Notes under the pieces: model-generated | Seen by the model: the letters and a program-made list of their open reading frames with translations, nothing else | The model's database searches: none | Told to the model about the DNA's origin: nothing | Assembly: GCA_032433595.1 (NCBI GenBank) | Contig: JASWJB010000054.1 | Location: 62,001-126,000, forward strand | DNA length: 64,000 bases | From: Conoideocrella luteorostrata | Lineage: Eukaryota > Ascomycota > Sordariomycetes > Hypocreales > Clavicipitaceae | Reading direction: 5' to 3' | Shown: positions 1-64,000 of the stretch, one piece after another | How the letters are laid out: every line of letters begins with the position of its first letter | How positions within the stretch are numbered: the stretch's first letter is position 1 | Translations under genes and position numbers: made by a program

Positions 1-3000
1 TGCAGACCAGTCGAAGACGCAGGCAGTTTTTATCGAGATTGGGCCACACGCTGCTCTCCAGAATCCCATCAAGCAGACGCTATCTCAGTTCTACAGTCAC
101 GCCAATGCCAAACACGATTTCTTTACTTATGCTCCGGTCATGGTTCGTGGAACCGCAGCAGACGAGACGCTTCTCCAACTGGCTGGAAATCTTTTCTCAC
201 TGGGAGCGCCGGTCAATCTGGCAGCCATTAACCAGACCAGCAAAGCCAACGCCCTTGTGGTGACTGACTTGCCCGCCTATTCGTGGGATAAGTCGAAGCG
301 ATACCTGAGGGAGGGCCGAGCCGTTCGAAAGAGGCTGAACCCAGGCCTTCCTTATAATCCATTTATTGGCTGGAAGAGTCCTCATTCGGAAGGTAATGAT
401 GTGAGCTTTAGACAAGTTTTCACGCTCGACGATATGCCTTGGATCCGAGACCACACGGTGTCTGGAGAAGTCATTATGCCCATGACGGGGTTCCTATCCA
501 TGGGGATAGAAGCTCTAAGGATGCTTAACCCTGAGACGCCAGAGACCGTCGTCATCTCCGAGTTTTACATGAAGCGCAGCTTGGAGATTGTTGAGGAAGA
601 ACGTGTCGATATAACCACAAAACTCCAACCACTAGTCACTGGAGCTGACAGAGTCTCATCATCAGTATGGAGGTTCGAGATTTTGTCCTGGAATAAACAG
701 GATGATTGGATCAGTCACTGTCATGGCATGATAGAGGTCCAGAAGGAGGAACTAAGTTTAGAAAGCCCGACCTTGAAAACGGCGCTTTCTCTTGTTCACA
801 GCCCGAATATGCAGGAGAGTCAGTTATTTGACTACATCTACGCCTCAGAACCACGAGAATCCACTGTCTACGGTCCTGCCTTCAAGTCAACTGTTGCCTA
901 CTGGGAGGGTTGCGGTTGAACTGTCATGAAGAGCAAGCTGCGAGAGCTCGATTTGACTCGTACTTCTTATGGCTCACCATACTCGGCCGATCCCCCGACA
1001 TTGGACGGCCTGCTTCAAGGATTTCTTCCTCTTCTAGGAGTTGAGATAGTTGGGTTAGCTCTTATGCCTACATATGTTGGTCGGCTGCGTGTATCCAACA
1101 AGATTCCCACTGGCGACGACAATCTGCGCCTCTTTATAGTCTCAAGGCCCATGAGCAATCATGCCAAGACAGATACAGTCATGATTTCAGTCGCAGCTTT
1201 TGCACAGCTTAACAACAACTCTCTTTTGCCGATTGCTGAGTGGGACTCAGTTACCTTTCGGTCTATTTCCTCACCAAAGGCTAGCGATTATGCCGTGTCC
1301 CAGCTTCCAGTGTCCTTCTCCAACGTTTTGCTGCCAGTCTTCGACTTAGTCGCTGACGCAGATTGGCACAAGTTCATTGCTCCGGCACCCGCTACTGACG
1401 ATGAGATTCATATCCGCAAGATACGTGATCGGGTAGCCCTCCAATTCATGAATAGGACCCTCGAAGAGACATCTGATATGGACTATTCAACCTTGCCGTC
1501 TCACTTCTTCAAGTTCATATCTTGGGCCAAAACCTGTGTGGATAGAGAAATGCAGGGACTCATGCAGTATCCGCTACCAGATTTAGCGGAGGTGGCCAAG
1601 TCTGATGCTGCCTGTCAGCTTACATGTGCCATTGGTGACCACCTGACCAGGATCCTTCGTAGAGAGGTTGAGCCTCTCGAGATTATGCTCCAAGACGGCC
1701 TCCTCACCCGCTACTACGAGCATGACACGCCAAGTGCTCGAGCATCTCTGAATCTAGCCAAGTGTGTCCGGGTGCTTTCAGACGTCAACCGCGAGCTTCG
1801 CATCCTGGAGGTTGGAGGTGGCACGGCCAGCGCGACTTTGCCAGTCATGGAGGCACTCTGGGGAGATGCTACGGGGTTAGCTCCGTTCAGAGACTATACC
1901 TTCACTGACATTTCAAGTGGCTTCTTTGAGAACTCTAGGGCCAAGCTCAAGTTGTGGAACCAACGTATCATCTACAAGAAGCTGGACATCACCCAATGCC
2001 CAGCTGATCAGGGCTTCACCACAGGAGACTACGATCTGATCATCGCCTCCAACGTGCTCCACGCCACACCTGATATGTCGACGACCATCACCAACGTTAG
2101 ATCGCTACTTAAGCCAAATGGAAAGCTTCTCCTTCTTGAAGCTACCTGGCACCCTCCCATGACTTTTCCATTCGCTCTCCTCCCCGACTGGTGGACGGCA
2201 ATAGACCAGTATCGTGATCATGCAGAGGGTCCTCTTCTATCAGATGACCGGTGGCATCAATTGCTTCTATCTCAGGGTTTCTCTGGTGTCGACGTCTGCA
2301 TAAAGGACTATGAAGAGCCGTCGAACCATTTAATGAGTGTTCTTTGCAGCACCAAGGTGGGTAGACCAGAGACTATTGACGCGTTGTGCAACATCACAAT
2401 ATGTGGTCCCTATCTAGACCAAGATGAGCAAGACTTTGCCCAACTGGTTGCCAGTTATGTCTCTGAAGCAACAGACTGTCCTTGCAGGATTCAGCCATTT
2501 CTAGACCTTGATCCCGAAGACGATAAGCTCTGCATTTTCATCGACTCGCCTTCCACCAGTCTCTTATCCAGTCTCTCACAAGAAACGTTCGGGATACTAC
2601 AGCAAGTTCTGCTGAACACAAAGGGACTTTTGTGGGTCATTCTGGAGAACTCTAATCCTGATTCCTTCTCTGTGGGAGGCATTTTTCAGTCCATCCGCCT
2701 CGAGACCGAGCCCAAGAACTTGATGTTGTTCAAGAATGCTCCGCGCAGTGTCGACGGTGCCTCTGCCATCGCCAAGCTCGCGCGACGTCTTCGGGATCCT
2801 GAGCTGGAAGTTATCCTGGAGCACGACTATGTCTGGGATCAGGGCATGCTGAAAGTGCCGCGCCTGCGTCAGTCTGTCATCACAAAGGAGATCTTTGGTG
2901 CTGAAACGGGCGCCTATGTCCACAAGAAGCAGAGAATATGGCAGGATAGAGCCTCATTTGAAATGACGATGGACAGAGTGGGCGCCCCCGAATCGCACTA

Positions 3001-5277
3001 TTTCCGTAGAAATGAGCAACTTAACCTACCCTTGAGTGATGATGAAGTCTTGGTCCAGGCTGACACCGTAGGTCTTAACTCACGCGATCTCGAGCTCGTC
3101 CTTGGTACCATACCATGGACATCATCGCCCGGCTTCGAGGGAACAGGCGTAGTTCTCAACCTTGGGGCCGGCGTTAGAGACCTAGAGCTTGGAGACCGCG
3201 TTTATTATACGTTGCACGGAGGTTGCATAGCCACTCATATCCGGATGCCCGCATGGCGGGTAAATAAAGTCCCGACAGGCATAGCCAATACTGATGCGGC
3301 CAGCATATCTATCGCTTATCAAGTGGCATATTTGGCTCTCCATAATACTGCCTATGTAAGACCCTCGGAGACGGTCCTCATCCACGCTGCATCCGGTGCT
3401 GTTGGTCAAGCATGCATTATCCTGGCACAGCTTGCGGGTGCTCAGATATTTGTTACAGCTAGCACCGAAGAGAAGCGGCTGTTCCTGCACGACACTTTTA
3501 GAATTCCCAAGACTCACATCTTTTCTAGCAGAAATAATTCCTTTCGAGACGGCATACTGAATGAAACGGATGGTAAAGGGGTAGATGTGGTCATTAACTC
3601 CTTGAGTGGCAGTCTCTTGCAGGACACGTGGCATTTGATGGCCGACTTGGGACGCTTCGTCGATCTTAATGCCAAAGATGCCCAAGCAAACAGCAACCTG
3701 TCAATGCGGCCGTTCGGTCGTAACGTATCCTTTAGCTGCGTTGATCTCCACGCATATACTGAAAAACGATCGGACGAAGCGCAGCAAATAGTTGCCAAGC
3801 TCCATCGCATGCTGGAGCAAGGGCGGATCAAGCCCGTTCGTCCAGTAGCCACGATGCCAGTCTCCCAACTCTCGCACGCTTTACGTAAGATCCAGACCGG
3901 AGAGCACATTGGCAAGATCGTCATCAGCATGGACCAGGATGAGAAGGTACTAGCCGAGTGCCACACAAAGCTAGAGTTGAAGCAAGGGACTCTGCTCCGC
4001 CCTGATGCGACTTATATCATCACAGGGGGCACTGGTGGCATCGGTCTTTCTTTGGTACCATGGATGGTCGAGCAAGGGGCCAAAAACATCGTCCTACTGG
4101 GCCGCAGTGGCGACTCCAGACCCGAGGTGCAGAGGTTGATACGGCATTACATAGGCACAGATGCCCAGATCAGGGCTATTCCCTGCAATGTTGGATCCCA
4201 GGAGCAGCTCAAGAGGGCTTTTGGGCTGATTCAAGACCTACCACCTGTAAAAGGCGTAATCCATGGTGCTCTTTTTCTTCGTGTGAGTTGACTTTAACAC
4301 CGGTGGTTTATTATTATTATAGCTGAATTAGGGTTTCTGGTTCGAGTTCTGACAATTATACATCTAGGATGCCCTGTTTATCAACGCCACGTATGATGAC
4401 TGGCAGAACATCCGCAGACCACGGGTGCAGGCCGCCTGGTACCTGGACGAGATGTTGCCAAATCTCGACTTTTTCATCTTGCTATCGTCGCTTCTCGGGA
4501 CTTGTGGCAACGTGGGACAAGCCATTTATGCTGGTACATCTGTAAGTGTTAGCTCTATGTTTTTCTTCCATTTTTTGACTATCTTTATTGTTCTCCCAGC
4601 TTACAACTTCATCTTAGTCTTTCTATGACGCATTTGTCGATTATCGCCACTCTAAAGCCCGTCCAGCCACGTCCATCGCCTTGCCTATCGTCTTGGACGT
4701 AGGCTTTGTAGCAGATCGTGACCTAACAGATAAGCTAAAGGAGTCCTTGGGAGCTTGCCTATCACCGGCTCATCTCCGGTTGCTGCTTCAGGGCGCCATG
4801 ATGGGCGCGTCGTCGGGTCTTAGCTTTTCAGGCAAGTCTATAGCTTTCCAACCGCAAGCGGGAGTTAGTACAGACACTTCGGCATGGCAGTGCTTCAATG
4901 CAAGGGATATACACCGCCTTCTCCGGACCCTGCGTAATAGCGATTCAGATACAAACAGCGGCAGCAAAAACCACAGTAACTCCCAAGGCACCCGTCGGTC
5001 GAGGGAGCTCGGAGACCCTCACAGCCAGGATTATTCAGACAATCTGCTCAGCGGTCTCATAGAAAAGGTCTCGTCGATAACCATGATGGATCTGGACGAA
5101 GTCGAGGCGGACGTGCCTCTGACCAAATACAGCCTCGACTCGCTTGTGTCTGTCGAGCTGCGCAACTGGATTAGCAGGCAGACAGGCGTAGATTTGCCGT
5201 TGGCCAAGCTTGTAAGGTTGGCGAATCTAAGGACCGTGGCTACCATAATTGCAGAGGATGTGAAGAAGTTAGCTTAA
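1..5277 (+). CDS. Highly reducing polyketide synthase, 3' part (AT end-DH-MT-ER-KR-ACP), with one in-frame TGA
   Basis: Open at the left edge; reading frame starts at base 2. Visible order: end of AT (VFIEIGPHAAL), DH (RDHTVSG with the catalytic His near residue 151; Asp in TLDGLLQ), C-methyltransferase (EVGGGTASATLP near residue 602), ER (HAASGAVGQA near 1127), KR (ITGGTGGIG near 1341; Tyr kept in QAIYAG) and ACP (LDSL phosphopantetheine Ser near the end). Introns 4283-4367 and 4542-4617 rejoin the KR exactly at family-conserved positions (exons 2-4282, 4368-4541, 4618-5277). There is no thioesterase, as usual for HR-PKS. Oddity: TGA at 917-919 splits the DH while both sides stay in the same frame and no plausible intron removes it, so the gene is either a recent pseudogene or carries a sequence error. 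Family assignment is very secure; functionality is not. Confidence 0.9.
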
Positions 5278-5323
5278 TGGTGTAATGCAGAGAATTCGTC
5301 CTAGAGGTCAAAAGACGGCCTAA

Positions 5324-5349
5324 TACTACTACTACTACTACTACTACTA
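5324..5349. repeat. (TAC)n microsatellite
   Basis: Eight to nine perfect TAC units just after the PKS stop codon. Confidence 0.9.
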
Positions 5350-5378
5350 TTTCACAAATGCGCTAACGAATATTTTTT

Positions 5379-5473
5379 CAACGAACTCTAAAAAATGTAT
5401 GGCCCCACAAAACCACATGGGGTAGATTTCGTTGAGTTATCGAGTAGAGTTCGTTGAGCGAGATTTCACTGTA
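5379..5473. mobile_element. Pogo/Fot1-like terminal inverted repeat fragment
   Basis: CAACGAACTCT at 5379-5389 is perfectly inverted at 5446-5456, and an inner CCCCA/TGGGG pair forms a hairpin. Read on the minus strand, the outer end begins with CAGTGAAATCTCGC next to a TA dinucleotide (5472-5473), which resembles pogo-type ends that insert at TA. The left outer end is missing. The family call is tentative. Confidence 0.35.
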
Positions 5474-7461
5474 TACAGCGCTAATTAATATTAGTAGAAT
5501 AGTAAGGTTATAGAGACTGTAAAATCTAAATGAGAGAGCTTCTAGAATTTATTTAGATTTACTATTTATTTATAAAGTATTACACTATACAATATCGTAC
5601 ATACTGCTATGAACGACTGCCTAAGACAGGGAAATCGTTACTTAAAGAAACGCCAAATTGAGGAAGAGACGACGACGGTTATCATCTAGCTGTCCACAGC
5701 GCTGGCATAGGCTCTGTCAGAGGAACCGACCAGTGGCACTTCCGGATAGTGGAGAACTGAGTAGCTGCGAAAATGAGGTAATGGCAGGGCTTTGCGCCTT
5801 GTGGATTTATCGAGCACTTCCCAACCTGCTGTAATCTAACCGGTTAGGTCTCCTGGCATAACTGCACATGCGTTAGACAGACCGAGCTACATATTGCATG
5901 CTAAGTCGTCGTATGTCTTCAACCGTAATAAATTTGATCAACCTGGGACAGCAATGCAACAATGGCTGTATAAGAATTCTGAAAGGTGATCTCTATTGGA
6001 GTATGTGCACGAGTAAAACAAAGCAAAGCAACCAGAAAAGTATTCAATCGCGAACTGTCTTGGTGAAGAATCTAGACCCTGTTACTTCTCTTGCCCCTTA
6101 ATTTTCAAGATCGTAATTAACTCCATAAAGCCTACCTTCTAACTCATCTGTGATGTTTGTTCATCCTGCTCAAGAGATTTATCCTTACTCCTCTCCATGG
6201 TTCTATTTCGAGTAACAGGCTGCTCCGGCCATGGATAGATCTCTGCGCTGATATGTGGCATTTGCAAACGCGAAGCGTCAACACCGGCAGGCAACAGGAA
6301 AAAACGACTGAACGCATACTGCTGATTAAGCCCCGAGAGCTCTTCGAACCTAAATTTACTTACCTGTAGCCCACACGTCGGTGGGCTCTATGTTAACAGC
6401 CTTGGCAAGATGAATTTTAGATTGCAAATTCTTGCCTCTAGTTCACGCTGGCACGTGTTAATGTAGTCGAGGAAGTCGCCGATATACTGATGACCGATTC
6501 CATGCTAACTACACCTATTTGCAGGGACACTAGAGACGCGCACCAAGCACAAACTTTTTTCTAGTTATATTTCATAGTAGAAAGACAAGGACGCTAGTGC
6601 TATAATGCTGTACCGCTTTAAATAAGGCCTTATCTTCTCGATAGAAATAACCCCTGGACGATTGCGCATCTTTAGGGCCTTTTTTTCTACGAAAAGCTCT
6701 TTTTTGAACACTTTCACAATGTTATTAGGTCGTTCCCTATCTTCTCTCTCTTTCTTCTGCTGAAAGAATTTAAAAATCACTTATGCCACATCAAATCGAC
6801 GCTTAACCGGTGCTCTAATAGACAAGCGAAGGCTCTTACTCTCGAACCTATCGCAGAAGTGCAGCTGCCGTGTGTGCCTTGGAAGTCGATCCCACGTAGT
6901 AGAGCGTCTCTGGTGTTGCGGCTGTGTCTGGGAAAGAAGCGAAGCCAAACCCCTTCCGAGAAGCCTTGGTGAGCTTGCCAGTTCAAATTCGCAATCGGAT
7001 AAGGCATGGCATACATAGCTTTGTGAAGACGTCATTGCCGTCAATTACTGCAATGGACAAGCCTGGGACTTTCCAATCCCTGAGAACCTTCTCGATAAAG
7101 TTCCCAAGCTCTACCGTGAAGGGGTAATTTGATTTGGTGCCGCTAATTGTTGCTTTTGCTGCGCCTAGGGGTATCTTAGCATTTTAACTGTTCCCAGCCG
7201 TTCGGAGAGCCACGACAACAGCTGAGCCTTGATGTTCAATGTAGAAGCTGTATGACGCATTGTTATACAATGCAATATAACCATCCCCATCCGGCCAACA
7301 GGGTGACAAACAAGGATAGCAGCGATAGGAGTGAAACCAAGCCCAGCATGTGAGAATATTGTGGAGCGGTCGGCACGGGATCAAGTGCGGCATTTAATAT
7401 CCCCCGACTCGCAACATCCCCCCTCAGAAAGTTTCACGGTTGTTCATCACAGAAATGAACA

Positions 7462-9167
7462 ATGGCCGACCGCACCATCGAAGCCAGCATAACGAACGCC
7501 AACACATCGCAGGTCGGGTTAACAACGCCGCAGCGTCGCAGACGTTGGGCTCCCAAAGTTAAAACGGGCTGCGTAACTTGTCGGTTTGTGCTGTCATCTC
7601 CATGTCGTCCTTGGCAAAACACAGCCAACAATCTTCTACCAACAGGGCCCGTCATCTTAAATGCGATGAAAACAAACCATATTGTAGGCGTTGCACATCA
7701 ACGGGTCGAAATTGCTCTGGTTACGGACCAGGATCGGTACCAGAACCGACGTCCACCGTCCATGCATCATCATCAAAATCAGTGGTTCGACAGCCCACAG
7801 ATTATGCGTCGCCACTTTATGCAAACTCAACAGCAGAGGAGAAATACTTGTTCCACACCTTCCGTATTGAGGCTAATCGTCAGGACGCGAGTTCACCTGA
7901 TGAATTTTTTTCATCCACTGACATCTCGCTGGCCTGCCACATACATCCTGCCATTTGGCACTCTGCTTTAGCCATAGCCGCAATGCGGGTCAAGGAACGA
8001 ACGCAACGAAGCTCATATAACTCTCAGTATTATAACCAGGTTGCCCTGTATCAGTACAATAAAGCAATTGCACAGCTTATACAGGGCACACAAAATTTAA
8101 GTTCAAGTTTTTTGGGTCAATCAATTATACTACTTGCCACTTTGCTTCTTTTTGGAGTTGCTAGTCTACGTGGGGACCTAAATGAGTCAAAGATGTTTGC
8201 TCATCACGCTCTTCATTTATTTTGGAAATGGAATTTCCAAAATTATGCAGCAACACAATACATATCTTATGACAGCCAAGTTATTTCCATTCCAACTCTT
8301 ATTGCTCCACTCTTTGAAATTTTCTTTCAATATTCCTGGACTGCTCCAACTTCACTTTCGCAATTAAGGGGCGTCACTAAAATGCCTATCTTACACACCC
8401 GGTTTGTTTCCATGACAGCTGCATTCTCCGAGTTCCGTAGCCTAAAGATAGAGCTATTTGAGTTACGACTAAAGAGAGAGACTCAACTATCGCTACGGCA
8501 TAATAGGCGCCAAACATGGCTCCATCACTTATCTATTTGGAAGGATAAGTTTCAGCAATTTCGACAGGAAAGCAGGTATAATCAATCGCAATTTACGGCA
8601 TTACACATGTCGCTAATTAGCTTGAAAATATTCAGTCAAGTAGGCACGAATAAAAATGACGGCCACTCTAGGGATACCTTATCCTGGGATGCTTTATGCT
8701 GGGACAGCTTTACACCTCAGTATGAGCGGATCATTAGGCTCGCGGAGGAAGAAGCTGCGCAAGCAGCGCATGCGCACCCTATATTTGGGTTCTCTTTCAG
8801 CCCGTCCATTATGAGGAACGTATATACCGTCGTTTCGTTTTGCCGAAATCATGGAATACGCAGTAGGGCCTTGAGATTACTCAAGGGGTATAATCAGAGA
8901 CACGGGATGCTTGACAGTAGACTAATCACTTTGCAAGCAGAGACCAAGATTTATCTAGAGGAACAAGGGCGAAACCATTTTCAATTACCCATTGAACTGG
9001 GAAGATGCCAATGTATTCCGGAAGAATACATATGTGAGTTCCATCGATTGTTTGACTATGGTGTTGAATTCCTTGAAAATGGGATGGCAAGGCTGTCTTT
9101 CAAATCGCTTGGTAGCGCTACGCAGCCACCAAATATGCGATCAGTAACAGTCCAATGGAGGGAGTAG
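7462..9167 (+). CDS. Zn2Cys6 fungal transcription factor
   Basis: Two exons (7462-7583, 7646-9167) give about 547 residues. The 62-bp intron falls inside the zinc cluster, and splicing restores the six-cysteine array: KTGCVTCR then ARHLKCDENKPYC, CTSTGRNCSGYG. Basic residues (RRRRWAPKVK) precede it. The rest, with HPAIWHSALAIAAM, fits the fungal-specific transcription factor domain 2 / DUF3468 type seen in regulators of secondary metabolism and lipid uptake. It sits between the HR-PKS and the 2OG oxygenase, so a role as local pathway regulator is plausible but inferred. The reading frame is intact, unlike several neighbours. Confidence 0.85.
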
Positions 9168-11511
9168 ACGACCAGGGATAAGACCACTTCTGCAGACAAT
9201 TATTGAAGTCACAGTGAGCAAAATTGTTTTATTCTCCTAAGAGTGCTTGATGCTGGAAAAGCTCTCAAACGCGTGTGCTAAAGTATTTGAGTAGCACTAT
9301 TAATTTGCGGCGAATCTGTCAATACTAAATGCACGCGTTGATGGCGAGCCACAGCTGTACCCGAGCATAAACCTGGACTGTCCTATTACACGTTAGCGCC
9401 GCCGTGCGCGAGAGAAGAAGAAAGAGACATGATAAAGAAATCTTCTAGTTGTGGTTGGAATAGATCCTCTAGGGTGACGGGATTGAATTCACGTGAGCTG
9501 TGGCCTTGACTAATTTAGTCAGAAGAAACGTTATAGCTATAAATAGTACGATTATGCTCTTTCCAGAACACATAAGAAGGCAGTTAAGAATTTAAGAAGT
9601 CCCCTCCGGAAGATTTATTGAGTGTGTTTAGTGCGTTATATTCATGCTTAGTATATTCATTTAAAGTGTGCAGCAACTCGAGAACCGACGAGCAAGCTGC
9701 TATACCGTTTGATCTCGGCAAGAGAAAGGTCCCTACGAACTACTGAAGGTCTCTGCGAGAACCTTCCACGAAGTGTACGGAGCGTTGCTGGTTGTGTGTC
9801 AGACTCCAGCATACGTGAGTTTTGGGTGGGCATTTGGGTCGACAAAATATATTTTTAATATTACTTGAATTATTTAATACTTTGAGTTAAAAAAAAAATT
9901 AATAATTAATTTGCTAGAATCCTGCCGTCAAGCACAAAAGATAGCACGGAGCGGTTCATGTGGTCACCTTTCGGTCACGATATTTATACGGCGATATCGA
10001 GCCGTCCACCTTGACTTGTTTTCCTCTTCTTAGAGAGACATTCAGAGATAACACAATATATTGCATTTTGACCGCACGAGGTATCGATACCCCTGCACAA
10101 CACCCTGTGCAACCCACATAAATAAAAAGTATTTTGTGCGTGAATTTGAGCACCCCCAGGGTAGCTGCGTAGGGAAAGGATTTTTTTTGACAAGGAAGAT
10201 TTTAGTCAGCCTTGAACAGTGAACTTCTAGTTAGCGTAGCTTCCCTCAGAATGAATAGAAACTATGCCTTCTTCGTGAAGCAAATTAACACTTTGAGATT
10301 TTAACTTTATCTTTGAGTACCGTTATTACATGATACTGACTGTTGGAGTACATGAATCATCTGATCATGTGCAATAGAACAAGAATACAAGTTCAATTGA
10401 GAAGAAAGCCGACGCCTTATAATTCTGAATTGTAGCCCTGACCTACGATTCCGACCGCGCTTACACGATTGAACCGCACCATGCGATCTTGTCGATTTGA
10501 ATACATGAACTATTTGATCGATTGATACTAAATAGTACACTGGGCTTTCTGGGTGTTCGGTGTGTTCTTTTCTTTCTGACAAAGTATAAACTAAAAATGT
10601 TTAGAGAATTAAGCAAAGAAGAAATTTTATACATATTATTATTATTATTATTAAAACTATTAAAGTCTTTAATATGTTAGTTACTTTAACCTTTTTATTG
10701 CAAAATTATTATAGCCAGATTTATCCAAATCAAGCCCTCGAACATTGTTTCCTCCTTCTTCGAATTTGCAGTAACATTTCCAGCGTTAGGGTTGGGATAA
10801 GGTAATATCTAACTAGCGGTGCAGCGGCGCAGGTTCTTTTGCTAAAGCACGGCTAGGGGAAAACTAAACCGTTTAGGGTTTAGTTAACTTCCAGTTAGTG
10901 TTGACAATCTGACACGCAGCCGAAATCACGCCACACATGCACGCCGAATCCTTGTGTTTTTGCTCGCCGTTTGGAAACGAATCCACACACCAATATACCT
11001 CAAGGTACTCCGTCTGTACGGACCACTAACGCTCTGGGTGGTTGGCTGCGTAGTTATACCCTATTGTTAATCTCTGTGTTAGTATTTTATGATAGCCCGA
11101 CGCCCAGGGAGTCGCGATACATAATAGTGGCACAACTAACTTGGCTGTGCAGCGCCATCGCCGAAACTCTCCATTCTGCGTCTGTCCGCACCTTCATGTG
11201 TGTCCGCTTGCTGGCCATTCCTCCCCCTTCCGCATGACATCAACAGGCATGTTGGCTCTCAATTCCACCAGCCCCGAACCTCTCCCCTCGGAACAGGTGG
11301 GCTTCATCCCTACCCCTCTTTTAAGTGGCGAGGCTCTGTTGGTTGGTGGCGGTTCTAACTTCTCTCCACATCTGTCATCCTTCCGCCTTTCTTTCTCTGC
11401 CCATCCTACGCATATATGATCAGGTTCCCCCCTAATTACGACTAATTTTACTCCAAAATCTTTTCCTGAACAGAAAAAGCTGTATCTTGTTCGCTACCTA
11501 AAATCGATATA
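9168..11511. other. Intergenic with solo LTR and ATT microsatellite
   Basis: No gene seen. Contains a solo LTR (9912-10118), an ATT run at about 10635-10653, and the upstream region of the oxygenase gene, which is CT-rich from about 11200. Confidence 0.6.
9912..10118 (+). mobile_element. Solo LTR of the Copia family
   Basis: About 207 bp starting TG and ending CA, clearly the same sequence as the LTRs at 16572, 30216 and 50334 (shared CGATATTTATACGGCGA core and the terminal CCTGTGCAACCCACA). Flanks TAATT and TAAAT are a one-mismatch 5-bp target duplication, suggesting an older insertion than the others. Confidence 0.8.
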
Positions 11512-12616
11512 ATGGCTTCTCAAAAGCAATTTGATGCCGTCCCACCTTTCCCTGATAATTTACAGACAGTGGAATTAAGCACCATCCCGCTGGCTGGTCT
11601 TATCTCAGGCGACACCAAAGTTGCAGAGCAGCTCTTTGCCGCTTGCCAGGACCTTGGCTTCTTCTTATTAGATTTGCGCGGGGATCACCTGGGAGAGGAG
11701 ATTATTAATGAAATCGATCAGCTACTTAATCTATCTATGGAGGCATTAAATTTGCCTGAAGAGGTTAAGAAAAGATTCCCTGTAACTCCAGGGAAAAGCA
11801 TCCTGGGGTAAGTATAACTGTATTTACCTGCCTATTCTTTCGCTTGAGGCACTCTTATTAATACATTATAGTTTTAAGCCCCGCGGTAGCAGTGTGACGG
11901 AGACGCGCCAGCAGGATCGCTATGAAATGCTAAATATTGCTCAAGACGGGTTAATGGGTGTCACAGATCTTCAGCCGCTCCCCGACATTCTGTTAGACAA
12001 ACGCAGACTACTTACTTCGTACATGAAGCATGGCCATGTTATTATTACTGCAATCTGTCGGACCCTCAGTGATCAGCTTAAAATACCAACGGAGACTTTT
12101 GCTGATTTGCATCCCGCAAACAAATCCTCCGGGACAACCATCCGCATGATTAAAGCATTCGCTTGTACTAAGGCTGAGGAGAGACGTACAAGCATGATTC
12201 ATCATACAGACTTCGGCACTATTACTCTCCTTGCAAACGTTATTGGTGGACTGCAGGTTTTACCTGCCGGTGAATTATTGGATGAAAATGCCTGGAGGTG
12301 GGTTCGCCCACAGCCTGGCCTGCTGATTGTAAATCTCGGAGACGTCTTTGTGCAATGGACTGGGAGAATTCTACGCAGCAACGTTCACCGCATTCGATAT
12401 GCACCAGGGGAGCAGCAAAATCTCGACCGTTATAGTCTTGCAATTGTGGGAAGACCCATGTCCAGCGCAACCATGAAGAGAATTCATAACCTTGGTGTGC
12501 CGAGTGAAGAGGAAACTGACAAGACTGTTCTGGAGTATGAGTGGTACAAGATGGGTCTAGTCAAGCAGGGCAAGTGGGAGATGAAAACTAGGGGTGGTCG
12601 AGTGATTTCGGCATAA
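11512..12616 (+). CDS. 2-oxoglutarate/Fe(II)-dependent dioxygenase
   Basis: Exons 11512-11807 and 11872-12616 (64-bp intron, GTAAGT donor) encode 346 residues. The N-terminal half is a DIOX_N domain (CQDLGFFLLDL). The C-terminal half has the iron ligands HTD (in IHHTDFGTITLL) and the distal His (SNVHRIRY), followed by the 2-oxoglutarate-binding Arg in DRYSLAIV. Members of this isopenicillin-N-synthase-like family hydroxylate, desaturate or cyclise small molecules in the cytosol, often in fungal metabolite clusters. The substrate cannot be read from the sequence. It lies with the PKS, the regulator and two oxidative/methylating pseudogenes, so a tailoring role is likely but inferred. Confidence 0.88.
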
Positions 12617-13467
12617 AATATTGGGTCGCTATTCGGAAAGCCCTTTAAGAATCGACTTGCCCGTGGTTTTTTCCGTTTCCATTTCAATGAATAAAAGTCT
12701 ATGACTTGATATAACCATACTGGAACCTAACTTGCTATTGTAACTTTGTCCTCTTGGCCACCAAATTGCCAACATCATTTAACTTGAATTCTGGATCACG
12801 AAGACCATAAATTATGTACAAGGTCATCCACATCATTTCCCTCACTCGAAATACCGTCTCTAGCAAGCTGAGGATTCGTGACGAGGTCGCCTTTTCCGAT
12901 TATTGTTTTCAGGCATGCTAGCTCTCGCCGACTAAGAGTTATGTACAAGGTCGTCCGTGTCGCGACTTAGCAGTGCAGTATTGCTCTTGCCTAGATGGTT
13001 ATTATGAGAGTGGCCTTTCTGTGTTATATGACTATGAGCTTGAGAATCTCACCTCTGCCAACTGGAACGGTGAAGCCAAAGCTGAAAAGGATCGGAAAAA
13101 ATGGTGAAGGGCTAATCCTAGGTTAACCTCTCTTATGTCGGTGCTTTGTTGAAGATATGCGGTGAAATATATGTGATGGATTATACTGGAGGTGTGAGAG
13201 GCTGCGCCTCTCTATATGCATATGTCTGCAGTTATCCCTCCACCTTGCTTCTTACTGATTCATATACTCTGAAAAAACACCAGACAGATCCTACGGCTAA
13301 TCTGCATCAAGGTAGGCCGCCTTGACTCGATCAGCACATCCACTACCTCGGTCATGGAGGCCAATACAGTAGATAACCCTGGGTTTTGGAGGCTACACAA
13401 TATCGAGTCTATATATTGAAATAAATGTATTTCGGCATGTCTTTGACTATCAGACTACCTATTCGCA
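12617..13467. other. Intergenic, no gene seen
   Basis: No supported ORF. Two segments (near 12810 and 12945) share the words GTACAAGGTCGTCC / GTACAAGGTCATCC, a weak local duplication. Confidence 0.5.
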
Positions 13468-14197
13468 ATGCCGTTCCACCGCGCTGGATATCGGCCCTGC
13501 CATCGGGCCGCTGACCGAACAATGTGCGCATGTTGTCGCTAGCGATAATGATACTGTAAGCTTGGAATATACACAGCGAAGATATTCAGATTTAGCCTCG
13601 GAGAACATCTCTTATACAATGTCTCCAGGAGACGAATTTCTTCAGCATCACTCGCCGAGCTCTTTTGACTTGATTACTTGCGCAGAAACTTTTCCGCTAA
13701 TGAACACGAACACGGCGTTGGAGAACATGGAGGCTCTGCCGAATCCATTCGGAACACTCGCAATTTGGCTCTACGGACCGCCATTCTTTCCCAAGCACAC
13801 ATCGCCCCCACGTGTCAGCCAATCCTGGATTCTATCATGGATCGCAGCTTTCTTCGTGGGATCAATGGGGGTAGCGATGAAAATAAAAAAAAAGCTGGAA
13901 ACGCGCTGCTGACGGGATGTTTACTTGGCTAGGCTACATTTCCTTCGGTCCGGAACAATGGCACAATGTGCGTCGCTGCAAATGGAACACAGGGGCCAGC
14001 TCTTATTATTTACTCATCGTGCATGTGACTTTGCCATTGAGCCAGTCAGTATGGTTGGCATACACGAGCCTATCAAAGAAGCACAGGACCGTAGCTTCTG
14101 GGAGGTCTGTTGGAAGGTGGGAATGTTGAAGAAATTAGTCAAGGCAAGTTTCCCCAAATCTAGTGAGCTAAGTTGGACCGGGTGCCGCCATGGATGA
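13468..14197 (+). pseudogene. SAM-dependent methyltransferase (type 11 / TMT1-like), broken
   Basis: Homology runs through three frames. Motif I TALDIGPAIGPLTE and the acidic VVASDND lie near 13475-13550, then FDLITCAETF and GTLAIWLYGPPF. A frame change near 13790 leads to CQPILDSIMDRSF, and further changes near 13930-13990 to WHNVRRCKWNT, then CDFAIEPVSMVG and FWEVCWKVGMLKKLVKASFPK. This order matches trans-aconitate-methyltransferase-like fungal proteins. The N-terminal 50 or so residues are absent or unrecognisable. At least three frameshifts make it non-functional. It lies among tailoring genes, so it may be a relic of the same pathway. Confidence 0.75.
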
Positions 14198-15005
14198 ACT
14201 GTTTGGAAAACTAAGCGGTGCGATGGGGTGGCGAAGGGGAAGTGAGAAAGTTTTCATGGCCCGTAGTGTTGATTCTGACTGCAAAAAGAGCAAGAGGGAA
14301 TGTTTCGAGAAAGTAGGTGGACTATACTTCGAGGTGTCGACACTACGCCGCAATTCGTTTGGTGTCTAACGTATCGCGAATGACGACAAATTTGGCCAAG
14401 TTTGCTCCCGTGTTGCTTCTTACACTGTGTGACGTATAGTTAGTTCTCACTAGAAGTGATATTGCATAATGATACATGTCGTCAATCCTCGGCCCGAGAG
14501 CAAACTTGCCTGCTGCCTGCTGTTGCGTCTACCCGAACTGCGGCCTGAAAAACGTTCTGGTAGAGCACACCCAACAAACCCAACACCCAACACCCGTCTG
14601 TAGCCACACCCCATTATTTACGTGCATCTTCGGACAGCCAGCTGCGAGTTGTCCTTAATGCTGCTCCTGCAATTGACAAGGACCTAGATGGGGTAGGACA
14701 AACCCCGTGGCCCATCCAGCAACAGAAACGCACGTTAACGATACCTCGCCGTTATAGCATACCATCGCACCACGTCATCGCGCCTACGCCTACGCCGATT
14801 GAACTGGCACGGTTGCTTTAATCCTTTTGGTGACGCGTTTCTCCAAAATACAACTATGCCACCAACATCTCCTAACCAATAATGGCGCTCACGTGTACTG
14901 AGAGTATGTGAAGGAAGGGCCGGGCTGAGAATGGGAATACAGCGACCAAGTTGCAGCAATCTTGGTCCATCTCCCTCTACACCTGACCCCGGACCTTCGT
15001 CGGAC
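14198..15005. other. Intergenic, no gene seen
   Basis: Spacer between two pseudogenes. Only short ORFs without recognisable content. Confidence 0.5.
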
Positions 15006-16571
15006 ATGACCCATATATCTGCAGACTACATTGTTGTTGGTGGTGGCTTGGCTGGATGTCTCATAGCATCACGTCTCCGTCAGAGTGACCGTAAGCCTGG
15101 AGTTGTTCTGCTGGAGGCACGCCCTGACCCGTCCGGTAATCCGGCCGCTGCGAGTTTTTTGAGCGACTTGTCGCTTCTACGCCTACCAGAGCGAACCTGT
15201 CCCCACTACGGCCGGCCGGGTGCACAGCCTCAACTCGGGCAAGGCTCTGGGCGGTTGTAGCGTCCTCAATTTTGGCGGCTGGTTGCGCGCAGATACTGCC
15301 GATTTCGACGAATGGGCTGAGATAGTTGGCGATGGTCGCTGGAGCTATCAGGGTCTCAAGCTGTGGTTACGAAAGCCAGATCGCTACTACAGTAACGAAG
15401 CAGACTCTGACGAGCATGGCTTCGACGGACCGAATCGATGTCATCTCTGTCTCCGCCTCTGAATCGGGGCAACGCAAATACCGACTTCGCCAGCATGTCA
15501 AGAATGCATGGGCCGAGCTTGGCATCTTTTCAAATCTACATTAAAAGGATGGGCGGTCAATCACTGGCTTAAGACAAGTGCACGAGAACTCCGGCCAAGG
15601 CATGCGACAACCGTTATACATGGCCTATCCCCTTGATGGCGTTAGGCGTTAAAGTACTGACCGATACTGTTGTACACCGGGTCAACTTCGCCGATCAAGT
15701 TGCTTCTGGGGTGGAGCTAACTGACGGGCGCAAGATCACTTCGCGAAAGGAAGTCATTCTCTGCACAGGCACCTACCGAACTCCCCAGGTCCTGATGCTC
15801 TCAGGTATCGGTCCTTCCGCCAGTCTCACCCAACAGGGCATCCCCATTGTGTTTGAATCCCCAGACGTAGGCTAAAATCTCCACGATCACTCTGCTGTAT
15901 ACTTGGCCTTTCGCTTGCGTGATGTCTCTCTTGGATACGCTTTTGGGAGTGCGGCTTGCCAGGACGCGACCCTTTTGGGAGGCATTCCAATAGACTGGGT
16001 TGTCAGCCAGCCCCTTACTGAGGAAATAACGACAAAGCACGAACCTAGAGCCGCAGAACGGAACCGTAATCTGTACGAGACGCTCGTAGTTTATATGCCG
16101 CCAGGTATTCCAGGCATCCCGGTCGACGGAACTCACATCCCCACATCAACCATGTTACTGCTTCCGACCTCCCACGGTTCGGTATTGATTCGATCCAGCA
16201 TTCCGGAAGAGCCCCCTGTCATTCAAACAAACTACTTCTCCACTTTGCTTGACCGCGATGCCCTTGTTCATAGAACTCGTGAAACCTTGAAACTTATGTT
16301 AGAAACTGGCCCCATGAAGCTTCTCATTGATGGTGAGTCTCCACCAGCCGGAGATGGTCTACTCGATTTGACACCACTTTTGGCGGATATTGGTGATGTG
16401 GAGATTGAGGAACGAATCCGACGCACAGGTATGCAACACCATCACTCTGGGGAAACTGCAGCGATGGGAAAGGTAGTTGATGCTGAAGGCAAAGTGCTGG
16501 GTGTTAAAGGTCTGAGAGTTGCTGATGCAATCATAGTTCTTATCCTTCTGGGCGGGCATCCACAAAGTTAC

Positions 16572-16773
16572 TGTGGGTTGCACAGGGTGTGCAACAGGTG
16601 ATCTAGATCAACTGCTTCAAAATAGAATATATTCAATAAGTCAAGTAGGTTATCTAAGAAGGAAGAAAAGAAGTCATAGTAGAAGGCACGAATTTGTCGT
16701 ATAAATATCGTGGCTTAAAGGTGACCACGTGATAGGCTCTGTGCTTCCTATTGTGCTTGGCAGCATTCTAACA
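16572..16773 (-). repeat. 3' LTR of the Copia element
   Basis: 202 bp with TG...CA ends on the minus strand, homologous to the solo LTRs at 9912, 30216 and 50334. Confidence 0.9.
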
Positions 16774-16849
16774 CTGGCAATCTCTTCTTTTGAAGCTATT
16801 CGCCAAGCAATGACTATCGTACATATCTATTGAAGCTATTCCCCTCTTC

Positions 16850-18172
16850 CTAGGTCCGTGTGACCCATCCTTCCATCCTGACTCGAAGGGTGTTATGGCT
16901 AACAAGGTGCTCTAAGGCACGGTTTGGTGATGCCTTCGTGAGGGCATCAGCAGGGTTGTCATTCCCGTTGATCCAGCGGATCTCGTGAAGTTCTCTACGC
17001 TCGTATGACTGACGAAGGGCCATGATATCTATCATGAGGCGCTTCTCTTTGGTGGTGCCGAGCTTCACGAGGCACTCGTACAGGGAATATGAGTCTGTAC
17101 ACACAACCATAGGGATAATCGGTAGCTTCAGCCGGTCTGTGATAATCCGTAAGGTTGACGATAGTGCGTACGCGATATCTACGCCTGCAACCATTCCGTA
17201 GATCTCCGATGCCAGCACGCTGCGTGTGACTCTCTTGCTCTTAGTCGAGCTATAATGAATGATATTACCAGTGAGGGTAAATTCGTCATCGTGAGCATCG
17301 TACGAGTCATTAGCTAGGATAATGACGAATCCAAGTTGCGAGCTAAGGTCGCTGTTATTGGCAAAGGAGCCATCCACGAAGATGAAGAGCTTTGCAGCCG
17401 TGAGATCAATTGGTACGAAAGTGAGGCCACGGTCTAGGGAATTTATCTGCCATTGAATTCGTCGGTTGAGGTCCTTGATATTCTGCTCTGAGGGTTCTTG
17501 GTGTTGTGCTGCAATTGATAGGTCATAACTAGCTTCAGGTTGGCAGATAGATGCGATGTACGCGCCGCGCGCGCGCTGCCTCACATATTGCTCTGTGTCA
17601 TCGGCACTTATCGTACGAAGCTTCGTGCCTTGGTCCTTCTGCCTTAGGATAATGCTCCTATTAACTAATCTGACGATGCCGCCGTTAAAAGTGAGTGGGT
17701 TACTTGTACTAAGGACTTCCTTTGGCTTAGCAAGGAATTTAGCCTCCTTGAGCTAGTCTTCCTCTTGCTGTGAGAAGTGCTCGTCTGAAAGGCCAAGAGT
17801 ATCGTCAGTCTGCATTCCAATGCAGCCAAATGCCGGGTTTTCTTCTGTTGTGACGAGCAGGCCCGGGTCGTACGTGGAGGTCATCATCTGGAGCTTTTCT
17901 CTATGATGCGTGTGATACGTAGCCCACCAATGTGTGCCAGCTTCAGCAATTCCGTACAATGGCTTCGTGACGTGCATGATAGTCCCGTTAGGATATCTAT
18001 CGCGGATCTGACTAGGCAGGTGTGCCAGGATCGTACGATTCAGTGGGGTTGTGGATTGCACGTACGCCTGTGTGATATCGCGAATCCAGAGAGAGAGGCC
18101 TTTTGTAAGAAGAGAGGGTGTGAGTGCTAATATAAGCCTCTGACTAGCTCGTTGAATAGTAGGGGACTGCAT
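16850..18172 (-). pseudogene. Copia pol remnant (reverse transcriptase and RNase H)
   Basis: On the minus strand, 18172 down to 17756 encodes the middle of a Copia-type RT (WIRDITQAYVQS, THVTKPLYGI-like MHVTKPLYGI, MQTDDTLGL). One in-frame TAG near 17750 follows. The same frame then continues to the RNase H part (IFVDGSFANN, ASEIYGMVAG, VCTDSYSLYE, INGNDNPADALTK). The YVDD-type box reads QTDD here, so the enzyme is degenerate as well as truncated. Confidence 0.88.
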
Positions 18173-18215
18173 GATAGGCTCTGTGCTTCCTATTGTGCTT
18201 GGCAGCATTCCAACA
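18172..18215 (-). repeat. Truncated 5' LTR of the Copia element
   Basis: 44 bp matching the first 44 bp of the LTR family (TGTTGGAATGCTGCC on the minus strand), next to the GTTAC target duplication. Confidence 0.85.
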
Positions 18216-18272
18216 GTTACACTCTACGCAATGGCTGAACAGTTGGCAGGTATAATCATTAAGGGTATCTGA

Positions 18273-19084
18273 CAACCAGCTGTAGAGATATCCTAGCTCA
18301 TTTTGCCGGAGTATCAATACGTTCCATTATAAACATATTTTCTGATGCAGGAGGCATCTCCACGAAAATACGCCTTCTACTACCGTGTAGATGAGTGATC
18401 ATCGATAACGCAGTGTCCCCCGACCTTTGTGTTCATTTTGCCATTACCCTTATGTCCCTTCAACCATTTAGAATGATGCCTCCTCCAGAGTTTGTATTTC
18501 TGGACGCCAGACTTACAAACATTGGATGCATTTCTGGTTGCGTTTAATTCACAGTCTGACATTGAACAAGTAAGGCTAAATAATGGCTTCTATTTCCTCG
18601 CATAGAGCATTCGTGGCTAGCTGAACAAAATCTTCTGCGGTCTAGATTGCTACGGCTTCCGCTAACCAGGTCTGCTACAACCGGATTTGCACGAGAGGCA
18701 TCGACCATACGCTTCATGGCTCCGCACATGCGCTAATATATTAGTTATCATAATGCCGGGGAAGTCTTCTTTCTGATTGTTACGACGTCAGCGTGCCTAT
18801 TTTGCGGACATTCACATTGCGGTGACTGCGATATGCACACAGGCTAAGTAAAGAGACGAAATTCTAAGTGGTAGGGTCGGTGTAATTTTTTTAGTTCAAA
18901 ATCTAGTAAGAGTAATAAAATATCAATCCGTCTTGTTCTAGCCGACGGGGTTGCTTGGAATGCAAATCAAGTATGAGAGGAAGGGTACGCGGTTGGATCT
19001 GGAAACCCTCGGTATAATTCGTCGTAGACTACATCAGTCTCCCAATTGGATGCTTGATCTATGTAACACCTTTTTTACATCTTC
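18273..19084. other. Intergenic, no gene seen
   Basis: Convergent spacer between the GMC pseudogene tail and the aldehyde dehydrogenase 3' end. No supported ORF. Confidence 0.5.
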
Positions 19085-20721
19085 CTAGCAAAGCCCCTCC
19101 ACCTTTATTAAAACAGACTTGGTCTCCATGAACGTTTCTATACTGTGCATATAACTCTCCCTCTGCACTCCGCTCCCCTTTTGTCCGCCGAACGGCATGT
19201 CATCCCCTTTTGTCGGACTTGTGCAGTTTACTCCCACTGTGCCCGCCTCCAATTTCGATGCAACCCTCATTGCCCGATCCAGGTCCTTCGTGTACACCGC
19301 CGCATACAGTCCGTGCTCTGTATTGTTTGCCTTTGCCACAGCTTCCGTTTCCGTGTCGAACGTGTTGATGACAACCACCGGTCCGAAGATCTCGTCCTTC
19401 ATGATCTGCGCATCCTCAGGGACGTCTGTGAATATCGTAGGATTGATATATAAGCCCGAAGCAGACTGCTCCTCAGTCACCAGTTTTCCTGTCTTCTTGC
19501 CCAGCTCGATATACCGCAACACCGTAGCGTGCTGAATATTATCCGCCTGCGGCCCGTGGTTAACCGTCGGATCCGTCGGGTCGCCCAACCGAGCAGACGT
19601 GAAAGCCGCCTTGAACTTGTCAATGAACGATTCCGCGATGCTGCGGTGCACGTAAATGCGCGAATTTGCCATGCAGGTCTGCCCGCTGATAAGCTGGATG
19701 CTAAACTGGGTTTCCCGCACCGCCGCATCGATATCGGCGTCGTCAAAAACGATGGCTGGTGATTTGCCGCCGAGTTCGAAGATTATATTCTTCATGTTGG
19801 AATCGGTGGCCATCTTAGCTATTAATTTTCCCGTGCGGTTTGAGCCTGTAAATGTCAAGGCCCGGACGTCCATGTGCGATGCGAGCGCTGCGCCCGAGAC
19901 GGGGCCGTGGCCGGAGAGAACATTGAGAACGCCGGCGGGGAAGCCCGCTTTCTGGGCGAGACCGGCGACGTATAGAGACTTTGAATGTTTAGTATGAAAG
20001 GACGATGTAGAGGACTTTGAGGGGAACTGACGGTCAAAGGTGCTTTCTCACTGCTCTTGAGAACAACGGCATTGCCGGCCGCCAATGCTGGCGCCAATTT
20101 CTTACAGAAGAAGATGAGAGGTGCATTCCAGGGAATAATTGCCGCAACAACACCGACCGGCTGTTTCAAAGTGATGTTCACAAACCCGGGAGTGTTCAAG
20201 CTCGAGCTCCCCTGAGGATATGCGGCCTCGGAAAAGTAGCGGAAGTATTTGGAGCCCACCGTGGCATCAAAGTAGGTTGACACAGGTCTACCCATGGACT
20301 CAGCCTCCAACCTTGCCAATTCCGCATCCGATTCCACAATGAGGTCGGCGAGCCGCACGAGATATCTGCCTCTCTGGAACGGGGAGAGAGCCGCCCATGC
20401 GGGGAAGGCGGCTTTGGCTGCCGCTACGGCATCGTCGACATCATCTTCGGTCGCTTCGTATACTGTTTGGTCGTTTTGTCAGGTGAGGTGTACATCGATA
20501 AGCTCTAAGACATCAGCCGAAACAAGAAGGAACAAAGTATCGATCAGACAAACTTGCCCTTAGCTAGGAGTGAGCCGGATGTCGCGGAAGGTAGATCAAA
20601 GGTCTCATTGCTCGAGGATGGTCGGAACTATGGGGCGTGAGTTATGGAACCTAGTCGTTACACAATTGATTCATACTTCGCCGTTGATAAACAGCCGCGT
20701 TTCAATAGGGGCGGGAGCCAT
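19085..20721 (-). CDS. Aldehyde dehydrogenase (NAD(P)+-dependent, ALDH superfamily)
   Basis: Four exons (20677-20721, 20558-20627, 20032-20462, 19085-19978) give 479 residues, normal for the family. The catalytic Cys lies in GQTCMANSRIYV and the general base Glu in FELGGKSPAIVF. EIFGPVV, the Rossmann TFTGSNRTGK and IPWNAPL are also present. Splicing gives MAPAPIETRLFINGE followed by the FRPSSSNETFDL segment. Intron 2 (20463-20557) only keeps frame if its donor is GCAAGT, i.e. a GC-AG intron. It oxidises an aldehyde to the acid; the substrate is unknown. It is intact beside the dead GMC alcohol oxidase, with which it could once have formed an alcohol-to-acid sequence (inference). Confidence 0.93.
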
Positions 20722-21836
20722 GTTTCGTTTACTGGCGCTTGAAATATTATATGTCGCAAGAATATGTCTTTGTGTCTGTGTGTCGTATTGGACGTGTACA
20801 AATCGACCAGCGAAGAAAAAGGTGGGCTTAGATGCCCGTTCCAAAAGTTCAGCTGTCCTGACAAAGGATGTAGCTTCCGTTTACGGAGCGCGGGATCAGC
20901 CTAGAACGTACGTGGCAGAACGGATGAGTTTTTACAGGGGAGAGAGAGTTGTTAGTGTAGAGTTTGTAGTAACGTGGTAAGCGTAATTCCTATCATCCTT
21001 GGCACGTTAATTTTCCGAACCAACTTTCCCAGGCCTTGACATCTCCGGCCACTGCGGCATTTCTTCTTGCGGAAAGAGGGGTAATACAGGCCCCTCGACC
21101 GCGCACCGTTTGTCCTGAGCAGATGCTATCTGGCACACAGAATTACCTTAGCACAGCTCATATTCTTGTACTTCCTTGACCAACGATCACCTCAATGGCC
21201 ATTTCGAGACGCTCTGATGCTCCGCAAGGTGGCATTATGGTATTAGTAGCTAGATACTTAAGTAGTTGTCCTGCTGGCTGGTGTGTCTGCACACTCTGCA
21301 GCAGCCGGACTTGTAGCCTAATTGGTGCGGGCAATCCGCAGTAGCCCACTGTATTGTAACTCGGTTGGGGCGGTGGCGCTACGCTTGAAGGCCTTCCCGC
21401 CTATAGCCCCAGTATCAGCCCCGCCATGCTCGCCAGAGTACAATGGTTTCAGTGGATATTGTGCAGGTTACGCACTTAGTTCCACCAAACCCGCACGCCA
21501 CGAAAACGTATGAGATCGCTTAACCGGTTGATTGCAACCCCGAACGACGAAGTTGCTTTACCATTGGCATTCTTTGGAGCCGGGTCGCTAATAGCTGTGT
21601 CTGCATCCAGCTAGAAGCAGATGGATTTTTCACCCTGATGGGAAGCAGGTTGTCCGCCTCCGATTTCTTGCTCGAGGTTTCGCTTCTGCAGCTTCCGTGC
21701 AACCACAAAATGAGACAAAACGCTTGAGGAATAGGTGGAATGCCGATCGTGAGCAAATTCTGAAGCGCCTTATTTATTACTTCCTGGTGCACCGAGGACT
21801 TCCTCTCATCCGTCGCCCCTCCGAGCTCCCATATCC
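20722..21836. other. Divergent intergenic region between ALDH and MFS genes
   Basis: No gene seen in 1.1 kb. It contains the 5' regions of two divergently transcribed genes and may be a shared promoter. Confidence 0.5.
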
Positions 21837-23440
21837 ATGGCGACTCCAGTCGTCTATGCGCCAGCGGGCACCGAGAAGAACAACCACACCAGCATTGCCG
21901 ACGACGATGGCAGCGAGTTCAACGAGGACCCTAAAGCTGCCCGACGACTGCTTATAAAATGCGACATTCGCCTAATCCCGATCCTGGGATGTCTTTATCT
22001 CGTATCTTTCTTGGACCGCTCGAACATCGCCAACGCCCGGCTGTTCGGCCTAGAGAAATCCCTCCATATGCCCTCGACGGGGTTCAACACCTGCCTGTGG
22101 ATTTTCTACCTGCCGTTTGTAATCGTGGAGATCCCGAGTAACTTGTTTATGAGTTTGAATAAGATCAAACCGAATCAGTGGCTTGCGGGGGCGATGTTGA
22201 TCCTAGGTACGCTGTAGAGCATCAAGATGTTTGAGATCAAGTTTCTGACGAGATCCAGGTGTTGTATCGATGTGTCAGGGACTCACGAGGAGTTATGGTG
22301 GGCTTCTTGCTTGTAGGTTCATCATGGGCATTATGGAAGCTGGGTTGCCGCCGGGTATGTATCAATCCATCTATTTGCTGGTTTCATAGCTGACGGTCCA
22401 AGGGGCCGCACTTCTTATTGGGCAATACTACAAACGCAGTGAGTTTTATATCCGCTTCTCGTACTTTATCTGCTTCGCCCTGCTCGGGAGCGCTTTCAGC
22501 GGTGTAAGTATTATATCCTCATCACATAGCTCGTAGTGACATCACTAACCAAGCACAGCTTCTCGCATATGCCATCCAGCACATGGATGGAATGCATGGC
22601 TACGAGGCCTGGCGCTGGGTTTTCATTCTTGAGGGCCTCTTCACCTTTGCCTTCGGGCTCGTGGCGTGGATCATTATCCCGGCCTTCCCGCAAGAGGCGA
22701 CCTTCCTCAACCAAGACGAGCGAGCCATGCTTCTCGCCCGCCTGCGCCACGATCGCGGGAGGGAGAGGATTGACTTCAAGGGACTCGACTGGCTGGCAAT
22801 TCTCACCGACTGGAAGATCTGGTCCTTTACCGTCATTTACTTCTGCGCCGATATGGGCGCCGCCTCCATCTCATCCTTTACCCCAACCATCCTCTCCCAG
22901 CTCGGCTGGAACGCCTCACGAGCCCAAGTCATGAGCATCCCCATCTGGATGGTCGGCATCGCCGTCACTCTATCTACATCTTACGCCTCTGGGAAACTCT
23001 CCCTCCGCTGGCCATTCGTGCTTACCGGCGCCATTTTCGCCCTCATCGGTTGGTGTATACAGTACGCCCAAGTCCAGCCACCGGCGGTGCGCTACTTCGC
23101 GCTGTACATCATTGCATTCGGTTCGTTCATGCAGTTCCCCATCCTCATAGGCTGGCTCAACAGTAACCTACGCGGTCGCCCGCAGCAGGCCATTGCGAGC
23201 GCGGTCCAGTTGGGCATGGGTAACTGTGCGAACTTCGTGGCGAGCAATGTTTTCATCACGAAGCAGGCGCCCAAGTACCCTACTGGGTTTGCCACAGGTG
23301 TTGGGTTTGCCGCGCTCGCGATTGTGAGTATAGTACTGGTAACGGGAGCCTTAGCTTGGCATAACAGGCGATTTGACCGGAAGGGTCATGGTGGATTTGT
23401 GAACGTGGAAGATCAGGAGAACTTTAGATATGTGATGTAG
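21837..23440 (+). CDS. MFS transporter, anion:cation symporter family (Dal5/Tna1-like)
   Basis: Exons 21837-22206, 22259-22354, 22403-22503 and 22559-23440 give 482 residues. Typical family features are LIPILGCLYLVSFLDRSNIANA in helix 1, the FYLPFVIVEIPSN helix 2, CRFIMGIMEAGLPPG, the AWRWVFILEG helix 5-6 region, and a late GWLNSNLRGRPQQAIASA block. About 12 membrane helices are expected, in the plasma membrane. The family carries allantoate, nicotinate, pantothenate, vitamins and other carboxylates. It is head-to-head with the aldehyde dehydrogenase, so import or export of a carboxylate linked to that enzyme is possible but inferred. All splice junctions keep the frame. Confidence 0.9.
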
Positions 23441-24385
23441 CCCATTTGCGCAGCGACGAGGGTGGGTGGTGTGGTACATCATAGAGCTTTGACGCAAAAA
23501 CCCGCCGCATGCTTTTCTCAAGAATCTAGGTCGGGGCCGGACTTCTCTCTTCAGACGTTGTCATCTGAATATGGTCTGATTGCAATCATCCATCTGGCGC
23601 CACCAACCTGCAGCATCGATGTAGTAAAGTCACAACGTTCTTTTTAATGTCATTTGGCGGTCGACCACGCTTTGAATACTCCGTACTCAACCAAGCCATT
23701 TGTTTCAAGGCGGCAAAGGAGATTGCGGGGTCCCACAGACGACCCCACCCGTGCTGTTGGTCAGCCCGCATGATGCCCCCTGATAAACTACATACTAGTA
23801 CGGAATAGAGTACTCCGTACTCCGTACAGAGGACCAAAGTTGAACCTCGCAGTCGCCAAGGGTTGATCGACTCCAATTGGCAGCTAGAAGGATTTCCGAA
23901 GCCACGAAGCCAGTTGGAGGAAAATCTTTGTATGCTCAATGCGACGTTGCCAGGTGTACCACTCAGCAGGCTGTCATAACCAGGTGCCTCGTCTGTTTCC
24001 GACCGCGAACGACCCCACTGAATTACCACTCCCGCCGCGAGTTATTCCAATACCCTACACAGAAGGAGCAGACCGGCCAGCCACTGGCAAGGATCATCAT
24101 GGTACCTTTGTTGTTAGCGCTACGCGGCGGTGGTGCATGTATGGTGCTTATTAGCCATTACTAACGCATGCATAAAATCTGCAAGGAAAATATACTATAG
24201 GGAAAATGCAGGGTCATGCCGGGAACAATAAATACACGAATAGACGTAGCCAAAATACTTCCCTCTCCCTCCACGCAGTTGATGGCATCGAGGACCCTCT
24301 TTCCACGTCGCCTGGCTCAAAGAGCGTCATGGCCGTCTTCTTCTTCAACCTTCCACTCATGATGCTTTGACGGACAATCTTCAAG
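23441..24385. other. Intergenic with tandem ACTCCGTA words
   Basis: No gene seen. ACTCCGTACTC occurs at about 23678-23688 and two overlapping copies at about 23811-23827 (see findings). Confidence 0.5.
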
Positions 24386-25742
24386 ATGCAGGAATCCAGG
24401 GTCGCCCGGTTTCTCAGTGCTGATATCGCCATCACAATCTTGGCTCTGGGTGTGGTCGTACTGAGAGTCGGGTATCGATGGTCAAAAGGTAAAATAGCGA
24501 TTTCGGATTACTTGATCAGCGCGGCTATGGTAGGCTAGGTGTCCTCGGGGATGAAATTAGAGAATATTTGGCTGACATATCACAGCTGACTTCCATGATA
24601 CACATGGTTCTTGACATCGTCAGTACGCAAATACTCCATTATTTATATACACCTTCATATGATCAGAAATGTAACATCTTCCAGTCACGGCTGCATTTGG
24701 CTATGGGCGTCATCAAAGTGATCTCCTGCCAGATCTCCAGGGGTCTTACAAGACTTTACTTGTACGTCTCTTTCGTTGCGCCATCATCTTCCCGCGCCAT
24801 CTAACAACAGCAGATGTTCTGGCTGATCCAAATCTTCACCAAACTCCCCCTATTGTTCAGCAAGCTCTCCCTGACATTTGTCTATCGCGACCTCATGCGT
24901 TTCGTCGACCACCCCGTCGTTAAATTTTCCCGCGTGGTCAACTATACCCTCATGTTCGTTCTCTCGGGCTTTTTCACCTCCGCCACGCTTGTGAGCATGT
25001 TCGCCTGCGACCCTGTCTACAAGAGCTGGCTGCCAAAGACTCCCGGTCGCTGCATCGATACGACCGTCATGTTCAACTACGTCACCGGCGCTATCAATGT
25101 GTCCACCAGTATATGTCTCATCTGCATTCCCCTGCCGGTGCTGTATCTGGCCAAGAACAAGCGCATCGAGATCAAGCAGTTAACTGCTCTGATCCTCTTC
25201 GGTTTGATGTATGTGCACACTCGCCATTTAAACCACGGACGATTGTTGACTTTTTCCAGCGATACCATAATCTCCATCGTCCGCCTCTACATGATCACTG
25301 ATCTCTACAACGTCAAAAAGGACTTCACCTGTACGTGTCTCCATCCAATATATGGTATGTATTCGCCAGTATGTCTAACAACATCCCATCCTCAGGGCTC
25401 ATCATCCCCACGCACATCATGATCGTCGTGGAATTTAACATGACCATTATCGCTGCCTCCGTCGTGGTTATGCGGCCCTGCTTCCAAGCTATGTTTGACG
25501 TCGTCTTTCCAATGTCTCCGCACGCTAGCCACAACGCGTCCCGGCGCAGGAAATCCAAGTACCTGGGCCGGAGGTCAGAAGGGTACATAATAAGTCCGAA
25601 TGAGAACGACAGCGCAGCACGGCGCGAGGAGTCAAGCGGGGGAAGCGAGGCAGTGACAGGGATCGTAAAGACAGTGGATATAGAGCTGGTAACTAAAAAT
25701 GCTAGTACGGAGAATATACTTAAAGGTGAGTCACTTTCTTAA
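24386..25742 (+). CDS. Integral membrane protein with fungal rhodopsin (PTH11-like) domain
   Basis: Six exons can be assembled: 24386-24529, 24586-24622, 24685-24761, 24811-25208, 25260-25330, 25396-25742. The frame is kept throughout and recovers family landmarks: an N-terminal helix (IAITILALGVVVL), the AAFGYGRH block, MFWLIQIFTKLPLLFSKLS, FACDPVYKSW, and the C-terminal PTHIMIVVEFN with a basic RRRKSKYLGRR tail. The protein has about 390 residues and seven predicted helices. The family (rhodopsin domain/DUF3405-like membrane receptors) is large in filamentous fungi; few members are characterised, PTH11 of the rice blast fungus being a surface-sensing example. No ligand can be inferred. A GTGAGT near 25724 leaves room for a further 3' exon. 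Confidence 0.8.
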
Positions 25743-26380
25743 GTTAGAGGTGCACTATTTGCAATTGTGCTTGGGCCGCTTCCTAACCTTTCGATAGCAG
25801 AGAGTCGATTGAGAAACCCTCTAGATCGGCCAGAATGGCACAGATAGTAGAAATATAATGTCCAGAACAATTATTTACAGCATTCCTGATACCGACGTGG
25901 CTGTGGTGGCTGATGAGATGTTCCATGGAAACGAAATGCCAAGCGGCGCACTTCAACTTATAGCGCTGGAGCAAGTGCTACGTCTCGGCGAGTAATAGGT
26001 CATATACGAGCCATCGTGTCCTATCACGAGCAGTAGCACAGCCTCCCGCTCCGGTGGACAAGCTACTAGATACTACAGTAGATTGATGTCGACAGTCACA
26101 ACAGTTAGGAGGAAGGGGGGCTCTTCAATGCTGATGATCTGATACCGAATCGAGCCAGTCTGCTTTCAAGAAACTGGGCAAGGTCACTGGCGAGATGTCG
26201 GTAGAGAGTTAAGGTCTTGAAGAAGATCGAAAGATGCGGGACAAGAGTCCGGTCCGCAGAATAGGGCAGCGTCTCTCAGGATTCAAGTTCAATGAGAACG
26301 TTCACCCAGCTCATAGACAATGGTAACTACCATGATAAAAAGATGATAACGGATTGTAAACGATCCGTGTTTGAGCAAAA
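25743..26380. other. Intergenic, no gene seen
   Basis: Convergent spacer with no supported ORF. Confidence 0.5.
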
Positions 26381-27037
26381 TCAGCGATCGAATGCCCAAG
26401 CTATCATGGCTGGGAACTCGTCTCTCCAGAACGCACCGCCATGCGACCCGTCTCGCTCTGCCATGAAAACGTCCGCGCCAGCGCTACTCAGCGCAACCGC
26501 CCAGCGCTTCGCATTCTGTAGAAAAAAAGGCTCTCGCGTACCAGCAACCAAATATACAGGCGGAAGCGGACTTGGCATGGTGGCAGGTGGTTGGTAGCCA
26601 GCGCCTGGCGATGCGCACAGTATGGCACCGAAGAGGTCGGGATGGCGAAGCCCCATGGCAAGCGCGAGCTCTCCACCGGCCGAGGCGCCAAAAATCGCCG
26701 TGCGCTCTACGGCCGGTGCGATGTTGAAACGCGAGAAGGCCCACTGTCGAACGTCCTCGGTCAAAAACTTCTCGTGTGCTGCAAATCTTTCTGCGTCGAA
26801 TGCCGGCGAGTACTCATGGAGGCGTTGCGTCTCGTCGTCTGAGTTGTGAAGGCCGACAATCATGGTCGGCGGCAGGTCAGCGGCCTCGAGGTCGCCACCC
26901 CACCGTGAAATTGAGTCGCCGTCACCAACGAACACGACCGCTTGCGGCGGAAGTGGTGGCACGTAAACTGTCACCTGCCGGCCGCCATCGTAGTCGAATG
27001 TCTCGGTGATGAAGGTCCCCTTGGTTGAGGTTGGCAT
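26381..27037 (-). CDS. Putative esterase, alpha/beta-hydrolase (esterase D / enterochelin-esterase-like)
   Basis: Single-exon protein of 218 residues from the ATG at 27037 (MPTSTKGTF); the frame upstream has no further ATG. The nucleophile elbow is GASAGG (IFGASAGGELALAMG) with the family's preceding YxxxR-like region. The candidate acid is Asp in SSAGADVFMAERDG and the catalytic His is in the following SHGGAFW. The family hydrolyses thioester or ester substrates in the cytosol; the exact substrate is unknown. It is high in GC compared with the following PKS relic. It has no signal peptide. Confidence 0.75.
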   Translation of the reverse strand: MPTSTKGTFITETFDYDGGRQVTVYVPPLPPQAVVFVGDGDSISRWGGDLEAADLPPTMIVGLHNSDDETQRLHEYSPAFDAERFAAHEKFLTEDVRQWAFSRFNIAPAVERTAIFGASAGGELALAMGLRHPDLFGAILCASPGAGYQPPATMPSPLPPVYLVAGTREPFFLQNAKRWAVALSSAGADVFMAERDGSHGGAFWRDEFPAMIAWAFDR

Positions 27038-27705
27038 TGTCGCTGCTTGGCAAGGCGCGAGGCACAAAGGTATACGATGCTTGAAGTGGTCGGGTTTGGG
27101 CGAAATCTGAGAAGAGTTAGACCGCCGTCTGCGATGATACTCGCGGTGACTTGGTGGTGCACGAATAGTGAAGCGCCGCCATATTCGGAGTAGTGTGGCG
27201 CTAACAAAGCTTGACGAAATGTACTCCGTACTCCGTATAGCTCCAAAGATGTGCTGGAGACAGAGGCGAGCCGAGTCAATCCGACAGGTCCATATTATGT
27301 GCTCGGCCGAGAGCAGCCACGGTTGCTACCGCGAAAACCAAAACAAAATCAGCCCAAGGTTTTATAGTGGGGCTTATCACTGGGAGACGGAGGCGTGAAC
27401 GCCATGGCTCACCAGATAAGAGTAAGACTCCGTCCAGTTCGAGTACTCACGTTTAGCTTATAGCCTTTTTGCAGATAGCGAATCTCCTTGCGCTGATCAC
27501 CCCGAACCGCGTCAGAAAGCGGTCCCGTGCCCGACTGCGAGCGTTGCCCAGGGGCAGCAACGAAGAATCTCTAAGCGCAAGATCCAGCGGCGGAAGAAAG
27601 CCTCTTCACATGGGGCTTCCCTTACGAAACGTGCGTTAGCTAGCAGCGTTCAGGAATACGAATATATGCACCTCGGGGAAGCGCGTCGAGCATCAAACGG
27701 ATCCA
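27038..27705. other. Intergenic, no gene seen
   Basis: Contains paired ACTCCGTA words at about 27222-27236. No PKS ketosynthase sequence is found upstream of the PKS fragment that follows. Confidence 0.5.
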
Positions 27706-30111
27706 TTGAAGTTGAAGTATTTTGGGCACCCGTCTTCTTGCCGCGTTATCAAGGGCAACGACAGAGAAAATAGTCCAGTCCAATTGCAGCTAGCGCTTGT
27801 GGCCTTCGAGATTGCTCTTGCGTCACTGTTGCAGTCATGGGGGATCTCTCCCGGCGCAGTCATTGGTCACAGCCTGGGCGAATATGCTGCACTAAGCGTG
27901 TCGAAGGTGCTTAGCCTTGCTGATGTCCTCTGCCTTGTAGGAAAACGTGGGCTCCTGCTAGAGTCAGCATGTGAAATGAATTCTTTCTCGATGATAGCAA
28001 TCGCTTTATCGGCTTCTGAAGCGCAAAAAGTGTTGCGAGACTTTCCTCACTGCGAGATTGCGTGTCTAAATGCCCCGAAGCAGACTGTAGTGAGTGGACA
28101 AGACGCAGAAATTGACGCTCTCGCGTCGCATTTGAAATCAACAAATGTCAAGGCTACCAAGATACGCACATCCTACGGTTTCCACTCAAAACAAACAGAA
28201 GTCATTTTAAATGACTACTTGCAAGTGGCACAACGCGTATACTTTCATTGTCCAGCGGTACCATTCGCATCCTCACTTCTGGGTGAAGTTGTAGAGGATC
28301 AGACTTTATTGAATGCGGACTATTTGTGTCGTCACACTCGAGAGACTGTTCGATTTCAAGATGCCCTAAAAATGTTGGAAGCCTTTGTTCAACATGAGCA
28401 GAAGCCTTTCTGGATCGAGCTCGGTCCGGCACCAGCTTGTTTAAACCTGATCGCTTCCACTCTTGGAACGATGCCATCCGAGATGGTAGCTGCCATTGAC
28501 CCTAAAAAACCGAATTGATCAACTGTCGATAGAGTCGTCACAAATTACTATATCAGCAATGGCGATGTGTTCTGGGATGAGTTTCACAGCCAGCATTTAG
28601 ATGCGTTAGATATGATACAGTTGCCATCGTATCCGTTCGATCTCCAGCGTTACTGGATCCAGTACGACGGCGACTGGATGGTTCGGAAAAATCAAAAGTC
28701 TTCGCTCGAAACGGTAGCTAAATTATCCGAAATCGAGTTTGAAGGTTCAATGCTACGTAGCGTGCTTCAAAGCGAGGTCGCAGAGAATGGCGCTCGGATG
28801 TTTGTATTCGCCACCAAAATTGCTACCGAAAAGGCAAGAAGACAGCCTGTATGGTTCAGCTCGTTATTTGCAGACATGGTTTTGGCAGCCGCCTCTCATT
28901 TGTTCAAAATTCCTAGCCATTGCCTGTCAGCTATGGAAGTGTCCAAAATGAAATTTGGCGAGGAATGTGAGCCGGGACATTTGGCGTCGCTCAAAGTAAG
29001 GGCAGTGCGACACGCAGCAGGCAGCAATGTTATCGACGTTATAGTCGCATCAACATCGGCAGAGCATGCACAATGTCAAGTGGTATTCAGTAAGGACCAA
29101 AAGTGGTCATTGGAGGCGGATAAAAGTGCCTACTTGTACCAGTCTCGGATTGAATTGCTTCAGCTGTTAGTATTGAACGGTCAGTCTTTACGCCTTTCTC
29201 ACTTTGATGCCTGTCAGTTTGTCGGTCACCACGAAACGTGTCAAGGCATTGAGGAGTTAGTCCTAAACACCAGCACAATGGAGGCCGCGGGGAAAATCCG
29301 GATTCTAAGCGACAAAGAACATTATTTATGCAATCCACAGTGGATTGGAGCGTTGATTGACATAATAAGGATTTTGCTGAAATCTTCGCTCCGAGTCTGG
29401 TATACATGTGGCGGCTGGGATAAGCTGTACTTACAATTCCCTTTGGAGGTTGGTAAGAGCTACCGAATTCATACGCGCATGCGTTCCCTCGGCCCCTCAG
29501 CCATAGTGGCAGGCGACGCCCAGTTGCTCGACGCATCTGGCTGCGCCGTGGCCTTAATTAAGCAACTTTTTTTCCTTCCAGATAAGATGGAGCTAAAAAT
29601 AACACCGAACACGGGTTCCGAGACCATACGCGAAAATATTGGTAATCGTAATGTACAGGAACTGTCGCAACTTCTGCAAACTGAGACTTTGGCTAAACAG
29701 ACTTGTTCTTCAACCGATTTCTCCATGGAAGAAGCAAAGGGTGCTACCACCCCGGACAGTTCTGCGACTCAGAGAAGCCATGAATATTGCAAAGAATTAC
29801 TCTTGCAAGACAGGCTAGATACATCTGAGTCGTTGGAAAGCCATGGACAATTTGAACCGCGTCAAGCCAAAAATGCTGATCATGACGAGATAAACTTCAA
29901 CATAATTCGAGATACTCTGGCTAAGGAGATTGGCGTCGAGTGCGAGAGCCTAACTGATGATACCCAGCTAGAAGATATTGGTGTTGATTCGATTATCCAA
30001 ATCTCGGTTGTTGATCGTCTCCAGGCTTTTGTTCCGAATCCACTTCCCTCAAATTTCCTAATGCAATATAATAGCGTCGGTAAACTTAGGCAGTACTTTG
30101 CTAGGTGTTGA
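27706..30111 (+). pseudogene. Non-reducing polyketide synthase fragment (AT-PT-ACP), interrupted and degenerate
   Basis: One frame carries most of a malonyl-CoA acyltransferase (nucleophile GHSLGEY, His in SYGFHSK, WIELGPAPAC), a product-template domain (YPFDLQRYWIQYD linker, SLFADMVLAAASHLF, YLYQSRIELLQ) and a C-terminal ACP (DIGVDSI). SAT and KS are absent upstream and no thioesterase follows. TGA at 28516-28518 interrupts the AT-PT linker at a position usually occupied by Trp. The PT lacks both catalytic residues: the His block before SSLFADM is missing, and the expected WIDSL reads WIGAL. A complete enzyme would exceed 1700 residues. I call it a truncated pseudogene; a trans-acting AT/ACP remnant is much less likely. 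Confidence 0.85.
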
Positions 30112-30215
30112 TTGCACTGACAGCGAAGCTAGTTAAAGATTGGCAAACGTAATGAACAGTAAAAAATATTGATGTATCGTTTTGAGTTTCTAGTAGTATT
30201 GTTGCGTTATGTGCC

Positions 30216-30412
30216 TGTTGGAATCCTGCCGCCAAGCACACCAAGAAGCATGGAGCGAGTCACGTGGTCATCTTTCAGCTACGATATTTATACGGCGACA
30301 TCGAGCCTCCCAACTTGACTTGTTTTCTTCTTCTTAGATAGACAGAGGCTTATGAATATATTGCATTTGAAGCCGATGATCTAGATCATTGCACAACCCT
30401 GTGCAACCCACA
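30216..30412 (+). mobile_element. Solo LTR of the Copia family
   Basis: 197 bp, TGTTGGAATCC...GCAACCCACA, flanked by perfect 5-bp duplications GTGCC (30211-30215 and 30413-30417). No internal sequence lies between them, so it is a recombined solo LTR about 100 bp downstream of the PKS relic. Confidence 0.92.
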
Positions 30413-30517
30413 GTGCCATTACATAGAAGTGAGGTAAAGGAGCAATTTGGCAACAGTGGAAATCGGCAGGAATAGGTCAAAGTGATGAATTCTGACAATG
30501 ATGAATATAATTTATAA

Positions 30518-30552
30518 TGATGATGATGATGACGATGATGATGATGATGATA
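30518..30552. repeat. (GAT)n microsatellite
   Basis: About eleven GAT units with one GAC interruption, just after the solo LTR. Confidence 0.9.
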
Positions 30553-30689
30553 ATGCCCTCCTAATGGCACCGTGACCCTTCTATATAGTCCTCAGCGACC
30601 GGAACATTCCCTTGAGTTTTGTGGCTTTAGGCCTACATTCCTTGGCATCGTGCCACTTTCTTCCACTATCGTACGAATATAGCTAATAC

Positions 30690-31500
30690 GAGGCATCGGT
30701 CATTTCCGAAAGTGCCACTCTAATCTCAACAGAAGGAGTCTGGCAGTATCTAGACCCTGAAGCAGCTAATAGACCGGAATTTATTGAGCCTACTAAGCCA
30801 GATCTCGGTATAGTTGACCCAGATGCGATAAGCATTGTTGACTTAGATGCTAAGCAATTCAAGAGGTTTAAATTCCTTAACACATAATATCGAACAAAAC
30901 TACAGGCTATTATCGTCAGAAGAAGGCAATTGCTAGTATCCCACGGCATGTTATTTCGACTACTGGTAGCTCCTTCAATATAGTAGCGCTAGAAACTAAT
31001 ATCAGCAGCCAGCTAGAATTACTACAAAACCGATTTAAGCCCACTAATTATAACCGCCAACAAGAGATTCTTGCTAATTATAAACAGATTCTCAAGGCAC
31101 CTAATTGTATAAAGATTCAGACCTGGGTCAAAAGCTGGCAGATAGCCTACCAGGAAGCCCTAAGCATTGGACTTCCTGATGTTCAAGGAATTAAGGCAAC
31201 ACTAGATTTCCTAGCATCTATGGCCACGATAGCGCCGTCATTTTCTAACTACTGGAATAACCGGGTTCGTGACAAATCTACAGCCAATAAACCTGCATAG
31301 GAGGATAAGATTCCTAATGGCCAGACGATAGGTAACCTTTTTGAGCAACATTATCAAAGTCAACAAGGCAAGGATGCTAGTCAACAAGGTCAAAATCCTA
31401 GTCAGTCAGGAAATTCGTCATCCGCCGAATCAAACCGCAGGCAGTAACCTAAGTGCCTATGTGGTTGGAAGCATTCGCCAAGTCAGCATATGATATCTTT
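30690..31500 (+). pseudogene. Copia Gag remnant
   Basis: Broken frames read GVWQYLDPEAANRPEF, DLDAKQFKRFKFL, then SSQLELLQNRFKPTN, WVKSWQIAYQEALS, NYWNNRVRDKS and finally a knuckle-like CLCGWKHSPSQH. This is the order of Copia-type gag (UBN2-like region, glutamine-rich tail, zinc knuckle). Several stops and at least one frameshift are present. It lies outside the solo LTR's target duplication, so it comes from a separate insertion. Confidence 0.7.
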
Positions 31501-32521
31501 AGAAGGTGCACTTTGTATAGTTAGCCAACTGTGAGGCAGAAATGGCAAAGATGAGGTCATCTACGCGAGAGCATATTTGGCTGTCGCGGCTGCTTCTGCC
31601 CAAGACAGCCGTGAAGGCCTTTCTCAAGAGCCGACCACCACTGGAGTATGCGCCAGCCGGCTTGATATTTTCTAATTCCGGATACTTAGTCAAGTTCTTC
31701 GAAGTAGTGCCCTCTGATAGGACTGACCAACACGGAGAATCTTCCAAAAATTAGCGAGATGAGTCTGGCGCCTACAAGAAGAAGCACTCCATAATCGTCT
31801 GCTGGAGTACAATCGGACGCGCCTGAGTTGGCACTTCTCTGGATGGTCCGAAATGCACGAAGTTCATCGTCGAAAATATCGATTTGGTGCTTGGCGTCGC
31901 ATTACAACATGTTAGAACCGGCAGACGACGAGAGAATACGCCATCTCCATGACCAAATACTAACGAGTTGTGCACAACGTCACATGAGCTACAAGACGGA
32001 CAAACTTCTGGTGCTCGCAGGTATCGCAGCGGAATCCCAGCGACACTGTCGACACTCCACCCTACACCTCCGGAGACAGTTGCTCCTTTACTCGCAACCA
32101 CGGGCGTGAAGTGGCATCTTGCAAGGCAATACGAGAATTTTGCTCGAGCAAGATCGGTGTGTCACATCCGCATCCCATCCGCACCTATCATGTAGTCAGT
32201 CAGTCATTGTGTATCATTGTACGGAGTAGTTTCTTCTCTTTAATAACGGTAGCGGCGGCAAGCAACCCATGTTGAACGAGTCGCGCGATACGGACTGGTT
32301 TCATGCTTGGCGACTCCACAATTGGAAGGTGCTCGGCCTCACGAACGGAAGTCACGCCTCCGAAGGTTGTACATATTCGCTCCCTGAGTCAATCATCGGG
32401 ACCGACGGCTCGACAGTTAACCGAAGCTACAGATATTTAAATGCTAGAGAATTTTCTCGCCTGCTGATTGGAACTACCCACTGAGCCAATTTCTTTTTCC
32501 AGCCTAGAAATTTTTGATACC
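31501..32521. other. Intergenic, no gene seen
   Basis: No supported ORF. Contains one TACGGAGTA word at about 32220 and the SDR gene's upstream region. Confidence 0.5.
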
Positions 32522-33439
32522 ATGGCGACGGTCGAACGGCCGCACAAAGTAGTCCTCGTGACGGGATGTACCGATGGCGGAGCTGGGGCAGCAATGGCGA
32601 GAGAGTTCCATCGCCGCCATCACCGCGTGTTTGCCACGTCGACTGATGGTCTGAAGATGCAATCATTGGCAGACGCAGGAATTACGACGCTCGCTCTCGA
32701 CGTCACCTCGCAAGCATCTATCGACCAAGCAGCCTCCCTCGTACGCGATGCAGCCCATGGGAAGATCGACATGCTCATCAACAATGCCGCAGTCTTCAAC
32801 GTCATGCCCCTGGTGGATGTCGATCTGGAAAATGGCCGCAAGCTCTTCGATGTCAACTTCTTCGGCGTCCTAGCCGTGATTCAGACCTTCCTGCCTCTCT
32901 TAATGGCCACAGATGGGCCGGGGCTCATCGCCAACGTCAGCAGCATGTCGGCAACGATGTGCCCAGCATGGCAGGGCATGTACGCTGCCAGCAAGGCAGC
33001 TTTGTTGGCCATGGGCAACATTCTGAGGGTCGAGCTGGCCCCATTCGGCGTTCAAGTCGTCACTGTCATGTCGGGAGGCGTCGACACTGCCGGTAAGCAA
33101 GCAAGCAAACAACAAAACGCCAAAGTCCCACATAACAGCATATACAGCCCATTGGCACCGTATATTGAGACCAATGACGCCGGGGTTAGAAGGAAGGGAA
33201 TGCCTCCGGCAGAATATGCAAAGCAGGTCGTGGATAGCCTGTTACGACCACATCCGAAACCGTGGATATGGAAAGGAGCGTTTGCTTGGCTGGCTTGGCT
33301 GTTGACCTGTTTCGGTTGGATGGGAATGCTCGATGGTGTGCAAATCAAAGCAGCTCACTTGGATCGGATTGGAATGCTGAACGTCGACGGCCATGCAAAA
33401 GAATGCTCGGGATTCGAGGTGGACAAACTCAAAGAATAG
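32522..33439 (+). CDS. Short-chain dehydrogenase/reductase (AYR1-like)
   Basis: Single exon, 305 residues from the ATG at 32522 (good context ACCATGG); the frame is open a little further upstream without another ATG. The cofactor motif is TGCTDGGAG, followed by LDVTS, the NNAA motif (MLINNAAVF), the catalytic Ser in ANVSSMSAT and YAASK. The C-terminus has a hydrophobic AWLAWLLTCFGWMG stretch that may associate with membrane. Closest recognisable type is the NADPH-dependent 1-acyldihydroxyacetone-phosphate reductase group of classical SDRs, many of which act on other ketones in fungi. The actual substrate is unknown. No cluster partner is obvious apart from the aldo-keto reductase downstream. 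Confidence 0.85.
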   Translation: MATVERPHKVVLVTGCTDGGAGAAMAREFHRRHHRVFATSTDGLKMQSLADAGITTLALDVTSQASIDQAASLVRDAAHGKIDMLINNAAVFNVMPLVDVDLENGRKLFDVNFFGVLAVIQTFLPLLMATDGPGLIANVSSMSATMCPAWQGMYAASKAALLAMGNILRVELAPFGVQVVTVMSGGVDTAGKQASKQQNAKVPHNSIYSPLAPYIETNDAGVRRKGMPPAEYAKQVVDSLLRPHPKPWIWKGAFAWLAWLLTCFGWMGMLDGVQIKAAHLDRIGMLNVDGHAKECSGFEVDKLKE

Positions 33440-34188
33440 AGTCCGCATGTATTATAAATTATAAAAGATTAGAGTCAAAGTCACAGCTGTGGACGCACGT
33501 AGGCGCAAATAAATATGGCAGAACAGGCGAGGTTTGCTGCATTTGCATCTGCCAACAGCGCTCCTTCAACTTGCCAAGATAAACCTTCGTGCTTATGCCG
33601 GCCCACGCAGAATGCAGCTGGTTGTCCCAAACGCCAACCGATGGAGAGATTCAGCTGTAATCCTTATTATGCAAAGGGTCCTCAGACATCAAAATTACAT
33701 CGCGGCCGGGGACGCTGGGAATCCACAAGGCACTCAACAGCTGCTCGACACGCAGACACGGTACGGCGCATCCGCATCCCCTACAATCAATGAACCAACC
33801 ACTCTTAGCGCTTATCTTAGGCCGAGAGACTTCCTTGGCAACGCTAATGGAGCTCTAGTTTTGGCCTTTACCCATAAACCCCCACCAAACCCCAACAAAG
33901 TCCACCAACCTCCGTGCTGGCCTCCTCGCAGCACCACCCCGCAACTGCAGTCTTTCAGTGGCGGTTCAGGCTGTCATGACCAACAGAGCACACATAAACT
34001 GTGCTCAGGTCTGGTCTTTATCTGGCGGCGTGATTAACTTATAAGTAGCAGGCGTTGGCCGACTTCACCCAAACGCTGATATCTTCGCAGCCAAAACCTT
34101 TTCCGCTCCTACCTTCATTAGCGCGATAATCCACCGGTTCCGCCGATTCTATTTACCATCTCCAGCTTAACTTGGTTGGTTCATCACA
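33440..34188. other. Intergenic, no gene seen
   Basis: Longest open frame (33534-34037) has low-complexity Pro-rich content and no recognisable domain. Treated as non-coding. Confidence 0.5.
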
Positions 34189-35103
34189 ATGCACACTGAA
34201 CAAACTTTAATGTCCACCACCCCTCTCAACTCAAATGTCCAAATTCCCGTTCTCGGCTTCGGAGTCTACCAGATCGACAAGGCTAACACTACCGACACAT
34301 GCCTTCTAGCTATATCCGCGGGATATCGCCATATCGACACCGCGCAGATATATCATAACGAGGAAGAGGTAGGAGCTGCACTTCAGCAGTGCGGTTTACC
34401 GCGTGAAGATATCTTTATTACCACCAAAATTCGTTATCCGCGCATCGGCAAGGGGAAGACCTATCTCCGGGCCCTACAGAGCATCCAGAAAATAGATCCC
34501 CGGGAGAACGGATATGTGGATCTTTTCCTTATTCACTCACCATATGCGCTGAAGCCCAAAGAGCGCAAAGAACTATGGCTAGCGCTCGAGACGCTACACG
34601 AGGAGGGCAGGATCAAGGCTGTTGGGGTCAGCAACTATATGCCGGAGCATCTGGAGGAGATGAAGGAGTATGCGACCATCTGGCCGCCGGCCGTGAATCA
34701 GATCCTTGTAAGTAGTATCTCACAGTGGGACTGCAGCTATTTTCAAAGGGGAGGCGCAGGGGAGTTTAGCTGATCTCCATCATAGCTTCACCCTTGGACA
34801 CAGCAGCGCGAAACAGTAGACTACTGCAATAAGCACGGTATAGTTCTGCAAGCGTTCAGTCCCTTGGCTAAAGGACTAGAGCTTCAAGAGCCGAGAGTCG
34901 CTCAAATTGCAGAAAAAGTCGGCAAATCGCTGGCGCAAGTGCTGATCCGGTATTGCTTGCAGAAGGGCTGGGTGACGCTAGTGAAGAGCGAGAAAGAAGA
35001 GCGTATCAAGCAGAATGTAGATGTATTCGATTTTAGCATCTCGGAAGACGATATGGCATTGCTAGACCATTTTGACCGTCCAGGAAAACCGACAAGATTC
35101 TAG
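34189..35103 (+). CDS. Aldo-keto reductase (AKR family)
   Basis: Exons 34189-34707 and 34786-35103 (78-bp intron) encode 278 residues. An alternative start is the Met at 34210. Catalytic tetrad regions are visible: Asp and Tyr in DTAQIYHNEEEVG, Lys in ITTKIRYP and His in LFLIHSPY. GVSNYMPEHLEEM and the C-terminal LVKSEKEERIKQN bind NADP(H). The length suits prokaryote-like fungal AKRs (AKR3/AKR5 type), which reduce small aldehydes and ketones in the cytosol. The splice joins NQIL to LHPWTQQ at the conserved NQxxxHPW site. Substrate unknown. Confidence 0.9.
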
Positions 35104-36179
35104 TAAGATGAAGCGCTGCTGCCTTCCAGAGGTCATGCCAGTCAACCCCTCGTTGGATTATCCACATCGCCACCCCAGTATTCATAGTTTGAGTTAACAT
35201 AATTAGATCTCATTGCGTGATGGATTGTTGAACTTAGTTTTGGCATATCTGTACTTCTAGTTTCTCTGCAGTCTGAGGATGTCTGAGGGTTTCACTTTAA
35301 CAGAGTCCGCGGCCGTAAAAGGGTTCGCACAGCGGATATTCATGAAAAATTTATCAGTGGAAATCTCAACTCCGGTAATCGACTTTCGGCCGTATGCTTT
35401 ACTATTCATTGAATGCGATTTTCGGGTTTGGGGTACCGGCTGTAGCTTCAATATGGTATTGATCCAGACAGACACCATTCTATATTCGGCAAATGACACT
35501 AACTCGACAATACGAACCTATCTGCCTTATGACTGTATTAGCATGACTGTTAACAGTGATCATGCACCTGCTGAATCTAGCATCCCGCTAGTCGATGCCA
35601 GCACGTAACGTTCACCCCGGGTAGCAAGGCATTATGATAATGGCAACAGTAGGCTTGTTTATTGCTGTGCTCTAGAATTATATATTTTCAGCACAAGTAA
35701 GCTCCTAGCTGTACATCAGTTTTCGATACTCCCAGCTCCCATGTGATAGCAGCTTCATAGTTGCATGATCGTCACCATCAACACCAGATTCACACTTTGC
35801 TGCTTCAGCGGTCAGGGTTGCTTAGTATTTTGTCTGCTCTTCAATTCCGAAAGCGACATATTTTAACAACGCTAGATATGTCCCTCTCATTTAAATGTTA
35901 AGACGAGACATAGAAAAACTTTAGAGAAAATAGACTTTCGTGAGTGAGAGTGGCTTGAGGAGGCTTTCAGCGGTATAGAGTGCCGGAATGGTCAAAATTC
36001 TGGGGCAGGATTTCAGGGATGAAAAGGAGGGGGAATTCCAGACGAAGAGTGCATCGCGGGCATCATCAGAGATAACGAATCAATATACTCAGCTTTTCTC
36101 CACTATATATATCGCTCAATGGCTCTAGATCTACCCGAAATAATTGCAGAAGGTGAGATTAAAGGTGCACACTCGCTCT
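35104..36179. other. Intergenic; one doubtful 109-residue ORF
   Basis: An ATG-started ORF at 35279-35608 (+) has no recognisable domain, no signal peptide and no supporting context. I do not call it a gene. Nothing else seen. Confidence 0.45.
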
Positions 36180-38868
36180 CTACCATGTTGCGGGCCCAAT
36201 TGGCTCCGTTACATTCTCGATAAACTGCTTCGTACGAGCAGTCTTCAGATAGTCTCTCGTCTCCGAGAATACGGTGTTACCCCACCAGTCGGGGAAACTC
36301 TTGTTGGCCAAGCCGAGACCGAGACCTACAAGCGTGACACAGAAGGCAGTGCCAATATCCAAGGCTCCCGACAAAACGTAGTTGTACTCGGCTGTGTTCA
36401 TAATAGCGTCAGTGTATGTGAAGAATGACCATTATCTGTTCAGGGCAGGGAGGACACTTACTCCACCATCCACCCCATCGTCTCTTGATGAAATAATTGA
36501 AGATGAGCCCCACAAGGACAAACTGCCACAAGTAGTAAAGAGTAGCAGGAGGAATCAGCGAGCCCGCGCCGAAAACGGTCGGCCAGACAATGTATCGGAC
36601 GGGACTGCGTGGCCACTTTCTAGCGATGAGATATTGGATCACAGGTAGCATAAAGCCAATCAGCCAAAAGTAATTCGCCCAGGAGTACAGTCCTCCAGCG
36701 CCGAACACTCGCCGAGGTCCTATGACACCCCAGATGATGCTAGCGTTGTAGAAGGTCCTTGCGTTGGGACAGGTCAGCCCTTGTTTCTGATCCTCGGTAC
36801 AGATGCCCGAAATGTTGCCCATCAGGAAGTTATAGACACAGGTCTGGACAATGGAGAGCCAGATTGCCGCGAATGCTTGCGCCCTGAACATGCTGCGTGG
36901 CGGAACTTTCAAGTAGTGGCCGACTTTCATATCGATCACATATTGGAGGCCATTGGCGGTCAGCATATAGCCCCAGCTCTTGAAAAGCATCATGGCAAGT
37001 GGACGACCGGGGAGCCTAGAGGAGGTCAGTTCAGTTCGGTTCGGTTGGTTAGACGATGCTCTGGTCTGAACGGTTCATGAGAAGACGTACATGTAGCCAA
37101 AAATCATCTCAGTAACAATATTCAGCCCGGTTTGGTTATTGGTAATGGCCTGAACCATGCCGACAGGAACGAAAAACACAACACCAATAACAATGCAAAG
37201 AATGTACGACCACCAAGGAAGGTGGGTGTCCCAACATAGGGCTGCAATTAAGCCACAGGCGAAGCTGCCGGCAAAAATTGCTATAAAGTACCACTCTGGC
37301 GTCTCCTTATACTTGCGCATGAGCTTGAGATGGATATCAGGTTCTTCATACTTCGTGCTCTTGGCGCGATTCCAGACGTCACCGCCGTAAAACAGCACAA
37401 CGTGCATAATTGTGGAAATAAGGGTTGCAAATCCTAGTCCGTACGACAGGGAAAAACTTGGGCTTAGAATAATCGGAGAGTATTCCTTGTATGCCGTTTC
37501 GTTTACGGTGTAATCCGGATTCAAAATCGCGCTGGCCTTGTATTCCTTGGCCCATCGATTCCAATTTTTGTTCGCGCTGATGGGCAGGTACTTGTAGTAG
37601 TCTGGGCCGCCAAAGGCAAGGCCAGCGGTTCCGATGGTGACAATGATCATGCCAAAAGCGACGTTGAAGAGGGAGAAGGCAGGAAACTGAAGAGGACTGG
37701 TGAGGAAGCCGGAGATAATAGCCCAGTCGAAAGAGATGGGCAAGAGTCCCAGGCCGGTGAAACCTCCGAAAAGCTGGTTGACTATAATGCTGTTCGGGGC
37801 AATCCAGGTAGCGAAAGTGAAGTACTGTAGGAATTGAGCGATGACCTGAGGGATCCACTCCCACATGAAGGTGGCACCGGCGATAATGAGGAAGAACCTG
37901 TAACGGCCCATGCTCCAGCCGTTGGTAGTTGCGGGATCGGCTCCCTTGTGATTGTGCAGGGAGTGCATTACCGTAGTCGTGATGAGAGTATTGGGCCACA
38001 CCATGGACGACGGCCAGACAAGGAACCGCCGCGCAACACCCGCAACACCAAGGCCCATTGCCTGCGTTGAAAGAAGAAGCAGAATCTGGAATCCCCACTT
38101 GAAGTGCTGCTCGTAGAAGACCTCCTGGGCTAGGAGAATGTCAATCGCGTAGTTAACAGTACTGCCGGCTGCTGTCATCATTGTAATAATGGTATGCTCC
38201 TTGTAATTGAATGGTCCGGGGTTGAGTAGAATGGTGTGTCCAAACAGCCTGAAGCTCTTGTCGGGGACAACCGCTGCGGCAAAGCACCCCAAACTGTAGG
38301 CTACACTCAGTACTTGAACTTTACATGGGATTTACCGACAGCCTCGGACGTGTGTACTCACGGATAGGCGATCAATTGCACGACGGTCGACTGTATAGAA
38401 ATGGGAGACGTACGCAACGACATGAGAACGTTGGCACCAGCGATGATGGTGCAGAGCATAGCACCGATTATCCATGCCCGCAAAGTGTCGACGGGGAGAT
38501 CCATATCATCCACGGGAGGGACCTATTGAGCCATGGGTTGATTAGATTATTTATTGCCGTCTGGTGCAGGCAGTGAAGTGAGTACACGGCAAAGGGCAAC
38601 CTACAGCTGCCCTGACCTCGGCATAGGGCGAGTTCTCCTGGATTAAAGACTCATCGACGGCAGCTTGCTTCTCGATGTTGCCCGACTCAAGCGCGTTGTC
38701 AATCACCTCGAGCTTGTCCGTGTCGAGATACGGATCCCACTTATGCTGCTTGCGAAAGTTCTTGAGTTCGGCAGTGGCGTTGCCAACTTCGCCAGGCCCA
38801 GCTTCGACGCTGGTTGACGCAGCCGGAGCAGCACTCTGCCGGACGTTGAATCGACCCTTCAGACCCAT
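36180..38868 (-). CDS. Oligopeptide transporter (OPT family, PF03169)
   Basis: Five exons (38605-38868, 38362-38522, 37091-38293, 36462-37015, 36180-36391) join in frame to 797 residues, the usual size of fungal OPTs. The cytoplasmic N-terminus ends with NSPYAEVRAAVPPVDD. Family signatures include NPGPFNYKEHTIITMM and the SSMVWPNTLITTTVMHSLH, GRYRFFLIIAGATFMWEWIP, GLGLLPISFDW and FNYFIKRRWGGWW blocks. About 14-16 membrane helices are expected in the plasma membrane. OPTs take up tetra/pentapeptides, glutathione or metal-peptide chelates with protons. It is not adjacent to the peptide cluster at 53 kb, so any link is speculative. ATG at 38868 precedes MGLKGRFNVRQ. Confidence 0.94.
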
Positions 38869-41800
38869 GGCTGCGCTTCGTGAAAGGGACAATGACAGAT
38901 TGAGCTCGCAGGCCCAGATGCTGTGGGAAATGGAGGGATAGACAGAAAGACAGCAGTGCAAGAGACGCGACTGACGAAGGACGCTGTCCATTTTAAGATC
39001 GTCGGGTGCGAGCCACGGGTGCTCATTATTTCGCTTTGCTCTGTCTTCCCCACGTTGGTTGTCGGTCTTGGCCCAGAGCGGTATCTCCCGAGGCAACCTC
39101 CAGGCCCAGCTCTGCAATCCCGCAACCCGGTCCTTCGCACCCATGTCGATCCTATTGCAAAAGACCCTCTTCGCAAACGGCTCTATAAGCCCAAAAGGGG
39201 TTAGTCTAGCCAATGCATGGTCGCAGCTAGGTATAAGCGTGCGCTCTCCTGCCATTGTTTTATCCTGATAAGGTGCGATGAAGTCGGAGTAAATGAGCGC
39301 ACGATGCCAGCGGGGACAGCAAATGACCATAGCGTAACTAACGCACAGCACTTCATACAAGTCGCCGCTTCCCATGCGCCTCCGATTTTGCCTGCTGCGT
39401 TACGGAGTACTCAATAAATACATCATGCGGAGTGCGAGCGGAGATAAGTCGTCGGCACTTTGAACAGCACTAGCAGAAACAGAAACAGGAACAGAACTAC
39501 TGCCCGTCGGCCATTCTGCCCCAAAATCATCGGCACTCTTGGCCGATACGGCATACTCCGAACGCCACAGGAAGCCAAGCCAGACCCGCTCTTGATCGCA
39601 ATCGGCCCAACCGCCGCCCACCACTCCAAACGGACCAGCCAACAACAAAGGGTGCCACGGTGCCGGTTGTCTGAATGTTTAAAAAAAAAGACTCCATCCT
39701 TCGGCTGAACCCATTTATGGAAGAACTTTGGAGTCAAATCGCGACTTACACCGGACAATGCCTATGTAGCTGCCCTATTCGGCACCCCCTCCTGCATGCC
39801 CGCCAAATTCGCTGTCATGTGTGCACGGTCATGGAACAAACGGACTCCGGGGTCTTTTGCGCGACTACTCGCAGCACCTTTGGAGCCCCAATCATTTGCT
39901 GTTTGAATGACTGCAGCTCAAAGTGTGCAGTGCCTGCCCCCGGGTGACTCGGGCATTTCCTGTCCAAATGGTGGCGGTAACTGTAGAGAAGCGTTGCATC
40001 GAGTGCGAACCATGGGGCAACACCACACCGGCGTCGCGATGTTACCTTGTCACCACAAAATTGAGTGTTGCATCAGCCTTGCTGCTTGCAAGTCAAATGC
40101 ACTTACCCCGCATGAGCAGCCACAAAAAACGAGCAAAGCGGATCAGATTTCATCACAGTTTCGCCTCAAGAAACCGAACCACGTATCCGCGGAGCAACGG
40201 GATAGATAGATAGTGAGTAAGGAAGATGCTCTGAGTCGGCGATTGGTGCCCACGTCTCGACGCCAAAAGGACAAACAGGTGCGGTGGGTACCATCGGAAG
40301 ATCCCCGCCATTGTTACCTCGACGGACCCTGGCAAGCAAAAGTACTTTTGTTTTCGAGCTCTAACGACCAGGCTCTCCATTCAGCTGACAGTATCAGCCG
40401 TGCATTAGTGCGTAGCTGAGCAGCAGCGGAGAAAACGGCGTAAGACGCGTCGGTCAACTTCCAGCATTGGTCGCGCGTTGGTGGTTGTTCGCGTCTAGGG
40501 CAACTAAAGCCCGCGACAGACTCACTATCGCCTGCAGACCCCAGGCCTTTACTGCCTCCAGCCACCATAAGCCGCCTGCAATCACTGCCTGTGACCGCTA
40601 CAACCATTGCTGCTGCCCGCATCCACGGCCCGCTACATCACCTACAATGTCAATGGGATCACCGGAGTCGCCAGTGGCCCCTTTTCATGTGGTTTAGTTG
40701 GCATGCGTCGTATCCACCGTGACAAGCAGCCACTGGGGTATATAACCAGCTAGTCGGACCACTTATTGACCATGGCGCGGACATAATGGTTGCGAACGGG
40801 GATGGAAGAGCACCATCGTATCCAGACCTATTGAAAGGGCATGCCAGCACAAGAGACTACTTACTGCTCAAAGCGCAGATATTGCGGTGGGGGGCCAAGG
40901 TGGACAGACAGCTCTGCGTAAACAAGTACAAGGGAACACCGCCGAGATAATACGGCTGCTCCTTTTCCCAGCCAAAAAGCATGAGGAGCCATTGTGGGAT
41001 CATGCATTCCGCAACGGACATAAATAGGTGCGCCATGAAGTTCAGCTATCAAGCAAAATGAGAGTGCCTCAGGCAAAAGATGTGGGCCTCAAGGGCAGAA
41101 ATAGGATGTGTCACATGTTGGTGTGTAAGCCCTGCTGCTTCAACACGTCACAAAGGTGGCCAGCTTCATCATAGCGTTCGCCTTGTAACAGTTGACGAGT
41201 CAAAATTCGCCCGCAGTAGATGCAAAGCGATTGGAATACAACGTAGTGGTTGCATTTCTTCACTAGTCAGACGGCCGCGCCAGTTTATACACCTAAACCT
41301 TGTAAGAGGAGCATATATTTCATAATTCCTGCTTGAGGCCCATCTTTATATTGGTTATATTAAATACAGACCCCTCCCGAGCACGAGGAAAAACTTCGTT
41401 TGTCGGTAAAGCAGGGTTGTTGCCAGGCGGCGCCCCTCAAGGAATGGCCATAGACGGCGATCTTATTGAGATTTAGTAAATCTGGAAGTCTATCTGATAT
41501 AAACCTTGTCATAGTTTCGTTGTGCAAGTGGTCTATGATGAAGGAAATGTCTTCTGTGCGCACCTAGGGCCTGTTGGTGAGAATGACGTGAGTCCAGGGG
41601 TTTTGCAATCGGTCACTCGCTTCGTTTTAAGATAGGAAAGATCACAGACGTCGAAGCCAATCTGCATGGGGAAATTGATAAGCAATCTCATAGTAGCACA
41701 AATGGCCTTTCCGTATATATTCGCCGTCTGGTATGCGTGTAAGGTGCTATCTTTCCCCACAACAGTCTGTCCGGGCAAGGCCAGACCACCCAAACAGCTC

Positions 41801-42168
41801 TGATCTCAATACCTTATTTTACCAATCTAGGTAAGGAGCAATCGCACAAAACCGGACAATTGTTTTGTATATTGTTGCGTGTTGCGTATGAATCTGACTT
41901 TGGCAAAATGGCTCGAGTCGATGAAACACTTTCAGCAAAGTAACTGTGCGATCTTCAAGCCGAACAACACCGAGACCAGCGTTGCCGCCAGGCCAAATAC
42001 CAGCAGCTCTTATTATTGCATGTCTGCGTGCTCACGCTCATCGTTTACTCTCAGAGCCAGTGCACTGCCGCTCCGGGCTTTCACGGACCACCGGCCCCTG
42101 TTACTCCCACAAAAGTCCGCATGTATTCAGCGCAAGGGCTGTCAAACACGGCGTTACGGCAAATTAAG
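38869..42168. other. Long intergenic stretch, no gene seen
   Basis: 3.3 kb with only short overlapping frames on both strands. It includes the OPT upstream region, a TACGGAGTAC word at 39401-39410 and a short GATA run at about 40200. No transposon ends recognised. Confidence 0.5.
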
Positions 42169-43683
42169 TCATCTAATCAATCCGTATTTGATGTAATCCT
42201 CCCGGACATTTATCTTCTTGAGCAGAGGCTCCACAGGAACAAACCTGCTGATTATCCATCCCAGTGGCGTGTACGACCACAGCTGATTAAGATCTGCTGG
42301 TGCGCTTCGAGCCACATCACGTGGCTGGTTGAGTGTCGCGTGTATAGCTCGTGACTCCTGTCGTAGCTGGAGGTTCATCAGGTATTCGTTCAGAGCACCG
42401 ATGGGCGTATGCTCCCAAATCTTCATAACCGTGTTGATATTCCTATTAGCAATCTTCAGCTTTTCCTCATGTGTCCTAGCTTGGCTAATCTCTTTTGCGA
42501 TGGCAGGGAGACTTTTAATAACATCCTCCAAGTATCCCCGTGGGATTGCGAAGCGAGCCGTAGAGACAAGATCTAGTCCAATTTTTGAAACCGTTGCAAT
42601 AGCCGCGTCGGTGCTGCTGAAGTCAGTCCATCGTTTATCCATAGTCTCGGAAAGAGCTCGCTTTAAAGCCAACTGATAGTCTCTTGCGCTAGCTTCGTCG
42701 TTCTTTATAGATTCAATAATAGGAGCCATAAAATTAACGTCCGTCTCGACGAGAAACTGCATGAAACGACTTTGTGTGATTGCCGTGTTGGCTGGCCGCC
42801 CTTTATTCCTTGGACTCTCGTGACTTTCCTCGCCAGGGCCGTTTGGATTTTTTTGCTGGCTCCCCTCTTCGGTGGGATTTGGTTTTGGCATCGGCTCATC
42901 TTCTATGTATATCCCGGCCGTCGGGTTGCACGCAGCTCTTTTTCTCTTCCATAGACAGCCAGGAGATGTTGCTGAGATGAAATTATCGTTTTTAATTCTT
43001 TTAGCTTCGCTGAAAGGTTTGTCTGCTTTCATTTCGTATGCATAGGCGATACTTGAGCCTGGCACAGCACCCGCAACGGCAAACTCCTGGTTCATCGCGA
43101 CGGCGGGATTTTTTTCAGGATCGAAGAGACCAGGGACCCAGAAGCCACGAGGTACGTCTGTGTGGGCAATGACATAGACATATCCAATTTTATTATTATC
43201 AGCGGGTCGACCAAAAGCATACTTTTGAGCCGCGAAGTGGGACCGGGTAAGTGATACGAGTCCGGAGGGTGTTTGAAAACTCAGGTGGCTGATTAGATTG
43301 GTGTTGGTTCCTAATGGTTGAAAGCCATGCTTAAATACTTCAGACGGTGGCCGAGAGTCGCCTCGGAAAAAGACGCCAGTCCTGCCTCCGAATGGCACGG
43401 GGTGCTTGGAGGCTTCTTCGGCAAACGACAGGAAAATTTTCCTCGGATTTTGTCGTTTAGAGACTTTGAGGTGATCATCAGATGTGGCTAGTTCGTGGGT
43501 ATTTCTTTCTTCAGAATTATCGTCAATGATGCTGAAGACTGTCTCGCCGAACAGCGTTGGGCTGATGTCTAGAGCATCGGTGATATTGCTGGGCAACTTG
43601 TTTGCTATAGTTTGCGCTTGCCCAATCTGCGCCAATGCCATTGACCATCCTGCCAGCAGTGCAAGTAGCTGATAGGTCACCAT
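42169..43683 (-). CDS. Secreted ADP-ribosyltransferase, heat-labile enterotoxin A-chain family
   Basis: Single exon, 504 residues from ATG 43683 (context GCCATGG). The N-terminus is a signal peptide (MVTYQLLALLAGWSMALAQ). The catalytic domain covers about residues 90-260: the NAD-binding Arg in VFFRGDSRPPSEVF, an STS-like segment (TPSGLVSLTRS), and the catalytic-Glu region reading AMNQEFAVAG. In bacterial relatives this last motif is Glu-x-Glu; here the first position is Asn, so activity is uncertain. A Lys-Arg-rich linker (LWKRKRAACNP) with Cys residues could be a processing site. The C-terminal 230 residues are helical and of unknown role. Such proteins are common in insect- and plant-associated fungi and may be effectors. 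Confidence 0.88.
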   Translation of the reverse strand: MVTYQLLALLAGWSMALAQIGQAQTIANKLPSNITDALDISPTLFGETVFSIIDDNSEERNTHELATSDDHLKVSKRQNPRKIFLSFAEEASKHPVPFGGRTGVFFRGDSRPPSEVFKHGFQPLGTNTNLISHLSFQTPSGLVSLTRSHFAAQKYAFGRPADNNKIGYVYVIAHTDVPRGFWVPGLFDPEKNPAVAMNQEFAVAGAVPGSSIAYAYEMKADKPFSEAKRIKNDNFISATSPGCLWKRKRAACNPTAGIYIEDEPMPKPNPTEEGSQQKNPNGPGEESHESPRNKGRPANTAITQSRFMQFLVETDVNFMAPIIESIKNDEASARDYQLALKRALSETMDKRWTDFSSTDAAIATVSKIGLDLVSTARFAIPRGYLEDVIKSLPAIAKEISQARTHEEKLKIANRNINTVMKIWEHTPIGALNEYLMNLQLRQESRAIHATLNQPRDVARSAPADLNQLWSYTPLGWIISRFVPVEPLLKKINVREDYIKYGLIR

Positions 43684-45650
43684 GGCTTTTGTGTGGCGCT
43701 GCGCGAAAAAAAAAAAAAAAAGTGAAGAGCTGTGTCTAAGTAAGACTCGCCACGGTGCGGGTGCTTCGAGTGATGGAAGTAAAGCTACTGGGTATCTCGT
43801 GGCAGTTATATCTTGCTGTCTAGCTAGACCTGCGCCAACGCATGAATAATGTCCAACAATGCCAAGTGCCACAAAATATATTGCACACATTTGTAGTTCT
43901 TCTATGCGTGTATTAAAACGGTCTTGGCTCATGTAAAAGACATCCACACCATGACTAAATCCATTGGCATTTCAGACATGAAGAACAGCTGCAAATATTG
44001 TAGTGCATAATCAATGGTTATTACGAGTCAATTGCAGACATAACTTTTACAGCGCGAGTCACGCGCCGCCCACTCGGGCGACAATCACGCTGCCACCTGA
44101 TGGGCACCTTGGTGTCTGCGGTCGGGTGTAACGCAGTTTCAGCTGAAACTTAGAATGCGGTTTTAATTTTACGTCTCCTGCATGACTAATTATGGACTAC
44201 TCTCTTGTGCAGTGAATGCTCATGGAATGGGGCTTGCAATTAGAGCTTGCTCGATGCTTGTCAGAGACCACCACCTGTGAGGGCATTCAATGATCCCCGC
44301 GGAGCCGTGGAGCTAGTGATGCACCTAAGCCTACTGGAGGGAGAGTATCATGCAGCTAGTAAAGTCTTCGCTGCGGGGTAGCGAAGAGCATAAGTAGGGA
44401 GGCGAGGACTAAATCTTTACCGTCAACAATAGAGTGCTACCTTGCTGCTACAAGGTAACGAATACATCAGGAGTCTTGTTGTTCATCACTCTGCTATATC
44501 AGACCCCAGTCGTGACAATGCTGATGCTACCATTGATGTGCCATTTCGTATACTGCTTGAGTAGGTCTATCACCATTACGTTGATGCCAATAGCTAAACA
44601 GCATTTTTAATTGGATAAAGAATGTTGCCATCCAAATATTTTGATCCAATGCTGTCATTGTCCCAAATTGACTCAAGATGTCGATAATGGTCTATGGCAA
44701 AGATTTATCTCTGCCGGGGAGCCTTGCAAAGCAACAATTGTCCAGACCAGAAAAATCCGATGGGAACAGCGATAGCTAGTGCCCGTGGCCGTAAGAGGCG
44801 ACGTCTCCACAGTACAAAATTAGCAGGATAGATCCTAAGCTCGAGAAGTCTTGGCTCGAATAATGAAGAGGTTTTACAATAGTGTAGTTGCGCTGTTCCC
44901 AAGAGCCGTAATTATTATGTCTTGAACGTTATTTGACATTTAATTGTTGGTCAGAGTTCTTCGCGACTGGAGATGAGTCCACGAGTGACGGTCAAAAGCA
45001 AACACAAGGGTCCGCTCTTCTTGGGCCGCCAAATCCAACAGACGCTCAGCATGAATTCCCATCCAAACGCTTCGCAGCCACAACCTTCATTATTTGCATA
45101 GTAGCAAGTAAGCGTAGTGTCTTGACAGCCGCGACGTATTACACCATTCAAGTTGTTTCGACCGATATTTTGAGTCCATCTACGGAGTATGCATGAGGAT
45201 CGGAGCGGCGGACTCGGGTTCGGCTTGACGCACGAGTCCACGCAATGCGGCTGGCGGCCCGCTGTAAACATGCGCTGCGCTGCGATTGGATGCACAAAAT
45301 ATATGCTGGATGAAGCTCGCGCTTCGGCTTTTGGCAGCGGCCCAGACATGTCGTCATCTTTGCGTACCATGCGCAGGCGCTGCTGACGGGCTTGACAATC
45401 CTAATTCGTCCCAAAACCACCAAAGCTGGAGAGGAGTGACGGGATGGCGAGGCTCGAACCTCGCTCCTCGGCTGCAGTTTCGCTCCGACTCAGGTGATAA
45501 TACTTACCCTTGGAATGTGTCAATCTCGAGTATTTATACGGAGGCGCTTTCCATCACCAGAAGCTAGTATGCACCACGAATCGCCGTCCTATCTGTCACA
45601 AACAAGCAACTAATTTGCTCTCAAAGAGCCCCTCTTAAAAGCTTCCTGCC
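43684..45650. other. Intergenic, no gene seen
   Basis: Begins with a 15-16 bp A run (about 43706-43721) in the toxin-family gene's upstream region. A tRNA-T-arm-like word at about 45448 was examined and rejected. No supported ORF. Confidence 0.5.
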
Positions 45651-46898
45651 ATGGCCCAGCCCATTTCGTACCACGCTCAGAGTTCCGTCTCCAACCCAAA
45701 GTCTTTTCCGTTTCACAGATCGGTCAGAGCGACCTGGGAAGAGAAATGGAAATTCTTGGCGCACAAGGGCCTGTACCCGTTTTCGGATGGTAATGGCCAA
45801 GATTTCGACAGAGTGTTCGAGAAGTTAATAGAGGACAGCGGTGACGACCCGGCGGTTTTCTTCGACCCTGACAAATATGCAAAGCCCTTCTTCCCCGTCG
45901 GCGAGGACCTCGTCAATGAAGCCAAGAAGGCCGAAGAGGCTGGCGACAGAGACAGGGCCAGAGACCTCTTCCTTCGCGCCGGCGCGGTGTATCGCATTGC
46001 TCGCTTTCCCATTATTCGCTCGCCGCTCGGTCAGAAAGCCTGGGAGCTGGGCAAGGAGGCCTACCTCCATGCATCGCCCTATCTTGCTTCTCCCATCCAC
46101 GAGGTGTCGATACCTCATACACACGCTTCCTTAGAAGCGGGCGAATCAGATTCTGCCCAGATTGGAGCCTTTCTCCGATTTCCAGAGGGAAACAAACCGG
46201 ATAACGGCTGGCCGCTGGTGCTTTTTATCAGCGGTCTAGATGCATATCGCACCGACCACTCCTCCGGTCCGGCGGGCAAGCTTTACAGTCACCTGCAACA
46301 CGGGCAGGCAGTGTTGATCGTAGATATCCCTGGCACGGCGGACAGTCCAGCTGCGCGAAATGACCCTGAGTCTCCCGATCGACTCTGGTCCAGCGTTCTC
46401 GACTGGGTCGAGGAGCACAAGGGACATTATAACATTGACACCAGCCGAATTGCGGCACGAGGCATCAGCACCGGAGGTTACTACGCAATGCGCATTGCGC
46501 ACACTCACGCCGACAGGCTCGTCGCCGTCGTTGCGCAGGGCGGTGGCAGCCATCACATGTTTGACCTTGAATGGATTCAAGCGCAAAATCACATGGAATA
46601 TCCCTTTGCTCTAGCCGATGCCCTCGCATATAAGTTTGGGTATGGGGATGTTGAGAGTTATGCGAACAGTAACCCGAGGGCACGCTTTAGCCTTCTGGAG
46701 ACTGGCATTCTCAACAGACAGTCGGCTCGACTCTTTTTGGTGAATGGAATGGAGGACAGTATATTTCCAATTGAAGATAGCTTGTTGCCGCTACAGTACG
46801 GCCGGGTCAAAGATGCCAGATTCGTACCTGGCCGGGGACACATGGGTGCGCCGGAAAGCGAGTTTATCATACGAGACTGGCTTCTGAGTATCTTATAA
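45651..46898 (+). CDS. Ayg1-like alpha/beta hydrolase (FrsA/DUF1100-type)
   Basis: Single exon, 415 residues, close to the roughly 400 of fungal Ayg1 proteins. A helical N-terminal cap (about 1-170) precedes the hydrolase core, with oxyanion region LVLFISGLDAY, nucleophile elbow ARGISTGGYYAMR, acid in VNGMEDSIFP and His in VPGRGHMGAP. Ayg1 of Aspergillus fumigatus shortens a heptaketide naphthopyrone in DHN-melanin synthesis; other members are C-C hydrolases or acyl transferases acting on polyketides. No intact non-reducing PKS is in the window to supply such a substrate; the nearest is the dead fragment at 28 kb. ATG context GCCATGG is strong. Confidence 0.85.
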   Translation: MAQPISYHAQSSVSNPKSFPFHRSVRATWEEKWKFLAHKGLYPFSDGNGQDFDRVFEKLIEDSGDDPAVFFDPDKYAKPFFPVGEDLVNEAKKAEEAGDRDRARDLFLRAGAVYRIARFPIIRSPLGQKAWELGKEAYLHASPYLASPIHEVSIPHTHASLEAGESDSAQIGAFLRFPEGNKPDNGWPLVLFISGLDAYRTDHSSGPAGKLYSHLQHGQAVLIVDIPGTADSPAARNDPESPDRLWSSVLDWVEEHKGHYNIDTSRIAARGISTGGYYAMRIAHTHADRLVAVVAQGGGSHHMFDLEWIQAQNHMEYPFALADALAYKFGYGDVESYANSNPRARFSLLETGILNRQSARLFLVNGMEDSIFPIEDSLLPLQYGRVKDARFVPGRGHMGAPESEFIIRDWLLSIL

Positions 46899-47792
46899 GT
46901 GCTCGGAAGGTCAAATGTTAATAGTGCGGCTTGTTGGTTTTGGTGTATTTAGCGCAATATTTCCTCTTGGACTAAGAAAATTGGTTCACACACGACATTC
47001 ACATCATCAGAGGTCCCATAAAGTTAGTCAATGCCCATTTCGGTCATTTGCCTGTTGGCCCAGACACCTAAATCACGGAAAACATTTCCGGGTTGTTTCC
47101 TTCCCCAATCCCTGAATGTAAAACTCAAGCAACGCGCGTCTTTTCCCGCCTTAATTGCGTACTCATATGTGGGTATGTGTTTGAACAAAGGCTGGAGGAA
47201 CCCAGACGTTGTTTATGCAGCTTCCGTGGTACCACACCATCGTCATCCATCCTTGTTGCTGTAAGGGCAGCGTCTTCGTCACCAGATGGACGGATATAAC
47301 CGCCATCAGTGGACCGGACAAGATGGCTGGCACGATGCATCCTGTCTCCCAAGGGTAAGTGTGAATTACAGATTGAGGAGCATATGTAGGCAATGTGTCT
47401 TAAACTTTCTTTTGAGCTTGGTCAAGATCAAACCACACATTATGTCCTCTTCAGCTCTTTCGAGCACATATAAGCGACGACCTGCAATATTTTGGCGTCC
47501 AAAGAAACTCGAACAGTCTGGCAGGATTGAGTTTGGTGCCATCAACGAACGGGTCTGGGTGTTTCCCCCAGTCTCTTTCCCCAAATCTGTACTTTTATGT
47601 TCGGGTTGTTCAGTGGTGCAAGTAAGGCTCTCAACAACTTTTTCTCAATTTCATTGTCGCGCTATGCCCACTTGGTTTTAATACGAGTGGCGCATTTAAA
47701 TCTTGAGCGGACTGCTTGAGGACCAGTCTGATATAATTTACCTAGAACACCATTTGATTCACGAGTATTCGGATACGTAAAACACACCTTTC
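46899..47792. other. Intergenic, no gene seen
   Basis: Convergent spacer with no supported ORF. Confidence 0.5.
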
Positions 47793-48539
47793 TTATTCCT
47801 CTATAAAAGTAACTTGTTGGTCTAGACTCTCCCGCGGCGTGCGCAAGTTGTTCACTTTGTGATCCTCCATCGGCCACCCAATAGCAATGCCGCAAAGCAA
47901 ATGCTGATTCTCGTCTATGCCAAACTCACGCTTGAGCACATGCGAATACCCTGTCACGCTAACTAGCAGGCAGGTTCCAAGTCCTTTCTCCGCCAAAGCT
48001 AATATGAACGTTTGCAGAAACATACCCACTGTCATTACGTCCACAGGCGCCAGCGTTTCATCTATACTGACAACGGCGCAGACTGGTGCTCCAAAGAATT
48101 CGTAGTTGCGCATTCGTGCTTGTTCCAGACTTGTCTTATCTTCACGAGCAATGTTGTATCCGTCTTTGCCATAAAGAAAACTGCCGAGCTCGCTACGGAA
48201 GCGATGAAAGTGCTTTGGTAGAGGTGGAATAGAAGGGCCGTACTTGAGTGCTTCTGCGTGAAGAGAGCCAACAATACGATCTCTTGCGTTGCTCGATGCT
48301 ATGCGGACTCGCCATGGCTGGATGTTGGAGTTGGAAGGCGCACGCTGAGCCAGCTGCAAGCTCATCTGAAGCAAAGGCCGAGGCACCGCATCGGATTTGA
48401 AAAATCTCACACTACGTCGAAGATGGACATAACTTTCGAACGAGTCTCTTCGGGTATGTTCGCGCTGGTCTGTAACTTGTGTACCGCGAACTAACCTAGT
48501 CGTTGGATGTTGGACATCTGGGTGGCCGACACCGTTCAT
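47793..48539 (-). CDS. Nitroreductase family protein (FMN-dependent NAD(P)H oxidoreductase)
   Basis: From ATG 48539 (context TTTGCCATG) the protein has 248 residues; an in-frame ATG at 48704 would add 55 residues with no domain content. FMN-binding landmarks are the N-terminal RRSVRFF, APSNSNIQPWRV, the dimer helix VGMFLQTFILALAEKGLGTCLL and the C-terminal LLCGIAIGWPMEDHKVNNLRTPRES. The family reduces nitroaromatics, quinones or enones by hydride transfer. Its divergent neighbour (49254) resembles hydroxylaminobenzene mutase, which acts on the product of nitrobenzene reduction, so nitroarene-to-hydroxylamine reduction is a reasonable inference. Confidence 0.88.
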   Translation of the reverse strand: MNGVGHPDVQHPTTRLVRGTQVTDQREHTRRDSFESYVHLRRSVRFFKSDAVPRPLLQMSLQLAQRAPSNSNIQPWRVRIASSNARDRIVGSLHAEALKYGPSIPPLPKHFHRFRSELGSFLYGKDGYNIAREDKTSLEQARMRNYEFFGAPVCAVVSIDETLAPVDVMTVGMFLQTFILALAEKGLGTCLLVSVTGYSHVLKREFGIDENQHLLCGIAIGWPMEDHKVNNLRTPRESLDQQVTFIEE

Positions 48540-49253
48540 GGCAAAGTTTTCTTTTGTAATTGGTTGGCTGATGTACGTTGTTGAACCTGATCTGTGGTCT
48601 GACGGCCCTAGTCGTTCAGGTATGAGAAAATTAGAAGTAAATTGTGAAGATTTTGTTATCCTATGATAAACCACTTCGATAGGAATGATGATGTTCGATG
48701 ACATTTTGGGAAGCACCAGCGTATTATATAAGTAAAGAGAGGCGGGGAAAGCCCGCACGACTGAATGAAGGACGTGCTATCATAGCTCATTTGAACTTCG
48801 AAGTCGACGTGCTCATTTGATTCACGGGGTTTCGGAGTTGCTGAAGAGCAACAAATCTTCTGCCAAACGATGCAATTCATCCGCGTCGGAGCTTTTGTTA
48901 GGGATGTGTACGGGGAAGTTTATCTGTCTCACTTTTATTCTGGCTAACTGCCGCAATTAATCCATCAATCAGCGAGCCGCCTCTGCCGGCGCCGTCGGCA
49001 GAGTGGGGCTTTGGTCGGGGCTTAACTCGCCCGCTGCCCGACACCTAAAGCTTCATCTGATTACATCAACAAGTTCTATGTGGAGAAATCGGGCGGAATA
49101 TGAAGCCGAACGGCGTTTCCAAGCACAGATAATTCCGACAAAAGATAAAAGGGATTAGACACTCAACATATAAGTCGAGCCCATATAATAAAACTTCATC
49201 AAGGAGGTACAAAATAATCATTCCAATCCAACCGTCGCAGGCATTTGCTCAAC
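48540..49253. promoter_or_regulatory. Shared divergent promoter region of nitroreductase and mutase-like genes
   Basis: 0.7 kb between two outward-facing starts with no other gene. No specific site was identified; co-regulation is inferred from the arrangement. Confidence 0.45.
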
Positions 49254-49928
49254 ATGTACACAAACTCTCCAACAGCCGGCGCAGTCGGACTCTTCTCAGG
49301 TTCCACTGCAACTGGTCGCCGCAGCAAGCTCCCGCTCTCCCTCCTTCGCCACGGCAGCGGCCTGGTGGCTTTTGGGCTACTTTTTGGATTTGTTGTGCCG
49401 CTGACGCCGTATCCACGTCTCGGACTGACAGCACATATTCAGTTTTGCATGGAGGGCACGATGGTGATAGTGGCTGGTTTGGTGCTGCAGAGCAACCCCT
49501 TTGCAGACAGCAGAGCTTCTGACCTCAAAAGTGAGACCGATAGACCGAGTGCAGAGGAGAATATGCAGCTGGCAGATCGGATGGGCTGGCTCAACAGACG
49601 GATTATTTATTGGGGTTTGGTGAGCATCTGGGTCACACTTTTATCGGAAGCTGGAAACGCTTGGTGGGGGACACGCAACCTACTCAGTATTGCTCACGAG
49701 GCGGCAGGGCTACATGGGAGGACGTCTGCCGCGTGGATGGAAACTGCCGTGTCTATTGCTCACAAGCCCGTGCTCATACTGGCTGCTGTTGTAAGTTCGT
49801 CCAAGTTGATTCAAGCTTTCATGAAGTCAATATCGAGACCAAATCAGGTCCTATGTTTTTATAAATGCCATGGGCTAATCTTCTGTTTACTTGAGTAGTG
49901 GCCGATTATACTGCACTCTCTGTTTTAG
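49254..49928 (+). CDS. Hydroxylaminobenzene mutase-like integral membrane protein
   Basis: Exons 49254-49790 and 49899-49928 (108-bp intron, GTAAGT donor) give 188 residues. Without splicing the frame runs to 49898. Four hydrophobic helices are visible. The segment LLFGFVVPLTPYPRLGLTAH resembles the conserved NPRxGLxAHxxG signature I know from HabA/HabB mutases, and WVTLLSEAGNAWWGTRNLLSI resembles their third helix. These enzymes rearrange hydroxylaminobenzene to 2-aminophenol. The neighbour is a nitroreductase in divergent orientation, which fits the same pathway. The assignment rests on remembered motif similarity, so it is moderate. Confidence 0.65.
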
Positions 49929-51465
49929 CAGTAGTTGGAGTTAATTTGTGATGTGCAACGCATAACGTGCTTTCAAGAGACAGATCGGCGAGATGGAGTC
50001 AGCATTAATTCATAAGAACATATTAATATATTCCGGCGGGCAGCTGACAGCCTTAGCCAAGTCTGATTGCGTTTAGAGCACCACAGCGGACTTGGAAATG
50101 ACGAGTCTGTCCAAAACTCTTTAATTCTATAAACTTTAGGAACAACTGGTCCCACCACTTAATATTGTGCTTTAGATTCAGGTTGGGAAATTAAAGCTTC
50201 AGGGAAAATGCACCAGAAAGTTCCATTAGAGTCCCAAAATGCTGCCAAACCTGGCTCAGAGGAAAGGTAGATGATATAATGAGCAGAAAGAGCGCTCCAC
50301 TTGCTTAAGGTACTTCATAGCCTGCAACTGAAGTGTTGGAATGCCGCCAAGCACAATAGGAAGCACAGAGCCCGTCACGTGGTCACCTTCAAGCCACGAT
50401 ATTTATACGGCGATATCGTGCCTTCCACTATGACTTCTTTTCTTCTTCTTAGATAGACCCGACTATTATTAATATATTGCATTTGAAGCCGATGATCTAG
50501 ATCATTGCACAACCCTGTGCAACCCACATGAAGATTCTGTGTGTAGAAATCACCTCCAAATCATTAAACCTGACATACGGGGAACAATTTATGTGAACAC
50601 TTTTGCAGCGTAGTTGGTACGTCGTGAAGGGTCACGTGAATTGTCTCTCCGTCAATTCATGCGGCTACTGGCTCAAAGAACTATAATTTATGTAGTATTA
50701 TTGCATGCGGGAAAGCCGCCCAAAAGGGTGGTATGGCGTAATATCTTAAGGTGTGGTGGCACAAAACTTGAAGTACGGTCGGTGACTGCCTAAAAGGGTT
50801 CCGTGCTGTTTTAAATAGTGAATTTCTTTCACAAATATTTTAATGAAAACGTTTGATAGAGTAGCTCATTTAATCTCATTACATGGTATATGTTGTTAAT
50901 GCGAGTTCTCATCTCGTTGATCATACGGAAGCGAAAAATACGAGCATGTGTCTCAGGGCTGCCCGCGACGCGGCACTATCTTATTCGCTCCTAACAGGGT
51001 TTCACGATTATCATTTAACCTGGTTTGGATGTTTCCGAATGGCAGATGACTTCTCGTTATCTGGTACTAGTGCGCTCTGCAGCTTCTCATTGGGCTGGGT
51101 TTGCCATTGTCTGCATGTCGGCTAGGAATTTCTCGCCCCCAATCTCACCAGTCCACAGCTACAGTGGGGACTGGTGATTCCGACTTTTGTCGTGTAGACT
51201 TGTCATACAAAAGGGCTTTTTTGAATGGATTTGCCATACAAAGAGTTTCGGAATTACGGAGAACCCACCGTAGATAGTAATTTACCCAAGTGCAACGCCG
51301 AGGTCCGTCCCAAGTCCCCCCCCAAGCTACCCCTCCTGCCTCTCCCCGCACTCTACTCCCACGGTTGTATTTTCTAATTGCTCGCGTCTCCAAGTACCAC
51401 TCAATCCCCCCCAAAAAGCGGGATAGCATCATGCTGCCATCAGTGAATCCGGAGATATAGTTATA
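49929..51465. other. Intergenic with solo LTR
   Basis: Apart from the solo LTR at 50334-50528, nothing recognised. The last 300 bp are the upstream region of the bANK gene and include a C-rich stretch near 51305-51360. Confidence 0.5.
50334..50528 (+). mobile_element. Solo LTR of the Copia family
   Basis: 195 bp, TGTTGGAATGCC...GCAACCCACA, with perfect 5-bp target duplications TGAAG at 50329-50333 and 50529-50533. Confidence 0.93.
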
Positions 51466-52473
51466 ATGTCCACCAGTATTCGTGATAATCCGAAACTGGA
51501 TACAGATCAGTTGCGAACCGACCCGAAATCGAGACGACGAATCCAGAATAGAAATGCACAGCGAAACACACGTAAGTCTCCATGATACATGTCCTTCTCA
51601 GGGTTATCTTGAGGGTCTCAATTGACTTCATGAGGTGCAGGCTTGAGAAGAGCTGTGGAAAAGCAAAAGGCGTCTGCAGCTCAAGCCCAGCAGACGAACT
51701 GCCGTTGCTGCTGTCCACATCAGATCTCTGCAGTAGAAAGCGAAGACGTTTCGGCGTCGCTAGTACCGAAAGCTGGCTTGAACGCTCAAGAAACAGTCCT
51801 GCCGACTCCAAAAACAGTGAAGTCGCCGCACGAACCGCAGACAATGGCGATGAACGTGATGGGTGATCCCGGCTTTTTCGTGGAGATGTTTGGTTCGCCG
51901 ACGGCCAATCTGCGCCATGGCTTCTCTAGAAGTCCAAGTGACTACCTGAGTCTCAATGTGGCTTTAGAGTCTTCTGATGAGGACGTCTCGCCGACCTTAC
52001 CCGATTCTCACCCAAGAACTTTTGAAGAAACTCGACGATCCTCCGAGGCGAGTGCGAACCAAGATGTAAACGCCAATTCATCTTCCAACGACGAGTGGAG
52101 TCTGTCGAACGAATACCTCCCTGCGGACTCAATTAATGGAGCACCTAACCCCCGCGACCAGTCCAAAAAACCAGGATTCACTCAGAGAAAGACGCCTCTG
52201 CATGCGTCCGCATTGTCGGGAAACTACACTATTCTCCAGATGCTGCTTCGAAGGGGAGCCAAGGTCAACGCGACGGATGACACTGGTCGTACTGCTTTGC
52301 ACTATGGCGTTGAAATGGGACATGCTGACGTTGTCAGAGTCTTGTTAGAACATAAAGCAGACGCTGGGATTGTGGACAATCAAGGGCTCAGTGCGATGCA
52401 TTTAGCCGTTGTGAATAACCAAGAGACGGTTGTAGTGCTTTTACTCGAACTCGGCGTTAGCCCTGATGTTTAA
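51466..52473 (+). CDS. bANK-type transcription factor (bZIP basic region plus ankyrin repeats)
   Basis: Exons 51466-51571 and 51641-52473 (69-bp intron) give 312 residues. The intron lies inside the basic region, which after splicing reads RRRIQNRNAQRNTRLRRAVE, a bZIP-type DNA-contact helix with no leucine zipper after it. A low-complexity middle follows, then about three ankyrin repeats at the C-terminus (TPLHASALSGNYTILQMLL, TALHYGVEMGHADVVRVLL, SAMHLAVVNNQETVVVLL). This architecture is that of TOXE and Aps2, pathway-specific activators of the HC-toxin and apicidin clusters. It lies 0.9 kb upstream of the first UstYa-type gene and is the obvious candidate regulator of that cluster. Confidence 0.88.
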
Positions 52474-53132
52474 GAGTTCGTATGAGGCGTCTCGTTGCAA
52501 CCATTTAGCATACATGCAGTACAGAACGTCGCAGACCGCTCATGAGACGACTGGAGTGATCCGTGACACCAGAGTGGTGATGAGAAGTGTTTCTCGTTTT
52601 CGCTGATATCTATCTGCCGGTTAGGTCCCGTTGTGTGACCGTACTTAGCCCTAAACCATCCGCTTCTCTCCGCCGTGCTTTTCCTTTTCGTTCGCAAGTA
52701 TAATTTCGTCACTCCCCACAGTCACTAACCGGCTTATTGTATCATTGGTCAGCACAGCCAATCTCAGCAAAGGATCTCTGCGAAGGGAAGACCAAATTGA
52801 AACAAAGTTATTTGGCCGAGCTATAGGAATCGATATACCTAACATTGTGAATAATGAATAAATTCTTTTTTCTTCTATTTATAACCGTGCGAACTACGTG
52901 ATACGGAGTGAAGTTGAAAAAAAAAACACAAACAGTCCCATCCACCTTCCCAACCATTACCGTGGAGTGCTGGCAACGGAGCCTCTCCGTACCCCCGTAT
53001 AGCAGCCTTGAAAATGTCTCGTGCGGCATTTTTCTTTCAACGAAGCCGTAGGGTTACTTATTATCGTGTATTTTTTGCCAGGTACGATGAAACATAATCG
53101 CACGTTGCCACCGGTATCGCCCCACAGTCTTG

Positions 53133-53183
53133 TGATGACATTGCTGACAAGCCTTGATGACATTGCTGACAAGCCTTGATGAC
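53133..53183. repeat. 22-bp tandem repeat in a promoter
   Basis: Two perfect copies of a 22-bp unit (53133-53154 and 53155-53176) plus seven bases of a third. Each unit carries one GCTGACA. 22 bp is about two helical turns. Confidence 0.95.
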
Positions 53184-53213
53184 CCTCTGCTGTCAGCAGC
53201 TTCAACGCTGACG
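53143..53213. promoter_or_regulatory. Group of TGTCAGC/GCTGACA elements upstream of the 53370 gene
   Basis: GCTGACA at 53143-53149 and 53165-53171, palindromic GCTGTCAGC at 53189-53197 and GCTGACG at 53207-53213, about 157-227 bp before the start codon. The same word recurs before the other UstYa-type genes. Function is inferred from position. Confidence 0.6.
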
Positions 53214-53369
53214 TTGCACACGAGTGCGGCCAATAGAGAGTCAACATAGCATAATAGCCCTATCAGGATCTATTCCCAACAATAGTGACGCTTTTAGGCT
53301 TGAAAGTAAATTTACCATCGTTTTATACTTTCGGTTACAGACTTATTTCACTGCCGTGCTTTTACTACA

Positions 53370-53993
53370 ATGCGTCATTGCTACGCTATCTCTGGAAGTC
53401 ACGTAGATGAAACACCACTAGACGGAGAAATCTCCGAAACATCACAAAGAAAATGTCTTGGTCAACCATGGTTAGCCAAGCTGACTCATATTGCCATATG
53501 GATTGCTTTATTTTTCGCCGCTTCTCTCATCTTATCAACATGGCATTCATGGTATTCGTTTGATCCAGCAACCAAATCACAGTGCGGTAGCTCTCCATCT
53601 GAAGCTAGAGACGCTGGCTGTCACTTTGATATCATGTCTTCCACATGGTCTCGCTCCGAATGCTTCGACCGGGAACTCATGGACGAATTTTTGTCCATAA
53701 AGAATTGGACCTGGTGGCTGGATGCAAACGGTACTCAAGGAATTGCATTGCCAAAGGTCGCTTTGGGAGAGCACAGAACTCTGTTCGTGACATGGGAGTA
53801 TCACCTATTTCACTGCATATACATGTGGAAGAAAATGCATCGCGCGTTATTAAAGAATGCATCACTAGACTCTTACATCCTAGATCTAGAGCATACTTCA
53901 CACTGTGGGCGGATGCTCCTCGATCACAAGTCGCAGTTGCATGAGAGGAATACAGTTATAGTTACCAAGTATCCGAAGTGTATCACACATTGA
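53370..53993 (+). CDS. UstYa-like membrane protein, divergent subfamily (two HxxHC motifs)
   Basis: Single exon, 207 residues. A cytoplasmic N-terminus of about 35 residues and one membrane helix (IAIWIALFFAASLILST) precede the luminal part, which opens with the pattern CGSSPSEARDAGCHFDIM ... WSRSECFD. Two HxxHC motifs, YHLFHCIYMW and HTSHCGRML, match the presumed copper-binding motif of UstYa/DUF3328 oxidases, but the spacing and the Cys-rich start define a separate fungal subfamily of unknown function. UstYa proteins catalyse oxidative cyclisation or hydroxylation of peptides in the secretory pathway. First gene after the regulator; its promoter has the GCTGACA group. Confidence 0.8.
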   Translation: MRHCYAISGSHVDETPLDGEISETSQRKCLGQPWLAKLTHIAIWIALFFAASLILSTWHSWYSFDPATKSQCGSSPSEARDAGCHFDIMSSTWSRSECFDRELMDEFLSIKNWTWWLDANGTQGIALPKVALGEHRTLFVTWEYHLFHCIYMWKKMHRALLKNASLDSYILDLEHTSHCGRMLLDHKSQLHERNTVIVTKYPKCITH

Positions 53994-54742
53994 TCAAAAC
54001 GCAGTCTACCAAAACTTTTCAAGGAATTGTTGTACGGATATTCTCGAGGGCTAGGATATGTAGCACACATTAATTCGAATGCTCCGTAGCAACATAAATT
54101 GGAATCGAAGAATTGCATACTTTGTAGCCCAACACCTTACGTACCTGATGACATCATTAATGACAGGTAACTACCGCATAGTTCTTCAAGGGTACTACAC
54201 CAAACCAGTAATTATACGAATCTTCTAATATACTAGATAACATAGATGTGGTGCTTTCCAGCGCTTGACGGATAATTGAATGAATGGTCCAACATTTTTT
54301 CAATTGTTAATCAGAAGTATACAATTATAAATCTCTTTACAAGCATGGAGGGCAGTTGAGCCGCTCTCGATAAGAGCTAACTCATGGGAACACAAATTGA
54401 TAGATCCTTCCGGCTACTCCATAAGGGAATAATCTCATATGGGTACAGAACTACTATGTTCAAATTCAGGGTAACTCTCCTCATAGTTCGTATGCGAGAG
54501 CCGGCATACATTATGAATGGGTAAACATAACGTGCACATATACGTCTAGAGTAATTGGGCGCACTTATTTTGTCCAACATTGGGCAATCAAATATTTATT
54601 TAGACGAAATACTAAGGAGTGTAATTTGGATCTCGTCATTGTAAGAGTTTAGATGGACTGCAACAAATAGCAAAAGTTGAACCAGTCCTCTCGTCTTGCC
54701 CTTAGGATGCATAGTACTCCGCGTTGCGGAATTCCATGTCTC
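53994..54742. other. Intergenic, no gene seen
   Basis: AT-rich convergent spacer. No GCTGACA element and no supported ORF. Confidence 0.5.
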
Positions 54743-54985
54743 TTAGATTGCATCCGTACTTTCAGTGTCTCTCTTGATGATCGACCAGCCTTTATAGAGA
54801 GCTTCCGAGATTCCGTCAACAGTCGCACCATCCGGCTCCGCAAGATGATCATGTGCTCCGTGTGCTAGACATGTAGTTAGGATTAAAGATGTAAGAAATT
54901 TTGGTATGTCTATGAACCACTCACGAGTAGGAGCGGCAATTGCAAAAGCGGCGAAAAAGCCGATGGAAATGATGGAGAATTTCAT
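54743..54985 (-). CDS. Small secreted peptide with one Lys-Arg site; candidate RiPP precursor
   Basis: Exons 54925-54985 and 54743-54864 are joined across a 60-bp intron (GTGAGT donor, CTAAC branch site, CTAG acceptor) and give 60 residues. Signal peptide MKFSIISIGFFAAFAIAA, then PTPHGAHDHLAEPDG, a segment with aromatic residues (ALYKGWSII), Lys-Arg, and an eight-residue tail DTESTDAI. Fungal dikaritin precursors (UstA type) are also short secreted proteins cut by a Kex2-like protease at Lys-Arg next to a core containing aromatic residues, but usually with many repeats; here there is only one site. It sits amid UstYa genes and shares its upstream region, with GCTGACA elements, with the UstYa gene at 55269. 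Precursor role is inference; a small effector is the main alternative. Confidence 0.65.
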   Translation of the reverse strand: MKFSIISIGFFAAFAIAAPTREWFIDIPKFLTSLILTTCLAHGAHDHLAEPDGATVDGISEALYKGWSIIKRDTESTDAI

Positions 54986-55137
54986 AATGGCTGGATGTTA
55001 AACTCTGTGGCTTATAATGTGTAAGTTTGATAAGATGTTTGCTTGCTGGAAGATTCAGAGTGAAAAGAAGGAGTATTAAGAGTATTTTATGAACAAAGCC
55101 TTATGAAGCATAGTATCGATGGCGGCAGCGAAAGAAG

Positions 55138-55176
55138 ACTGACGGTGACACTGATGCTGACACATATGCGGTCAGC
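55138..55176. promoter_or_regulatory. TGTCAGC/GCTGACA elements between the peptide gene and a UstYa gene
   Basis: ACTGACG 55138-55144, GCTGACA 55156-55162 and GGTCAGC 55170-55176, in the only region between two divergently transcribed genes (about 155-190 bp before the peptide start and 95-130 bp before the UstYa start). Confidence 0.55.
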
Positions 55177-55268
55177 ACATATATCAACTCTGTCTGGTCG
55201 GTCTACGCACGGATGTGGGCCTCGAGTACCAAGTTTTTTGTGTAATATGCTGCCTAGTTGTTTTCAAC

Positions 55269-56365
55269 ATGGTAAATCCTACAATGTCTCATACAATTCA
55301 ACCCACAGCCATTCCTATTGCCCCGCCACTGAACATGGAGAAGAACAGGAAAGACCATAGAGCGTCCTTTTATTCGGAAGATGACCAAAATGGAGCTGAA
55401 AGCGACGAACTGCTAGCCAAATATGACTCGCCTACAACCTTCGCTCCTCATCGCAGAGCACTAATACACTTACTGACCTTATACGTCGCCAATATCGTAT
55501 CTCTCATGGTAATCATCGTGATGTGGAGTACGAGGTCAACGGGGTTGCGTGATCCAACTCTCAATATCTATTGTTAGTCAACACTCCGACTCCACTCCGA
55601 TTTCGGTTTTATTAACGCTATTGAACAGCCCCAGCAAGTGAAGCAGTCGAATATATCGGTGCTCTGCATTTCCGCGCCGCCTTGTTCAATTATACCGAGT
55701 ACATGGGTTATCCGACCGCGGATGGAAGAACAGACGAGCTATGGAGCAATCTCTATAATTGTAAGGCGTTTTGTACATGTAATGCCGATTATGTCACTCA
55801 CAATTTGTCCACAGTTGGTATTTCCAAGATCACGAAAGAGCAGGCAGCGAAGTTGCACACTCCAACTCTTGCCATCCCAGACACTGAGGACTATTTGATC
55901 GAGCTCGATGTATGGCATGAGCTTCACTGTCTCAACGACCTCCGGAAAGTGCTGTATCCGGAAGTATATGGCGGCCTTCAGGAAGTGACGTGGCCAAATG
56001 GCACCATCAACCGCGAGACTGATGCCTTTCGCCATTGGGATCATTGTATTGACTCTCTTAGACAGACAATTATGTGTCATGCTGACGTAGCGCCGATCCC
56101 TTTTCACGTTAACGTTCCTGTCAACAAAGGGATATTCCCGCGGTTAGCCACCACTCATACATGCCGCAATTTCGAGCGGATACAGCAGTGGGCGCGAGAT
56201 CACTGGGCTGGAGAGTGGGATTTCAAACTGAATCCGGACAAGGCCGCGGAGATCATTGCTGCTAGTGGATTTGACAATGCTCCAGAAGAAGATATAGAGT
56301 TTCTTTGGCGGGATTTTCCTGAGAACAAATTCTTCAAACACTGGCGTGAGAATTTTGTAAACTAG
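55269..56365 (+). CDS. UstYa-family (DUF3328) oxidase
   Basis: Exons 55269-55572, 55629-55760 and 55815-56365 give 328 residues. The second intron (54 bp) is in frame and stop-free but splicing restores the family LYNFGISK block. Layout: N-terminal cytoplasmic tail of about 70 residues, one membrane helix (LLTLYVANIVSLMVIIVMW), SPASEAVEYI, then HxxHC motif 1 (WHELHCLNDLR) and motif 2 (HWDHCIDSLRQTIMCHAD), and the C-terminal THTCRNFERIQQW. This is a full-length, apparently active member. Such proteins act in the secretory pathway on RiPP or NRPS peptides. Later Met codons at 55284 and 55335 are possible starts. Confidence 0.88.
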
Positions 56366-56774
56366 TTATTCTACCTTTTTCCTGGAAACATGTTAGTAAC
56401 AATTAAGGTATTGAAATTGGCTGTATGCCGTAGATACGGGGCTGAACTAAGCAAATTTGATTCCAACGTAAGGGCCGCACGACCAAAATGTAATTTTCAG
56501 CATCATTCAAATGCTCTTGCGCAGCAAATAATATATCATGTGCAGCGAAAAAATTATATTATTCTTTTAGTATTACTGTCGACACGATTGCTAATCCACA
56601 AGCATCTGAGCGGGTCAAAAAAGAGAAAACAAAAACTATATAACCCTGCTATCGCGATACACTGCATCAAGGCCTCCTAATAGTTTTGCTAGATGTACGG
56701 GATACTGTGGCATGTCTATTGTTTTGTTGGAAATTCGGGACCCTCGAGGTCGTCTTGCCTGGAAATAGAGTATT
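56366..56774. other. Intergenic, no gene seen
   Basis: Convergent AT-rich spacer between two UstYa genes. Confidence 0.5.
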
Positions 56775-57675
56775 CTATGCTATCTCATCTCCATGCACCC
56801 CCACGTCAGCATGAGTCTTGAACCAACCATTTACTGCTTTGAACTCCTTTGACATTCTGTGTACATTAGCGTCGGATGGAGCTTTCAAATTGACGAAGTT
56901 GACGACATCCACAGCGTTCTTGTCATGCCAAGCTTTAATAGCATCAAAGTCTCGACATTTGTGCTCTACGCTGAAGTCGGGAAAAGGATGCTCAAACGCA
57001 TCAGTCCATATGTGGGTATAGACGTCGGTGCTGGCTTGGCACAATATCCCTTGCAGAAGATACTCGATACAGTGGCTCAGGTGTAGTTTGTGCATGTCCG
57101 TGGTCTGATTTAGTCCACCGGGGTAGGTTGACCCATAGTAGTGTTCAAAATATGCATCGCGGCGCAAGCTGTCCAGACAGTGGATCTGATGAAAGACTTC
57201 TAGCCGCCCTGCATAGACGTCAGAGCCAGTTCCAAACTTCTCGGGAAATTTAACAGCATCCTGAGGGTCCTTTCCGATAGCTTCGACCTCATCGCGGGTC
57301 AATGGGATAAGTCGAAGATCACCTAGCCGGTCCCATGCTAGATCGACTGCATGACTGGGAGCCTGGCGATATATACTTGGCGATGAACCGAGAAGTAGAT
57401 TTGTATTCCCAAGTTTATTAGATAGTTTTATGTCAATCGATGTGAGTAGTGGTGCTAAGAAAGGTTGTTAGCATTACCCTGTTAAAGCCAGCTTCGAGTT
57501 TCAGCCTACATGCAGCGGAGACCTGTCGAAGAGCCCCATTTCTCGTCCAAAGTTGCCCCCTATTCAAATATACAGAAACAGTAAGACATATTAGGGACGC
57601 AAATAGTATTAGGGCATTCCAAAAAGTCCACGTTTTCTTAGATGCAACAGACTGGTCCAATAATGTAGTGGGCAT
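56775..57675 (-). CDS. UstYa-family (DUF3328) oxidase
   Basis: Exons 57510-57675 and 56775-57454 (55-bp intron) give 281 residues from ATG 57675 (MPTTLLDQ). One membrane helix (FWNALILFASLICLTVSVYL) is followed by RQVSAASPLL after splicing, AVDLAWDRLGDLRLIPLT, HxxHC motif 1 (FHQIHCLDSLRR), motif 2 (HLSHCIEYLLQGILCQAS) and the EHKCRDFDAIKAWHD end. Both presumed metal-binding motifs are intact. Two TGTCAGC elements lie about 180 bp upstream. It is convergent with the gene at 55269. Confidence 0.88.
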
Positions 57676-58346
57676 GACACTAATTCCGAAGGGACTTTGG
57701 AGTCGGATTGGCTGGCTAGATTTGATAGAGTGCTTAATCTGTGAGGATAGCACATTGAACAGGTATCTAAAAACTGAATGCGTTTATGTTTTGGTAGCAC
57801 TCAGTGAGTGTGGCTGTGTAGAAGCTACTCCAAATTTCGGCAAAGATGGCCATGTCAGCAACGTGTCAGCATTCATGCAGGCGATGGGGAGCACATGGAG
57901 TCGATGCAAATCAGCAGTCATACTATCTTTTGGACCCGCATGCATCGACATTCTGTTCGGGAGCCCATTTTCAATCACTTCTATCACTTAGGACACGACG
58001 AATAAGTTACTCATTCAGCCTTCTCCGCCAAATCAACGGTATGTCGAAATTCTTCACTATTTGACTTTATTTGACTAGCTGATGATACTAAAGAAAAGAC
58101 AGCTTTAAGTTTTCTGGCTAATCCTGGAAACAGATTTAGGGATTGTAAGTTTATGAATTGGAAATAGAACACTGCAGCATTCAAAGCCGGAATAGTCCGG
58201 TATCAGCTTCGTATGAAATCGTAGCCTACTGTTAAATTATGGTATTAGAGGTATAATATAAACATTTGTTCGGATACCAAAGTTTCACGATGCACGTCCA
58301 CCTAAATCGGAGCTATGTCATATTATCGGGTGCTCTTTCAGCATAA
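57676..58346. other. Intergenic; promoter of the 57675 gene
   Basis: No gene supported; the open frame across 57449-57991 (+) is antisense to the UstYa exon. Contains the TGTCAGC pair at 57853-57870. Confidence 0.55.
57853..57870. promoter_or_regulatory. Paired TGTCAGC elements, 11-bp spacing
   Basis: TGTCAGC at 57853-57859 and 57864-57870, same orientation, one helical turn apart, about 180-195 bp before the UstYa start at 57675. Confidence 0.6.
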
Positions 58347-59098
58347 CTACAGAATTTGTTTTTGGGACAACCTGGATACAGTATCTCCAGGCTCAACGTT
58401 TGACACAGTAAGAGGCTTTGTGGAAGAATCTTCTACTATCGATCTTATCCTCCCAGAATCTCCGCAATAGTGGATTGAACCCGCTCCATCAATAATTGGC
58501 TTTCCGGTCTTGCTGCGCCTGCTCGACATTTCGACCGTGTCGTCAGCCGCACAAACTACGGCCTTATTATATTATCAGTTAGCGTCCTGATTTGCTGGAT
58601 GAATATATTAGAAAAACACACCTGAGAAAGATAATCAATGCAGTGCATTAGGTGATCTGGATCATGAATCTGCTGAGCACTGTGATTGCCGATGATACTT
58701 CGTAAAGCGTCGAGACAGTGGAGTTGATGATACATCGAGATCCCATACCGCTCATAGTGCTCACCATGCTGCGACAAGACGTGCATATAAGGACTGACTT
58801 TTGTGAGATACAAGGCTTCATCATACAGGGAAAATTCGAATCCAAAATCCGGCCTCGAGTTGTGTGGAGCATTGATGACGCGAGCTTGAGACCTCATGGT
58901 ACTATGTTGACGGCCAACAGCAAGAGACTTGGAAGTTTTTCGGATGGAATTAATTTGGCAGTCGTTATACATCCGACCTCCTAGGAAGTTGTAAAGCCAC
59001 AGTCCGCTTAGAAGAACTGGCGGGACGCAGACCAGCCCAAAGACTAAGCGTCGGCGGCGCCAGTTCGACTGTCGCCCGATATTGTCCGAGTCCATCAT
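58347..59098 (-). CDS. UstYa-family (DUF3328) oxidase, short form
   Basis: Exons 58622-59098 and 58347-58562 (59-bp intron, CTAAC branch site) give 230 residues. N-terminal MMDSDNIGRQ with basic WRRRRL, one helix (VFGLVCVPPVLLSGLWLYNFL), then a short luminal part with HxxHC motif 1 (YHQLHCLDALR) and, across the intron, motif 2 (HLMHCIDYLSQ then AVVCAADDTVE). The family C-terminal HxCRDW/F block is replaced by an IHYCGDSGRIRS sequence. Shares an upstream region containing GCTGACT/GCTGACA with the gene at 59548. Confidence 0.82.
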
Positions 59099-59317
59099 TC
59101 TGTTTTATATAACAGGTATAATAATGATTCAAGTACAAGTGTATAGTCTTCACCTGGTGAGCAAACTGAGGGCCAGCGAGTCGGCGTCTCAGTCGCGGGG
59201 GCGGATCGTTGTAAGGGAGAACGGCAGGGCCTGATTATGCCGCCTATGGGTACGTTGGATACGGCTGTCGTACGCATTCTATGTACCGGGGTGGAGGCTG
59301 TTCAAAGAATGCAGCTT

Positions 59318-59353
59318 GCTGACTGTCATCACAAGTGTTGTGGGTTGCTGACA
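59318..59353. promoter_or_regulatory. GCTGACT/GCTGACA pair between two divergent UstYa genes
   Basis: GCTGACT 59318-59324 and GCTGACA 59347-59353, 29 bp apart, in the 450-bp divergent region between starts at 59098 and 59548. Confidence 0.5.
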
Positions 59354-59547
59354 TCTCTCGCTGAGTATGTGGGGGCGACGGATGACGGTACTGAGCGTAT
59401 GACTCTACACAATTTTAGCTCACTCGGATCCGTTCAACCAAATTATTGGCTGGACACATATTGCTGGCTCGTCCCTCTCACAATCCCAAAGTATTACTGT
59501 AAGGCTGCCAGCTTATTCCTGATATTTATCGCCTCACAAGTACTAGA

Positions 59548-60266
59548 ATGTCGTTGGAATCAGGCAAATATTCTTCACTACGGGGGGATGACAGCGATGA
59601 TGGTATTGTTGGTATTCGACCGAGAGCATCATGGTTCAAAATTCCTGCCCTGAGCATCATACTGGGATGCTTATGCTTGCTTCAGTCTTCCGTTCTGTTC
59701 TGGATGATAACACAACAAAATGTGTCCAGCCACGTAGTATTTAATGACGAGGCCCCATTTGGAACTGCTGTAACAGAAGAGGAAGTTGAGCATGCATGGA
59801 GCGTTTACAGTCTGCGTGAGTAGGCCTCTCGTGCACTTCGACGAAAAAATATGTATTCAATGGTATGATAGGGCTGACAGAGTAAACTCCGACAGCAAAT
59901 GCAGGGTTTGTGAGCATTCATAAACCTGAGGATCTGGGACTGAAGCCAAATCAAAATGTCGTATCAGGCGTTGATAATGTGTACATGATCTCGGCAATGC
60001 ACCAGCTACATTGTTTGAAGCAACTGCATACGACATTAGTGAGAGGCGACAGCGCATTCAACGCCACGACAGAGCGTAAGCATATACTCCACTGTTTGAA
60101 TTACCTAAGGCAAGGTATTTTATGCTCGGCTGATGGTACATTGGAGGGGCCGGATGATCACCCTGAACTGACTCACAGCCCGCTCAGTGGATGGGGAGTT
60201 CTTCATCAGTGCCGGTCGTGGAAGGATTTGATGGAGTTCAGGGATAGCCATTCCATTTCTCGGTAG
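59548..60266 (+). CDS. UstYa-family (DUF3328) oxidase, short form
   Basis: Exons 59548-59815 and 59896-60266 (80-bp intron) give 212 residues. Short tail, one helix (IPALSIILGCLCLLQSSVLFWM), EEEVEHAWSVY, then after splicing PNAGFVSIHKPEDLGL, HxxHC motif 1 (MHQLHCLKQLH), motif 2 (HILHCLNYLRQGILCSAD) and LHQCRSWKDLMEF. Both motifs are intact. The size and spacing match compact UstYa members. Confidence 0.87.
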
Positions 60267-60432
60267 TGTCGTGATACATAAACAATGATGTACTTCACGG
60301 TAACCCGTGCGACTCGTTGATTCTAGTGAACAAACGGAGTTGCCAAACTTAAGTGATAATGAATGCCACATGTCAACCATCCTTCGATGCCTTTAGATTT
60401 GTGTATGTTTGAGCTTCTCGATCCATATTGAG

Positions 60433-61164
60433 TCACACATGTACTGCATCTTCTCCCTTCTCCAACTTCTCGGTGAGTTCGCGTAGCATTTCGCGCTCTT
60501 CTTCCTGATACTTGGCGAATTTGCTGCATCCCATTCCTTCAATTAAAGCAGAAGTTTCTTCAGCGAGCCGCCTTGCCTCGTCCTCCTTGGCCCCTCCCTG
60601 CTTCCACATACTTGCAATGATGGTCCTTGTCGTCCCCAAAGCCTGTGGGGAATCCGGGCCACACTTCTCGTGTGTCTGCATCACTGGTAAGACCTCGCGT
60701 GCCGCGGCTTCCGCAGAGGCGAAGTTGCCGCTACGTAGACTCAGACCCGACATCATGTTAAGCCAAGAGTATTGAATCCTCCCTTCGGTAGTGGCAATCA
60801 ACTTGGATATGGTCTCCTCCTCGTCCTTAGGACGATCAAGGAACTGCTGGATAGTGGCGATGCCAAGCAGCAGGTTGATCCAAGTGCGCGAGTCGGCAAC
60901 GTGAAGTTGTTGGGGGGCCACTGCGACCTCACGGGCTGAGAGAGTGGATTGGAGTTCGGAGAGCAGGTAGAGCAGCCGGTCATGGACGCAAAGTGAGCCG
61001 TCAAGCTTCATCCTCTCGATATCCTGGGGCTGGTAACAAGTAAGAAAGTTGCGTGCGACTGTAAACTCCATATCTTTCCAGAATGGTGTGTCAGGAACAT
61101 CGAAATCCCACTCAAACTTGGGCTCCTGCGAAGTAGCTGGCGGTTTCACGTCTGCCGTGGACAT
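60433..61164 (-). CDS. Hypothetical protein with TPR-like helices
   Basis: Single exon, 243 residues from ATG 61164 (MSTADVKPP); the frame is open further upstream without another good ATG. I do not recognise a named family. The sequence is largely helical, and the stretch around LNMMSGLSLRSGNFASAEAAAREVLPV to ALGTTRTIIASMW looks like kinesin-light-chain-type tetratricopeptide repeats. No signal peptide or membrane helix. The C-terminus is highly charged (EEEREMLRELTEKLEKGED). It lies inside the UstYa array but, unlike its neighbours, has no GCTGACA element upstream, so it may be a bystander. Confidence 0.65.
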   Translation of the reverse strand: MSTADVKPPATSQEPKFEWDFDVPDTPFWKDMEFTVARNFLTCYQPQDIERMKLDGSLCVHDRLLYLLSELQSTLSAREVAVAPQQLHVADSRTWINLLLGIATIQQFLDRPKDEEETISKLIATTEGRIQYSWLNMMSGLSLRSGNFASAEAAAREVLPVMQTHEKCGPDSPQALGTTRTIIASMWKQGGAKEDEARRLAEETSALIEGMGCSKFAKYQEEEREMLRELTEKLEKGEDAVHV

Positions 61165-62221
61165 TGTGGCGGAACAATGGAGTCTTACTTTTTCAAGACC
61201 AAACACCCGTAGTAATCTCGGATCGAACGGCACACGCGTATATGCAAATTGATGGTTGGATTGCAACGCACCTCAATTGCGGAGAACGGTGCACAGTTAT
61301 GCATCACGGCTGCGGTCAGAAGTCACGTGCGAGTCGTTGTGGTCATGCACCACCGTTGGTCGAGGACTGTCGTTGGTCATTCACAAAACACCGCGTTGAA
61401 TTACGTGGAATTCAATTAAATCCCTCAGACACTCGGAAATGCTGATATTCCTTACGAGCCAGCAGAAGCCTCGTTTCTAATCATAACAGAAGAGCTAAAA
61501 TTTAGTTGCAAGTCGTGGCGGTTAGCATCAGTGCACAATAGAAGACAAGGTCAAGCCACCTAACCTCTCGTCATCGGATGAATAGAAATACTAAGCAACT
61601 ATTAGGTTCAATGATTTTATGAAAGTCTGATGGAAATCTTGGATCGACGGAATCCAGGACGAAGTGCAGGTATGCATAGCCGTCAAATTCTTTTTCAAAT
61701 CAAAGAGAACTTCCTACTGCTAGCAACATGTCAGTTGTAGCTGTTCCTGGTGGTGCAAATCAAAGATGGCTTCCCATTGTAGCAGGGTGTGACGGTCTAT
61801 TGCTACTCCCAATGACAATGTCGTCAGTCGTCAAGGTCTGGCATTCGCATGATAACATAGCTCTCGGCTGCAAACGATTTTCTCCTCGGCAGCTATTAGT
61901 AGCTTCCCATCGAGGATTAGTGGACATAAAGTTACCAGACCATGTATTGTATGACATACGCACAACGTACGTGAAATCACGACGCATTCAGAAAGAGAGG
62001 AAAACATAGGCCATAAATTTTGGTCACTATTTCGCTGAAGAATGTCACAAGAAGTATGGGCCCATTTAAAGGTCATAATCACGCGTGACATGTGGGACGT
62101 CACAAGGCATCCTAAGGATATCACGAACGCTCTGGCGGTTGGAACTAATGAATTGCACGAAGATCATAAGATATCTCTTGTTCTCGCTTAACCTTTACAT
62201 TGACCTCAACGCTTTCATCGT
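61165..62221. other. Intergenic, no gene seen
   Basis: 1.06 kb with only short ORFs and no UstYa remnants recognised. Confidence 0.5.
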
Positions 62222-63179
62222 TCAATAGAAGACCCTTCCACCCCACCACATATCCGTCATCCTGATAGCCTGAACCGCATTGTCCTGAACCCAGCTTGTC
62301 ATAGCATCAAAGTCACGGCACTTGTGCTTCGTCGAGAAGTCCAGTGCGCTACCGGGTAACGATTGTCCCTGAACTCTCGTGAGGATTTGCAATATCGTGC
62401 TCAAATCACCCCAGCACATTGCTGCTTCTCGTAAACGATTTAGACACAAGTCTGCTCTATGCATAATGTTCTCATTGGACCCCTTGAAGGCTGGATTGCT
62501 AGAATAGGTGACATTATATCTACGGCGATTAAGATGCTGTCTCAGGAGGTTGACGCAAGCCAGCTCAACATATACTTCAGGGATCGCAAGAAGGTGTGAT
62601 TCGTCCCTGGGAACGTGTAAGAAACCTTCATCTAGCGTGATTTTTAGATCCGAAAGCCGTGACTTTGGTATAGCTATTGGGCTCTCTGCGAGATGATTAG
62701 TCTTGGTTTGGATACGAGCTTGGGCAACTTCGGCACCATTATAATAAACCTCTAGAGCCCAACTCACCCGGCAGGAAAGCTTGCCAATTCTTATCAGCTT
62801 CTTCAATGGGATCACCAAAATAATCCGACTTTGTAAATAATTCTAACCAAGGAAACATCTTCCACTCATAGTCGAGACCCTGCGTGATCGGGGTCCACGT
62901 CGTCCCGTGCGAACCACAGATGGTGTCATTTAGACTTGGATGCACCGCGCGATAAAAATTAAATGCTGCCAACGAAAAGAAAATAGCGACAAAAGTCCAC
63001 GCTAAACCTGATCTCCAGGTCAACAAAACCTGCAATTGAGTCATCAGGCGGACACAGTCGACAGCTAGCGGCACTACGACGCAAAGTTTGAACTGATCCG
63101 CTGGTCTTTTACAAGGCTCCTGGTATTTGATGTTTTCGCGCTTTTGGACTCTGAAGAACTTAGGGTAGCTCAGTTGCAT
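62222..63179 (-). CDS. UstYa-family (DUF3328) protein with both HxxHC motifs lost
   Basis: Exons 62768-63179 and 62222-62685 (82-bp intron, CTAAT branch site) give 291 residues. One helix (LAWTFVAIFFSLAAFNFY), EADKNWQAFLPESPIAIP across the splice, FLHVPRDESHLLAIPEV and the C-terminal KHKCRDFDAMTSWVQD are typical of the family. The first metal-binding motif, normally HELHC, reads VELAC, and the second, normally HVDHC, reads RADLC, although surrounding residues (VNLLRQ, LNRLREAAMCWGD) are well conserved. It may be a non-catalytic partner or a decaying paralogue. The frame is otherwise intact. The N-terminal 50 residues before the helix are unusually long; an inner Met is possible. Confidence 0.85.
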
Positions 63180-63214
63180 CGTTTGACTTGATCACGGTAG
63201 TCTAGGTCATGCTG

Positions 63215-63271
63215 TGTCAGCGTCCGTCAGCCCTTGTCAGCCCTTGTCAGCAACTTGTCAGCGACGTCAGC
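63215..63271. promoter_or_regulatory. Array of six TGTCAGC/CGTCAGC elements at about 10-bp spacing
   Basis: Direct copies start at 63215, 63225, 63235, 63245, 63256 and 63265, four TGTCAGC and two CGTCAGC, steps of 10, 10, 10, 11 and 9 bp. It lies in the 274-bp divergent promoter between UstYa genes starting at 63179 and 63454. Same-face spacing suggests cooperative binding by one regulator. Confidence 0.75.
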
Positions 63272-63453
63272 AGAGCAAGGCTGTTAGCCGAACAGGCAAT
63301 TGTCACGGATTGTTAGCGGATTCTGTGTAGCTGTTCAGCTCTGCATCCGTCCAAAGACGTGTCAAGTCAATTTGTGAGCTAGAAGTCATTGCAAATTTGA
63401 CATTTGAGTTCATTTACCACTCGTACATATTCTGTTCTTTACTCTCCGCTGAA

Positions 63454-64000
63454 ATGCTAGGAGCCTTGAAAGGGTGCCAAAGATACTTGCCACTTCCTTC
63501 CGCCAAAAACTTCGAGGATGAGGAACGAATCGCCCTCGAGAAGACACTCTCGGACAGGGAGAGTTGCTCGACTAAGCAAAGCGATGCAGAAACTTGGGAA
63601 AGCTTGGAGTCACCTGATCGACCAAAAAGTATACTAGAAAGATGCCAGATGTGGCTGTTGTTTGTCTCTGTGACGGCGTGCCTTGCTTCTTACATTGCGG
63701 TATTCACAACCCAAAATCAGTTGGAGAAATCGTGTCTGAGATTTATGGAACCTTGGCGTATGCTTGCTCTCATTTGCAAAGTTGGTATCGGATCTAATCA
63801 TTCTGAACAGACCCCTTTCGTCCGTTTGTTACTTACGAAACACGTCGGTTTGATTGGGAAGGGTGTCCGGAAGACTTTTGTGGAGGTGTCCAGCAGGAAA
63901 GATCGAAGAGGTGGGAAGATCTTTGGAACTGTGAGTGCTCTTACCGGAACAGTCGAGCGACTTTGCATTGATTCTAAATCGGATTATTAGACGGTTACCC
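63454..64000 (+). CDS. UstYa-family (DUF3328) protein, 5' part, cut by the window edge
   Basis: Exons 63454-63757, 63811-63930 and 63991 onward; introns of 53 and 60 bp. The N-terminal tail carries MLGALKGCQRYLPL and an acidic stretch, then one helix (WLLFVSVTACLASYIAVF). SCLRFMEPW follows and, after splicing, HPFRPFVTYETRRF, CPEDFCGGVQQERSKRWEDLW and N-Y-G-Y at the edge. The HxxHC region lies beyond the window. The GGVQ-type insert with two Cys is a variant seen in some UstYa members. Divergent from the gene at 63179 with the six-copy element array between them. Confidence 0.83.

Follow-up and report, generated by a model that had tools for sequence, protein, structure and literature searches.

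A putative fungal RiPP cluster combining seven UstYa-type genes, a candidate single-core precursor and a common promoter motif

Dikaritins, as delineated by Ding 2015 and summarised in PMC12048977, are marked by a precursor with a signal peptide and repeated cores, multiple DUF3328 proteins, a tyrosinase, a methyltransferase and a transporter or peptidase. According to PMC7329392, the ustiloxin, phomopsin and asperipin-2a clusters hold 2, 5 and 1 UstYa-type genes, respectively, against seven at the locus described here, and the average is 1.7 UstYa per precursor. Fungal RiPP surveys such as those of PMC7329392 and PMC9632046 look for repeated cores, and single-core precursors are therefore easily missed. 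A single core was raised as a possibility for lichen clusters by Pasinato and Singh 2025 (PMC12048977). As to UstYa chemistry, the HxxHC residues of CctR, from the cyclochlorotine pathway, form a two-copper site, and replacing them by alanine abolishes activity; the enzyme is dimeric, and an accessory protein supplying electrons or Cu(I) was hypothesised by the authors of that study (PMC12435403). Finally, the bANK proteins ToxE and Apf2 are associated with the promoter boxes ATCTCNCGNA and TGACGTGA, respectively (PMC4109984).

The window, i.e., the whole stretch of 64,000 nucleotides that was analysed, corresponds to bases 62001-126000 of contig C54 (172,497 bases) in a 46.4-Mb genome, which is fungal as judged from its gene content. 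Positions below are those of the window, unless preceded by a contig name. The genes of the cluster and its surroundings are the following.

51466-52473, + strand: bANK-type regulator, exons 51466-51571 and 51641-52473, 312 aa
53370-53993, + strand: G1, single exon, HLFHC (145) and HTSHC (175)
54743-54985, - strand: PEP, secreted peptide of 60 aa, one 60-nt intron between exons 54925-54985 and 54743-54864
55269-56365, + strand: G3, UstYa, 328 aa, HELHC and HWDHC, Pfam UstYa 184.7 bits
56775-57675, - strand: G4, UstYa, 281 aa, exons 57510-57675 and 56775-57454, HQIHC and HLSHC, 182.4 bits
58347-59098, - strand: G5, UstYa, 230 aa, HQLHC and HLMHC, Pfam UstYa 53.9 bits
59548-60266, + strand: G6, UstYa, 212 aa, HQLHC and HILHC, Pfam UstYa 85.3 bits
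60433-61164, - strand: non-UstYa gene among the UstYa genes, no Pfam match over cut-off
62222-63179, - strand: G7, UstYa by Pfam, 302 aa, 97.2 bits, both HxxHC motifs lost
63454-64520 (past the window end at 64000), + strand: G8, UstYa, 317 aa, HQTHC and HTNHC, 85.8 bits

Spliced GT-AG models left all nine frames open (bANK, G1, PEP and G3-G8). Seven UstYa-type genes, all intact, lie within 53370-64520, the last one (G8) extending 520 bases past the window edge; an earlier note on this DNA had counted the same seven genes and placed them in 10.6 kb, a span that becomes 11.15 kb once the overrun of G8 is included. It had also considered all seven to be UstYa-type. This holds by Pfam for six, namely G3, G4, G5, G6, G7 and G8, which score 53.9-184.7 bits against a cut-off of 25 bits for the UstYa family (PF11807), so that multiple DUF3328 proteins, as in dikaritins, are indeed present; G1 is UstYa-type by motif and layout, and not by Pfam. 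Paired HxxHC motifs likewise occur in six of the seven genes, in this case G1, G3, G4, G5, G6 and G8. Speaking of seven oxidative cyclases was thus an overcount, since G1 falls outside the Pfam family and G7 is devoid of copper motifs. The 60-residue secreted peptide with Lys-Arg, proposed to sit amid the UstYa genes, was recovered as such in the spliced model. At least 57 exon-level UstYa matches occur in the 46.4-Mb genome, and seven genes within 11 kb, sharing a promoter motif, are a grouping beyond what chance would give.

No Pfam UstYa match was obtained for G1, which belongs to a family having no Pfam domain. A protein search found 11 homologues, including proteins named from Truncatella and Aspergillus, and in all of them (11/11) two HxxHC motifs occupy corresponding positions. 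In the structural model of G1 (mean pLDDT 83.7), a long hydrophobic helix (33-61) is predicted, and the HxxHC motifs are located on two adjacent helices (142-161 and 173-184). Profile comparison with UstYa by hhalign was not significant (probability 4.5%), the aligned columns being the two HxxHC motifs. Matches to the G1 family occur at 8 places in the genome, G1 itself included, and seven of these (C54, C76, C300, C612, C532, C341 and C363) lie no more than 2 kb from a UstYa match; the eighth is on C1, a contig with no UstYa match. Both HxxHC motifs are kept in six of the seven UstYa-linked copies and both are lost in the copy on C612.

G7 has the family domain and neither HxxHC motif. Six homologues were found at E values up to 0.001 among 360 candidates (Cladobotryum, Diaporthe, Podospora, Ophiocordyceps and two without organism name), with 41-67% identity; both motifs are absent from G7 and from all six, and cysteines and residues near them are invariant, so that the motif loss looks old and maintained. 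Elsewhere in the genome, the best match to G7 is 38% identical to it, along a part of its length. Since G7 is conserved without metal motifs, and since in CctR the HxxHC residues are essential, the protein is dimeric and an accessory protein has been hypothesised, G7 is best read as a probable non-catalytic UstYa partner. More tentatively, G7 might stand for a conserved class of copper-less UstYa, obligate partners of copper-active ones (as heterodimer half or as the protein postulated to bring electrons or copper to CctR), and G1 for a second HxxHC oxidase family outside Pfam that travels with UstYa, the two joining in an oxidation complex of several subunits whose substrate would be a single-core peptide; we regard this extended proposal as possible, though doubtful.

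PEP reads MKFS...AAPT, is then interrupted by its intron and continues for another 40 residues, with one Lys-Arg eight residues from the end. The N-terminus, read directly, is hydrophobic (MKFSIISIGFFAAFAIAA), in keeping with the signal peptide of dikaritin precursors, whereas their repeated cores are replaced by a single one. The proposed core and its processing site are located as follows.

54776-54796, - strand: proposed core YKGWSII, placed by inference from the repeat precursors, N-terminal end uncertain
54770-54775, - strand: Kex2-type Lys-Arg after the proposed core, read from the spliced model

The tail after Lys-Arg is DTESTDAI. No homologue of PEP was found among 5.8 billion proteins, in a search requiring three shared five-residue words, and no Pfam match was obtained; a precursor-type tandem repeat was not found anywhere in the window.

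Repeat precursors with a signal peptide were found at four other UstYa loci of the genome, with repeat units NNQAGWGKR (C532), EPDRHQSYLKER (C612), DESYLPNKR (C8) and VEDYFIGADKR (C54 at 25.3 kb). At a fifth locus, C363, AEYPVTWPNK repeats of uncertain start and frame were present. None of the five is more than about 2.5 kb away from a UstYa match. No precursor-type repeats were seen in the C76, C341 and C300 stretches, C76 having just a low-complexity repeat that lacks a long frame. PEP and the C8 and C612 precursors have a phase-1 intron at the same place, following 61 coding bases (other splices being possible in C8); on C54 at 25.8 kb an intron follows 66 coding bases, and the C532 precursor reads through, intronless. 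When 200,037 fetched bases were scanned for genes combining a signal-like start, a splice site located 58-66 bases in and KR or RR further on, by criteria chosen after the examples were seen, three genes were returned, i.e., PEP and the C8 and C54 precursors; the C612 precursor, whose repeats end in ER, was missed. At C54:52001-166000 no second early-intron KR/RR candidate was returned. The string LAEPD is common to PEP and the C612 precursor, and VDG precedes the core in both PEP and C532; taken alone, these could be chance. Because of the intron position shared with two repeat precursors, PEP reads as a single-core relative of the repeat precursors of this genome. Its link with the UstYa genes, already suggested in the earlier note, gains further support from this gene structure and from the divergent, motif-bearing promoter described below.

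A promoter motif, noticed by eye ahead of the k-mer test, recurs across the cluster: TGCTGACA is present in all five promoter regions. When all k-mers of the five regions were counted against the remainder of the fetched contig, the top 7-mer was GCTGACA (11 observed vs 0.34 expected, in 5/5 regions) and the top 8-mer TGCTGACA (8 observed vs 0.06 expected). Of 400 sets of five regions of similar length, picked at random from the contig without restriction to promoters, none (0/400) reached 11 and 398 were without any common 7-mer. The motif groups, listed without strand, are these.

53130-53215: motif group upstream of G1, GCTGACA/TGTCAGC at 53143, 53165 and 53191
55144-55176: divergent PEP/G3 promoter, GCTGACA at 55156, variants at 55144 and 55170
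57853-57870: motif pair upstream of G4, TGTCAGC..TGTCAGC
59318-59353: divergent G5/G6 promoter, GCTGACA at 59347, variant at 59318
63215-63271: divergent G7/G8 promoter, four TGTCAGC and two CGTCAGC

The pair TGTCAGC-N0-20-TGTCAGC occurs 55 times genome-wide, as compared with 16 for the reversed control, and 5 of these pairs are in the cluster. Two further pairs are found at UstYa loci, one at C8:231150, between a UstYa match and the repeat precursor, and one at C363:771, on the 3' side of a UstYa match. TGTCAGC is counted eight times in 30 kb of C8, four times in 8 kb of C363, twice in C54:20001-30000 and once each in C532, C612 and C300; it is absent from the UstYa stretches of C76 and C341. 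Such sites are not a general feature of UstYa loci. No site was present within 1.4 kb upstream of the bANK gene or within 2 kb upstream of the gene at 60433-61164.

The neighbouring regulator has ankyrin repeats in three Ank stretches, with 109.7 bits for Ank_2, and an apparent N-terminal basic region, RRRIQNRNAQR, read directly and not followed by a leucine zipper; its bZIP_Maf score of 13.9 bits is under the cut-off of 22. The ankyrin repeats agree with the TOXE-like regulator that had been claimed beside the cluster, and the gene gave the only match covering the basic region among the matches listed (127 of 584 genome candidates scored). Like ToxE and Apf2, it combines an N-terminal, apparently basic region lacking a zipper with ankyrin repeats and adjoins biosynthetic genes in whose promoters a box recurs (PMC4109984), and TGCTGACA has a TGAC core in common with the Apf2 box; unlike here, ToxE and Apf2 control NRPS clusters, and the binder of TGCTGACA is putative. 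The bANK protein is plausibly the trans-factor at these sites. It need not be, since C8 has a motif pair and no bANK-like basic region was found in 30 kb of that locus.

To the right of G8 are a GH32 enzyme, a scytalone-dehydratase-type protein and, from ORFs of at least 120 aa read by eye, a Zn2Cys6-like regulator. Extension in this direction supplied the end of G8, and searches from the cluster to the right end of the contig gave no ketosynthase and no condensation match (for the latter, 78 of 107 candidates scored). The nearest condensation domain (C54:52774-53898) and ketosynthase (C54:58993-59794) lie on the left side, some 54-60 kb from the cluster, in agreement with the earlier view that no PKS or NRPS lies alongside. 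Tyrosinase, reported as not visible before the right edge, was found neither in the window nor further right on the contig, whose only matches (C54:21864-22545) are on the left, about 91 kb from the cluster. The suspicion that the cluster is probably incomplete was not clearly borne out, since only the end of G8 lies outside the window.

The cluster shares with the dikaritins (ustiloxin, phomopsin, asperipin-2a) a candidate secreted Kex2-type precursor adjoining several DUF3328/UstYa genes and a Tyr in the core region, and differs from them in having one core instead of repeats and no tyrosinase nearby. As these two classical features are missing, we do not class it as a dikaritin, although a resemblance to ustiloxin and phomopsin in working is the best reading. 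In common with CctR are membrane-anchored proteins in which paired HxxHC motifs are expected to bind two coppers (PMC12435403); CctR, however, acts on an NRPS product, while here no NRPS is nearby and G7 has no copper motifs. The lichen clusters of Pasinato and Singh 2025 are similar in being DUF3328 clusters for which a repeated precursor was not seen in the account of PMC12048977, and here, in contrast, a concrete single-core candidate is available, with gene-structure and promoter support.

We estimate at about three in four the probability that this is a fungal RiPP cluster whose single-core peptide is oxidised by the UstYa set, in the following way. The 60-residue PEP would enter the secretory pathway, where a single core ending in ...YKGWSII would be freed by Kex2 at Lys-Arg, perhaps also by other peptidases. 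The core would be oxidised or crosslinked, likely at its Tyr and Trp, by the membrane-bound, lumen-facing G3-G6 and G8, and probably also G1, by way of a two-copper site that their paired HxxHC helices would form. G7, which keeps the family domain without copper motif, would probably serve as dimer scaffold or substrate holder and be non-catalytic. A trans-factor, plausibly the neighbouring bANK, would switch the set on via the TGCTGACA sites. A heavily oxidised peptide, as suggested in the earlier note, is the presumed product. Speaking against the RiPP reading are the unrepeated core and missing homologues of PEP, the lack of tyrosinase in the window and rightward, a motif that is not general, and a bANK that need not bind it.

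It would also be conceivable that the UstYa enzymes tailor an NRPS or PKS product made elsewhere, PEP being incidental (e.g., an effector or signal). UstYa proteins do occur in NRPS pathways such as that of cyclochlorotine (PMC12435403), the bANK regulators described control NRPS clusters (PMC4109984, PMC6389888), and condensation and ketosynthase domains exist on the same contig. We consider this unlikely, as none of the 30 motif sites counted in this part of the contig falls in the 10 kb around those distant domains, nothing of the kind was matched rightward to the contig end (78 of 107 condensation candidates scored), and PEP has its motif-bearing promoter in common with G3 and its gene structure in common with repeat precursors. 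The cluster might instead be decaying, with a multi-core precursor shrunk to one core and oxidases being lost, G7 first. DTESTDAI could indeed begin a next spacer, G7 lacks both metal motifs, and other precursors of the genome retain many cores; yet all nine frames are intact, and the G7 loss is common to six homologues of 41-67% identity in which many other residues are invariant, which points to an old, maintained state and makes decay very unlikely. That PEP is a helper and the real substrate comes from some other precursor, overlooked within the cluster or encoded elsewhere, appears least probable of all: precursors can escape recognition and short genes without annotation may be missed, but the window has no precursor-type tandem repeat and the early-intron scan, which detects only genes of that structure, gave no second candidate around the cluster.

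For the RiPP reading that we favour, the novelty lies in the combination of a single-core precursor, an HxxHC partner family outside Pfam, a UstYa conserved without metal motifs and a promoter motif found across the cluster. Single-core precursors could be sought by a common promoter box together with a KR site and an intron soon after the signal peptide. With a conserved metal-less UstYa and an HxxHC family outside Pfam side by side, how UstYa proteins dimerise, obtain electrons and divide their labour becomes testable in one small cluster.

Apart from the UstYa-type genes and the secreted peptide, the following protein genes were considered (window-scale numbering):

60433–61164, minus strand, protein gene among the cluster genes
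47793–48776, minus strand, nitroreductase-family gene (90.6 bits)
49218–49898, plus strand, protein gene beside the nitroreductase-family gene
73982–75610, C2H2-type zinc-finger and ankyrin protein, recognised by eye

Within the cluster, the gene at 60433–61164 lacks the promoter motif GCTGACA/TGTCAGC, and a Pfam search with its product retrieved nothing above the cut-off (TPR_10 at E 0.12). No Pfam match was found for the protein at 49218–49898, which we take to resemble hydroxylaminobenzene mutase. The ankyrin part of the zinc-finger protein consists of a long tandem repeat.

Left of the window on the same contig (C54, contig numbering) lies a separate PKS/NRPS-type locus (C54:52774–59794), in which a condensation domain is encoded on one strand and, about 5 kb away, a ketosynthase on the other. 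A second RiPP-type locus was also observed there:

C54:20001–30000, UstYa, tyrosinase, an MFS-like protein (by eye) and a repeat precursor

This precursor carries eight copies of the unit VEDYFIGADK, with Arg directly following seven of them, and its YFIG matches YXIX, the core motif of ustiloxin and phomopsin according to PMC7329392.

Further repeat loci were found on other contigs of the genome (contig numbering):

C8:231604–231935, DESYLPNKR repeat precursor adjoining UstYa genes
C532:9325–9825, repeat locus near UstYa and G1-type genes
C612:5556–6020, repeat locus near UstYa and G1-type genes
C363:4077–4192, repeat stretch near UstYa and G1-type genes

On C8, UstYa matches span 212294–230590 and a TGTCAGC pair lies upstream of the precursor. 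Both HxxHC motifs are gone from a protein of the G1 family, an HxxHC-motif family outside Pfam, at C612:10307–10786, paralleling their loss from the cluster protein G7 within the UstYa family. The genome is rich in repeat loci with UstYa and G1-type genes nearby.
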